A DNA stretch of 51,359 nucleotides from assembly GCA_023132365.1 (NCBI GenBank), contig JAGLYJ010000002.1, forward strand, positions 1 to 51,359, given 5' to 3'. Source of the stretch: Mycoplasmatota bacterium. Its GTDB lineage: Bacteria; Bacillota_I; Bacilli_A; Izemoplasmatales; Hujiaoplasmataceae. The notes under the pieces were generated by a model, which was not told the origin of the DNA, did no database searches, and saw only the letters and a list, made by a program, of their open reading frames with translations. This document shows, one piece after another, positions 1 to 51,359 of this stretch. Each line of letters starts with the position of its first letter. Position 1 is the stretch's first letter. The translations under genes and the position numbers were made by a program.

Positions 1-1
1 T

Positions 2-1063
2 CTAGTAAAACAGAATCCGGATGATTTTCCATTTTCTAACCCAAAAGACATTCCTGTTGATGATCCTGATGTTTATAAACTGTTATCAGGAACTGATATT
101 ATTAATTTAACAAAAGAAGATCTTGATAGTGATGTTGCTTCATTTGGTATTCCTGAGTTTGGTACTAACTTTGTTAGAAAAATGTTAAAAGAATCTAAAC
201 CAAAATCATTCGCAGAACTTGTTAAAATATCTGGGTTATCACATGGAACGGATGTTTGGATTGGTAATGCTCAATCATTAGTTACAGGACATAATAAGAA
301 ATTTGGAAAAGTAGACTTCAAAGACATCATTGGTTGTCGTGATGATATAATGGTAGACTTAATAGGATATGGACTTGAACCAACCTTAGCTTTTGAAATA
401 ATGGAATTTGTAAGAAGAGGAAAAGCTAGTAAGAGTACTGAAAAATGGGCGAGTTATGCTGATATAATGAGAAATAACAATGTACCGGAATGGTATATTT
501 GGTCTTGTTCAAAAATTAAATACATGTTCCCAAAAGCTCATGCAACTGCTTATGTGTTAATGGCAATGAGAATTGCATGGTTTAAACTTTACAAACCAAT
601 ACATTTCTATTCAGCATATTTTTCAAAGAGAGCTTCATATTTCGATTGTGATGCATTAAATAATAATTATGAAGGTATATCTAGAAAGATAAAAGAAATC
701 AAAGACCAAGGAAATAAGGCTAGTGATAGGGACCAAAACTTGCAAACTGTTTTAGAAGTCGCTTTAGAAATGGTAAAAAGAGGATTTACCTTCAAACCAA
801 TTGATTTGTATAAATCAAGTGCTAAGAATTTCAATATCTCAGAAGATAATAAATCACTTATATTACCATTTATAGTTGTAGATTCGCTAGGTGAAAATGT
901 AGCTGAAACAATTATTAATGCGAGAAGTGAAAAAGAATTTATTTCGAAACAAGATATTAAAAATAGAACAAAATTATCTACTACTTTATTTTCAAAGTTA
1001 GAAGATTTAGGCACATTTGAAGGAATGATTGAGAAAAATCAAATCTCACTATTTGATTTATAA
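2..1063 (+). CDS. polC: DNA polymerase III subunit alpha, PolC type (C-terminal part, 5' truncated by window)
   Basis: Open frame runs from base 2 through the listed ORF; KISGLSHGTDVWIGNAQ, YIWSCSKIKYMFPKAHATAYVLMAMRIAWFKLYKP typical of PolC C-terminus. Confidence 0.93.
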   Translation, partial: LVKQNPDDFPFSNPKDIPVDDPDVYKLLSGTDIINLTKEDLDSDVASFGIPEFGTNFVRKMLKESKPKSFAELVKISGLSHGTDVWIGNAQSLVTGHNKKFGKVDFKDIIGCRDDIMVDLIGYGLEPTLAFEIMEFVRRGKASKSTEKWASYADIMRNNNVPEWYIWSCSKIKYMFPKAHATAYVLMAMRIAWFKLYKPIHFYSAYFSKRASYFDCDALNNNYEGISRKIKEIKDQGNKASDRDQNLQTVLEVALEMVKRGFTFKPIDLYKSSAKNFNISEDNKSLILPFIVVDSLGENVAETIINARSEKEFISKQDIKNRTKLSTTLFSKLEDLGTFEGMIEKNQISLFDL

Positions 1064-1131
1064 AAATATAATTTCATCATAAAATCTTCAAAATTGTATA
1101 GTATAATACACATGTTTTAGGAGGCAAGATT

Positions 1132-1848
1132 ATGAGGCCATTTAGAAGCACAAATCCTGTTATTAGAGGAGCTACAAGACAAACTACATATATTAGTGAT
1201 ACACCAGTTACATACAGTAATGTAGCTTTCAAATCACTATATTTAATAGCATTAGTGTTTATAAGTGCGTATCTAGCAATTACTTATGCATCTGCACTTC
1301 CATTAAATACAATGATTGGTGTATTAATTGGATCATTTGTTCTGGGATTTGTATCAGTAATAGTCGGGACAAGATCAGTTAGACTTTCTCACATATTTGC
1401 ATCAATTTATGCATTGTGTGAAGGAGTAGTATTAGCATTTATTTCTGCTATCTATACAGTAGCGATAGATGATATGATTGTTCCCACAGCATTATTGACA
1501 ACAGCAATTGTATTTGTAATTATGCTTATTCTTTATACAACAAGAGTAATTAAAGTAACTCATAAGTTCGCTTCAATTCTTGTGGTGGCTTTAATATCCG
1601 TTATTATAATGGCTTTGCTATCATTTATATTGCCTTTGGGAGGCGAGTTATTCTATATTGTGGTAATTATTTCCGCAATTCTATCAGCTTTCTTTTTATT
1701 ACTTGATTTTAATGCGATTGAGACTTGTGTTGAATCAGGAACCGATGCAAAAGTTGGCTGGGTTTTATCTCTAGGGCTTCTAGTTACACTAGTTTGGATA
1801 TATTTTGAAATGTTAAGATTATTAGCGATTTTCTCGAGGAGACGCTAA
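1132..1848 (+). CDS. Bax inhibitor-1/YccA-like multi-TM membrane protein
   Basis: About 7 hydrophobic segments; N-terminal NPVIRG and C-terminal LLLDFNAIE...YFEMLRLL pattern of the BI-1/YccA family; RBS aggaggcaag upstream. Confidence 0.75.
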   Translation: MRPFRSTNPVIRGATRQTTYISDTPVTYSNVAFKSLYLIALVFISAYLAITYASALPLNTMIGVLIGSFVLGFVSVIVGTRSVRLSHIFASIYALCEGVVLAFISAIYTVAIDDMIVPTALLTTAIVFVIMLILYTTRVIKVTHKFASILVVALISVIIMALLSFILPLGGELFYIVVIISAILSAFFLLLDFNAIETCVESGTDAKVGWVLSLGLLVTLVWIYFEMLRLLAIFSRRR

Positions 1849-1889
1849 ATATACTTGTATATTTAATAGATTATGTTATAATTAATTTA

Positions 1890-2101
1890 TAAAACGATGA
1901 AGAAGAAATAGTAATCAGGTTTGACCTTTTAAAGAGAGAAATAGAGTTGCTGAAATATTTCAATTGGTTGCTGATGAATTCACCTTTAGAGTGGGATTAA
2001 CAACCCCCGTTACCCGCGTTAAGGGTCAGAGTGCTAGTAAAAAACTAGAACTAAGGTGGTACCACGGTTTATAATCGTCCTTTCTTAAGGGCGATTTTTT
2101 T
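1890..2101 (+). promoter_or_regulatory. T-box leader (tRNA-Phe responsive) upstream of pheST
   Basis: AAGGTGGTACCACGG T-box sequence, GAA-TTC-ACC specifier region (TTC at 1979-1981), terminator CGTCCTTTCTTAAGGGCGATTTTTTT at 2076-2101, followed by pheS. Confidence 0.93.
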
Positions 2102-2118
2102 AATATAGGAGGATAGCA

Positions 2119-3144
2119 ATGGAAAAGAAAATCAAAAGTCTTCAACTGGAAGTAGAAAAGAAAATTAAAGATCTAAAGTCGATTAGCGATTTAAATCAAT
2201 TAAAATCAGAATATCTTGGGCGCAAGAGTGTGTTCAATAATTTCATGAAAGAGCTGAAAGATGTTGCAAAAGAAGACAAACCTAAGATAGGTCAAATGAT
2301 TAATGAAGCTAAGCAGTCTATTGCTAAATTGTTTGACATAGCTAAAGGAACAATTGAAGTTAAAATAGTAGAGAAAAAATTAAAATCAGAGACAGTAGAT
2401 GTTACTTTGCCAGGAAAATCATTTAACCAGGGATCTAAACATCTTATTTCTCAAGTTATAGAAGAAGTTGAAGACATATTTATTGGTTTAGGATATACCG
2501 TTAAGGAAGGTCCAGAAGTTGAAAGTGATGAGTATAATTTTGAGATGCTTAACTTACCGAAAAATCATCCTGCAAGAGATATGCAAGATTCATTATATAT
2601 TTCGGAGGATAGATTATTAAGAACTCACACTTCGCCAGTTCAAGTAAGAAGCTTACTAGAAAATTCTAAACATGAACCCATGAAAATAATTTGTCCTGGG
2701 AAAGTATATCGAAAAGATGATGATGACCAAACTCATTCGCATCAATTTGTACAAATTGAGGCTTTGGTAGTTGATGAAAAGGCTAGTTTAGCTGATTTAA
2801 AAGGGACACTACTTTTCCTTGCCAGAAAATTATTTGGCGAGCAAAGAGAAATCAGATTAAGACCTTCATATTTTCCATTCACTGAACCTAGTGTAGAAGT
2901 AGACGTATCTTGTTACAAATGCAATGGAGTAGGATGTAGTATGTGTAAGGGGACTGGTTGGATTGAAATATTGGGAGCCGGAATGGTCAACAATAATGTC
3001 TTAGAATCTGCTGGTTATGATTCAAACAAATTCCAAGGTTTTGCCTTAGGAATGGGCGTTGAGAGAATTGCTATATTAAAATATGGTATTGATGATATTA
3101 GAGCGTTTTATACTAACGATTTACGCTTCAACAAACAATTTTAA
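2119..3144 (+). CDS. pheS: Phenylalanyl-tRNA synthetase alpha subunit
   Basis: Motif [30 protein letters not shown]; downstream of T-box and followed by pheT. Confidence 0.97.
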
Positions 3145-3156
3145 GGGAGTGTTTTT

Positions 3157-5526
3157 ATGAAAGTATCAATGAATTGGTTAAAAGAGTATATTGATATCGG
3201 AAACGATTATCAACTATTAGAAAAGAAATTCAACTTAATGAGTCAAGAAGTTGAATCTCTATATAAACTTGTTGACGCTACCAATCTTGTAATTGGTAAA
3301 GTTTTAACATGTGAAAAACATCCTGATGCAGATAAACTTAGTGTTACCACTGTTGATGTGGGACAAAGTGGACCTCTACAAATAATCTGTGGCGCGCCAA
3401 ATGTAGCGGCTGAACAGTTAGTTATTGTTGCTTTAGTGGGCGCTGTGTTACCTGGAAATTTCAAAATCAAAAAAACAAAAATTAGAGGGATTGAATCAAA
3501 AGGTATGATTTGTTCTTTAGATGAATTAGGCGTTAAAGAGTTTGATATAAATGAAAACGGAATTTATGTTTTAGGCAATGATGCTGAAATTGGTAAAGAT
3601 CCTTTAGAGTATTTAGGCTTAGATGATTATGTCTTGGAATTAGATTTAACTGCTAATAGACCTGACCTTTTATCGATGGAAGGTATTGCATATGATTGTG
3701 CATGTATGCTTGATAAAGATATTAATTTAAAAGAACATAATTACAAAACTACTCATAATGAAAATTGTCTTAAAGTTTTCACAGAGACATCAAAATGTTT
3801 AGCTTATTATGGGCAAGTGATTAACAATATTAAAATTCAAGAAAGTCCATATTGGATGAAATCAAGACTTATAGCTGCCGGTATTAGACCAATTAACAAT
3901 GTTGTAGACATTACTAATTATGTAATGTTAGAATATGGTCAACCGCTTCATGCTTTTGATTTTGATAAATTAGATTCAGATACAGTACTAATTAGAACAG
4001 CAAGAAAAGGTGAAACTCTTAAAACTCTTGATGATCAAGAGAGAAAATTGTTACAACAAGATATAGTGATTTCAGATAATTTACAAGCAATTGCTATTGC
4101 TGGTGTTATGGGAGGGTTGAAAACAGAAGTTGAACCTTCTACAACAAATATTTTGCTTGAAGCTGCGTATTTTGATCCAATAAGTGTTAGAAAAACTTCT
4201 AAGAGATTAGATTTAAAAAGTGAATCATCTACAAGATTTGAAAAAGGTGTAGATTCTAATAAAATTATCAAGGCTTTAGACTATGCAACTGAATTATTCA
4301 TAAAACTTGCTGGCGGTGAAGTAAAAGGACAATATAGTTTCTTTGATAACACGAATAAATTATCTCATGAAGTAAAACTACCACTTGAAAAACTTAACCA
4401 AGTTACTGGGCATAATTTTGATATTGAAGAAGTTGAAAAAGTATTAGATAAACTAAACTTTAAATATCGTTTTAGAAGTAATACTTTGATTGTAAATATT
4501 CCAACACGTAGACAAAATGTATATGGGTATCAAGATTTAATTGAAGAAATTGTTAGAATTTATGGATATGATAAAATTCCAACTACAATCCCTAGCACAC
4601 CTACATTCGGATACCTAACTAAAAAACAAAAATCAAGAAGAATTATTAAAGATTATTTTATAAATATTGGATTTAATGAGACTGTCACTTATTCACTTGT
4701 AAAAGATGAACAAGTTAAAGAGTTTGATGTATCAGAAAAATCAATTGTTACAATTTTAAATCCTATAAATAAAGAAAAATCATCTTTAAGGCATTCTATA
4801 ATTCCTTCTTTATTAGATATATTAACTTATAATAAATCTCGTAAAATTAGCGATGTAAGCTTATTTGAATTAGGTAAAGGCTATACCAATGAAAATGAAG
4901 TTGAACTTGTAAGTGGGTTAATGCATGGGGTTTTCACATCCAGTTTATGGCAAGGCAATAAAGAATCTGTTGATTTCTATTTACTAAAAGGAATCATTGA
5001 GGGATTACTCAAAAAATTAAAAATATCAGATTACGAAATAGTAAAAGCTAAGAAGAATATAGAAGTGATGCATCCTGGTATTTATGCGGAACTATATATT
5101 AAAGGGACATACGCAGGAATAATTGGTAAAATTCATCCTCAGAAGGAATATAAATTAGGGATTAATAAGACTTATGTATTCGAAATTTTGCTAGATGTGC
5201 TTATAGATAATTACGATTTAGACTTAGTAATGACTGACATACCAAAATATCCTTCTGTATCTAGAGATTTAGCAATTATTTTAGATAAAGAAGTAATGGT
5301 TGAAAGGTTAATAAGTGAAGTGAAAATTGCTGGTAAGAAAACATTAAAATCTGTTAATGTATTTGATGTTTATCAAGGTGAAAATATTGACAACAAGAAG
5401 AAATCTATTGCATTATCTTTGATCTTACAAAGCAATGAGAAAACCCTTGAATCAAAAGAAGTAGATATTGTTATTGAAAGGGTATTGAAACATTTAGAAA
5501 AAACATTGAATGCTACACTAAGATAA
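3157..5526 (+). CDS. pheT: Phenylalanyl-tRNA synthetase beta subunit
   Basis: 789 aa; N-terminal tRNA-binding domain (VGKVLTCEKHPDADKL), B3/B4, C-terminal FDX-ACB domain. Confidence 0.97.
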   Translation: MKVSMNWLKEYIDIGNDYQLLEKKFNLMSQEVESLYKLVDATNLVIGKVLTCEKHPDADKLSVTTVDVGQSGPLQIICGAPNVAAEQLVIVALVGAVLPGNFKIKKTKIRGIESKGMICSLDELGVKEFDINENGIYVLGNDAEIGKDPLEYLGLDDYVLELDLTANRPDLLSMEGIAYDCACMLDKDINLKEHNYKTTHNENCLKVFTETSKCLAYYGQVINNIKIQESPYWMKSRLIAAGIRPINNVVDITNYVMLEYGQPLHAFDFDKLDSDTVLIRTARKGETLKTLDDQERKLLQQDIVISDNLQAIAIAGVMGGLKTEVEPSTTNILLEAAYFDPISVRKTSKRLDLKSESSTRFEKGVDSNKIIKALDYATELFIKLAGGEVKGQYSFFDNTNKLSHEVKLPLEKLNQVTGHNFDIEEVEKVLDKLNFKYRFRSNTLIVNIPTRRQNVYGYQDLIEEIVRIYGYDKIPTTIPSTPTFGYLTKKQKSRRIIKDYFINIGFNETVTYSLVKDEQVKEFDVSEKSIVTILNPINKEKSSLRHSIIPSLLDILTYNKSRKISDVSLFELGKGYTNENEVELVSGLMHGVFTSSLWQGNKESVDFYLLKGIIEGLLKKLKISDYEIVKAKKNIEVMHPGIYAELYIKGTYAGIIGKIHPQKEYKLGINKTYVFEILLDVLIDNYDLDLVMTDIPKYPSVSRDLAIILDKEVMVERLISEVKIAGKKTLKSVNVFDVYQGENIDNKKKSIALSLILQSNEKTLESKEVDIVIERVLKHLEKTLNATLR

Positions 5527-5567
5527 AACCTTAAGGCTAGGGTTACTTAGCCTTAAGGTTTGTTTTG
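5527..5567 (+). terminator. Intrinsic terminator after pheT
   Basis: ACCTTAAGGCTA-GGGTTACT-TAGCCTTAAGGT hairpin followed by T-rich tract. Confidence 0.8.
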
Positions 5568-5619
5568 TTTATTAAGGCGAATAATATGGTATAATTTTAG
5601 TTATGTAATAGGAGATAAT

Positions 5620-6534
5620 ATGGGAAATATCATAGAGGTAAAAGACTTATATAAAAACTATGGAACAGTGCAAGCTGTTAAAGGAATAGATTTTTATGTG
5701 GATGAGGGAACTTTGTTTGCATTTCTTGGACCAAATGGGGCTGGGAAAAGTACTACAATTAATATTTTGTCTACACTGTTATTTCATGATAGTGGATATG
5801 TAATGGTAAATGGGATTGAACTCGGCGAAAATGATGATTTTATTAGGAACTCAATTGGAATTGTTTTTCAGGATGGAATTCTAGACCCACTTCTAACTGT
5901 ACGTGAAAATATAGCAACTAGAGGTAGTTTCTATAAATTATCTAAAACAGAATTAGAAGAGAGAATTGATTTTGCTCTTAATGTAACCGGTATATCAGAA
6001 CTTGCTAATCGTAGATATAACAGTTTATCTGGTGGACAAAGAAGACGTTCTGACATTGCAAGGGCTTTAATAAACAGACCAAAAATTCTATTTTTGGATG
6101 AACCAACTACTGGACTTGATCCTCAAACAAGAAAGAGTGTATGGGACACTATCAAACAACTTCAAGAAGCAGAAAATATGACTGTTTTTCTAACTACACA
6201 TTATATGGAAGAAGCTAATGAAGCTGATTATGTAGTTATTATAGATGAAGGCCTTATAGCCGCTAAAGGAACACCAACTGAGCTTAAGGATTTATATTCT
6301 AAAGATTCACTGAGAGTGAAACCTAAGAGTATTAAAAAACTAGAGACATATTTAAAAGGTAAGAATATAGAACACACAATTAAGAACGATCTATATTTGA
6401 TTCGTTTGGAAAGTACACTAAAAAGTATTCCTATCCTAAATGATATAAGTGATAATATAAAATCATTTCAAGTATTGAATGGTACTATGGATGATGCATT
6501 TATTGAAATTACGGGAAAGGAGATCAGAGAATGA
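5620..6534 (+). CDS. ABC transporter ATP-binding protein (ABC-2/drug-type)
   Basis: GPNGAGKST Walker A, LSGGQRRR signature, FLDEPTTGLD Walker B; likely start ATG 5620 after GGAG RBS rather than 5560. Confidence 0.92.
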   Translation: MGNIIEVKDLYKNYGTVQAVKGIDFYVDEGTLFAFLGPNGAGKSTTINILSTLLFHDSGYVMVNGIELGENDDFIRNSIGIVFQDGILDPLLTVRENIATRGSFYKLSKTELEERIDFALNVTGISELANRRYNSLSGGQRRRSDIARALINRPKILFLDEPTTGLDPQTRKSVWDTIKQLQEAENMTVFLTTHYMEEANEADYVVIIDEGLIAAKGTPTELKDLYSKDSLRVKPKSIKKLETYLKGKNIEHTIKNDLYLIRLESTLKSIPILNDISDNIKSFQVLNGTMDDAFIEITGKEIRE

Positions 6535-7388
6535 TTCTAAGTTTGATTAAAAGAAGTTTAAAACTATATTTTAGAGATAAAATGTCTGTTTTCTTCTCAA
6601 TGTTAGGAGTATTTATAATCATATTGCTTTACTTGGTTTTCTTAGGGGACCTAATGGCATCGAATGTAAGCTTTTCTCCTGAATCAGGAATTGATCCTGA
6701 ATTCTTTATAAATAGTTGGATTATGGCAGGAGTAATTTCTGTGGCCACTGTTACTACAACACTGGGAGCTTATGGCGTTGCTGTAACCGATAAAGCTACT
6801 AAAGTTATCAATGATTTCAAGGTTTCCCCAATCAAAAGAAGTTCGCTTGTTTTATCATATATAATTAGCTCTTTTACTATCGGAGTAATTATGAGTGTTA
6901 TTTCTCTTGCTTTTGCTGAGTTTTATATTATAATAGCTGGGGGAGAACTAGTAAGTTTTATTGGTTTACTTAAAACTTTGGGAGTAATTTTACTCTCTGT
7001 GTTCATGAGTTCTTCCATCGTATTCTTTTTGATTGCTTTTGTTAAAACTAACAATGCATTTGGTGCAATAAGTACTGTTTTTGGTTCTATGATAGGTTTT
7101 TTAATGGGCGTTTATGTGCCAATAGGAAATCTTGTGGGAGTTGACAGTCTAATCAAAGTTTTTCCATTTTCTCATTCATCAGTGCTATTAAGGAAAATCT
7201 TAATAGCTGAAAGCGTAGATGATTTATCAAGAATACCTGCTGAATATAGACAATTTTTGGGAATTGATTTTATTTATGGTGATACAGTATTACCCGTCTA
7301 TGGACATATAATAATAATGATAGGAGTTACACTAGTTTTCTTTGCAATGGGAGTTCTAGTATTCTCTAAAAAGAAGGAAAGTATATAA
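6531..7388 (+). CDS. ABC-2 type transporter permease
   Basis: 6 TM segments, ATGA overlap with the upstream ATPase. Confidence 0.88.
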   Translation: MILSLIKRSLKLYFRDKMSVFFSMLGVFIIILLYLVFLGDLMASNVSFSPESGIDPEFFINSWIMAGVISVATVTTTLGAYGVAVTDKATKVINDFKVSPIKRSSLVLSYIISSFTIGVIMSVISLAFAEFYIIIAGGELVSFIGLLKTLGVILLSVFMSSSIVFFLIAFVKTNNAFGAISTVFGSMIGFLMGVYVPIGNLVGVDSLIKVFPFSHSSVLLRKILIAESVDDLSRIPAEYRQFLGIDFIYGDTVLPVYGHIIIMIGVTLVFFAMGVLVFSKKKESI

Positions 7389-8413
7389 TGAAGAATTTTT
7401 ATGGGTACACAATTGAAGAATTAAAAAAATACCTTGTGGAAATTGGTCAAAAACCTTATAACGCAGATCAACTGTTTAAGTGGGTTTACGAGCAAAAGGT
7501 TTTCGATTTCAACAAGATGACAAACATTTCAAAAGTTCTTAAGGTTGAGCTTGAGGCAAATATGAGTATTAATGACCTTGAAATTCATACAGTTCAAGAA
7601 TCAACAGATGGAACAATAAAATATTTGTTTAAGCTTTATGATGGAAGTTTAATTGAAACCGTTGTAATGTCTAATGATTATGGTAAGAGCATTTGTATTA
7701 CTAGCCAAGTCGGTTGTAATATGGGGTGTTCTTTTTGTGCGTCTGGATTATTGAAGAAGAAAAGAGATTTAGAAATATTTGAATTAGTGAGTCAAATCAC
7801 AACGGCTGAAAATCATTTACAGAGCAAGATTAGCAATGTAGTTGTAATGGGGATTGGTGAGCCATTTGATAATTACGATAATGTTATAGATTTTATTAAA
7901 GTAATTAATTATAAACACGGATTACAAATAGGAGCTAGACATATATCGGTTTCAACTAGTGGTATAGTTCCAAGAATATATGACTATGCTAATGAAGAAA
8001 TAAAAACTAATTTAGCAATTAGTTTGCATGCACCAAATGATAGATTGCGTACAAAAATTATGAAAATTAATAAGTCATATCCTTTGAACGATGTCATAAA
8101 CGCATCAAAGGATTATTTCAGCAAAACAAAAAGAAGAATTACATTTGAATATATATTGTTGAAGGGTGTAAATGATGAAATTAAACACGCAAATGAGTTG
8201 AGTGATTTGATTAGAGGTATCAATGCATATGTTAATATTATTCCTTACAACCCAGTAAGTGAATTTGATTATAAGAAGACAGATGAAAGAAGAGCTTCGA
8301 TATTTTATTCGCAGTTAATTAAACGCGGAATAAACGCTACACTACGAAGAGAACAAGGGTCTGATATAGACGCAGCTTGTGGTCAATTAAGATATAAAAA
8401 TGAAAAGTCTTAA
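7388..8413 (+). CDS. rlmN: 23S rRNA (adenine2503-C2)-methyltransferase, radical SAM
   Basis: CNMGCSFCASGLLKKKRDLE radical-SAM motif, MGIGEPFDNYDNV. Confidence 0.95.
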   Translation: MKNFYGYTIEELKKYLVEIGQKPYNADQLFKWVYEQKVFDFNKMTNISKVLKVELEANMSINDLEIHTVQESTDGTIKYLFKLYDGSLIETVVMSNDYGKSICITSQVGCNMGCSFCASGLLKKKRDLEIFELVSQITTAENHLQSKISNVVVMGIGEPFDNYDNVIDFIKVINYKHGLQIGARHISVSTSGIVPRIYDYANEEIKTNLAISLHAPNDRLRTKIMKINKSYPLNDVINASKDYFSKTKRRITFEYILLKGVNDEIKHANELSDLIRGINAYVNIIPYNPVSEFDYKKTDERRASIFYSQLIKRGINATLRREQGSDIDAACGQLRYKNEKS

Positions 8414-8493
8414 TTGAGTTGGAATCATTGACTACATTCTATAAAAGTGGTAAAATGAGTATGTTAAATTTTGGAAGAATAGGTGAAAAATTT

Positions 8494-9633
8494 ATGAAAA
8501 CAGAAGTAAAAAGAATTGCACTTCTTACTGGTGGTGGAGATTGCTCGGGATTAAATGCAGTTATTAGAGCGATTGTTAAATCAGCTATATTAAAACATGG
8601 TCTTGAAGTCATTGGTTTTAAAGGCGGGTATCATGGTTTATATACTGATGATTATATTAAGATGGACTTATCTACAGTATCAGGAATATTCCATCAAGGT
8701 GGAACGATTTTGAAGATGTCTAATAAGGATAATTTATTTCATTATAAAACAACAAATGAAGATGGAAAAGTTGTTTATAAGGATGTTTCAGATGTAGCTG
8801 TTGAAAACCTTAAAAAGCATAAAATTGATGTGCTAATTATAATTGGTGGAGATGGAACGCTAACTTCAGCAAGAGATTTTGCTAGAAAAGGAGTTAATGT
8901 TATTGGTATTCCAAAAACAATTGACAATGATGTTCCGGCAACTGAAATCACATTTGGTTATAGGACCGCGTTAGATCATATAATGTTAAGCTTAGATGCA
9001 TTACATACAACTGCATTTTCACACGATCGCGTGATGATTCTTGAAGTTATGGGTAGAAATGCAGGTTGGTTAGCTTTAGAAGGTGGCGTAGCAGGTTCTG
9101 CAGATGTTATTTTGATACCTGAAATTCCATATGATGTTAATTCAGTTGCAAAAACAATATTTGACAGGTATAACAGAGGATCTAGATTTACTATTATCTG
9201 TGTATCTGAAGGAGCAAAGCCAGTTGATGGGAGTGTAACTGTTAAGTCAATTGACAAAGACAGTCCTGATTCAGTTAAACTTGGTGGTTTTGGTAATTTC
9301 TTAGCTAAGCAATTAGAAAAAATAGTAAAACCTGTTACAGGTCAAGAAATTCGCGTTACTAATCTTGGATATATCCAAAGAGGCGGAGTTACAAATCAAT
9401 ATGACCGTGTACTTGGAACTAAATATGGAGCATATGCCGTTGATATGATTTGGCGTCAAGAATTTGGTAGAATGGTCATTATTAGAAATGATAGAATGGA
9501 TTCAGTTAGAATTGAAGAAGTTGTTGGCTCAGGCAAAGTAGGTCAAACAAGTACTGGTGGAGCAAGAATTGTTAATCCACATGGCGACTTAGTTAACTCT
9601 GCTAGAGATATTGGAATCACTTTTGGTGAATAA
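8494..9633 (+). CDS. pfkA: 6-phosphofructokinase
   Basis: TGGGDCSGLNAVIR, GGDGTLTSA, PKTIDNDVPATEITFGYRTA; probable start ATG 8494. Confidence 0.92.
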   Translation: MKTEVKRIALLTGGGDCSGLNAVIRAIVKSAILKHGLEVIGFKGGYHGLYTDDYIKMDLSTVSGIFHQGGTILKMSNKDNLFHYKTTNEDGKVVYKDVSDVAVENLKKHKIDVLIIIGGDGTLTSARDFARKGVNVIGIPKTIDNDVPATEITFGYRTALDHIMLSLDALHTTAFSHDRVMILEVMGRNAGWLALEGGVAGSADVILIPEIPYDVNSVAKTIFDRYNRGSRFTIICVSEGAKPVDGSVTVKSIDKDSPDSVKLGGFGNFLAKQLEKIVKPVTGQEIRVTNLGYIQRGGVTNQYDRVLGTKYGAYAVDMIWRQEFGRMVIIRNDRMDSVRIEEVVGSGKVGQTSTGGARIVNPHGDLVNSARDIGITFGE

Positions 9634-9669
9634 AAATATTAAAATAAATTATAATATAGGAGGCTATTC

Positions 9670-10212
9670 ATGGAATTAAAAGGAAGTAAGACAGAACAAA
9701 ATTTGTGGTCAGCTTTTGCTGGGGAATCACAAGCAAGAAATAAGTATACTTATTATGCTTCAGCTGCTAAAAAAGAAGGATTTAACGAAATATCTGATTT
9801 CTTTTTAGAAACTGCTGGTAATGAAAAAGAACATGCAGAAATCTGGTTTAAATTGCTTCATGGGGGTAAAGTGCCTTCAACTGATGTTAATTTAAAAGAT
9901 GGTGCTGCTGGTGAGCATTACGAGTGGACTGAAATGTATAAAGAATTTGCGGAAACTGCAAAAGAAGAAGGATTCAAGAAAATTGCATTCTTATTCGAAA
10001 AAGTTGCAGAAATTGAAAAAAGACATGAAGAAAGATATTTAAAATTATTAGCTAGATTAGAAGGAGACTTAGTATTTAATTCTGATAATAATGAAACAAT
10101 CTGGATTTGTACAAATTGCGGACATATACACGTTGGGAAAAATGCACCTAAAATTTGCCCGGTTTGTGATCATGCTCAAGGATACTTCCGCAGACATGTA
10201 GAATCAGTTTAA
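9670..10212 (+). CDS. Rubrerythrin
   Basis: Ferritin-like N-terminal EKEHAEIW and C-terminal rubredoxin [14 protein letters not shown]. Confidence 0.95.
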
Positions 10213-10219
10213 AAGAATT

Positions 10220-10246
10220 TTGAAGGCGTAAGCCTTCTTTTTTTCT
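10220..10246 (+). terminator. Intrinsic terminator after rubrerythrin
   Basis: GAAGGCgtaaGCCTTC followed by T-run. Confidence 0.8.
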
Positions 10247-10290
10247 ATTTTTGGTATAATGTTAGTGGAACGATTTTTAGGAGGGCTTAT

Positions 10291-11172
10291 TTGAAAAAAG
10301 GAAGAATTATCAAATTAGTTGGTGGTTTATATACAGTGGTAGATCAAGAAAAGCATTTATTTGTCTTGAAACCATTAGGTGTGTTTAGATATAGAAAAAT
10401 ATCTCCTAAAGTAGGAGATATCGTAGACTTTGATAATGATAATATTCTTAAAGTATATGAACGAGTAAATGAACTATATAGACCAACTATCAGTAATGTT
10501 GATCAAGTGTTATTAGTTAATTCAGCTAAAAAACCAAATTTTAGTTTTTTATTACTAGATAAATTTCTAGCGATGATTGAAGCTTATAATATTTTACCTA
10601 TAATTATAGTAACAAAAGTAGATTTGATGAATGAAGAAGAATTACAAGTGTTAAAATCAAATCTAAGTTATTATGAAAAATATTTCAAAGTAATATATTT
10701 TAGTAAAGTAACTAGAGTTGGAGTGCAAGATGTTTTAGACATAACTAAGAATAAGGTAAATGTTTTAGCTGGACAGACCGGTGCAGGAAAATCTTCCTTA
10801 TTAAACACAATAGACCCAAATTTAAACTTAGAAACAAATGAGATTTCTAAAGCTTTAGGTAGGGGGAAACATACAACAAGACATGTGGAACTCTTTGAAT
10901 TTGGTTCAGGTTATATAGCTGACACTCCAGGATTCTCAAAACTAGAATTTCAAGATTTTCAATCGGATCAGTTGAAATATTATTATCCAGATTTCTTTAA
11001 ATTAAGTGATAAATGTAAATTTCATGAATGCACTCATATTCATGAACCAAAATGTGAAGTGAGACGCTTAGTTGAAATAGGAGAAATTCCAAAATTTAGA
11101 TATGATAATTATGTAACGATATTCCATGAAATACAAGCAATTAAACCAATGTACAGGAGGGATTTAAAATGA
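10291..11172 (+). CDS. rsgA: Ribosome small-subunit-dependent GTPase A (TTG start)
   Basis: Circularly permuted GTPase: VTKVDL, GQTGAGKSSLLNT, DTPGFS, Cys/His zinc motif CKFHECTHIHEPKC. Confidence 0.95.
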   Translation: MKKGRIIKLVGGLYTVVDQEKHLFVLKPLGVFRYRKISPKVGDIVDFDNDNILKVYERVNELYRPTISNVDQVLLVNSAKKPNFSFLLLDKFLAMIEAYNILPIIIVTKVDLMNEEELQVLKSNLSYYEKYFKVIYFSKVTRVGVQDVLDITKNKVNVLAGQTGAGKSSLLNTIDPNLNLETNEISKALGRGKHTTRHVELFEFGSGYIADTPGFSKLEFQDFQSDQLKYYYPDFFKLSDKCKFHECTHIHEPKCEVRRLVEIGEIPKFRYDNYVTIFHEIQAIKPMYRRDLK

Positions 11173-11807
11173 TTTGTTCACCATCTTTTTTAAGTTGTAA
11201 TTTTAATAAGTTAGAATCTGAAATAAAATCAGTTTCGATTTCAAAATGGCTTCATTTTGATGTAATGGATGGTAAGTTCGTAAATAATTCAACTTATGAC
11301 TATAATATGGTTAAACTTCTAAAACATATTTCGAATCAGTTCTTTGATGTGCATTTAATGATTGAAAAACCTGAAAGAATATATGATAAATATATTATTG
11401 CTGGAGCTGATCTAATTACATTTCATTATGAAGCAACAAAACAGCCTAAAGCATTAATTAGAGCAATAAAAAGCAAGGGAGTTAAAGTTGGGTTGTCAAT
11501 TAAACCAGGCACAGATATTACTGCAATTGAGTCACTTCTTCCTAAACTAGATTTGGTCTTAGTAATGAGTGTTGTGCCAGGAAAAGGCGGGCAAAAATTT
11601 ATTGAGAATTCACTAGACAAAATTAAGTATCTTGAAGATAAGAGAACGGTGAATGGATATAATTATCTAATAGAGGTTGATGGTGGTATTAACTTTGAAA
11701 CCGCTAAGCAAGTTAAGAATGCTGGGTGTGATGTAATAGTTGCAGGATCATTCATCTTTAATTCAAACGAAAGAGAGCAGTTAATTGTGAGGCTTGAAAA
11801 TGTATGA
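11169..11807 (+). CDS. rpe: Ribulose-phosphate 3-epimerase
   Basis: SPSFLSCNF, HFDVMDGKFV, VDGGIN motifs. Confidence 0.94.
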   Translation: MICSPSFLSCNFNKLESEIKSVSISKWLHFDVMDGKFVNNSTYDYNMVKLLKHISNQFFDVHLMIEKPERIYDKYIIAGADLITFHYEATKQPKALIRAIKSKGVKVGLSIKPGTDITAIESLLPKLDLVLVMSVVPGKGGQKFIENSLDKIKYLEDKRTVNGYNYLIEVDGGINFETAKQVKNAGCDVIVAGSFIFNSNEREQLIVRLENV

Positions 11808-12426
11808 TAAAGTCAAAATATTTTGTGGGCCAAATGATTACGATTTTAAGCATTTATACTTCGAGGAAATTAATGAATTTATTATTGGAGTTGACTCAGG
11901 TTTAGAGTATCTAACGAACCTTGATAAACCTGTAGATTTAGCTGTTGGCGATTTTGATTCTATTAATAAAGATATTTATAATAATGTAAAGAGCAAGTGT
12001 AAAGAGATTATCAGATTAGACAAGGATAAGAACATGACTGACTTAGCCTTTACATTAGATCATATTTATAATAACCTTGATTATAATGAAATAGAAGTTT
12101 ATGGTGGAATTAGTGGCAGAGTTGATCACTTTTTAGCAAATGTTAATCTAATAAAAAAATATAACTTTTCAATGAGAGATGATTTACATTACATATACAT
12201 GTTGTCTAAAGGCAAACATATAGTAAACAATTACAAAAAATATATATCATTTTTCGCAATTGAAGATTGTTATAATTTATCCATTAAGGGATTTAAATTT
12301 CAAGTAAATAATTATTACTTAAGTACTAATGATTCATTATGTGTATCTAATGAAGGTAATGGCGAAGTAGATTTTACTAAAGGTAAAATTCTTGTTATAT
12401 GTAGTGATGATAAATCCTTCACATAA
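11794..12426 (+). CDS. thiN: Thiamine pyrophosphokinase
   Basis: VGDFDSI, DKNMTDLAF, GGISGRVDHFLANV motifs; ATG at 11800 also plausible. Confidence 0.88.
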   Translation: MKMYDKVKIFCGPNDYDFKHLYFEEINEFIIGVDSGLEYLTNLDKPVDLAVGDFDSINKDIYNNVKSKCKEIIRLDKDKNMTDLAFTLDHIYNNLDYNEIEVYGGISGRVDHFLANVNLIKKYNFSMRDDLHYIYMLSKGKHIVNNYKKYISFFAIEDCYNLSIKGFKFQVNNYYLSTNDSLCVSNEGNGEVDFTKGKILVICSDDKSFT

Positions 12427-12491
12427 ACACCATTTATTCTTCATATAAAATTTATTATCTACTTGTATAATATTGTAGAGAGGATGATTGC

Positions 12492-13796
12492 ATGAAAAAA
12501 ATAATATTAAGTTTAAGTCTGTTGGTTGTGACTTTCGGGTTTGTTGGTTGTAATATTGGTACATTTACTGATGAACCAACAACTACTGCAACTAGTACAG
12601 AGGCGCCAACAACTTATACAACAACGATACCAGCAATAACTTCAACAACTTTAGATGAAAACATGATTATCTCTGAAATTTATAACTTGATTTACGAGGA
12701 TTTATATGATGAAATCAAAGCTGAAGTTATAGAAAATATATCTCAAGAAAGATTTGATCAAATTTATCAACAGGTTTTATCAGATTTGAGAAGTGATATT
12801 GAAAGTGGTTCAATAACATTGACTGCAGAAACAGTTGTAGAAATGATTTTAAACATCGAACAAAACTCAGCCAACTCTGTAGTTGGTATTATAGCTTATG
12901 ACGCTACTGGAGCTGGTTTGCAAACTGGTTCAGGTGTGGTATACAAACATGTCGGTGATAAATACTATGTAGTAACTAATGAACATGTTGTACGTGACGG
13001 AATCTCTATTGATATATATTTTGAAGATGGCTCAACAATAAGTGCTAACCTTATAGGCGTAGATGATCTAGTTGATGTTGCAGTACTATCGTTTATTTCT
13101 AGCGAAACATATGAAGTAAGTAATTTTGCTGATAGCTCTCAAGTTGCCAAAGGTGATATAATTTTAGCGGTTGGGCATCCACAAGGGTTTGATTTTTATG
13201 GGAGTATTACAATGGGAATCGTGTCCGGATTAGATAGATATTTTGATATTGATGGCGATGACATAAATGATATGTTCGTTAATTATATTCAACATGACGC
13301 AGCAATAAACAGTGGCAATAGTGGTGGTGCGTTATTTGATATTTACGGCGATGTTATAGGGCTTAATGTTATTAAAATTAGCGCTACAGATGTTGAAGGA
13401 ATGGGTTTTGCTATTCCAAGCAACTTAGTTGCTGCTATATGCAGTGATATTGAGGTATATGGCGTTTCTTTACAGAAACCCGTACTTGGTATCAATTTCT
13501 TAGAGCTAAGGGGACACATCGATTATTTAGTTAATACTATTGGGGCATCAATACCTAATGGGGTGACAGACGGATTTTATATATATTCAGTTGTTGCAGG
13601 TGCAAGTTTTGATGGTTATGTAGAAGCGGAAGATATAATTGTTAGAATTGGTGATGTTGATTTAACTACAGCTGAAGATTTTGTACTTTATTTTTCCAAA
13701 TATTTAGTGGGTGATACTATTTCTATATCGCTTTATAGAAACGGTACACTATTAACATTTGAAGATATTGAATTAAAAGCAAAGGTGGATGATTAA
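12492..13796 (+). CDS. HtrA/DegP-like trypsin-fold serine protease with PDZ domain, predicted lipoprotein
   Basis: Lipobox GFVGC; His (TNEHVV), Asp (VDVAVLSF), Ser (NSGNSGGALF) triad; Thr-rich linker. Confidence 0.88.
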   Translation: MKKIILSLSLLVVTFGFVGCNIGTFTDEPTTTATSTEAPTTYTTTIPAITSTTLDENMIISEIYNLIYEDLYDEIKAEVIENISQERFDQIYQQVLSDLRSDIESGSITLTAETVVEMILNIEQNSANSVVGIIAYDATGAGLQTGSGVVYKHVGDKYYVVTNEHVVRDGISIDIYFEDGSTISANLIGVDDLVDVAVLSFISSETYEVSNFADSSQVAKGDIILAVGHPQGFDFYGSITMGIVSGLDRYFDIDGDDINDMFVNYIQHDAAINSGNSGGALFDIYGDVIGLNVIKISATDVEGMGFAIPSNLVAAICSDIEVYGVSLQKPVLGINFLELRGHIDYLVNTIGASIPNGVTDGFYIYSVVAGASFDGYVEAEDIIVRIGDVDLTTAEDFVLYFSKYLVGDTISISLYRNGTLLTFEDIELKAKVDD

Positions 13797-13797
13797 T

Positions 13798-15132
13798 ATG
13801 AAGAAAGCTTATATATTTATTGGATTTCTTTTATCTATTTTTACCATCTTAGGTATAAACAATTTATTGAGTAATAATAGTTTAGAAGCAGTTGAAACAA
13901 CGACAATAACTGCAACTACAACTACAACCGTAACGCCTACAACTGACTATAGTGAATTAGTAAGTCAAATATATGAAAGCATTTATGAAGATATTTATGA
14001 AGACATTTATCAAGATGTATTGAATGAATTAAATGATGAATTTTATAATCAAATCTATTTGCAAGTTCAAAATGATCTTGTGAATCTTATTGATCAAGCT
14101 GAATTTAGTATATATCTAGATAAATTCCAACAAGATATTTATGGTGTTGTGGATTTATCTGAAAATAGTGTATTTGGAATAACTGCTTTTAATGATATAG
14201 AAGGAAGTGTTGGTACTGGAGTTGTATATAAATACGACAGTATTAATGAACTTTATTACATCGTTACAAACTATCATGTTGTTGAAGGTGCTACAAATTA
14301 CAAAATTCAATTTGAAGATAATTCAAATGTAGAAGCAAATTTGATTGGGTATGATGCAGTAGTTGACATTGCTGTATTAACATTTAGTAGTGTAGATTTA
14401 CCTGCAGTTGTAAATGTAGCTGCTTTAGGTGATTCAAGTGCAATTAATGTTGGTGAATTTGTAGTAGCTGTAGGAAATCCACAAGGATATGATTTCTATG
14501 GATCAGTATCGCTAGGAATAGCTTCTGGGTTAGCAAGAGAAGTTGATTCTAATAGATACATAAAGTATATTCAGCATGATGCCGCAATTAATAGTGGCAA
14601 TAGTGGTGGACCAATATATAATTTGTCCGGTGAAGTTATCGGAATCAATGTTTTGAAATATGCTACTGTAGATATAGAAGGAATGGGATTTGCAATTCCT
14701 ATTGATCTAGTAAAAGAAGTAACAGAGAGAATCGAAAATGATCAGATTCCTTTAGATACAATTATGCCTAGATTAGGTAGTAGCTTTTATTCAGTTAGTG
14801 ATATAATTGCAGGTGATGAAATTTCAATTAGCGATATGACAATTGATGGTATCCTAGTTGAAAATAAACAAGTTTCTTTACCTACTGGGATAACTGAAGG
14901 AATTGTCGTAAGAACTGTTGATGATAATTTAGCTTTAGATACAGTCCTTAAAGGTGGAGATTTAATAGTAAGAATATATGATGCTGAATTAACCAATTTA
15001 AGCAGTATGGAAGATTATCTATATGATAATTTCTTTGCTGGAGATTCTGTAACATTATATTATTACGATTATCGTTTATTAACAAATTCATATGAATCAT
15101 CATTATCTTCAGTTACAATAACATTAAAATAA
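13798..15132 (+). CDS. HtrA/DegP-like serine protease with PDZ domain, predicted signal-anchored paralog
   Basis: TNYHVV / VDIAVLTF / NSGNSGGPIY triad; same architecture as preceding gene; N-terminal hydrophobic segment without lipobox Cys. Confidence 0.88.
   Translation: MKKAYIFIGFLLSIFTILGINNLLSNNSLEAVETTTITATTTTTVTPTTDYSELVSQIYESIYEDIYEDIYQDVLNELNDEFYNQIYLQVQNDLVNLIDQAEFSIYLDKFQQDIYGVVDLSENSVFGITAFNDIEGSVGTGVVYKYDSINELYYIVTNYHVVEGATNYKIQFEDNSNVEANLIGYDAVVDIAVLTFSSVDLPAVVNVAALGDSSAINVGEFVVAVGNPQGYDFYGSVSLGIASGLAREVDSNRYIKYIQHDAAINSGNSGGPIYNLSGEVIGINVLKYATVDIEGMGFAIPIDLVKEVTERIENDQIPLDTIMPRLGSSFYSVSDIIAGDEISISDMTIDGILVENKQVSLPTGITEGIVVRTVDDNLALDTVLKGGDLIVRIYDAELTNLSSMEDYLYDNFFAGDSVTLYYYDYRLLTNSYESSLSSVTITLK
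13972..14019 (+). repeat. Short in-frame 12-nt tandem repeat encoding (Y-[EQ]-x-[IV])n
   Basis: TATGAAAGCATT TATGAAGATATT TATGAAGACATT TATCAAGATGTA. Confidence 0.75.
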
Positions 15133-15142
15133 ACAAAAGAAA

Positions 15143-15170
15143 AAGCAGAGTTCACTCTGCTTTTCTATCT
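15143..15170 (+). terminator. Intrinsic terminator between htrA-like gene and rpmB
   Basis: AAAAGCAGAGttcaCTCTGCTTTT. Confidence 0.8.
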
Positions 15171-15187
15171 TTTTAATCGGTTAAAAT

Positions 15188-15388
15188 CTAAGCTCTATTT
15201 ACTTTTCCGCTTTTTAAAGCTCTTGCAGAAACGTATGCTTTTTTAACAAGACCATTTTCGTCTATAACTTTAACTTTTTGAAGATTAACTTTCCATTTTC
15301 GTTTAGTCGCGTGCATTGAATGGGAACGTGCATTTCCTGACATAGACTTTTTACCTGTAACACTGCATTCTCTTGGCATAATTATCAC
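15188..15388 (-). CDS. rpmB: 50S ribosomal protein L28
   Basis: [34 protein letters not shown]. Confidence 0.96.
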
Positions 15389-15608
15389 TCCGTTTCTGTA
15401 AAGATTTCAGCAATAGATATTTTACCATAAATACAAAAAAATGCAAGTAAAAAAGCATAATATCTCCAACAACTTCGTTTCGTAGGCAAAAATTTTGCTT
15501 TTTATAATCTAATATGATATAATTGCATTGCTTTTTTTGAGTAAAAATAACTTTAAGAAATATCTTATAAAAATAAAAAAAAAATACAAAAAAACAGGAG
15601 ATTATTAT

Positions 15609-17276
15609 ATGTCAACTCATCAAATTGATGGTTCAACATTCAGAACTATTATCAAAAACGGTACCATTCGATTAAAAAATAATATGGATTATATTAACGA
15701 TTTAAATGTATTTCCAGTACCAGATGGAGACACTGGTTCTAATATGTCTGCAACTATGTCTGCTGGAGCAAAAGCAATTGAAAACGTAGAAGATTTATCG
15801 ATTGGTAATGTTTCTAAAGTTTTAGCTAGAGGAATGTTAATGGGAGCTAGAGGAAACTCTGGGGTTATATTATCACAATTATTTAGCGGAATTGCTAAAG
15901 GACTAAAAGGTTACGATGTAGCTGATTGCAAAGTTTTTTCTGAATCATTAAGAAAAGGTGTAGAACAAGCTTATGCTGCAGTTATTAATCCAGTTGAAGG
16001 AACTATGTTAACAGTTTCTAGAGAAGCGGCTGATAGGGCTGTATCTGTATGTAAATCTTGTACAGATTTTGAGCAACTATTTGTTGAATATGTAGAAGAA
16101 CTAGATGCTTCTTTGGAAAGAACACCTGATTTATTACCTGTGTTAAAAGAGGTAGGGGTTGTTGATGCTGGAGCGGCTGGATATATTGAAGTTGTTAAAG
16201 GAATGGTTGATAGTCTTCAAGGTGTTGTTTATGAATACAAAACAGAAGACACTGATTATAAAGTTGACCTAACTCATATCCAACCTAAAACTGGAGAAGA
16301 TTTTGGTTATTGTACTGAATTCATTATGCAAATTGAAAAGATGAATGAATTTAATCAAGCTGATTTTACATCAATGATAAATCCTCTTGGAGATTCACTT
16401 GTAGTTGTTCAAGATGAAAATATATTAAAAGTACATATTCATACTAAAACACCTGGTGATGCACTTAATTTAGCACAGTATTATGGATTCTTTATTAATT
16501 TAAAAATTGAAAATATGAATTTACAACATACAGAAGTGTTATTACACCAAACTATGGAAGAACAAGAAGACTGCGATTGTGGTCATGATCACAGCCATAG
16601 CGTAGCTCCTAATCTAAAGAAAAAATATGCATTAGTAGCTGTTGTTACGGGGAATGGATTAAAAGAAACGTTTATTGAAATGGGATGTGACTATATAATT
16701 GAGGGTGGACAAACAATGAACCCTTCAGTTGAAGACTTTGTTAAAGCAGTAGAACAAATAAACGCAAATCATATTATATTGATACCAAATAACAAAAATG
16801 TTTTATTCTCAGCTGAAACTGCAGCGGGAATGTTAGAAGACCTTGATGTTAGAGTGTTAAAAGCTAAAACAATCTCACAAGGTTACGCAGCACTAACAAT
16901 GTTTGATGCAACTCAAGATATAGATGCAAATCTTGATGAAATGTCAGAATACATTAAAAATGTTAAAAGTGGTGAAGTTACCTATGCAATTAGAGATAGT
17001 GTTTTCAATGGAATTGAAATTAAAAAAGACCACTTTATGGGAATCGTAAATGGTGACTTAATAACAAGCAATCATACTAGATTAGATACTTGTGAAGAAT
17101 TATTGAAGAATATGGTAGATGAAGATTCAGAAATCGTCACCGTTATGTATGGTGAAGATGTAACTAAAGAAGAAGTTGCTACTCTAGAAGAGTATGTATC
17201 AAAAACTTTCCAGGTTGAAGTCGAAGTTATTCGTGGAGACCAAAAAGTTTACTCTTATATCATTACAGTTGAATAG
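15609..17276 (+). CDS. fakA: DAK2-domain fatty acid kinase subunit (FakA/YloV)
   Basis: NDLNVFPVPDGDTGSNM, MGARGNSGVILSQ; DegV-like C-terminal region; probable start ATG 15609 after aggag. Confidence 0.9.
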   Translation: MSTHQIDGSTFRTIIKNGTIRLKNNMDYINDLNVFPVPDGDTGSNMSATMSAGAKAIENVEDLSIGNVSKVLARGMLMGARGNSGVILSQLFSGIAKGLKGYDVADCKVFSESLRKGVEQAYAAVINPVEGTMLTVSREAADRAVSVCKSCTDFEQLFVEYVEELDASLERTPDLLPVLKEVGVVDAGAAGYIEVVKGMVDSLQGVVYEYKTEDTDYKVDLTHIQPKTGEDFGYCTEFIMQIEKMNEFNQADFTSMINPLGDSLVVVQDENILKVHIHTKTPGDALNLAQYYGFFINLKIENMNLQHTEVLLHQTMEEQEDCDCGHDHSHSVAPNLKKKYALVAVVTGNGLKETFIEMGCDYIIEGGQTMNPSVEDFVKAVEQINANHIILIPNNKNVLFSAETAAGMLEDLDVRVLKAKTISQGYAALTMFDATQDIDANLDEMSEYIKNVKSGEVTYAIRDSVFNGIEIKKDHFMGIVNGDLITSNHTRLDTCEELLKNMVDEDSEIVTVMYGEDVTKEEVATLEEYVSKTFQVEVEVIRGDQKVYSYIITVE

Positions 17277-17282
17277 AAACTA

Positions 17283-17313
17283 AAGGGGTATTGTTCGATA
17301 CCTCTTTTTTTTG
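17283..17313 (+). terminator. Intrinsic terminator after fakA
   Basis: AGGGGTATtgttcgATACCTCTTTTTTT. Confidence 0.75.
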
Positions 17314-17345
17314 TATAATATTAATGGTAACTAAATGAGGTTTGC

Positions 17346-19346
17346 ATGGGACGTTTAATTGATATAAAAGGAATTGGTCCAAAGACTGTCCAAAAATTAA
17401 ATAGATTAAATATTAAAACAACGAATGATTTGTTGTTTTCTTTTCCATCAAAATATGAAACCCATAAAATAAATGACTTCTCATCTAAAGAGTTAGATAA
17501 GGAATTAACCCTAGTAGCTAAGGTATATAAAAAACCAAGAATATTTTTCATTAGAAGAAATCTTGATAAATTATCTGTTCAAGTAGAAATAGATAAAGTT
17601 ATATTTTATGTTCATATATTTAATCGAAGATTTCTTTCAAAATCATTAATTCCTGATACTGAAATTGTTATAACGGGTAGATTCTTAAAGAATTTCGCTA
17701 GTTTTACTGCCAGTAATATAGTGTTGAAGAAAAACTACAAACTAGGGATCATTCCTATTTATGGGTTTAAAGAGATTAAAGAATCTACTTCTAATAAAAT
17801 AATAAAACAGATTCTGTCTTTTGATTACAGCATAAGTGAAACCTTGCCAGGATGGGCATTAGATAAACATAAAATACCTAATATAAATAGCCTTATCGAT
17901 ATTATTCATAATCCGAAAACAGAAGAAGATATTTATATTTCAAAAAAAAGAATAATCTATGAGGAATTACTGAATTTTGCAGTAAAAATTCAGGCTTTAA
18001 AGAAATTAAATAAATCAATAATTACAATAAACAAGAAATATGATATAACTATTGTTAAAGATTTTATTAAAACATTACCATTTGTTTTAACTAAAGACCA
18101 GCAATTAGCCACAAATGATATTTTTAAAGACTTAAAGAGTAACCAACAAATGAATCGTTTATTGCAAGGTGATGTGGGTTCTGGAAAAACCATTGTAAGT
18201 ATTATTGCTAGTTTAGCTGTTGTTACAGCTAAATTTCAAGTAGCTATAATGGCGCCTACTCTTGTGTTAGCTAAACAACATTTTGCCACATTCTCTAAGT
18301 ATTTATCCTCTTATGGTATAAGAATAGGATTGCTTACATCAGAGATGAAAATAAGTGAAAAAAATGCGGTTGCTGAAGCAATAAGAAATAATCAAATCGA
18401 TATAATTATTGGAACTCATTCATTAATCCAAGAAAGCATTGATTTTCATAATTTAGGTTTCGCAGTTATCGATGAGCAACACCGATTTGGAGTTAAACAA
18501 AGACGTGAATTAAGGTTAAAGGGGGCTACACCTGATATTCTTCTTATGAGTGCCACTCCGATTCCAAGAACATTGGCTATATCAATTTATCAAGATATAG
18601 ATCTATCATTTATAAAAGAAAAGCCAGTTGGAAGATTACCAATTTCTACTGATGTTGTTGCTTATGAGGATTTAGATTTATTATTAGAAAACATTAAAAC
18701 AGAATTAGATAAGAATCATCAAGCATATTTTATCTGTCCTAAAATTTTAAATAGTGAAACATCAACTAAGATTTCAGTTAATGAATTATATAATATTTTG
18801 AACACAGAATTAGGAAATCAATATAAAATAGGTGTTCTGCACGGAAAAATGATTGAACCAGAAAAAACTTCCGTATTAGACAAATTCTACAATAATGAAA
18901 TTGATATTCTTATATCTACTACCGTAGTGGAAGTTGGAGTAAATATAAAGAATGCAACTGTAATGGTTATATTGAGCGCAGATTCATTTGGTTTAGCTCA
19001 GCTTCATCAGCTAAGAGGAAGAATTGGTAGAGATAGTTTTCAGTCATATTGTTACTTAGTTGTTGATGATATATTAGAAGCTAAAGACAGATTAAAAATA
19101 TTAAAAGAAACAAACGATGGATTTCTAATAAGTGAGTATGATTTAACAATAAGAGGACCAGGAGAAGTGTTTGGAAGTATTCAATCTGGAATTCCAATAT
19201 TTAAGATGGCTAATCTGATAAATGATCAAGAAATTTTAGCACAAGCATTTGAAGATGCAACTATTATTATGGATGCTTTAGATGTCCAATCTAAAAGGCT
19301 TAGAAATAAAGCAATAAAATCAATTGAATCTTATAATTTAGATTAA
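17346..19346 (+). CDS. recG: ATP-dependent DNA helicase RecG
   Basis: N-terminal wedge; GDVGSGKT, DEQHRFG, MSATPIPRTLA, QLRGRIGR motifs. Confidence 0.96.
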   Translation: MGRLIDIKGIGPKTVQKLNRLNIKTTNDLLFSFPSKYETHKINDFSSKELDKELTLVAKVYKKPRIFFIRRNLDKLSVQVEIDKVIFYVHIFNRRFLSKSLIPDTEIVITGRFLKNFASFTASNIVLKKNYKLGIIPIYGFKEIKESTSNKIIKQILSFDYSISETLPGWALDKHKIPNINSLIDIIHNPKTEEDIYISKKRIIYEELLNFAVKIQALKKLNKSIITINKKYDITIVKDFIKTLPFVLTKDQQLATNDIFKDLKSNQQMNRLLQGDVGSGKTIVSIIASLAVVTAKFQVAIMAPTLVLAKQHFATFSKYLSSYGIRIGLLTSEMKISEKNAVAEAIRNNQIDIIIGTHSLIQESIDFHNLGFAVIDEQHRFGVKQRRELRLKGATPDILLMSATPIPRTLAISIYQDIDLSFIKEKPVGRLPISTDVVAYEDLDLLLENIKTELDKNHQAYFICPKILNSETSTKISVNELYNILNTELGNQYKIGVLHGKMIEPEKTSVLDKFYNNEIDILISTTVVEVGVNIKNATVMVILSADSFGLAQLHQLRGRIGRDSFQSYCYLVVDDILEAKDRLKILKETNDGFLISEYDLTIRGPGEVFGSIQSGIPIFKMANLINDQEILAQAFEDATIIMDALDVQSKRLRNKAIKSIESYNLD

Positions 19347-19382
19347 GATGTGATATACTATTTTATTATAGAGGTGAACAAA

Positions 19383-20396
19383 ATGATTAGAATTGCAGTT
19401 GACGCAATGGGTGGAGATTACGCTCCAAAAGAACAAGTTGAAGGGGCAATGCTAGCTATAAAAAAAATAAAAGATATTGAGATTATTCTTTATGGTGATG
19501 AATTGCAAATCAAACAATTATTAACAGATGATGAAAGAATTACGATTGTCCATGCTCCTTATCAAATTCCAATGGGAGAGAAGAATCCTATTTCAGCAAT
19601 CAAAACTAATAAAAAAACTTCATCAATGGCAAGAGCATTATCAAGCCTTAGAGAAGGAACTGCGGATTCTGTTGTATCAAGTGGGGCTACACAAGCTTTA
19701 ATTGCTGGCGCTCATATTTTAGTGCGTAGAATGAAAGGTTTCAAGAGAACTGCTATTGCACCAGTCATTCCTTCTGTCAGTGGGCTACCAAAAATATTAT
19801 TAGATGCAGGTGGCAATTTAACAATTAAACCAGAATATATGCTTCAACAAGCATTTTTTGCCAAGATTTACGCTCAAGAAGTTTTAAATAGACCAAATCC
19901 AGTGGTTGGACTCATAAATATTGGTACTGAACCTGGAAAAGGAAGAGAATTAGACCATGAAGTTTTTGAATTATTCTCTAAAACAGATCTTTTTGAATTT
20001 TACGGAAATATTGAACCAAAAACAATTCTAACTTCACCATGTGATATCTTCATAAGTGATGGTTTCACTGCGAATATAGTAATGAAAACTATGGAAGGAA
20101 CCGCAAAAGGAATGGGTGAAATACTCAAGAAGAGTTTAACTAGTACATTCTTTGGCAAAATAGGAGCATTACTAGCTAGAAAAAATTTAAAGCAGTTCAA
20201 AAAAGCTTTGAATGCTTCTGAAATAGGTGGAGCTGTTATATATGGATTATATAAGCCAGTAATAAAAGCACAAGGATCTTCTAATGCTTATGGTTTTTAT
20301 AACGGGATAAGACAAGCAGCAGAAATATGTAGAAAAGATGTATTTGGTAAAGTAAAAGCATATATCGATTCAACTAAGGAAACCGCTAATGAGTAA
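19383..20396 (+). CDS. plsX: Phosphate acyltransferase PlsX
   Basis: IRIAVDAMGGDYAPKEQVEGA; probable start ATG 19383 after gaggtg. Confidence 0.96.
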   Translation: MIRIAVDAMGGDYAPKEQVEGAMLAIKKIKDIEIILYGDELQIKQLLTDDERITIVHAPYQIPMGEKNPISAIKTNKKTSSMARALSSLREGTADSVVSSGATQALIAGAHILVRRMKGFKRTAIAPVIPSVSGLPKILLDAGGNLTIKPEYMLQQAFFAKIYAQEVLNRPNPVVGLINIGTEPGKGRELDHEVFELFSKTDLFEFYGNIEPKTILTSPCDIFISDGFTANIVMKTMEGTAKGMGEILKKSLTSTFFGKIGALLARKNLKQFKKALNASEIGGAVIYGLYKPVIKAQGSSNAYGFYNGIRQAAEICRKDVFGKVKAYIDSTKETANE

Positions 20397-21072
20397 AGAG
20401 ATATTAGAATTAGAAAAGTTTTTCAATTTAAAATTTAATGATTTTAGTTTATTAGAAAGAGCTATGATGCATTCATCTTATGCAAATGAAAATAATGTTA
20501 GAAGTAATGAAAGATTAGAGTTTATTGGTGATGCAGTTTTAGATTTAGCGGTAGCTAAATATCTTTTTGATAATATAAAAGAAGCTGAAGGTGTTCTTAC
20601 AAAGAAACGTGCTCAAGAAGTTTGTGAACAATCCTTATATGAGTATGCTAAAAGTTTCGACCTTGGTAGTTATTTATTGCTCGGAAAAGGCGAAGAGATG
20701 TCAGGTGGCAGAGAAAAACCTGCACTACTTGCAGATGCTTTCGAGGCACTACTTGGCGCTATATATGTCGATAAAGGGTATCAAGAAACCTATAAAGTAT
20801 TAAATAAAATTGTTTTTCCAATGATTAAACAGAATTTATTCGAAGAAGACAACGACTATAAGAGTAAGTTACAAGAATTAGTTCAATCAGATAAAAGAAC
20901 ATTAGAATATCGTATTATTTCAGAAACAGGACCAGCTCATGAAAAAGTATTTACCGCAAGAGTATATATGGATGATGTTATCATAATGGGTGAAGGTGTT
21001 GGAAAATCTAAAAAAGAGGCTGAACAAAATGCAGCTTCGGCTACCTTGGATAAGTTAGCTAAAAATAAATAG
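20389..21072 (+). CDS. rnc: Ribonuclease III
   Basis: NERLEFIGDAVLDL signature, C-terminal dsRBD. Confidence 0.96.
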   Translation: MSKEILELEKFFNLKFNDFSLLERAMMHSSYANENNVRSNERLEFIGDAVLDLAVAKYLFDNIKEAEGVLTKKRAQEVCEQSLYEYAKSFDLGSYLLLGKGEEMSGGREKPALLADAFEALLGAIYVDKGYQETYKVLNKIVFPMIKQNLFEEDNDYKSKLQELVQSDKRTLEYRIISETGPAHEKVFTARVYMDDVIIMGEGVGKSKKEAEQNAASATLDKLAKNK

Positions 21073-21083
21073 GAAGTGTAATT

Positions 21084-21749
21084 ATGGATTATGCAGTTAT
21101 TAAAAAGTTAATTGAAGAAGACATCATCGATTTTGATAAGATGCTTATTAAAAACTATAAAAAAATTGGCTTGTCAGAAATAGAAGCATTTTTACTAATT
21201 GAATTACACAATCAGAGGAAAAAAGGCATCACATTTATATCTCCCACAAAATTAGTGAAAAAATTAACAGTATCAGAAGAAAAGCTTCTACAGACTTTAG
21301 ATGGTTTGATTAAGAAGAAATATTTAGTAATTCGGTTAGTTAAACAAGACAAAAATAAAGAAACTGAAGATTTCTCTTTAGATAATACAGTTTCGAAGTT
21401 AATCGAAGTATACAAAAACCAAATTAAGCAAGAAGTTACTAAGTCCGATAAAATATTCGAATCAATTGAAGAAGAAGTTGTAGATTTATTAGAAAATCAA
21501 TTTCAAAAACAACTTAAACCATTAGAAATAGAATTAATCCAGAAGTGGATTAGTGAAGATAACTATACTGTAGATGAAATAAAAAGAGCGACCCTAGATG
21601 CTATTAAAGCTAATAAATCATCAATTAGCTATGTGGATGGTGTCTTAATGAAACGTTCTAAGAATAAAGGCAAGCCCAAAAAAACCAAATATAACACAGA
21701 AAAATCAGAGGCTCTAAAAACTTTCTTTGATTCATGGGAAAAGAAATAA
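21084..21749 (+). CDS. dnaD: DnaD-domain replication initiation protein
   Basis: C-terminal DnaD-like helical domain (IQKWISEDNYTVDEIKRATLDAIKANKSSISYVDGVLMK); adjacent to nth as in Firmicutes. Confidence 0.82.
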   Translation: MDYAVIKKLIEEDIIDFDKMLIKNYKKIGLSEIEAFLLIELHNQRKKGITFISPTKLVKKLTVSEEKLLQTLDGLIKKKYLVIRLVKQDKNKETEDFSLDNTVSKLIEVYKNQIKQEVTKSDKIFESIEEEVVDLLENQFQKQLKPLEIELIQKWISEDNYTVDEIKRATLDAIKANKSSISYVDGVLMKRSKNKGKPKKTKYNTEKSEALKTFFDSWEKK

Positions 21750-22369
21750 CTAAACAAGAGTTCATCTACACAGAAGTATCTAAACTATTTCCTAATGCAA
21801 AATGTGAACTAAACTATTATCAAGACTATGAATTATTAATTGCAATTATGTTAAGTGCTCAAACAACAGATATATCTGTTAATAAAGTTACAGAAACACT
21901 ATTTGCTAAATATCACTCTATTAAAGATTTTGCTCAAGCTGACATAAGCGACCTTGAACAAGATATTAAGAGTATTGGTCTATTTAGAAATAAATCAAAG
22001 AACTTAAAAAAAATGGCAGAAATTGTAGTAGAAGATCATAATTCAAAAATACCTAATACTCAAGAAGAATTAGAACAGCTTCCAGGCGTTGGTCGAAAAA
22101 CTGCAAATGTATTCCTAGCTGAATATTATCATATACCAAGAATAGCGGTTGATACTCATGTCTCAAGAGTTTCAAAACGATTAGGACTTGTAAGTGATAA
22201 TGATAATCCTACAAAAATTGAAGAAAAACTTAAAAAATTGTACGACGAATCCGTTTGGATAAGTCTGCATCATAAATTTATTTTTTTTGGTAGATATTTC
22301 TGCAAAGCGAAAAAACCAAATTGCAAGGAATGTCCCGTTAAAAAATATTGTAAAAAACCATGTCTATAA
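21734..22369 (+). CDS. nth: Endonuclease III
   Basis: HhH LPGVGRKTANVFL, DTHVSRVSKRLGL, C-terminal 4Fe-4S cysteines C-x6-C-x2-C-x5-C. Confidence 0.95.
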   Translation: MGKEITKQEFIYTEVSKLFPNAKCELNYYQDYELLIAIMLSAQTTDISVNKVTETLFAKYHSIKDFAQADISDLEQDIKSIGLFRNKSKNLKKMAEIVVEDHNSKIPNTQEELEQLPGVGRKTANVFLAEYYHIPRIAVDTHVSRVSKRLGLVSDNDNPTKIEEKLKKLYDESVWISLHHKFIFFGRYFCKAKKPNCKECPVKKYCKKPCL

Positions 22370-22386
22370 AAAGGCATGGTTTTCGT
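22355..22386. terminator. Intrinsic terminator overlapping nth 3' end
   Basis: AAAACCATGtctataaaaaggCATGGTTTT. Confidence 0.65.
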
Positions 22387-22513
22387 CTATATTTAGGCTA
22401 TTATATCTGTTTCGTGAAAAATATGCCATAAATATTCAAAATAAATATCTTGCAAAATATTTTATTATTGAATATAATGAATGGGACAAAATATTTCGCA
22501 TAGGACTGATAAA

Positions 22514-23770
22514 ATGAATATAAACATTAAAGCATCAATAATTAAGAGACGAGAAGAAATGCATGATTTTTATTATCAAGGATTTGGAGATCGTATTAAA
22601 AGAAAAAGGCAAGAACTTAATTTGACTCAAGAGACAATAGCAAAAGGAATTTGTTCTAACACTTATGTATCTAAAATGGAGAACAACAAAATCATTGTTA
22701 ATAAGGAACATCTATTCTTAATTATGGAAAGAATGGGCATGCCTACCGATAACATAAGTCTACCAGAAGAAATGATTGATATCTTAAAGAAATCTATCAA
22801 ATATTTTTTTTATAAAGATATTGAGTCTTATAAAAAACTATATTTGGAAATTGAAAAATATGATTTTGGTATATTGCTATATGTAGCTAGATTTGGTTAC
22901 TATATACTAACAAAAGATGCATATAATGCAAAGATACTACATAATGATATGTATAAATATCTTAATCACCTAGAAGATTTTGGGTTTACTACATTTCTAA
23001 TATACAGTGGATTCTATAATGTTATGATTAATGATTACCAAAGCGCTAGGATGATTATAGAAACGATTCAGAATAAGATTCAAAATGATGAAATGATATA
23101 TGCACTATATTCATATTTGAAATTCGATGTGTATGGAAATCTCTATCTATTCAATATGTCAAGAGATGGTCTTGTCATTGCTGAGAATTTATTCTTGAAC
23201 TATAAAAATATTGAAAGAATGAGAGATATATTTATTAAATTAGAAATCTTTTACTTGTATGAAGAAACAAATAGGAGATCTAGTAATTTTAAGCAAAATA
23301 TACAAGGGTTAAATGATAGCGACAAAAATGAATTTTTACTCTTTTCAGCTATTAAAGCGAATAATCCATTGGAATATTTGGAACATTTATCTAAGAATGG
23401 AGATTACTATTTAGCTGGAAAGTTTATAGTAGCTAAGCACTATTTCAGCAAGGGTAAAATTAAGGAATTCAAAAAAGTTAAGAAGGAAATAAATGACTTA
23501 CATTATCTTCAGAAATCTGAAATAGACTACGGCAATTTACTTAAATTATATGAGGAAGATAAGAAACTTTATATCAAAGATTATTTAATTAATTATGTTT
23601 TACCGATTGTGTTAAAAAAACAAAACTTATATCTTCTAAAAATAGTATTAGAGGAAATATCATTTCTCTTGAAAGAAAAAAATCGTTATAAAGACGCATT
23701 AATCTATCTTGAAAAGTTTCAAGAAATAAAAAATAAGTTACAATTTCAACAAAAAATAACTGCAGAGTAG
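22514..23770 (+). CDS. XRE-family HTH regulator with long C-terminal helical (TPR-like) region; start uncertain (22481/22514/22559)
   Basis: GDRIKRKRQELNLTQETIAKGICSNTYVSKMENNKIIVNKEHLFLIMERMGM HTH; about 340 aa helical C-terminus reminiscent of RNPP/Rgg-type regulators. Confidence 0.75.
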   Translation: MNINIKASIIKRREEMHDFYYQGFGDRIKRKRQELNLTQETIAKGICSNTYVSKMENNKIIVNKEHLFLIMERMGMPTDNISLPEEMIDILKKSIKYFFYKDIESYKKLYLEIEKYDFGILLYVARFGYYILTKDAYNAKILHNDMYKYLNHLEDFGFTTFLIYSGFYNVMINDYQSARMIIETIQNKIQNDEMIYALYSYLKFDVYGNLYLFNMSRDGLVIAENLFLNYKNIERMRDIFIKLEIFYLYEETNRRSSNFKQNIQGLNDSDKNEFLLFSAIKANNPLEYLEHLSKNGDYYLAGKFIVAKHYFSKGKIKEFKKVKKEINDLHYLQKSEIDYGNLLKLYEEDKKLYIKDYLINYVLPIVLKKQNLYLLKIVLEEISFLLKEKNRYKDALIYLEKFQEIKNKLQFQQKITAE

Positions 23771-23819
23771 ATTTGGGATATATAGTTTTAGTTAATTAGA
23801 ATAAACAAATCCAAAAAAA

Positions 23820-23845
23820 AACACTTCAATTTTGAAGTGTTTTAC
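23820..23845. terminator. Convergent intrinsic terminator
   Basis: AACACTTCAattTTGAAGTGTTTT. Confidence 0.75.
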
Positions 23846-24822
23846 TTAATTAACTTAACAATTTTATGAGCTAGATTTAGATACTGTATACCTGCAATAT
23901 CACTTTCTGTATAAACTGAATTATCACTAGGAACAATTGGTAATTGCGCTAGCAGTTCAACTAATAATTCATCAGCGACTTGCTTGCCACCATTTTTACC
24001 GAAAATGTAATGTTTTTCACCATTTACTTCATAGTATGACATATTTTCAACAACACCAATTACTTCTTGGTTTAAATCCTTAGCTGCATAGCCAGCTTTT
24101 ATTGCTATGTGAGCTGCATTTGCTTGAGGAGTAGTTACTAAAATCATTTTTGGGTCATTACAAAAATCTTTAAGATCCATCATTACATCACCAGTTCCTG
24201 GTGGTAAATCTACTATAAAGTAATCAATTTCACCATTCCATATAGTATCTTCGAAAAATAATTTAAGAACTTTATTTAACATTGGACCTCTTAACATTAA
24301 TGCACGGTTCTTATCTACTAAATACTCAGTTGAAATCATTTGAATACCATCTTTTTCAAATGGATAAAGTTTTCCATCTTGATTCCCCATAATTGTATGC
24401 TCTGTAGCGTTTAAGATTTTAGGCATATTAGCTCCATAGACATCTGCGTCGATTATAGCTACTCTTTTGTTTAAACGCATTAAGGCATAAGCTAAGTTAG
24501 CTGTAACAGTTGATTTACCCACTCCACCTTTGCCTGAAGCTACTAGTATTGTTTTCGATTTGCTATTGGCTGATTTTCCTTGAACAAAATCAACTTTGAT
24601 ACCTTTATAACCCATTTGTAATTTTACTATTTTTGCGATGTCTCTAGTTAGTTGTTTTATTACTTCTGGAGTTTTTTCTTTAACTTCAATTACGAAAACT
24701 ACAGTGTCGTTTTCTTCATCTATACCAACATGCTTAATCGCTTTATACTCATGAAAAGCTAGGTTAGTTGTTGGATCTTTTAAGTTTTGAATATTTTGTT
24801 CTATTTCATTAATTTTACTCAT
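23842..24822 (-). CDS. mrp: Mrp/NBP35-family ATP-binding Fe-S carrier (ApbC-like)
   Basis: VASGKGGVGKSTVTANLA deviant Walker A, N-terminal MIP18/DUF59-like domain, DLPPGTGD. Confidence 0.93.
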   Translation of the reverse strand: MSKINEIEQNIQNLKDPTTNLAFHEYKAIKHVGIDEENDTVVFVIEVKEKTPEVIKQLTRDIAKIVKLQMGYKGIKVDFVQGKSANSKSKTILVASGKGGVGKSTVTANLAYALMRLNKRVAIIDADVYGANMPKILNATEHTIMGNQDGKLYPFEKDGIQMISTEYLVDKNRALMLRGPMLNKVLKLFFEDTIWNGEIDYFIVDLPPGTGDVMMDLKDFCNDPKMILVTTPQANAAHIAIKAGYAAKDLNQEVIGVVENMSYYEVNGEKHYIFGKNGGKQVADELLVELLAQLPIVPSDNSVYTESDIAGIQYLNLAHKIVKLIK

Positions 24823-24933
24823 TATACTTCCTCTTTTCTATAAACCATTTACATTATAACTCAAATACTTCATTATGCAAATTATTTTGATTTATTTTTA
24901 TATATATTAATATATATACGCGCGATATTTTTC

Positions 24934-24962
24934 TTGACAATGATTATAAAAAAAAGTATAAT
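24934..24962 (+). promoter_or_regulatory. Consensus sigma-A promoter for yceD-rpmF
   Basis: TTGACA (24934-24939), 17-nt spacer, TATAAT (24957-24962). Confidence 0.8.
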
Positions 24963-24982
24963 TGATTTGCTGTGATGAGGTG

Positions 24983-25459
24983 ATGAAATTGAAGTGGACA
25001 ATTCATGAACTTATTAAAAAAGAAAAAAACCAGAATGACTTATTTTTTCTACTAGATTTAAGCCGTTTTATAACTGAAAAACAAGAAGATTTAGTAAGCG
25101 TGAGCGAGACAGAAGTTTCAGGTTATTATGATTATTATAAAGATGAGGATTTAATAGTATTTGATCTAAATATTAAGACAGTTATTACTATGTTATGTTC
25201 ACTTACATTAAAAGAAGTAAATGTTAGTCTTGACTTCAATGCAGTGTTTAATTTTTCTACTGTTTATATCGACGATGCTACACATCTGTTAGATGGAATT
25301 ACAATCGATATTGATCAATATATATTCTCAGAGATTTTGATAGAAAAGCCAATGAAGGTTTATGCTCCAAAAGCTTTGAAAAATTACAAAGAAGATATTT
25401 TTGAAGCAACAGAAGAAGAATTAACAACAAATAGCCCATTTGCAAAATTAAAGAAATAG
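24983..25459 (+). CDS. DUF177/YceD-family protein
   Basis: Position directly upstream of rpmF, DUF177-like pattern; start ATG 24983 after gaggtg. Confidence 0.8.
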
Positions 25460-25472
25460 AGGAGGAAACATA

Positions 25473-25670
25473 ATGGCAGTACCTTTCAGAAAAATTAGTA
25501 AATCTGTAAAAAGAAAAAGAAGAACTCATTTTAAATTACAAGCTCCTACTATGGCAGTATGCCCTAATTGTGGTGAATTAACATTGAGCCATACAGTTTG
25601 TAGAAAATGTGGATACTACAAAGGAAAATTAGTTGTAGAACCAAAACCTGAAAAAGAAGACAAAGAATAA
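25473..25670 (+). CDS. rpmF: 50S ribosomal protein L32
   Basis: [37 protein letters not shown] zinc ribbon. Confidence 0.96.
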
Positions 25671-25742
25671 AAGAAAAAGACGCGTTGAGTAATCAGCGTT
25701 TTTCTTTTGTCAAATTATGATATAATAATATAGGTGAATAAT

Positions 25743-26663
25743 ATGGAAAAACACATACCAGTTCTATTGAATGAGGTAATTGAAAATCTTAATATTCGTG
25801 ATGGATTAACTTATGTAGATATGACTCTAGGTGGCGGTGGTCACTCAAAAGAAATATTGAAAAGAATACCTAATGGTTATTTATATGGGTTTGATCAAGA
25901 TGATTTTGCGATTAGCAAGGCTAAAGAGAAATTAGCTGATTTTTCTAATTACACAATCATTAAGGATAATTTCGTAAATGCTAAAATTAGATTACAAGAA
26001 TTAGGTATCGACAAAGTAGATGGTATCTTATTTGATTTAGGTGTTTCATCTTTTCATTTTGATATACCTGAAAGAGGCTTCTCATATAAATACGATAACT
26101 TTTTGGATATGAGAATGAATCAAGACGGGGACTTAACCGCTAGGGATATAATTAATGATTATACAAGTGAGGAAATTGCAAATATTCTTTTTAAATACGG
26201 AGAAGAAAGATATTCAAGAAGCATAGCCAAGAATATCGTAAAATTCAGAAATGAAACTCCAATTAATACAACTTTTGAGTTAGTTGATGTAATTAAAAAA
26301 TCCTTGCCTAATAAAGTTTTAAATAAGAAGGGTCATCCTGCTAAAAAAACATTTCAAGCGTTAAGAATAGCTGTTAATGATGAATTAGGCGTATTTAAAA
26401 AAGCTTTAGAGGATGCTATTGAATTATTAGCACCTAAAGGAAGATTAGCTGTAATAACTTTCCATTCATTAGAAGATAGAATCTGTAAACAAATATTTAG
26501 AGCACATTCTACAATAGATATTCCTAAAGGCGTACCTATTATTGTAGATTATGATCCCGAATTAAGATTAATTAACCGAAAAGTGATAATTGCTAATGAA
26601 GAAGAATTAGCAGTTAATAATCGCGCACATAGCGCAAAGCTTAGGGTTGTAGAAAAAAATTAA
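25743..26663 (+). CDS. rsmH: 16S rRNA (cytosine1402-N4)-methyltransferase
   Basis: HIPVLLNEVI, DMTLGGGGHSKEIL, FDLGVSSFHFD, RLAVITFHSLEDR. Confidence 0.96.
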   Translation: MEKHIPVLLNEVIENLNIRDGLTYVDMTLGGGGHSKEILKRIPNGYLYGFDQDDFAISKAKEKLADFSNYTIIKDNFVNAKIRLQELGIDKVDGILFDLGVSSFHFDIPERGFSYKYDNFLDMRMNQDGDLTARDIINDYTSEEIANILFKYGEERYSRSIAKNIVKFRNETPINTTFELVDVIKKSLPNKVLNKKGHPAKKTFQALRIAVNDELGVFKKALEDAIELLAPKGRLAVITFHSLEDRICKQIFRAHSTIDIPKGVPIIVDYDPELRLINRKVIIANEEELAVNNRAHSAKLRVVEKN

Positions 26664-26721
26664 AAGAAATATCTGTTGACATATGATAGTGTTTCATGAT
26701 ATCATAATTTTGCGTCAAAAC

Positions 26722-26795
26722 GCAGGTGTAGTTCAACGGTAGAACTTCAGCCTTCCAAGCTGACTATGAGAGTTCGATTCTCTTCACCTGCTCCA
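26722..26795 (+). tRNA. tRNA-Gly (TCC anticodon), CCA encoded
   Basis: GCAGGTG...CACCTGC acceptor pairing, anticodon loop CTTCCAA, T-arm GAGAG-TTCGATT-CTCTT, 3' CCA. Confidence 0.96.
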
Positions 26796-26805
26796 TTTAT
26801 ACATG

Positions 26806-26876
26806 AAATAGCTTCCAAAAGTTGGAGACATGGTATACTAAAAATACCACTCTGATGAAGGAAGCTATTTTTTTTT
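26806..26876 (+). ncRNA. Structured stem-loop ending in a poly-T tract, directly downstream of tRNA-Gly; complex terminator or degraded IS end
   Basis: AAATAGCTTCC (26806-26816) / GGAAGCTATTT (26860-26870) perfect 11 bp; inner TGGTAT/ATACCA stem; T-run. Confidence 0.5.
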
Positions 26877-27005
26877 GATCTCTAAATTAGTTTTGATCAA
26901 GCGATATAAAGCAGAAGGGTGAATATTTATAATATTATAAGCGCTATAATTTAAAGAAATCAGTTTATAAATCTTAAGTAAATCTTCGTAATCTAATCTT
27001 GACAT
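26865..27005 (-). CDS. Small 46-aa hypothetical protein MSRLDYEDLLKIYKLISLNYSAYNIINIHPSALYRLIKTNLEIKKK
   Basis: Strong RBS AAAGGAGG 5 nt before the internal ATG at 27005; no recognised family. Confidence 0.4.
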   Translation of the reverse strand: MSRLDYEDLLKIYKLISLNYSAYNIINIHPSALYRLIKTNLEIKKK

Positions 27006-27140
27006 AACTGCCTCCTTTCTTTGACTAGAACACATATATATTATGACATATATTTCTTCCTTAACTAAATGCAACATTTATTATTACTCATTGCGTTTAT
27101 TTTGGAAACTAACACAGTTCAAATATATACTTATTCCACA

Positions 27141-27245
27141 TTGACATTAACAAAACAAAATGCTATACTTACCATATGTTAATCTAACGGCTAAGAGCAA
27201 AAGAGCAAAAGCAAATATGATGTTATTTGTTTTTGCCCTTTTTTT
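27141..27245 (+). ncRNA. Candidate ~70-nt small RNA with consensus promoter and intrinsic terminator
   Basis: TTGACA (27141-27146)-17 nt-TATACT (27164-27169); terminator GCAAAAGCAAATA (27205-27217)/TATTTGTTTTTGC (27224-27236) then T7; no ORF between. Confidence 0.55.
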
Positions 27246-27331
27246 ATTTATAGGAAATTGTATTTAAAAAGTTAGAATAATTCAAAATTAGAAAAAGCCT
27301 ACATAGTAGGCTAAGGAATATAGCAGAAAAA

Positions 27332-27546
27332 CTATTTAGTATTTTTTAGACGGGTATAAATATCTAAAGGAGCCACATCAAATTTACCACATGAGGCTAA
27401 ATAAGATTCAGGGTAGTCACTTTTAAGCTTATCCTAACATTCACTACAATATCGTAATCAACTTTTTCTTAAAAACCACATTCACAAAGAAGAGGTTTAT
27501 ACTTATAAGTAAGAATAAGAAATTCTCCAAAAAAATTGTTTTTCAT
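27332..27546 (-). pseudogene. Decayed small zinc-ribbon protein gene (CxCG...CxxC)
   Basis: MKNNFFGEFLILTYKYKPLLCECGF* then, in another frame, YCSEC*DKLKSDYPESYLASCGKFDVAPLDIYTRLKNTK*; followed on the minus strand by terminator AGCCTACTATGTAGGCTTTTTC. Confidence 0.55.
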
Positions 27547-27604
27547 TTTTTTATTAGTTAAGGTTATTAAGATTTTAAAAATAGAATAGAGAAAGGAAAA
27601 AATT

Positions 27605-29605
27605 ATGTTTAAAAAGAAATTTGCAATAATTGTTTTACTTGTAGCGATTTTATTGTGTTTGATTAGCGGAATCGGTGCAAGAGCTGTTAAAACTGATGGC
27701 AACAATGTTGATATTCATGACATTAGGGTTGTCACTGATGTTGGTGTACTTACAGGACAACTTTATGTACCTAAAACTGCAACTCCAAGTTCTCCTAAAC
27801 CTGCAGTTGTCTTATCACATGGGTACTTGAACAGTTCTGAAATGCAAGATTCAAATGCAGTTGAACTTGCGAGAAGAGATTTTGTCGTGTTATCTGTAAA
27901 CATGTATGCACATGGAGCATCAACGTTGCACGACTATATCAATGAGTTCGTGGATGGACCTTTTGTACCACTTTTTACTGCCAATGCATATGGCCTATAT
28001 GATGCGGTAAATTATGTCTATAATCTTGAATTTGTTGACAAAACAAAAGTGGGTCTGGCAGGACATTCATTAGGTGGCTTATCAGCAAATCTGGCAGTTT
28101 ATCTTGATGATTTATGGGTTCAAGCACAAAGAGATTCAGGGAACATAGTAAATTCGAAAATTGCATCCGTCTTGTTGATGGGAGCAGATGCGAATTATAC
28201 GGCTTCAAATGTTATGGATGGGACTGACCCAATTAGTACAAATTATTATGGTGCGAGACATGTTGGTATTATCGCCGCTCAATATGATGAGTTTTTCTTC
28301 ATGGGGGCAGACTATCCGGCACCAAGAGATTTCTTGAATGGTGAAAATGCACATATTTTTGTGAATTCAATTGATTTGAGTTCTCAAGTTCTGGCAACAA
28401 CACCAATTATCAATGCACTCGCTGATAATGTTAATGGCTACTACTATGGAACTGTGGATTATTTCGGTTCGACATCAGCACAGCAATACATGAGAGTTAT
28501 CTATAACCCAAGCGAAATACACCCTGCAAATCATTTTTCAATAGCATCCACTGGGGCTGTTGTGGAATTTTTTAGCAAAGCAGCATCAAGCAATGTAACT
28601 TTATTGCCAGTTGATTCTGCAAGTGGTTTATTTGCACAAACATGGTGGATTAAGGAAATGTTTAACTTTATTGGTCTCATCGGTTTCTTTATGTTCATTA
28701 TTCCGTTTGCATTGTTGCTGACCAAAACTTCATTCTTTGCTCCACTTCGTGTCAGTGAAGAACCAAAGCTTCATAATAAGCCTGTTGGCAAGGTATCACT
28801 ATTCACCTACTGGGGCGGATATGCGCTGACAATAATCTTATCTGCAGTGACGTTCTTATATGTCACTCAGTGGATTAATCGAGTCGGGGAAGCAGGATTT
28901 CCAGGTGTATCTGCATCGGTGACATCCTATTTTACTCAACCGACGACCAACGAATTCGTTGCTTGGGCAGTCGCTAATGCAATTATCGTAATAGGCATTT
29001 ATTTGATATCAAACTTGATTAACAATAAATTCAAAAAGGTTGATCAGTCAATGACTATTGGCCAACTTGATGGCGTTAAGATTAGCCCAGTTAAACTAGG
29101 CAAGACGTTATTGCTTGCATTACTTACATTGTATGCAGCCTTCAATCTAGTATTTTTCAATGAATTCTTTTTCAATACAGACTTCAGAATCTGGACGCTT
29201 GCTGTCAAGGTATTTGAACAATACCACTTAATTACAGCCGCTAAATATGTCTTGTTGTTTGCAACATTCTTTATTGCTAGTTCATTTGTCATCAATAAGT
29301 CGATTGCAAGAGCAAATCGTAAAGAATGGTTAAATATCCTAATTAGCGTTGTTGGAATTACAGGTGGTCTATTGATCATTGTGATTGTACAATATTTAGG
29401 ATTCAGAATTACTGGAGAACGCACTTTTATGGATCAAAACTTAAGACCGATTCTTGCATTTGCAACAATTCCTTTGTTAGCAATTACTGCAATAATATCT
29501 AGAATTCTATATCGCAAGACAGGTTCAATCTGGTTAGGCGCATTCATCAATACAATGTTGATTACGATGATAACAGTTGCAAATACTGCTACTTTCCTAG
29601 CTTAA
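27605..29605 (+). CDS. Alpha/beta hydrolase fused to C-terminal multi-TM region
   Basis: Signal anchor, VVLSHGYLNSSEM, GLAGHSLGGLSANLAV nucleophile elbow, then about 6 hydrophobic segments. Confidence 0.82.
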   Translation: MFKKKFAIIVLLVAILLCLISGIGARAVKTDGNNVDIHDIRVVTDVGVLTGQLYVPKTATPSSPKPAVVLSHGYLNSSEMQDSNAVELARRDFVVLSVNMYAHGASTLHDYINEFVDGPFVPLFTANAYGLYDAVNYVYNLEFVDKTKVGLAGHSLGGLSANLAVYLDDLWVQAQRDSGNIVNSKIASVLLMGADANYTASNVMDGTDPISTNYYGARHVGIIAAQYDEFFFMGADYPAPRDFLNGENAHIFVNSIDLSSQVLATTPIINALADNVNGYYYGTVDYFGSTSAQQYMRVIYNPSEIHPANHFSIASTGAVVEFFSKAASSNVTLLPVDSASGLFAQTWWIKEMFNFIGLIGFFMFIIPFALLLTKTSFFAPLRVSEEPKLHNKPVGKVSLFTYWGGYALTIILSAVTFLYVTQWINRVGEAGFPGVSASVTSYFTQPTTNEFVAWAVANAIIVIGIYLISNLINNKFKKVDQSMTIGQLDGVKISPVKLGKTLLLALLTLYAAFNLVFFNEFFFNTDFRIWTLAVKVFEQYHLITAAKYVLLFATFFIASSFVINKSIARANRKEWLNILISVVGITGGLLIIVIVQYLGFRITGERTFMDQNLRPILAFATIPLLAITAIISRILYRKTGSIWLGAFINTMLITMITVANTATFLA

Positions 29606-29773
29606 TTACAACATGTTGATATCTTTATTTCGAAGACAAAGTGTGAGTTTTAGTAGATTTAATTTTACTTAATTTATGAGTGATACATTTAATAAATATT
29701 TAAGTGTGACTTTACGTCTTATAAAAGGACTGAATGTCAAGGGTAGGGGTATTGAATAAATAAATTAGTTAAT

Positions 29774-29809
29774 AGGTGTTATTCCAATAGGAGTAATACC
29801 TATTTTTTA
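29774..29809. terminator. Intrinsic terminator between hydrolase gene and ISL3 remnant
   Basis: AATAGGTGTTATTCCaataGGAGTAATACCTATTTTTT. Confidence 0.65.
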
Positions 29810-30231
29810 ATATGAGTAAGAAGGAGGTAAATCATTAGTAGTAAGGGAAAATATTCTTGATTTGAAGTTATGAAAGTTATTAAAACCAAAATTAATTCTT
29901 TTAATAGCTTTGATCTTATTGTTTAAGCCTTCAATGAAACCATTCGTATATCTTGAATCAATAAAAGAATTACATATTTCTATAAACCAATTGTCATAAG
30001 TTTTAACTACTATAAAGTATTCAGGGATTCTTGAATTTTAAGCTGCTCAATAAATGCTTTTAAAGTATTAGGTGCTTCTTTAGAACCGCAAGTATGAATC
30101 ATTTCGTAGAACTCATCTTTTAAATCCATAGCGATTTTTAATTCAGGACTAAAAGATCTAACCATGTCGACTAATTCTCTAGGCGAAACGTGGATTGGTA
30201 TGGTTTTTAAACAGTGTGAATAAGAGAACAT
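29807..30231 (-). pseudogene. ISL3-family transposase remnant (C-terminal part, frameshifted)
   Basis: SPRELVDMVRSFSPELKIAMDLKDEFYEM...IQESLNTL* then frame change to RIPEYFIVVKTYDNWFIEICNSFIDSRYTNGFIEGLNNKIKAIKRINFGFNNFHNFKSRIF. Confidence 0.85.
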
Positions 30232-30369
30232 TCATGGAGCTGAGCGAGTGGGATTCACAAGAATTTTGCTCCTTATCTTGTCTTAGAAAATCAACTCTGT
30301 ATGAAAACATACAATTTTCCATATAAAAAGAATGAAACTCCGTAATGACAAAACGGATTAACTATATTG

Positions 30370-30400
30370 AGTTTATTTCTGAAAAGAAGCAAACTTTTTT
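30370..30400 (+). terminator. Terminator-like hairpin, copy A
   Basis: AGTTTATTTCT-GAAA-AGAAGCAAACT-TTTTT. Confidence 0.65.
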
Positions 30401-30543
30401 ATTAGAAAAAAACATAATGTTTGTAATATTAAAACTACAGGTTATTTGAATAGTTTCCAGTGTAAACATTCTTTTGGAAATCTATAATAAATAAGTTGAA
30501 TTAAATGTATATCTCATTATAATAAATATCCTAAATATGTTAT

Positions 30544-30761
30544 TTCACTACTTTCAATATATGTTATACTATGTATGTGTAAACATATTTTGCTTATTTT
30601 ATATATTACTTGGCAACATTTAACGAGCAATTATGTAAAATATGAAAGCAATTATCAATAGACGATGCCCGTAGTATGTGGTAACATAAAGCAAGCAACA
30701 TAGTAATGACTGCCCAGAATGATTATTCTAAGTTTATTTCTGAAAAGAAGTAAACTTTTTT
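30544..30761 (+). ncRNA. Candidate ~180-nt small RNA upstream of mscS: promoter plus terminator copy B
   Basis: TTTCAC-16 nt-TATACT (30566-30571); terminator AGTTTATTTCT-GAAA-AGAAGTAAACT-T6 (30731-30761); no ORF; mscS has its own promoter at 30785-30812. Confidence 0.5.
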
Positions 30762-30784
30762 ATTTGCGCATTATTACTATTTAT

Positions 30785-30812
30785 TTGCATTAGTTACTAT
30801 ATTGTATATAAT
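30785..30812 (+). promoter_or_regulatory. Predicted mscS promoter
   Basis: TTGCAT-16 nt-TATAAT. Confidence 0.55.
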
Positions 30813-30878
30813 ATTAGTTATAAGTTGTTGTTTTAAGTATTGAGTTTAATTACTTAAAAATTAGAAAGAAGGAAAAGT

Positions 30879-31907
30879 ATGTTTTTATTTAGTGCAGCGT
30901 TAAATATAATATTCACTGTTATACTGTTAATTGTTTATGTAGGATTAGCATTCATCATAAATAAAGCAATAGCCAAAAGGCAAGAAACAAATAAAAAGGG
31001 AATTTTTTGGTTCTACATATTGTTGTTTTTTGTTTTTGTAGGATTTGCAGGACTAATTCTTTGGTTCTTTGGATTAGATTACTCTTCACAAATCAATAAT
31101 ATTTGGACTAGTATTAGTGATAATATTGGATCTAAGATTGGTGCAATTGCAGGAACAATCATTACATTTTTTATTGCAACTCTAATTATTAAAGTTTCTA
31201 CAATTTTATTAAAAAGGGCAAGTTTAAAAGAAGGTCCAAACAAAAAACGCATGACAACGATGCTGAAAGTAGTTAAAAGTATTATTAGGTATAGTATTGA
31301 AATAGTAGCTATCTTAATTACATTAGCTTTATGGGGAGTCGATGTTTTACCAGCGATTGCAGGACTAGGAATTTTAGGCTTAGTAGTTGGTTTAGGCGCA
31401 CAAAGTATGATTAATGACTTTATAGCTGGTTTCTTTATCATTTTCGAGCATCAGTTTGATGTGGGAGATGTTGTTGAAATTAATGGATTTAAAGGAGAAG
31501 TAATAGACATTGGACTTAAAAGTTCCCGGTTCAGGAACTGGAAAGGTGACGTAAAAATCATGACCAATGGAACTATCAAAAATGTAACAAATTATTCATT
31601 AACAAATTCAGTTGCGGTTATTGAGTTTGGAATCAGTTACTCTGAAGATATTGAAAAAACAATTTCAATATTGAATAAAGAATTGCCTAAGTATAGAGAA
31701 ATATTCCCTGAGATAATAGAAAATCCTGTTATTCTAGGAGTTACAGCTCTAGCAGATAGTTCAGTAAATATAACAGTTATTGTTAAAACCGATACAGAGA
31801 AGCATTATGCTATTGAAAGAGCTATTAGAAAAGGAATTAAAGAGATACTAGATAAAAACAATATTGAGATACCATTTCCACAAATTGTGGTTCATAAATC
31901 TGAATAA
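30879..31907 (+). CDS. mscS: Small-conductance mechanosensitive channel, MscS family
   Basis: LPAIAGLGILGLVVGLGAQSMINDFIAGFFIIFEHQFDVGDVVEINGFKGEV. Confidence 0.93.
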   Translation: MFLFSAALNIIFTVILLIVYVGLAFIINKAIAKRQETNKKGIFWFYILLFFVFVGFAGLILWFFGLDYSSQINNIWTSISDNIGSKIGAIAGTIITFFIATLIIKVSTILLKRASLKEGPNKKRMTTMLKVVKSIIRYSIEIVAILITLALWGVDVLPAIAGLGILGLVVGLGAQSMINDFIAGFFIIFEHQFDVGDVVEINGFKGEVIDIGLKSSRFRNWKGDVKIMTNGTIKNVTNYSLTNSVAVIEFGISYSEDIEKTISILNKELPKYREIFPEIIENPVILGVTALADSSVNITVIVKTDTEKHYAIERAIRKGIKEILDKNNIEIPFPQIVVHKSE

Positions 31908-31911
31908 ATAA

Positions 31912-31941
31912 AACGGACTCTATTTAGATTAGAGTCCGTTC
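31912..31941 (+). terminator. Intrinsic terminator after mscS
   Basis: AACGGACTCTAtttagatTAGAGTCCGTT. Confidence 0.8.
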
Positions 31942-32115
31942 TTAAATATTATTAGTAAATATAACAATTTTGTTATGTATATTTTAATCAATATTTTAAT
32001 ATTTTACCAGTATGTTTATCAAAAGCACTAAAACACGTTATATTAATTTTTAATCAATTGAAAACCTTATGTTATTATGCTATAATAATTTGACTATTTA
32101 TGAACAGGTGATAAT

Positions 32116-33432
32116 ATGGAAAAAATATATTTTGAAGATTTACAAAACTATTTTAATCAAGAAATCAGTATTAGTGGATTTGTTGATAAAGTTAGAGATT
32201 TACAATATGTTCAATTCTTAATAATTAGAGATTCTTCAGCTAAAGTGCAACTTACAATTGAGAAGAATGAAGAGAATAAAGCTTTGAATGAAATTGTAAG
32301 TGCTTTAACTAAGGAAAGTACAATTAAAGCTCAGGGTGTAATTTTAGACGCTCCTAAAGTAAAGCTTAGAGGTATGGAATTTATTCCAACCGCTATTGAA
32401 GTTACTTCAGCTAGCGAAGAAGAGCTACCGATTGACATTAATGACTATAATAACAAATCGAAACAAGATTTACGTCTTGATAATCGTTTTTTAGATTTGA
32501 GAACTGACCGAAATTATCTGATTTTCAAAGCTCAAACAATTGCAGAAATGTCAATGAGAAAATATTGGATAGATCATAATTTCATTGAAATACATTCTCC
32601 AAAGATACTAGGCACAGCCTCAGAATCAGGAGCGGAAGTATTCAAACTTGATTATTTTGGAAAAACAGTTTATTTAGCTCAGTCTCCTCAATTCTATAAA
32701 CAAATGGCGATGGCAGCTGGGTTTAATAATGTTTTTGAAATTGGACCAGTATTTCGAGCTGAAAAATCTCATACAGCTTATCATGCAACGGAATTTACAT
32801 CTGTAGATTGTGAAATGAGCTGGATCAACTCACATCATGATGTAATGGATTTAGAAGAAGCAATCATGGTTGAAGTAATGAAAGATTTAAAGAATAGCAT
32901 AGGTGAGGAATTCCAAAAAACATTCAAAAAAGAAATTACTGTACCAGAAGTTGCTTTTCCAAGAATTCCTTTTAGTGAAGCTAAAAAAATAATTCAAGAA
33001 AACTATAAATATATCGGTGAAAAAGAATTTGATTTTGATCGTAGAGAAGAAGAACTTATATGCTTATACGCAAGAAAGAAATTGAATTCTGATTTTGTCT
33101 TCATTATTGATTATCCATTTGAAGCTAGACCTTTTTACCATATGTTAGATGAAAGAGGGCTTACTAAAAGTTTTGACTTATTATATAAAGGTATAGAAAC
33201 TACTACAGGTGCACAAAGAGAACATCGTATTGATGTATTAAAAGAACAAGCTAAAATGAAAGATATTCCATTAGAATCACTAGATTTCTATTTCAATTTC
33301 TTCAAATTCGGAGTTCCACCACACGGTGGATATGGATTTGGATTAAACAGGTTTATGATGCGATTATTTAATATTGATAATATTAGAGATGTAACATTCT
33401 TGTATAGAGGTCCAAATAGAGTTAATCCTTAA
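32116..33432 (+). CDS. aspS: Aspartyl-tRNA synthetase, archaeal-type (compact, no GAD insertion)
   Basis: 438 aa; AESGAEVFKLDYFGKTVYLAQSPQFYKQ, FEIGPVFRAEKSHT, GGYGFGLNRFMMRLFNIDNIRDV class II motifs. Confidence 0.88.
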   Translation: MEKIYFEDLQNYFNQEISISGFVDKVRDLQYVQFLIIRDSSAKVQLTIEKNEENKALNEIVSALTKESTIKAQGVILDAPKVKLRGMEFIPTAIEVTSASEEELPIDINDYNNKSKQDLRLDNRFLDLRTDRNYLIFKAQTIAEMSMRKYWIDHNFIEIHSPKILGTASESGAEVFKLDYFGKTVYLAQSPQFYKQMAMAAGFNNVFEIGPVFRAEKSHTAYHATEFTSVDCEMSWINSHHDVMDLEEAIMVEVMKDLKNSIGEEFQKTFKKEITVPEVAFPRIPFSEAKKIIQENYKYIGEKEFDFDRREEELICLYARKKLNSDFVFIIDYPFEARPFYHMLDERGLTKSFDLLYKGIETTTGAQREHRIDVLKEQAKMKDIPLESLDFYFNFFKFGVPPHGGYGFGLNRFMMRLFNIDNIRDVTFLYRGPNRVNP

Positions 33433-33515
33433 AATTTAAACTAAGCCAAAAAGGTTTAGTTTTTCTTTTTGTTTTGTGGTAAAATAATAGTAATAAAACC
33501 AAGAAAGAGATAACA

Positions 33516-34214
33516 ATGAATCTTAAGATTATATTTGAAGATAACCATATAATTGTCGTACTTAAACCAAGGGGTGTTTTGTCTCAAGCGGGAGACATAG
33601 CACAACCTGATATGGTTAATATTTTAAAAGAATATATAAAAGATAAGTACAATAAGCCAGGGAATGTTTACCTTGGTTTAGTTCACCGTTTAGATATCAA
33701 TGTAGCTGGTTTAATGGTGTTTGCAAAAACATCAAAAGCAGCTAAAAGACTTTCTGAACAAATCAGAAATCATGATTTTACAAAGAAGTATTTGGCCATT
33801 GTTAAAGGATCACTAAATAATGATAATGGATTATTGGAAGATTACATTGTAAAAGATGAAGTTAAGAGACAAGCAAGACTTGGAGATATAACAAATGGTA
33901 AACTTGCAAAGTTAGAGTATGAAACTCTTGATAAGGCAATGATTTTTGATGAAAAGTATTCGTTAATTAAAATTAACTTAATCACAGGCAGGTTTCATCA
34001 AATAAGATTTCAATTATCTAATGCAGAGCATCCAATACTCGGAGACTCTAAATATGGTGGATTTAAACCAAACAGAGAATTTTTCCTAGGGTTATATGCT
34101 TATCAAATAGAATTTGAACACCCTACAAAAAAAGAACAAATGATTTTTAATTTAAAACCAGAACATAAGTTTTTCATTCAATTTGCTAAATTGAATGATA
34201 TTAGTTGGAGGTAG
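33516..34214 (+). CDS. RluA-family rRNA pseudouridine synthase
   Basis: VHRLDINVAGLMVFAKT motif, GRFHQIRFQ. Confidence 0.92.
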   Translation: MNLKIIFEDNHIIVVLKPRGVLSQAGDIAQPDMVNILKEYIKDKYNKPGNVYLGLVHRLDINVAGLMVFAKTSKAAKRLSEQIRNHDFTKKYLAIVKGSLNNDNGLLEDYIVKDEVKRQARLGDITNGKLAKLEYETLDKAMIFDEKYSLIKINLITGRFHQIRFQLSNAEHPILGDSKYGGFKPNREFFLGLYAYQIEFEHPTKKEQMIFNLKPEHKFFIQFAKLNDISWR

Positions 34215-34216
34215 AC

Positions 34217-35203
34217 ATGAATTTATTAGTATTAGGTGGCGCAGGATATATTGGCAGTCACTTTGTAAAACTATCAATAGAATTAGAACATTCAGTTATC
34301 GTAGTTGATAACTTACTTACTGGTCATAAAGAATCTTTGCCTAAACAAGCTAAATTTTATGAAGGAGACATTAGAGACCGTGATTTCCTTAATAAAGTAT
34401 TTAAGGACAATACTATTGACGCATGTATTCATTTTGCAGCGTCTAGTTTAGTTGGTGAATCAATGAAAGATCCAATTAAATACTTTGATAATAATGTAAA
34501 CGGAACAATTGTCTTACTAGAAATGATGGCTAAATATGATGTTAAAAAAATTGTTTTCTCATCAAGTGCAGCTACCTATGGTTCACACGAAAAAATGCCA
34601 ATAACTGAAGACTATGAAACAAATCCAACAAATCCATATGGTGAAACTAAGCTGTTTATGGAAAAAATGATGAAATGGGCTGATAAAGCTTATGATATTA
34701 AATATGTTAGTTTAAGATATTTTAATGTAGCTGGAGCTTCGAGTGACTCAAGTATAGGAGAAGATCATTTTCCAGAGACACATTTAATCCCTATTGTTTT
34801 ACAAGTTCCACTTGAAAAACGCGAGTATATAACTATATTTGGTAATGATTATTTAACATTTGATGGAACTTGTATAAGAGATTATATTCATGTAGAAGAT
34901 TTGGTAGATGCTCATATAAAAGCTTTAAAATACCTAGAAGAAGGAAATAGTTCTGAAATATTTAATTTAGGAACAGAGACTGGTTTTTCAAATCTTCAAA
35001 TAGTTGAAACTTCTAGAAAAGTTACAGGGCATAAATTGCCTATGAAGATTGGAAGTAGAAGATTAGGAGACCCAGATAAACTAGTTGCCACATATAAAAA
35101 GGCTGAAAAAATCTTAGGCTGGAAACCAACTAAGAATATTGAAGATATAATTTCATCTGCTTGGAGTTTTCATAAAAAACATCCTAATGGATATAAGGAG
35201 TAA
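34217..35203 (+). CDS. galE: UDP-glucose 4-epimerase
   Basis: GGAGYIGSH, SSSAATYG, NPYGETK, LRYFNVAGA. Confidence 0.95.
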   Translation: MNLLVLGGAGYIGSHFVKLSIELEHSVIVVDNLLTGHKESLPKQAKFYEGDIRDRDFLNKVFKDNTIDACIHFAASSLVGESMKDPIKYFDNNVNGTIVLLEMMAKYDVKKIVFSSSAATYGSHEKMPITEDYETNPTNPYGETKLFMEKMMKWADKAYDIKYVSLRYFNVAGASSDSSIGEDHFPETHLIPIVLQVPLEKREYITIFGNDYLTFDGTCIRDYIHVEDLVDAHIKALKYLEEGNSSEIFNLGTETGFSNLQIVETSRKVTGHKLPMKIGSRRLGDPDKLVATYKKAEKILGWKPTKNIEDIISSAWSFHKKHPNGYKE

Positions 35204-35205
35204 TT

Positions 35206-36678
35206 ATGATTAATCAAAAAATCAATGAACTTATTGTTTATGCTAAGAAAAACCTTTATCTAGGACTCGATGACGAGTATTACGCAGCTAATAGGTTACT
35301 GTATTTACTCAAATTAAATAAATTTAATAAAGAAGTCGTAAGTGAAGAATTAGATTTTTTTGAAATCATTAATTCTATTCTTGACTATGCATATGAAAAT
35401 AAGATTATTGAATCGAATACAGTAATATCAAGAGATGCATTTGAGGCGAAAATTGTTGATTGTGTATTGCCACGTCCTAGTGAACTAACAAGAATATTTA
35501 AAACAAAATATAAAACTGGGCCTTTAACAGCTACAACTTTTTTCCATGATTTTTCGAAAGCAACTAATTATATTAAAACAAAGAGAAATGAAAAAAATAT
35601 TCAATACACTTATGATGGGAAATATGTTCCTTTAGAAATTACTATTAATTTATCAAAACCGGAAAAAGATCCAAAAGATATTAAAAAGCAAGCTCTAAAC
35701 AAAGATAAGTACCCAACTTGTCCATTATGTATGGAAAATGTAGGTGTATATCAATCTACGAGTTTAGCTCCGAGATCAAATCATAGAGTTGTATCAATTA
35801 CTCTAAATCATGAAAAAGAAGAATGGGGTATCCAATATTCCCCATATGCTTACTTTAATGAGCATATGATTATCTTAAAAAAAGAGCACTCACCAATGTA
35901 TGTTAATGAAAGGACTTTTGCTGAATTAGTTGATTTCATTAATAAGTTTCCTCAATATCTAGTTGGTTCAAATGCTGGACTTCCAATAGTTGGAGGATCA
36001 ATTCTGGGTCATCATCATTTTCAAGGAGGAAGATATGATTTTCCAATTGAAAAAGCTCGAGTTTTACGAAAATATAAAAGACGAAAAGTAGAAGTAGAAA
36101 TATTAGATTGGCCAATGGCTGCTATTAAAGTTAGTTCTAATAACGAAAATGCGTTACTCGACATGGTTTCAGATATTTATAAAGCTTGGTACAAGTATGA
36201 AAATCAAAACATCAAAATATATTCTCATACTGATGAAGACCATAACACTGTAACGCCGATACTTAAACTTGATGGAGCTAAGTATAATTTCTATATAATA
36301 TTAAGAAATAATTATTCTACCGAAGAACAGCCTTACGGGTTGTACCATCCTAGAGAAGAATTATTTCACATTAAGAAAGAAAATATTGGTCTTATAGAGG
36401 TAATGGGGTTAGCTATTCTACCTGGAAGATTAGTAGAGGAACTTAATCTAATAGAAGATTGTCTTCTTAACAATAAAGATCCAAAGGAATATAAAGAATT
36501 GGAAAAACATCTTACTTGGATAGAATCTCTAAAAGAAATGAAAATAAACAAAGATGAAATTCAAGCTGTTATGAAGCAAGATATAGGTCACATATTTGAA
36601 CAAGTACTTGAAGACTGTAATGTCTTTAAATACGGCACAAAAGAAGATTTATTGAGATTTATTGAAAAAGTTGTTTAG
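35206..36678 (+). CDS. galT: UDP-glucose--hexose-1-phosphate uridylyltransferase (GalT class II)
   Basis: 490 aa; CPLCMENVG, GGSILGHHHFQGG; adjacent to galE. Confidence 0.93.
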   Translation: MINQKINELIVYAKKNLYLGLDDEYYAANRLLYLLKLNKFNKEVVSEELDFFEIINSILDYAYENKIIESNTVISRDAFEAKIVDCVLPRPSELTRIFKTKYKTGPLTATTFFHDFSKATNYIKTKRNEKNIQYTYDGKYVPLEITINLSKPEKDPKDIKKQALNKDKYPTCPLCMENVGVYQSTSLAPRSNHRVVSITLNHEKEEWGIQYSPYAYFNEHMIILKKEHSPMYVNERTFAELVDFINKFPQYLVGSNAGLPIVGGSILGHHHFQGGRYDFPIEKARVLRKYKRRKVEVEILDWPMAAIKVSSNNENALLDMVSDIYKAWYKYENQNIKIYSHTDEDHNTVTPILKLDGAKYNFYIILRNNYSTEEQPYGLYHPREELFHIKKENIGLIEVMGLAILPGRLVEELNLIEDCLLNNKDPKEYKELEKHLTWIESLKEMKINKDEIQAVMKQDIGHIFEQVLEDCNVFKYGTKEDLLRFIEKVV

Positions 36679-36732
36679 TTATTTAAATGTAACTATATTA
36701 TGTTATAATACTTAAAACAAAGGAGTGATATT

Positions 36733-38166
36733 ATGGCAAAGAAATTAGTAAAAGAGATTACTGATAGAAATTCAGATTTTGCTAAATGGTATACAGATGT
36801 ATGCCGTAAAGCAGAATTAATGGATTATTCAGACGCTAAAGGGTTTATTATCTATAGACCTTATGGTTATGCATTATGGGAGGGAATTAAAGGATATTTA
36901 GATGATTTATTTAAGAAAACTGGTCATCAAAATGTTTATATGCCGCTTGTCATTCCAGAATCATTATTTATGAAAGAAGCTGAACATGTTGAAGGGTTTG
37001 CTCCTGAAACTGCAATTATAACAATTGGTGGAAATGAGAAACTAGCTGAACGATTGATTATAAGACCAACTTCTGAAACCTTATTCTGTAATCACTATTC
37101 AAGAATCATTACATCTTATCGTGATTTGCCAAAGAAATATAATCAATGGTGTTCTGTTGTAAGATGGGAAAAAACAACTAGACCATTCTTAAGAGGAAGT
37201 GAATTTCTATGGCAAGAAGGTCACACTGTACACAGAGATGAAGAAGAAGCTAGAAAAGAAGCATTTGATATATTAGAAATATATGAAAAACTAGGAAAAG
37301 ATTTTCTAGCAATTCCATTTATTATTGGTACAAAAACAGAAAAAGAGAAATTCGCCGGTGCGGTAAATACCTATACAATTGAAGCCTTAATGCATGATGG
37401 AAAAGCTTTGCAAAGTGGAACTACTCATTATCTTGGCACTGGTTTTGCAGAAGCGTTCAATATAAGCTTTCAAGATAAAGATGGAAAAGTTAAAAATCCT
37501 TATCAAACTTCTTGGGGGTTATCAACAAGATTAATTGGAGCGGTTATTATGGTTCATGGAGATGATTCTGGGCTTGTACTGCCACCATATTTAGCGCCAA
37601 CACAAGTAATAATAATACCAATTCAACAGAAAAAACCTGGTGTCTTAGAGGCTTGTGTTGAATTGAAAGAAGAAATAGAAAAACAAGGAGTAAGAGTAGA
37701 AATTGATGACTCTGATAAGTCTCCAGGGTGGAAATTTGCTGAATCTGAAATGAAGGGAATTCCATTAAGAATCGAAATTGGACCAAGAGATTTAGAAAAT
37801 AATCAGTGTGTTGTTGTGAAAAGATATAATGGGGAAAAAACTACTCATGAAATTTCAATTGTAGATGAATCTATTCCACCATTATTGCAGACAATTCATG
37901 ATGAAATGTATCAAAGAGCATTAATGAATGTCTTAGATAACACTAAATCTACTGAAGATTACGAAGAGTTTAAGAAAATGATTAAAGAAAAACCAGGATA
38001 TATTAAAATGATGTGGTGTGGAGATCGAGACTGTGAATTAAAAGTGAAAAATGATACCCAAGCAACATCAAGGTGTATGCCTTTTGATCAAACGCCAATT
38101 GGTAAGAAATGCCCAATTTGTGGTGAGGATGCAAAACACTTAGTCTACTGGGCTAAAGCATACTAA
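36733..38166 (+). CDS. proS: Prolyl-tRNA synthetase, archaeal/eukaryote-like type with C-terminal zinc domain
   Basis: 477 aa; IRPTSETLFCNHYSRII, RWEKTTRPFLRGSEFLWQEGHTVH, C-terminal CGDRDCE..CPICGE. Confidence 0.95.
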   Translation: MAKKLVKEITDRNSDFAKWYTDVCRKAELMDYSDAKGFIIYRPYGYALWEGIKGYLDDLFKKTGHQNVYMPLVIPESLFMKEAEHVEGFAPETAIITIGGNEKLAERLIIRPTSETLFCNHYSRIITSYRDLPKKYNQWCSVVRWEKTTRPFLRGSEFLWQEGHTVHRDEEEARKEAFDILEIYEKLGKDFLAIPFIIGTKTEKEKFAGAVNTYTIEALMHDGKALQSGTTHYLGTGFAEAFNISFQDKDGKVKNPYQTSWGLSTRLIGAVIMVHGDDSGLVLPPYLAPTQVIIIPIQQKKPGVLEACVELKEEIEKQGVRVEIDDSDKSPGWKFAESEMKGIPLRIEIGPRDLENNQCVVVKRYNGEKTTHEISIVDESIPPLLQTIHDEMYQRALMNVLDNTKSTEDYEEFKKMIKEKPGYIKMMWCGDRDCELKVKNDTQATSRCMPFDQTPIGKKCPICGEDAKHLVYWAKAY

Positions 38167-38171
38167 AAAAA

Positions 38172-38200
38172 AATGAACTCGAATATTTCGAGTTCTTTTT
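38172..38200. terminator. Convergent intrinsic terminator
   Basis: GAACTCGAAtatTTCGAGTTC flanked by A- and T-runs. Confidence 0.8.
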
Positions 38201-38201
38201 A

Positions 38202-38723
38202 TTAGAAAATTGTATTTCCCTTTGAATCAATAGCTACGATTGCTGGAAAGTTTTCAACAGTTAATTTTCTTATTGCTTCAGCACCAAGTTCAGAATATGC
38301 AATAACCTCACTTGATTTTACCGTTTTCGATAGTAAGGCACCAATACCACCAATTGCCATTAAGTAAACAGCTTTATGCTTCTTTACTTCAGCAACTAAT
38401 TCATTTGATCTTTCACCTTTTCCAATCATTACTTTTAAACCTTTTGCCATTAACTTAGGACTAAATTTATCCATTCTGTAACTTGAAGTTGGTCCGCAAC
38501 TTCCAATTGCCTTGCCAGGTCTAGCTGGAGTTGGTCCAACATAATACACAATCTGTCCCTCTAATTCAAATGGAAGTTTTTGAGATGTATCTAAAGCTTC
38601 AACTAAGTTTTTATGAGCGGCATCTCTTGCAGTATATATAGTTCCTGATATTAATACTTCATCACCAATAGTTAAGCTTTCTCTAGTTAAATCATCTATA
38701 GGTGTATTAAGCTTCTTTTCCAA
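38202..38723 (-). CDS. Class I fumarate hydratase beta (C-terminal) subunit
   Basis: GDEVLISGTIYTARDAAHK, YVGPTPARPGKAIGSCGPTSSYRMD. Confidence 0.92.
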   Translation of the reverse strand: MEKKLNTPIDDLTRESLTIGDEVLISGTIYTARDAAHKNLVEALDTSQKLPFELEGQIVYYVGPTPARPGKAIGSCGPTSSYRMDKFSPKLMAKGLKVMIGKGERSNELVAEVKKHKAVYLMAIGGIGALLSKTVKSSEVIAYSELGAEAIRKLTVENFPAIVAIDSKGNTIF

Positions 38724-39561
38724 TTAAAGTCACCTCTTTTTTTCTCGCACTATGACATTGTAAATTTACAGCTACAGGAAGTGATGCTATATGGCAAGCT
38801 GCTGAATTAACTTTTACAGCTAAAGCAGTAGTATTTCCACCCAAGCCCATAGGACCGACATTTAGTTTATTGATTCTTTCTAGCAACTCTACTTCCAAAA
38901 GTCTATCTTCATCAATTTTAGCGTTATCATCTATTGGTCTAAATATAGCTTTTTTTGCTAAATAGGTTACATGTTCAAAATTACCCCCAATACCAATTCC
39001 TACTATGAGTGGTGGGCAAGGTTTTCCACCAGCGTTCTCGATTGTTTCAAGCACAAAGTTTATAATGCCTTCTCTACCATCAGCTGGAGTCAGCATTTTC
39101 AATGTTGACATGTTTTCGCTACCCCCACCTTTAGGAGCTAAATGAATAATCATTTTGTTTCCTGGAATAAAATCATAGTGAATGACGGCTGGAGTATTAT
39201 CTTTAGTATTTATACGGTTTAGAGGATGTTTTACTACAGATTTTCTTAAGAAACCTTCAGTATAACCAACACTTACTCCTTCATTAATAGCTTCAGTTAA
39301 ATCATAATCAAAAATCAAATTTCTACCTATTTCAATGAAACAGACACAAACACCTGTATCTTGACACAAAGGAATGTTCTCTTCTTTAGCAATCCTTTGG
39401 TTTTCAATAATTTTACTTAATACATTTTTTGCGATATTGTTTTTTTCATTGCCAAAAGCTGATTCAAGACTTTTAATTACTTCTGAACCTAGAGTGCGTG
39501 TGGTTTCCATAATCATTTCTTTAATTGTATTTACGATAAGGTTCCTGTCAATTTTATACAT
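38707..39561 (-). CDS. Class I fumarate hydratase alpha (N-terminal, Fe-S) subunit
   Basis: PLCQDTGVCVCFIEIG, KGGGSENMS, GIGIGGNFEHVTYLAKKA. Confidence 0.92.
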   Translation of the reverse strand: MYKIDRNLIVNTIKEMIMETTRTLGSEVIKSLESAFGNEKNNIAKNVLSKIIENQRIAKEENIPLCQDTGVCVCFIEIGRNLIFDYDLTEAINEGVSVGYTEGFLRKSVVKHPLNRINTKDNTPAVIHYDFIPGNKMIIHLAPKGGGSENMSTLKMLTPADGREGIINFVLETIENAGGKPCPPLIVGIGIGGNFEHVTYLAKKAIFRPIDDNAKIDEDRLLEVELLERINKLNVGPMGLGGNTTALAVKVNSAACHIASLPVAVNLQCHSARKKEVTLIGKEA

Positions 39562-39657
39562 TTTGCCACCTCTAGAAATATTATAACATTATTCATAATA
39601 TTTTAAAGTAGAAAATCTATAGCATGATTTATTTATTATAAAATTAATATAATATTA

Positions 39658-39719
39658 TAGTTGACAACGCAACTAAATCGAGTTATACTTTTAACTATAA
39701 CTAGTTGACAATGCAACTA
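39658..39719 (+). promoter_or_regulatory. Putative MarR operators (2 copies) overlapping a consensus promoter
   Basis: TAGTTG-ACAACG-CAACTA at 39658-39675 and TAGTTG-ACAATG-CAACTA at 39702-39719; promoter TTGACA (39661-39666)-17 nt-TATACT (39684-39689). Confidence 0.8.
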
Positions 39720-39738
39720 AACCGAAAGGAGCAAATAT

Positions 39739-40191
39739 ATGCAAAGAAATGAGTATGATCACGCCATACACAAGTATCGACATCGTTTTTTTAGAGAAAA
39801 ATCAAGCGGGTTCGAATTATCGGGTGTTGAAATACCTTATTTAAGAAAAATCTATAAAGCTAATGAAAGTATCAAAATGAATGATATAGTAGGAGAATCT
39901 GTATATCATAAATCTCATGCGACAAGAGCTATCAATAGATTAGTTAAAGATGGGCTTGTAATTAAAGAGAAGAATCCTAATGATTTAAGAGCCTATGTAT
40001 TGTCTGTAACCGAAAAAGGAAAAAATATGGCAATACAAGTAGGAAAAGTAGTTAAGGAATGGGACGATTTAGTAGATACTGTAATAACTAATGAAGAAAG
40101 AGAAGTATTACGGAATATTACAAAGAAAATTTATCATTTACTTAGAGAGTATTACAATGAGGAGGATATAATTAATGAAGCTAATATTTAG
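39739..40191 (+). CDS. MarR-family transcriptional regulator
   Basis: wHTH ESVYHKSHATRAINRLVKDGLVIKEKNPNDLRAYVLSVTEKG; first gene before ABC exporter pair. Confidence 0.9.
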   Translation: MQRNEYDHAIHKYRHRFFREKSSGFELSGVEIPYLRKIYKANESIKMNDIVGESVYHKSHATRAINRLVKDGLVIKEKNPNDLRAYVLSVTEKGKNMAIQVGKVVKEWDDLVDTVITNEEREVLRNITKKIYHLLREYYNEEDIINEANI

Positions 40192-41989
40192 ACATATGAA
40201 ACCATATTTGAAAGAAGTTATTCTAATTTCAATATTGGTTGTTTTAACATCACTTAGTGTTTTATTATTGCCTGACTTTATGAGTCGATTAATTGGTGAA
40301 GGTATATGGGCAGAATACCGACTAGATGGAGTACTAGTTGATTCTTGTGATTTATCAGCGGTAGGCTGTACTTTGACTCAAGTTTCTGACTTTGGAGTAA
40401 TTTCTAAATACTCATTAATCATGCTTGGTGTGACTTTAGGTTCATCATTGTCAGCAATAGGATTAATGTATTTTTCAAGTCACTTAGCAACTCATGTAAG
40501 TAGAGATATAAGAAGTCATTTATATAAAAAAGTAAATTCATTATCAATTTTAGAAACATCAAAGTTTGGAACATCATCATTAATAACAAGAGCAACAAAT
40601 GATGTTACTCAAATTCAGAATTTCATTATGATGGGATCAAGAATGATTTTAAGAATACCAGTTATTTTCATTGGTAGTATGATTTTTGCATTAAGAAAAA
40701 GCGCAGAATTAACTGGTGTATTAGGTTACTCAATACCTATCTTAGTTGTTATAATTGTTATAGTATTTATTATTGCTATACCATTATTTAAGCAACAACA
40801 AAAGAAAATTGATAGATTAACACTTGTAACAAGAGAAAGCATCAATGGCGTAAGAGTAATTAGAGCCTTTGGTCAAGGTCATAAAGAAGTTGAAAGATTT
40901 GATGAAGCTAACAAAGATTTATCTAACTTACAATATAAAGTTGGTAAAATCATGGCTATACTAAATCCAACTATTAATTTAATTTTTAACCTAGCTATGG
41001 TAGGGATATTGTTCACAGGCTATTTGATGATGACTGGTGGAACTATTACAGATTATCAAGGTTTAGCTAATGTATCAGCGGTATTTCAATATGCTGGGCA
41101 AATAATGTTTAGTATACTTATGTTGACAATGACATTTATTATGTATCCAAGAGCTCAAGTTTCAGCTAATAGGCTTAAAGAAATATTTGAAACTGAAGCA
41201 ACTATTAAAGATGAAGCTTCAGATGAATATGATAATTTTGATTTTAAAGGGGAAGTAAAATTTGAAGATGTTTGCTTCAAATTTCCTGAAGCCGATACAA
41301 ATGTTTTAGAAGATGTATCTTTTGTAGCAAAACCAGGAGAGACTGTAGCTATTATTGGTTCAACCGGTTCGGGAAAATCAACTATTGTTAACATGATTCC
41401 TAGGTTGCTAGATATTAGTTGTGGTAGCTTAACGATTGATGGAGTGCCTATTAGAGATATAAAACTAAAAAAATTAAGAGAACAAATAGGTTATATTACT
41501 CAAAAAGCTCAATTATTCTCAGGTACAATTAAAGAAAATATAGCTTTTGGTAAAATAGATGCAAGCCAAGAAAATGTTGAGGAAGCTGCTGAAATAGCAC
41601 AAGCAAAAGAATTCATAGATTCATTAGATGAAAAATATGAGACTTATGTTGAACAAGGTGGAGTTAACTTTTCAGGTGGTCAAAAACAAAGAATATCAAT
41701 TGCTAGAAGTTTAGTAAGAAAACCAAAAATATATATTTTTGATGATAGTTTTTCAGCTCTAGACTTTAAAACAGATGCGAATCTTAGAAAAGCAATGAAA
41801 GAACAAGTTAAGGATTCAACAGTTTTAATAGTTGCACAAAGAATTGGAACTATTATGGATGCTGATAAAATCATAGTTCTACAAGAAGGAAAAATGGTTG
41901 GTTATGGCAAACATAAAGAACTACTGAAAGATTGCAAGGTATATCGTGAAATTGCCTTATCTCAAATGGAAGAGGAGGAATTACAATGA
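40175..41989 (+). CDS. ABC exporter half-transporter (degenerate-site NBD of heterodimer)
   Basis: GSTGSGKST, FSGGQKQRISIAR, IYIFDDSFSALD (D at catalytic Glu), VAQRIGT (Q at H-loop). Confidence 0.92.
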   Translation: MKLIFRHMKPYLKEVILISILVVLTSLSVLLLPDFMSRLIGEGIWAEYRLDGVLVDSCDLSAVGCTLTQVSDFGVISKYSLIMLGVTLGSSLSAIGLMYFSSHLATHVSRDIRSHLYKKVNSLSILETSKFGTSSLITRATNDVTQIQNFIMMGSRMILRIPVIFIGSMIFALRKSAELTGVLGYSIPILVVIIVIVFIIAIPLFKQQQKKIDRLTLVTRESINGVRVIRAFGQGHKEVERFDEANKDLSNLQYKVGKIMAILNPTINLIFNLAMVGILFTGYLMMTGGTITDYQGLANVSAVFQYAGQIMFSILMLTMTFIMYPRAQVSANRLKEIFETEATIKDEASDEYDNFDFKGEVKFEDVCFKFPEADTNVLEDVSFVAKPGETVAIIGSTGSGKSTIVNMIPRLLDISCGSLTIDGVPIRDIKLKKLREQIGYITQKAQLFSGTIKENIAFGKIDASQENVEEAAEIAQAKEFIDSLDEKYETYVEQGGVNFSGGQKQRISIARSLVRKPKIYIFDDSFSALDFKTDANLRKAMKEQVKDSTVLIVAQRIGTIMDADKIIVLQEGKMVGYGKHKELLKDCKVYREIALSQMEEEELQ

Positions 41990-43905
41990 GCGATAAAAAA
42001 GATAGAAAAATAAAAGAAATGAATAATCAACCTCAGGAAAGAGACCCTTCTAACAAATATCAAAGACCACAAGGTGGTCCTAGAAGAGGTAGAGGTCATA
42101 CCCCTGGGGGATGGGCAATGCCAGCTGAAAAAGCCAAGGATTTTAAAGGCACTGTTAGAAGATTAATAACGTTTTTTAAGCCTTACAAAGCTCAATTAAT
42201 TATCATAAGTGTTTTTACATTACTAACAATAGCGATTATGGTAATTGGACCTAACTTCATAAGATTGATTATGAATGATATGCAAAAATTTATTAACGGA
42301 GAGTTAGATAGCGCTACAGTTGCTAAAAATGTAGCAAAATTCTTTATTATTATCTTATCTTTATTTGCATTAAGGTACGTTGTTGAAACAACAAGTCATG
42401 TTTTAAGTAATAAAGTTTCAATCCAACTAGGAAGAAACTTAAGAAATACAATGCGAGAAAAATTAGAAAAATTACCAATTAAATATTTTGATGGAGAACA
42501 AACCGGAAATATTTTATCAATTTTTTCTAATGATGTTGATACGGTAATCAATTCGCTTCAACAGAGTTTGTTGCAAATAATATCATCTTTCTTCTCAATT
42601 GTTGGATTCTTCGTAATGATGTTTATAATATCTTGGCAATTAACAATTATAGCAATTATTACTTTGCCACTATATGTTATATTTACTAAACAGATTGCAA
42701 AGAAATCTCAAACTAAATTTATTAAAAGACAACGCTTCTTAGGTAGTTTAAATGGTAATATTGAGGAAGTGTTTAGTGGAAATGTTATTGTTAAATTATT
42801 TGGAAAGCAAGAAGAATCTTATGAAAAATTCCAAGCTATAAATAATGATTTAACAGGTGTTGCAAAAGCCGCTGCATTCTTATCTGGTCTAATTCGACCA
42901 ATCTTAGAGTTTATTACTAACATAGGTTATGTAGCAGTTGTATTCGTAGGTGGAATACTTGCAGGAGCAGCTAATCCGTTATTAATTGGAGATATAGCAG
43001 TTTTCATTACTTATCAAAAAGGATTTGCAAATCCAATATTGAATATTGCTAGTATTGTTAACCAATTACAATCAACAGTTGCAGGAGCTGAAAGAATTTT
43101 TGGGTTGCTAAATGAAGTAGAGGAAATTAAGGAAAGCAATGTAAAAGATTTCTCAGACAAAGTATTCTCAGGAAGTGTTCAGTTCAAAGACATTGATTTC
43201 TCTTATGAAGAAGATAAAGAATTAATTAAAGGGCTTAATTTAGAGATTTACCCAGGAAGACAAATCGCAATAGTTGGTCCAACAGGCGCTGGTAAAACCA
43301 CACTTGTTAATTTGCTTATGAGATTCTACGAAGTTAGTGATGGGAACATCTACATTGATGGAATTAAATCAACTGATGTTACTAGAAATAACTTAAGAGG
43401 ATTATTCGGAATGGTTCTTCAAGACACCTGGTTATTCTCAGGTTCAATTAAAGAAAATGTTGCATATGGTAAAGACGGAGCTACGGATGAAGAAATTATT
43501 CAAGCATGTAAACAAGCTCATGTCCATCACTTTATTGAAACATTATCAGAAGGATATGACACTGTATTAAAAGAAGATGCTTCAAATATTTCACAAGGGC
43601 AAAAGCAGTTACTAACAATTGCAAGAGCAATTTTATGTAATCCAAAAATCCTAATCCTAGATGAAGCAACGAGTTCAGTAGATACCAGAACTGAAAGTTA
43701 TATTCAAAATGCAATGGATTATATGATGGAAGGAAAAACTAGTTTTGTAATTGCGCATAGATTATCAACAATTAAAAATGCAAATATGATCTTAGTTATG
43801 GATCAAGGTAGTATCGTTGAGCAAGGAAACCATAAAGAATTACTAGCTAAAAATGGTGTTTATGCAGATTTGTATAATTCACAATTCCTTAACCAACCAA
43901 CATAA
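41986..43905 (+). CDS. ABC exporter half-transporter (canonical Walker B/H-loop)
   Basis: GPTGAGKTT, ISQGQKQLLTIAR, ILILDEATSSVD, IAHRLST; ATGA overlap with upstream partner. Confidence 0.93.
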   Translation: MSDKKDRKIKEMNNQPQERDPSNKYQRPQGGPRRGRGHTPGGWAMPAEKAKDFKGTVRRLITFFKPYKAQLIIISVFTLLTIAIMVIGPNFIRLIMNDMQKFINGELDSATVAKNVAKFFIIILSLFALRYVVETTSHVLSNKVSIQLGRNLRNTMREKLEKLPIKYFDGEQTGNILSIFSNDVDTVINSLQQSLLQIISSFFSIVGFFVMMFIISWQLTIIAIITLPLYVIFTKQIAKKSQTKFIKRQRFLGSLNGNIEEVFSGNVIVKLFGKQEESYEKFQAINNDLTGVAKAAAFLSGLIRPILEFITNIGYVAVVFVGGILAGAANPLLIGDIAVFITYQKGFANPILNIASIVNQLQSTVAGAERIFGLLNEVEEIKESNVKDFSDKVFSGSVQFKDIDFSYEEDKELIKGLNLEIYPGRQIAIVGPTGAGKTTLVNLLMRFYEVSDGNIYIDGIKSTDVTRNNLRGLFGMVLQDTWLFSGSIKENVAYGKDGATDEEIIQACKQAHVHHFIETLSEGYDTVLKEDASNISQGQKQLLTIARAILCNPKILILDEATSSVDTRTESYIQNAMDYMMEGKTSFVIAHRLSTIKNANMILVMDQGSIVEQGNHKELLAKNGVYADLYNSQFLNQPT

Positions 43906-43912
43906 TATTAAT

Positions 43913-43940
43913 AAAAAGAGGATTTTTTCCTCTTTTTTCT
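43913..43940 (+). terminator. Intrinsic terminator after ABC exporter operon
   Basis: AAAAAGAGGAttttTTCCTCTTTTTT. Confidence 0.8.
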
Positions 43941-43994
43941 TTTATTGCCTTCAAAACTATATTATAATATCTATTAAGAGAAAACGAGGTAATT

Positions 43995-45308
43995 ATGAAA
44001 ATAGGATTTATTAGTCTTGGATGTGCTAAGAATTTGGTCGATTCAGAGATGATATTAAGTATATTAACAAATGCTGGCTGTATAGTAGTAAATGATCCAG
44101 CTGAAGCAGATGTAATATTTATAAACACATGTGGATTTATCGAGGCAGCTAAGCAAGAAACTATAGAAACAATTAGAGAGATGAAAACATTTGGTAAGAA
44201 ACTTATAGTTACTGGATGTTATGCGTTGAGATATAAAGAAAAATTAATGCGTGAAATGCCATTTATAGACAGAATTATTCCTTTAACAGATTATCCAAAA
44301 ATTCACTTGATACTTCAAGAGGTTTTAAAAGATTACAACTTAAAATTTGGACCATTAAAATATGAAAGCAGATTATTAACAGGATCTATCTATACTCCAT
44401 ATATTAAAATCAGTGAAGGTTGTGACAATAATTGTACTTATTGTGCGATTCCGTTAATCAGAGGAAAATTTCGTTCAAGAACAATTCAAGATATTGTTAG
44501 TGAATGTGAGATTCTTGTTAAAAAAGGTGCTAAAGAACTGAATCTAATCTCTCAAGATACAACTAGATTCGGATACGATTGGAGTAGTGATGGTAAAAGT
44601 AAATTGCCAGAGCTTCTAAGGGAAGTATCTAAAATTGATGGAGTTAAGATGATTAGAATTTTATATTTGTATCCTGATGAAATAACAGATGAATTGATTC
44701 AAGAGATTAAACAAAATGATTTAGTTGCTAATTACTTTGACATTCCAATTCAACATATATCTTCGAAAATTCTAAAAAGAATGAATCGTAGAGGAAATAA
44801 GGAGTTTTTAGTTAAATTACTAAGCAAGATAAGAACAGAAATACCTGATAGTATTATAAGAACAACATATATAGTTGGATTTCCAGGAGAAACAGAAGAG
44901 GATTTTAATCAACTATATGAATTTACTAAAGAGTACGAATTTGATAGATTAGGTGTTTTCTCATACTCCAAAGAAGAAGATACTGCGTCTTATAACTTTG
45001 CTGATCAAGTCGATGAAATTGATAAGGCAGAGCGTTTAAATAAAATAATGAAGCTTCAAAAACAAATATCTAGAAAGAGAAATCGCAAATTAAGAAATAC
45101 AAAACATCTTACAATAGTAGAATCTTTTGATCCAGAAAGTAGTTTTTACTATGGTAGAAGCTATGCATTCGCACCGGATGATATTGATGGAATGATTGTT
45201 TTTCAATCAAAAAAACCTTTAAGTATCGGTGATTTTGTAGATGTTATGATTAAATCAAATTTTGAATATGATTTAATTGGTGATGCGATTTTTGAACAGG
45301 TGGACTAA
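43995..45308 (+). CDS. rimO: Ribosomal protein S12 methylthiotransferase RimO
   Basis: ISLGCAKNLVDSEMI, ISEGCDNNCTYCAIPLIRGKFRSR. Confidence 0.95.
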   Translation: MKIGFISLGCAKNLVDSEMILSILTNAGCIVVNDPAEADVIFINTCGFIEAAKQETIETIREMKTFGKKLIVTGCYALRYKEKLMREMPFIDRIIPLTDYPKIHLILQEVLKDYNLKFGPLKYESRLLTGSIYTPYIKISEGCDNNCTYCAIPLIRGKFRSRTIQDIVSECEILVKKGAKELNLISQDTTRFGYDWSSDGKSKLPELLREVSKIDGVKMIRILYLYPDEITDELIQEIKQNDLVANYFDIPIQHISSKILKRMNRRGNKEFLVKLLSKIRTEIPDSIIRTTYIVGFPGETEEDFNQLYEFTKEYEFDRLGVFSYSKEEDTASYNFADQVDEIDKAERLNKIMKLQKQISRKRNRKLRNTKHLTIVESFDPESSFYYGRSYAFAPDDIDGMIVFQSKKPLSIGDFVDVMIKSNFEYDLIGDAIFEQVD

Positions 45309-46243
45309 TGGTTTTCTTCGAACTTATTTTGAAAGGATTTTTTATTGGTATTGCTTTTATAATTCCTGGATTAAGTGGTGGAACACTTGCTATTTACCTA
45401 GGTGTATATGAAAAATTACTTCACTCAATCGGTAATATTTTCAAGGAATTCAAAAAAAGTATTAAGTTTTTGTTTCCAGTATTTTTGGGAATAGGGATAT
45501 CGGTGATATTATTAGCTAAACTTTTTAGCATTCTTATTGAATGGAATTCATTTATAGTATTATTATTCTTTATCGGTCTAATAATAGGTGGGGTTAAACC
45601 AATATACAAAAAAGCATCAACTAATAAACTGACTCTAAGTAGTAGTTTATCTTTTTTAATATCATTTAGTTTAATTATTTTACTAGTAGTATTTGAAAAA
45701 ACAGGAGAAGCTACTGGAATTGATTATATCAATATAAATTTTAAAAATCTTTTACTAGTATTTTTTATAGGGATGGCAGCTTCAATGACAATGATTGTGC
45801 CTGGCATTTCAGGCTCAGCACTATTATTGGTGTTAGGGTATTATACAGCCATTGTATCTAATGTTGTAGGGAATATTTTTGATTTTTCTAGTATTTTATA
45901 TAACTTAGAAGTTATTATTCCTTTTACTTTAGGTGCAGCAGTTAGTATTATACTGTTCAGTAAAATTATTGAGTACTGTTTTAAAAGATTTCATTCGCAA
46001 TCATATTATGCTGTCTTAGGATTTATACTTGCTAGCTGTATAGCTATTTTCTTTGAAATAAAAGATCCAAGTACAGCTGCAAGTTTTGAATTTCAAATAC
46101 CAGTTTATAAAGACATATTTGGTTATATAAGCAATAACATATTCTCTCTTTTAGGAGGATTATTTGCGGGGGTTACAGGATATTTCTTAACAAAATTATT
46201 GATTAGAAAAGAACAAAAACTTAAAGAAGCTAGTAATGAATAG
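45308..46243 (+). CDS. DUF368 family membrane protein
   Basis: GIAFIIPGLSGGTLAIYLGVYEKL and MTMIVPGISGSALLLVLGYY duplicated motif. Confidence 0.88.
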   Translation: MVFFELILKGFFIGIAFIIPGLSGGTLAIYLGVYEKLLHSIGNIFKEFKKSIKFLFPVFLGIGISVILLAKLFSILIEWNSFIVLLFFIGLIIGGVKPIYKKASTNKLTLSSSLSFLISFSLIILLVVFEKTGEATGIDYININFKNLLLVFFIGMAASMTMIVPGISGSALLLVLGYYTAIVSNVVGNIFDFSSILYNLEVIIPFTLGAAVSIILFSKIIEYCFKRFHSQSYYAVLGFILASCIAIFFEIKDPSTAASFEFQIPVYKDIFGYISNNIFSLLGGLFAGVTGYFLTKLLIRKEQKLKEASNE

Positions 46244-46286
46244 AAACATAATAAGAGTATTGAATTAATAGAATAGGAGAAGAAGA

Positions 46287-47462
46287 ATGTATTTAATCAA
46301 AAACGCGAATTTAATAAGTATGGCTGGTATCAATTATGAAATATGTGATATCTTAATGGAAAACGGGAAGATTACAAAAATAGGCAAAATCAATCCTTCT
46401 GATTATCCACAGGCAGAAGTTATTGATGCATTAGAGAATTTTGTTACACCAGGTATTGTAGATCCTCATTGCCATATTGGTGTTTATGAAGAATCAATTG
46501 GATTCGAGGGAGCTGACGGGAATGAAGCAACTTCTCCAATCACACCTGAATTAAGGGCAATAGACGCAGTTAAACCTCAAGATGTTGCATTCCGAGAGTC
46601 TCTAGAGGCTGGAGTCACAACTGTATGTACTGGTCCAGGTAGTGCTAATTTAATAGGTGGTACTTTCTGTGTTTTAAAAACATATGGGAAAACTATGGAT
46701 GATATGATTGTTGTTGCTGAATCATCTATGAAGATGGCTTTAGGTGAAAATCCTAAACGAGTATATGGAAATAGAACTCAATCTCCATCTACAAGAATGG
46801 CATCTGCAGCTATCATAAGAGAAGCATTAACAAAAGCAAAAGAATATAAAGATAAATTAAGAGATTATGAAAAAGGTGTAGCAACTAATAAAAAAGGTGT
46901 TAAGAAACCTGATTATGATGCTAAAAATCATTCATTGTCAAGAGTTTTTGACGGTTTTCCTGTTAAAATCCATGCGCATCAACAAGATGATATAGTTACA
47001 GCAATTAGAATCAGTGAAGAATTTGGTTTGAACATGACAATTGAACATGCTACTGAAGGATATCTTATTTCAGATTATTTAAAAGCTCACAATCAAAGAG
47101 TTATCATTGGTCCAACTTTAGGATCGAAATCAAAATATGAATTAAGAAATATGACATTCAAATCGGCTAAGATTTTAAAAGATGCAGGAATTGATTTCGC
47201 TATTATGACAGATCATCCCGTAATTCACTTAGCTAATGCAATTACTCAAGTTTCAATATTTGTGAGAGAAGGGTTATCTGAGTTAGATGGATTTAAATCA
47301 GTTACTATAAATGCAGCTCGATTGAATAATGTCGATGATAGAGTAGGATCTATTGAAGTTGGTAAAGATGCTGATGTTGTAATTTGGGATGGACATCCTT
47401 ATCACTACATGACCAAAACTAACTATGTATTTGTAAATGGAGAAGTAGCATACAAAAAATAA
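46287..47462 (+). CDS. Amidohydrolase (imidazolonepropionase-like)
   Basis: VTPGIVDPHCHIGVYEE, VKIHAHQ, TIEHATEG, ITVNAARL-like and GKDADVVIWDGHP. Confidence 0.9.
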   Translation: MYLIKNANLISMAGINYEICDILMENGKITKIGKINPSDYPQAEVIDALENFVTPGIVDPHCHIGVYEESIGFEGADGNEATSPITPELRAIDAVKPQDVAFRESLEAGVTTVCTGPGSANLIGGTFCVLKTYGKTMDDMIVVAESSMKMALGENPKRVYGNRTQSPSTRMASAAIIREALTKAKEYKDKLRDYEKGVATNKKGVKKPDYDAKNHSLSRVFDGFPVKIHAHQQDDIVTAIRISEEFGLNMTIEHATEGYLISDYLKAHNQRVIIGPTLGSKSKYELRNMTFKSAKILKDAGIDFAIMTDHPVIHLANAITQVSIFVREGLSELDGFKSVTINAARLNNVDDRVGSIEVGKDADVVIWDGHPYHYMTKTNYVFVNGEVAYKK

Positions 47463-47489
47463 TTCAAAAATATATAAACAAATCTATGA

Positions 47490-47525
47490 AGAAAAAGTTT
47501 AGCAAATTTTGCTAAACTTTTTATT
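47490..47525 (+). terminator. Intrinsic terminator after amidohydrolase
   Basis: AAAAAGTTTAGCAaatTTTGCTAAACTTTTT. Confidence 0.8.
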
Positions 47526-47818
47526 ATTTGCACTTATCAATATAATTCATAGATTATGATTCTCGATGCATTCTGAAATTTATATATGATGACTAATTCA
47601 AGATTTTTCCCGTTATTTACTTCATACTTTTATTGAGTTTCAATTGTGATTTAAATAATTGTTTTTACAATTTATTTCATTTTATATCGTTCCTTTTCAT
47701 GAAATTGTCTAATATGTATCTAAAATTTACAACATTTATGTATTATTATTGGCTTTTTTTCTTATTAAGCATACAAATCCTGCGATTTTGTGGTAAAATA
47801 ATTTAGAGGTGGTGGAAG

Positions 47819-48193
47819 ATGATATTCTTATTTTTTGATGAGCCAACCTACTTAGACTGGTTAAATAAAAATTTTTGGTGGCCAGTTATTCTTTGTGTGC
47901 TAATAGTGCTTATTGGTTTTTACTTTATTTATGTTCATAGGCCAAAACCAAAACTTAAACCATTATCTGAAGAGGAAATAAGTCTTATTATAAACTTATT
48001 TGGTGGTGAAGCTAACATTAAGGGTGTAAGTAAAGAAGGATCACGATATAGTTTTATATTAAAAAATGTAGAAAAATGTAATTTAGAAAAGATTAAAGAT
48101 TTGGGTGCAACCGGAGTCTTTGTTTCAGGAAACGCTGTTAAATTAATTTTTCCTTTTAATGGTGATGTAATAATGAATAAATTTAGTTTGTAG
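47819..48193 (+). CDS. Membrane-anchored PTS EIIB (glucose-type)-like protein lacking the phospho-Cys
   Basis: N-terminal TM; SLIINLFGGEANIKGVSKEGSRYSFILKN...IKDLGATGVFVSGNAVKLIF matches the EIIB pattern FGGKENI..DACxTRLR..LGAxGVxxxGxxVQxIF. Confidence 0.8.
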   Translation: MIFLFFDEPTYLDWLNKNFWWPVILCVLIVLIGFYFIYVHRPKPKLKPLSEEEISLIINLFGGEANIKGVSKEGSRYSFILKNVEKCNLEKIKDLGATGVFVSGNAVKLIFPFNGDVIMNKFSL

Positions 48194-48208
48194 AACGGAG
48201 GAATTTAT

Positions 48209-48475
48209 ATGATTGTTGGAAAATACAAGATTACTTATGAAAATGGGTTACATGCTAGACCAGCAACAAGACTTGTCTCTAAAGCAAATAGTTTTCAGTC
48301 TGAGATGATTTTAGAGTTTAACGATAGAAAAGTAAATCTAAAATCTATTATGGGAGTTATGTCGCTTGGAGTACCTGCAAACAAGAATATAAAGATTTCT
48401 TTCAACGGCAAGGATGAAGAGGATGCTTATAAAGCAATCTCTAGAGTGATTAATGATATTAATGATATGAAGTAA
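48209..48475 (+). CDS. ptsH: Phosphocarrier protein HPr
   Basis: NGLHARPAT (His15) and NLKSIMGVMSLGV (Ser46). Confidence 0.94.
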   Translation: MIVGKYKITYENGLHARPATRLVSKANSFQSEMILEFNDRKVNLKSIMGVMSLGVPANKNIKISFNGKDEEDAYKAISRVINDINDMK

Positions 48476-48489
48476 GTTATAGTAATATA

Positions 48490-48537
48490 AAACCATATTA
48501 TATACTTTTTTTAAGAGTGCAGTATGGTTTTTTTTAT
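48490..48537 (+). terminator. Intrinsic terminator after ptsH
   Basis: AAACCATA...TATGGTTTTTTTT. Confidence 0.65.
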
Positions 48538-48554
48538 TGCTTTGAGGTGAAAAG

Positions 48555-49796
48555 ATGGATATTACAAAAAAACAGATAACTAAATTTGGTTTTTATGGAT
48601 TTCTAAAGAACTTAAGATTCTTTGAGCCATACCTTTTATATTACCTTACTGTAATTTCTGGTTTAACTTTATTTCAAGTTGGAATATTGTATTCTATAAG
48701 AGAAATAATAATTTATATATTCGAAATTCCGTCAGGAGTAATTGCTGATAAATATGGTAAAAAAACAGAATTAGTCTTTTGTTTTATTTTCTACATTATG
48801 TCTTTTGTAATATTCTTTATAGCAACTGACTATTATATGTTTGTAATAGCAATGATATTCTTTGGATTTGGAGAAGCTTTTAGATCAGGAACACATAAAG
48901 CAATGATAATGCAATTTCTAGATAGAAATGAGATAAAGGCTTCGAAAAGTAAAATTTATGGGAAAACAAGAAGTATGTCACTCATTGGTTCAATGACGAT
49001 GAGCATTATATCAATAATCTTCATTATCTGGTTGCCAGAAGTAAGATACTTATTTTTATTATCAATTATTCCATACTTGTTAGATTTAATGTTGATTATT
49101 AGTTATCCTAAATACCTTAACAGTAGAACGACGGAAAAATTTGCTTTAAAAGATTTTTTGAAGGAGAATGTTAAAGCTGTTAAATACTCATTAACAACTG
49201 TCCCGGTGAGAAAACTATTATTTGGAGCATCATCTTATCAGGCTGCTTTTAAGAGTTTGAAGGATTATATTCAGCCAATTATTATTTCAATTACTATGGG
49301 TGTAATTATATTCTCTAAGTATTCATTAGAAGATAATTTAAAAATATATATAGGAGCAATTTATGCAATAATATATTTAGTTAGTAGTATTGCATCTAAG
49401 AATGCCCATGTAGTCGTTGAAAAATTCAACAATAAAATGATTATAAACCTTATGTGGGCTTTTACAGGAATAATTATGATTGTACTAAGTTTCTTCTTAG
49501 ATAAGATAATAATTGTATTTATTATATTCTTACTCTTCTACATTTTTTTAAATATAAGAAGACCTTTGATGGTAGAACTTGTTGGGGACGCAACTGATCC
49601 TAAAAAACGGGCGAGTGTACTAAGTGTTGAAAGTCAGTTAACTTCGCTTTTAGTTGCAATATTTGCACCTATTCTAGGATACATTGCTGATCGCAATATG
49701 TCGTTGATGTTTATTTTAGTTGGAGTTACAATGATTACAATATATATGTTAAGTTATGTTTTAGATAGAAAAACAAAAAAACGACTAATAATTTAG
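48555..49796 (+). CDS. MFS transporter
   Basis: About 12 TM; EIPSGVIADKYGKKTEL motif A. Confidence 0.88.
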   Translation: MDITKKQITKFGFYGFLKNLRFFEPYLLYYLTVISGLTLFQVGILYSIREIIIYIFEIPSGVIADKYGKKTELVFCFIFYIMSFVIFFIATDYYMFVIAMIFFGFGEAFRSGTHKAMIMQFLDRNEIKASKSKIYGKTRSMSLIGSMTMSIISIIFIIWLPEVRYLFLLSIIPYLLDLMLIISYPKYLNSRTTEKFALKDFLKENVKAVKYSLTTVPVRKLLFGASSYQAAFKSLKDYIQPIIISITMGVIIFSKYSLEDNLKIYIGAIYAIIYLVSSIASKNAHVVVEKFNNKMIINLMWAFTGIIMIVLSFFLDKIIIVFIIFLLFYIFLNIRRPLMVELVGDATDPKKRASVLSVESQLTSLLVAIFAPILGYIADRNMSLMFILVGVTMITIYMLSYVLDRKTKKRLII

Positions 49797-49806
49797 TCGT
49801 TTTATT
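49778..49806. terminator. Convergent terminator overlapping both 3' ends
   Basis: AAACGACTAAtaatTTAGTCGTTTT. Confidence 0.7.
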
Positions 49807-50797
49807 TTCTTCCTAATCCAATTTTCCTTTTACATTTACGCATTTTCTTAAACGCATAGTTAGAAGCAGTTTCTCTACCGCGATCTAAAATGTCTTGAAG
49901 TTCTTGGGATTTGATTAATTGTCCATAGTTTTCTTGAATTGGTGATAAAACTTTAACAATTTCATTACCTAGGTCTTCTTTAAATTGCTTATAATTTTGT
50001 CCAGCATATTGTGTGACAATGTCCTCAATGTTCCTATCTGCAATACTTGCATAGATAGTCAACAGATTAGCTAATCCTTTTTGATTTATAGGATCATATT
50101 TTACAATACCGATAGAATCAGTTACTGCTGATTTTATTTTTCTTTTTATGGCAGCTTCATCATCGAATAAAGAAATATATCCTTTATCATTTTCATCTGA
50201 TTTAGACATTTTCCTGTCGGGATTTTGTAAATCCATAATTCTAGCACCAACTTCAGGAATAATTGGGTCAGGAACTATAAAGAAATCGCCATAAGAATTA
50301 TTGAATCTATTTGCAATGGTTCTACTTAATTCTAAATGTTGTTTTTGATCATCACCAACTGGTACATAATCAGCATCATAAAGTATGATATCAGCTGCCA
50401 TTAATGCAGGATAAGTAAATAAAGAAGCAGTAATTGATTTCTCCTGTTTACTCACTTTATCTTTAAACTGGGTCATTCTTTCTAATTCTCCCATATATAC
50501 ATTTGATTGCAATATATATCCTAGCTCAACATTTTGAGGAATCTCAGATTGAATATATAAAACTGTTCTATCTTTATCTAACCCGCAGGCAATATACATA
50601 GCTGCAATATCCAATGTTCTTTTTCTTAATTCACTAGGTACTTGACGTACAGTAATTGCATGCAAATCAGCAACAAATAAGTAAAACTCACAATCAGACA
50701 TTTTCTTCTGAAGTTTTACAAATTGTTTTATTGCACCTAGATAATTTCCTAGGGTTAATGTTCCTGTAGGTTTAATACCTGAAAGTATTCTTTTCAT
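49802..50797 (-). CDS. trpS: Tryptophanyl-tRNA synthetase (start M at the MKRILSG position more likely than the upstream ATGs)
   Basis: SGIKPTGTLTLGNYLGAI (HIGH-like), DRKMSKSDEND (KMSKS). Confidence 0.95.
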   Translation of the reverse strand: MKRILSGIKPTGTLTLGNYLGAIKQFVKLQKKMSDCEFYLFVADLHAITVRQVPSELRKRTLDIAAMYIACGLDKDRTVLYIQSEIPQNVELGYILQSNVYMGELERMTQFKDKVSKQEKSITASLFTYPALMAADIILYDADYVPVGDDQKQHLELSRTIANRFNNSYGDFFIVPDPIIPEVGARIMDLQNPDRKMSKSDENDKGYISLFDDEAAIKRKIKSAVTDSIGIVKYDPINQKGLANLLTIYASIADRNIEDIVTQYAGQNYKQFKEDLGNEIVKVLSPIQENYGQLIKSQELQDILDRGRETASNYAFKKMRKCKRKIGLGRK

Positions 50798-50818
50798 TTC
50801 CATCATTCCTTTCAAAAA

Positions 50819-51022
50819 AAAATCGCCCTTATAAAAGGACGATTATTAACCGTGGTACCACCTTAGTTCTAGTAATATACTAGCACTTAAGCCCTTAACG
50901 CAGGCAACGGGTGTGATTAACACCACTCAATGGTCCATTCATATAGTTTGTTTTAGAGTTCACACCAGCCACTCTATCTCTTGATTTTAAAACTATATTA
51001 CTATTCCAAATCATCGTTTTAC
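50819..51022 (-). promoter_or_regulatory. T-box leader (tRNA-Trp responsive) upstream of trpS
   Basis: Minus strand AACTAAGGTGGTACCACGG, GAA-TGG-ACC specifier region (TGG = 50935-50937), terminator CGTCCTTTTATAAGGGCGATTTTTTTT. Confidence 0.93.
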
Positions 51023-51036
51023 TAAATAAAATTATA

Positions 51037-51359
51037 TCATGAATTTAAAACTTCTTCAAGTTCCTTCACTAATTCTTCTAATCTATTTACTACAGCTTTA
51101 AAAGTATCTTCAGTTGTTAAATCAACTCCAGCATCTTTTAATTGCTGAACAGGGAAGTCTGATCCACCTGATTTTAGTAAGTTAATATAGTTTTTAAAAG
51201 CATTAGGTTTATTATTTTTAACATCTTCATATATTTTTAATGAAGCAGCAAAACTAGTTGCATATTGGTATACATAGAAAGGCGTATAGAATAAATGAGG
51301 TATATAAGCCCAAACAAATTCTTTAACTTCCTCTTTTTTGATATCTAAACCATAAAATT
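51037..51359 (-). CDS. pepF: Oligoendopeptidase F (M3 family), C-terminal fragment truncated by window
   Basis: Minus frame reads ...FYGLDIKKEEVKEFVWAYIPHLFYTPFYVYQYATSFAASLKIYEDVKNN...LLKSGGSDFPVQQLKDAGVDL...*. Confidence 0.9.
   Translation of the reverse strand, partial: FYGLDIKKEEVKEFVWAYIPHLFYTPFYVYQYATSFAASLKIYEDVKNNKPNAFKNYINLLKSGGSDFPVQQLKDAGVDLTTEDTFKAVVNRLEELVKELEEVLNS

Follow-up and report, generated by a model that had tools for sequence, protein, structure and literature searches.

The open reading frame at positions 47819-48193 of the analysed DNA encodes a short, membrane-anchored protein whose EIIB-like domain lacks the phosphoacceptor cysteine. That this protein is non-catalytic is well supported, and it is probably a docking adaptor, in which a phosphotransfer-dead EIIB, tethered by one N-terminal helix at the cytoplasmic face of the membrane, would receive a cytosolic protein. 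We infer this tethering function, with FtsY, HPr or another protein as the putative partner. The window, meaning the whole stretch of 51,359 nucleotides, is contig 59 of a 1.29-Mb assembly (G000) that is 78% complete. Its relevant features are the following.

47819-48193, plus strand: membrane-anchored, Cys-less EIIB-like protein (orphan EIIB of the MG_129 type), 124 aa; profiles, alignment, AlphaFold2 and Foldseek.
47876-47935, plus strand: predicted transmembrane (TM) helix, residues about 20-39; AlphaFold2 helix 20-39 and sequence.
47972-48172, plus strand: EIIBGlc-like domain, residues 52-118; profile matches, alignment and fold.
48035-48037, plus strand: GAA, Glu73, in the catalytic-cysteine column, with Cys in no family member; alignments.
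48044-48046, plus strand: CGA, Arg76, the Arg of the EIIB "TR" motif, with R or K in 85 of 86 members; alignment.
48209-48475, plus strand: HPr (ptsH), 88 aa, with His15 and Ser46; PF00381, E = 1.2e-26.
49802-50815, minus strand: trpS, 1.6 kb downstream of the EIIB-like gene.

The frame, which runs from ATG to TAG, gives a gap-free HMMER alignment of residues 52-118 with E. coli EIIBGlc (E = 1.1e-4), where Glu73 falls under the catalytic cysteine and Arg76 under the arginine of the TR motif. The PTS glucose IIBC models of NCBIfam match the protein at E = 2.7e-7 and 1.2e-6, below their curated cut-offs, and TIGR00826 (EIIB_glc) matches at E = 9e-5 with 22.7 bits against a curated cut-off of 45.75 bits. 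PF00367, which the first-pass annotation had proposed as the check on the cysteine column, did not report the window protein; this profile spans only 34 residues around the cysteine, and the column is confirmed by the EIIBGlc alignment. Some homologues do exceed the curated cut-off of PF00367, unlike the window protein; among 93 aligned members it matches 34, and TIGR02002 (glucose IIBC) matches 90. The AlphaFold2 model, built on a 93-row alignment, has EIIB topology at a mean pLDDT of 86.7, and its best PDB matches in Foldseek are EIIBGlc in 1o2f, 3bp3 and 3bp8 (TM 0.75-0.81 on the target). The likeness to glucose-type EIIB that had been read by eye, with Glu in place of the catalytic Cys and the motif arginine kept, is thereby borne out by both alignment and predicted fold.

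The single N-terminal TM helix of the earlier reading is likewise recovered in the model, at residues 20-39 or thereabouts. The basic segment RPKPKLK follows directly after it, which by the positive-inside rule would place the EIIB domain in the cytoplasm. The earlier observation that no EIIC lies nearby extends to the whole of G000, in which neither PF02378 (EIIC) nor PF00367 has a match; because the assembly is 78% complete, this absence is provisional. A promoter search returned sites no more numerous than in shuffled sequence.

The window protein was used to search 150 related genomes, of which 111 matched, some through canonical EIICB proteins. Reading of 90 loci and removal of four Cys-bearing EIIBs left 86 short proteins from Bacilli, none of them with Cys in the catalytic column, which is occupied by Glu (27), Asp (18), Lys (10), Ser (6) and other residues. 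After mollicutes were added, in a set where a few genomes are represented twice, no stand-alone family member has Cys there, and Thr becomes common once more of these genomes are included. Since the cysteine is missing throughout the family, Glu73 is not an isolated mutation, and the family lost its phosphorylation site when it arose or close to that time. The phospho-dead site proposed at first pass therefore stands; no conserved Cys was found elsewhere in the loop, nor any close homologue with a Cys. The idea of a phosphomimetic site survives in part: Glu or Asp fills the column in 45 of the 86 proteins and in 27 of the 31 from the window's own family (f1), but K, I, V or S in many other members and Thr in many mollicutes mean that it is not a general rule.

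The acidic residues in those 45 members would also suit a working phosphocarrier in which Glu73, or Asp, carries an acyl phosphate. This is highly unlikely, given that many other members have K, I, V, S or T in that column, that no EIIC was found in the window's assembly and that the gene persists in genomes without EI. The loss of the catalytic residue and a divergent sequence, with a mean column identity of 25% in the family alignment, could be taken as marks of a decaying, functionless EIIB left beside ptsH. Decay is very hard to credit against intact frames in more than 100 species from many families, a conserved core in which N66 and G99 are nearly invariant, a confidently predicted fold, and retention in strongly reduced genomes, that of M. 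genitalium included.

Most members have a single N-terminal TM helix. Family f10 has a longer, multi-helix N-terminus, with frames of about 220-240 aa in L030, L032, L035, L036, L038 and L041; in this variant, several hydrophobic stretches precede the Cys-less EIIB domain, and HPr follows. At the f10 loci L099 and L100, a 3-hydroxyisobutyrate-dehydrogenase-like gene comes after HPr. A single-protein scan of a named genome collection identified one named relative, the metagenome-assembled genome SZUA-431 (Bacillota). A stand-alone, TM-anchored, Cys-bearing EIIB lies directly upstream of HPr and EI in G141 (L097:4408-4917). It was considered as an ancestral intermediate and rejected, as the domain tree grouped it with canonical EIIBs (support 0.83) and outside the Cys-less family; on account of this placement, it may represent a parallel case. 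A literature search returned nothing on "orphan EIIB" or Cys-less membrane EIIB except PMC13047044 (MG_129) and PMC8895549 (M. hominis).

The gene order around the protein differs among families. In the window, an intact ptsH with His15 and Ser46 starts after a 15-bp gap, as reported at first pass, co-directional and in the same frame, and the two proteins are probably co-expressed in this lineage. The linkage recurs in f1, f3, f10 and f12, at 62 of the 64 loci from these families, with an ATGA stop/start overlap in 19, and an operon kept in four families suggests a real connection to HPr in those lineages. In the 22 loci read from the remaining families, ptsH is never adjacent. The conservation of Glu and of the ptsH linkage among relatives, which the first pass had proposed to check, is partial: Glu is the commonest residue in its column, and the linkage is a property of four families but not of the others. 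There, the gene follows NAD kinase in f11, f28 and M. genitalium, as identified with Pfam; judged from the starts of the open reading frames only, NAD kinase is apparently also adjacent in f20 and f25 and near in f15. Genes for a spx-like protein and trpS are often near the NAD-kinase-linked gene, and trpS is found close by in both the ptsH-linked and the unlinked arrangement (window, f3, f11, f17 and M. genitalium). The EIIB-like gene overlaps or abuts a transketolase gene in f5 (L104, L114) and f18 (L103), with no adjacent ptsH. Two further observations concern the window itself: a T-box leader lies upstream of trpS at 50832-51023 on the minus strand (Rfam RF00230, E = 8.6e-28), and two adjacent, overlapping HtrA/DegP-like protease genes were recognized by eye from their translations at 12492-13796 and 13789-15132.

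The operon speaks in favour of a PTS-signalling adaptor, one that would bind HPr, P-Ser46-HPr or EI N-terminal proteins at the membrane and so report energy or carbon status. The acidic residue of the 27 f1 members would fit such a role, as would the HPr kinase detected in 33 of the 34 f1 genomes and the Ser46 present in every linked HPr. In the canonical PTS, HPr passes its phosphate to EIIA and not to EIIB, so that a direct contact between HPr and EIIB is not expected. The lack of adjacent ptsH outside the four families and the many genomes in which the gene remains although EI, HPr kinase or HPr is missing also weigh against it, and as an account of the whole family it is rather improbable. 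The sensory or adaptor role in PTS signalling suggested at first pass thus retains some ground in the ptsH-linked lineages but does not serve as a general role, whereas its broader element, an adaptor rather than a transporter, is supported.

Searches for EI (PF05524), HPr kinase (PF07475) and EIIC (PF02378) across the same 150 genomes revealed a second change within f1. EI was undetected in seven genomes of this family that carry the gene (G011, G014, G018, G021, G027, G030 and G032), and in exactly these seven the linked HPr has Gln (L012, L014, L015, L017, L019) or Asn (L020, L021) at position 15; the other 24 f1 genomes have His15 in the linked HPr. The association between His15 loss and EI absence gives a Fisher P of 3.8e-7 if the genomes are treated as independent, the seven falling in two genera, and the loss perhaps reflects two events. 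Ser46 is intact in these seven HPr proteins and HPr kinase was found in all seven genomes. The loss of His15 with retention of Ser46 implies that HPr can act only through Ser46 in the EI-less f1 lineages; consequently, phosphotransfer from HPr cannot be the function of the EIIB-like protein there.

Two EI-like proteins are encoded in the window's assembly, one of 239 aa at L091:1439-2158 (contig 56) and one of 243 aa at L092:1147-1878 (contig 62). They comprise only PF05524 and PF00391, the N-terminal HPr-binding and mobile domains, with no PEP-binding domain, and the apparent active His lies in NQHSGIIAR and NCSHGAILAR, respectively. Similar short frames occur across the family, and in the nearest relatives (G002-G004) the sole PF02896 matches resemble pyruvate phosphate dikinase.

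Across all the families, the protein is not confined to genomes with HPr and EI, and it occurs where neither is detectable. Among 61 near-complete genomes that carry it, in lists compiled by hand, EI is absent in 22, from eight families, and both EI and HPr kinase went undetected in 15, from seven families. Of the 79 f17 mollicute genomes sampled, which measure 0.4-1.3 Mb, 78 have the protein; in hhalign, the f17 alignment matches that of the window family with 98.2% probability (E = 4e-14). All 15 sampled genomes of the mollicute genus g51 have it too, and neither EI nor HPr was detected in them; the fold predicted for the g51 protein is again that of EIIB (TM 0.87 against the 3bp8 EIIB chain). 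One g51 genome of 665,445 bp (G184) is taken here to be that of M. hominis PG21, and PF00381 found no HPr in it. The published description of the M. hominis PTS, which lists annotated genes for HPr and EIIB and no others (PMC8895549), agrees with this result for EIIB and conflicts with it for HPr. The protein is absent from f2 and several f3 genomes. Retention of the family where the PTS is missing indicates that another job is most likely, probably that of holding a partner protein at the membrane.

A candidate for this partner comes from M. genitalium. In a single-contig genome of 580,076 bp, which we take to be that of M. genitalium G37, one gene encodes a protein of the family (HMM E = 3.7e-15); NAD kinase lies on one side of it and an HD-domain gene, presumably RNase Y, on the other. 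The order of genes is trpS / spx-like / nadK / EIIB-like / HD-domain gene, and we assume this locus to be the MG_129 position. On the evidence of profile, fold and synteny, the window protein is a homologue of MG_129 and most likely its orthologue. An AlphaFold3 screen predicted an interface between MG_129 and FtsY, the SRP receptor, and one crosslink was reported between the M. pneumoniae orthologues, MPN_268 and FtsY; moonlighting of MG_129 was suggested for M. genitalium (PMC13047044). The wide retention of the family without EI suggests that a non-PTS role predates the mycoplasmas.

These data raise the possibility of an SRP-receptor tether, a special case of the docking adaptor, in which FtsY would be brought to the membrane by this protein in most of the Bacilli and mollicutes that carry it, a role comparable to that of the eukaryotic SR-beta membrane subunit. 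The screen and the crosslink favour it, and near-universal presence in the 79 small mollicute genomes would be expected of a housekeeping function. On the other hand, FtsY is universal and the EIIB-like protein is not, being absent from f2 and several f3 genomes, and ftsY was not noticed among the neighbours identified in the loci read. An FtsY with its own anchor in genomes that lack the protein was also considered and rejected: the FtsY frames of f2 are no longer than those of carriers (about 327-332 aa), and these lengths give no sign of compensation. The tether to FtsY in particular is thus a tentative reading, if a somewhat better one than PTS signalling.

For the docking adaptor in general, we propose that the protein descended from the EIIB domain of a glucose-type permease, the acceptor Cys having been lost at the point where the family arose or close to it. 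The single N-terminal helix would then hold the dead domain on the inner face of the membrane, where it may dock a cytosolic partner, and the ancestral role would lie outside sugar transport. FtsY is the best-documented candidate for this partner, on thin evidence, and HPr is the putative partner to which the operon in four families points. More speculatively, Bacilli might have co-opted the dead EIIB at an early stage as a general tether that serves some housekeeping process at the membrane, possibly one involving FtsY. The family would then have outlived the PTS in the several lineages that lost this system entirely, and would persist in near-minimal genomes; we regard this scenario as possible but doubtful.

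On the proposed reading, a phosphocarrier domain ceased to be catalytic near the root of its family and has survived the transport system from which it came. The ptsH operon, together with the parallel loss of His15 and EI, shows which PTS components a genome can do without even as the membrane EIIB stays. MG_129, a small unexplained protein of a minimal genome, thereby gains a wide and testable context, and such genes should not be annotated as sugar transporters.

Among known systems, the EIIB of glucose-type PTS permeases (PtsG; TIGR00826, PF00367) shares the fold, the sequence core and the TR-motif Arg with the window protein, which differs in lacking the catalytic Cys, in having its own TM anchor and in an assembly where no EIIC was found. 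In the E. coli EIIBGlc-Mlc complex, the EIIB is a working catalytic domain, and it is the unphosphorylated form that binds Mlc. This complex (PDB 3bp8) is a precedent in that an EIIB domain held at the membrane recruits a protein from the cytosol; in contrast, the site of the window protein cannot be phosphorylated on Cys.

M. genitalium, unlike the window case, has other PTS genes. Its MG_129, with MPN_268 described as "orphan PTS EIIB" (PMC13047044), resembles the window protein in its length of about 120 aa, its N-terminal hydrophobic helix, its Cys-less EIIB domain, its membership of the same profile family (HMM E = 3.7e-15) and the trpS gene in its neighbourhood. In contrast to the window gene, MG_129 follows nadK and is not beside ptsH, and it has Thr in the Cys column, the Arg being lost as well. 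B. subtilis Crh is an HPr-like protein with Gln at residue 15 that acts through Ser46. The HPr of the seven EI-less relatives is similar to it in that residue 15 is Gln or Asn and Ser46 is preserved, and it is encoded beside the EIIB-like gene, whereas the HPr of the window keeps His15.
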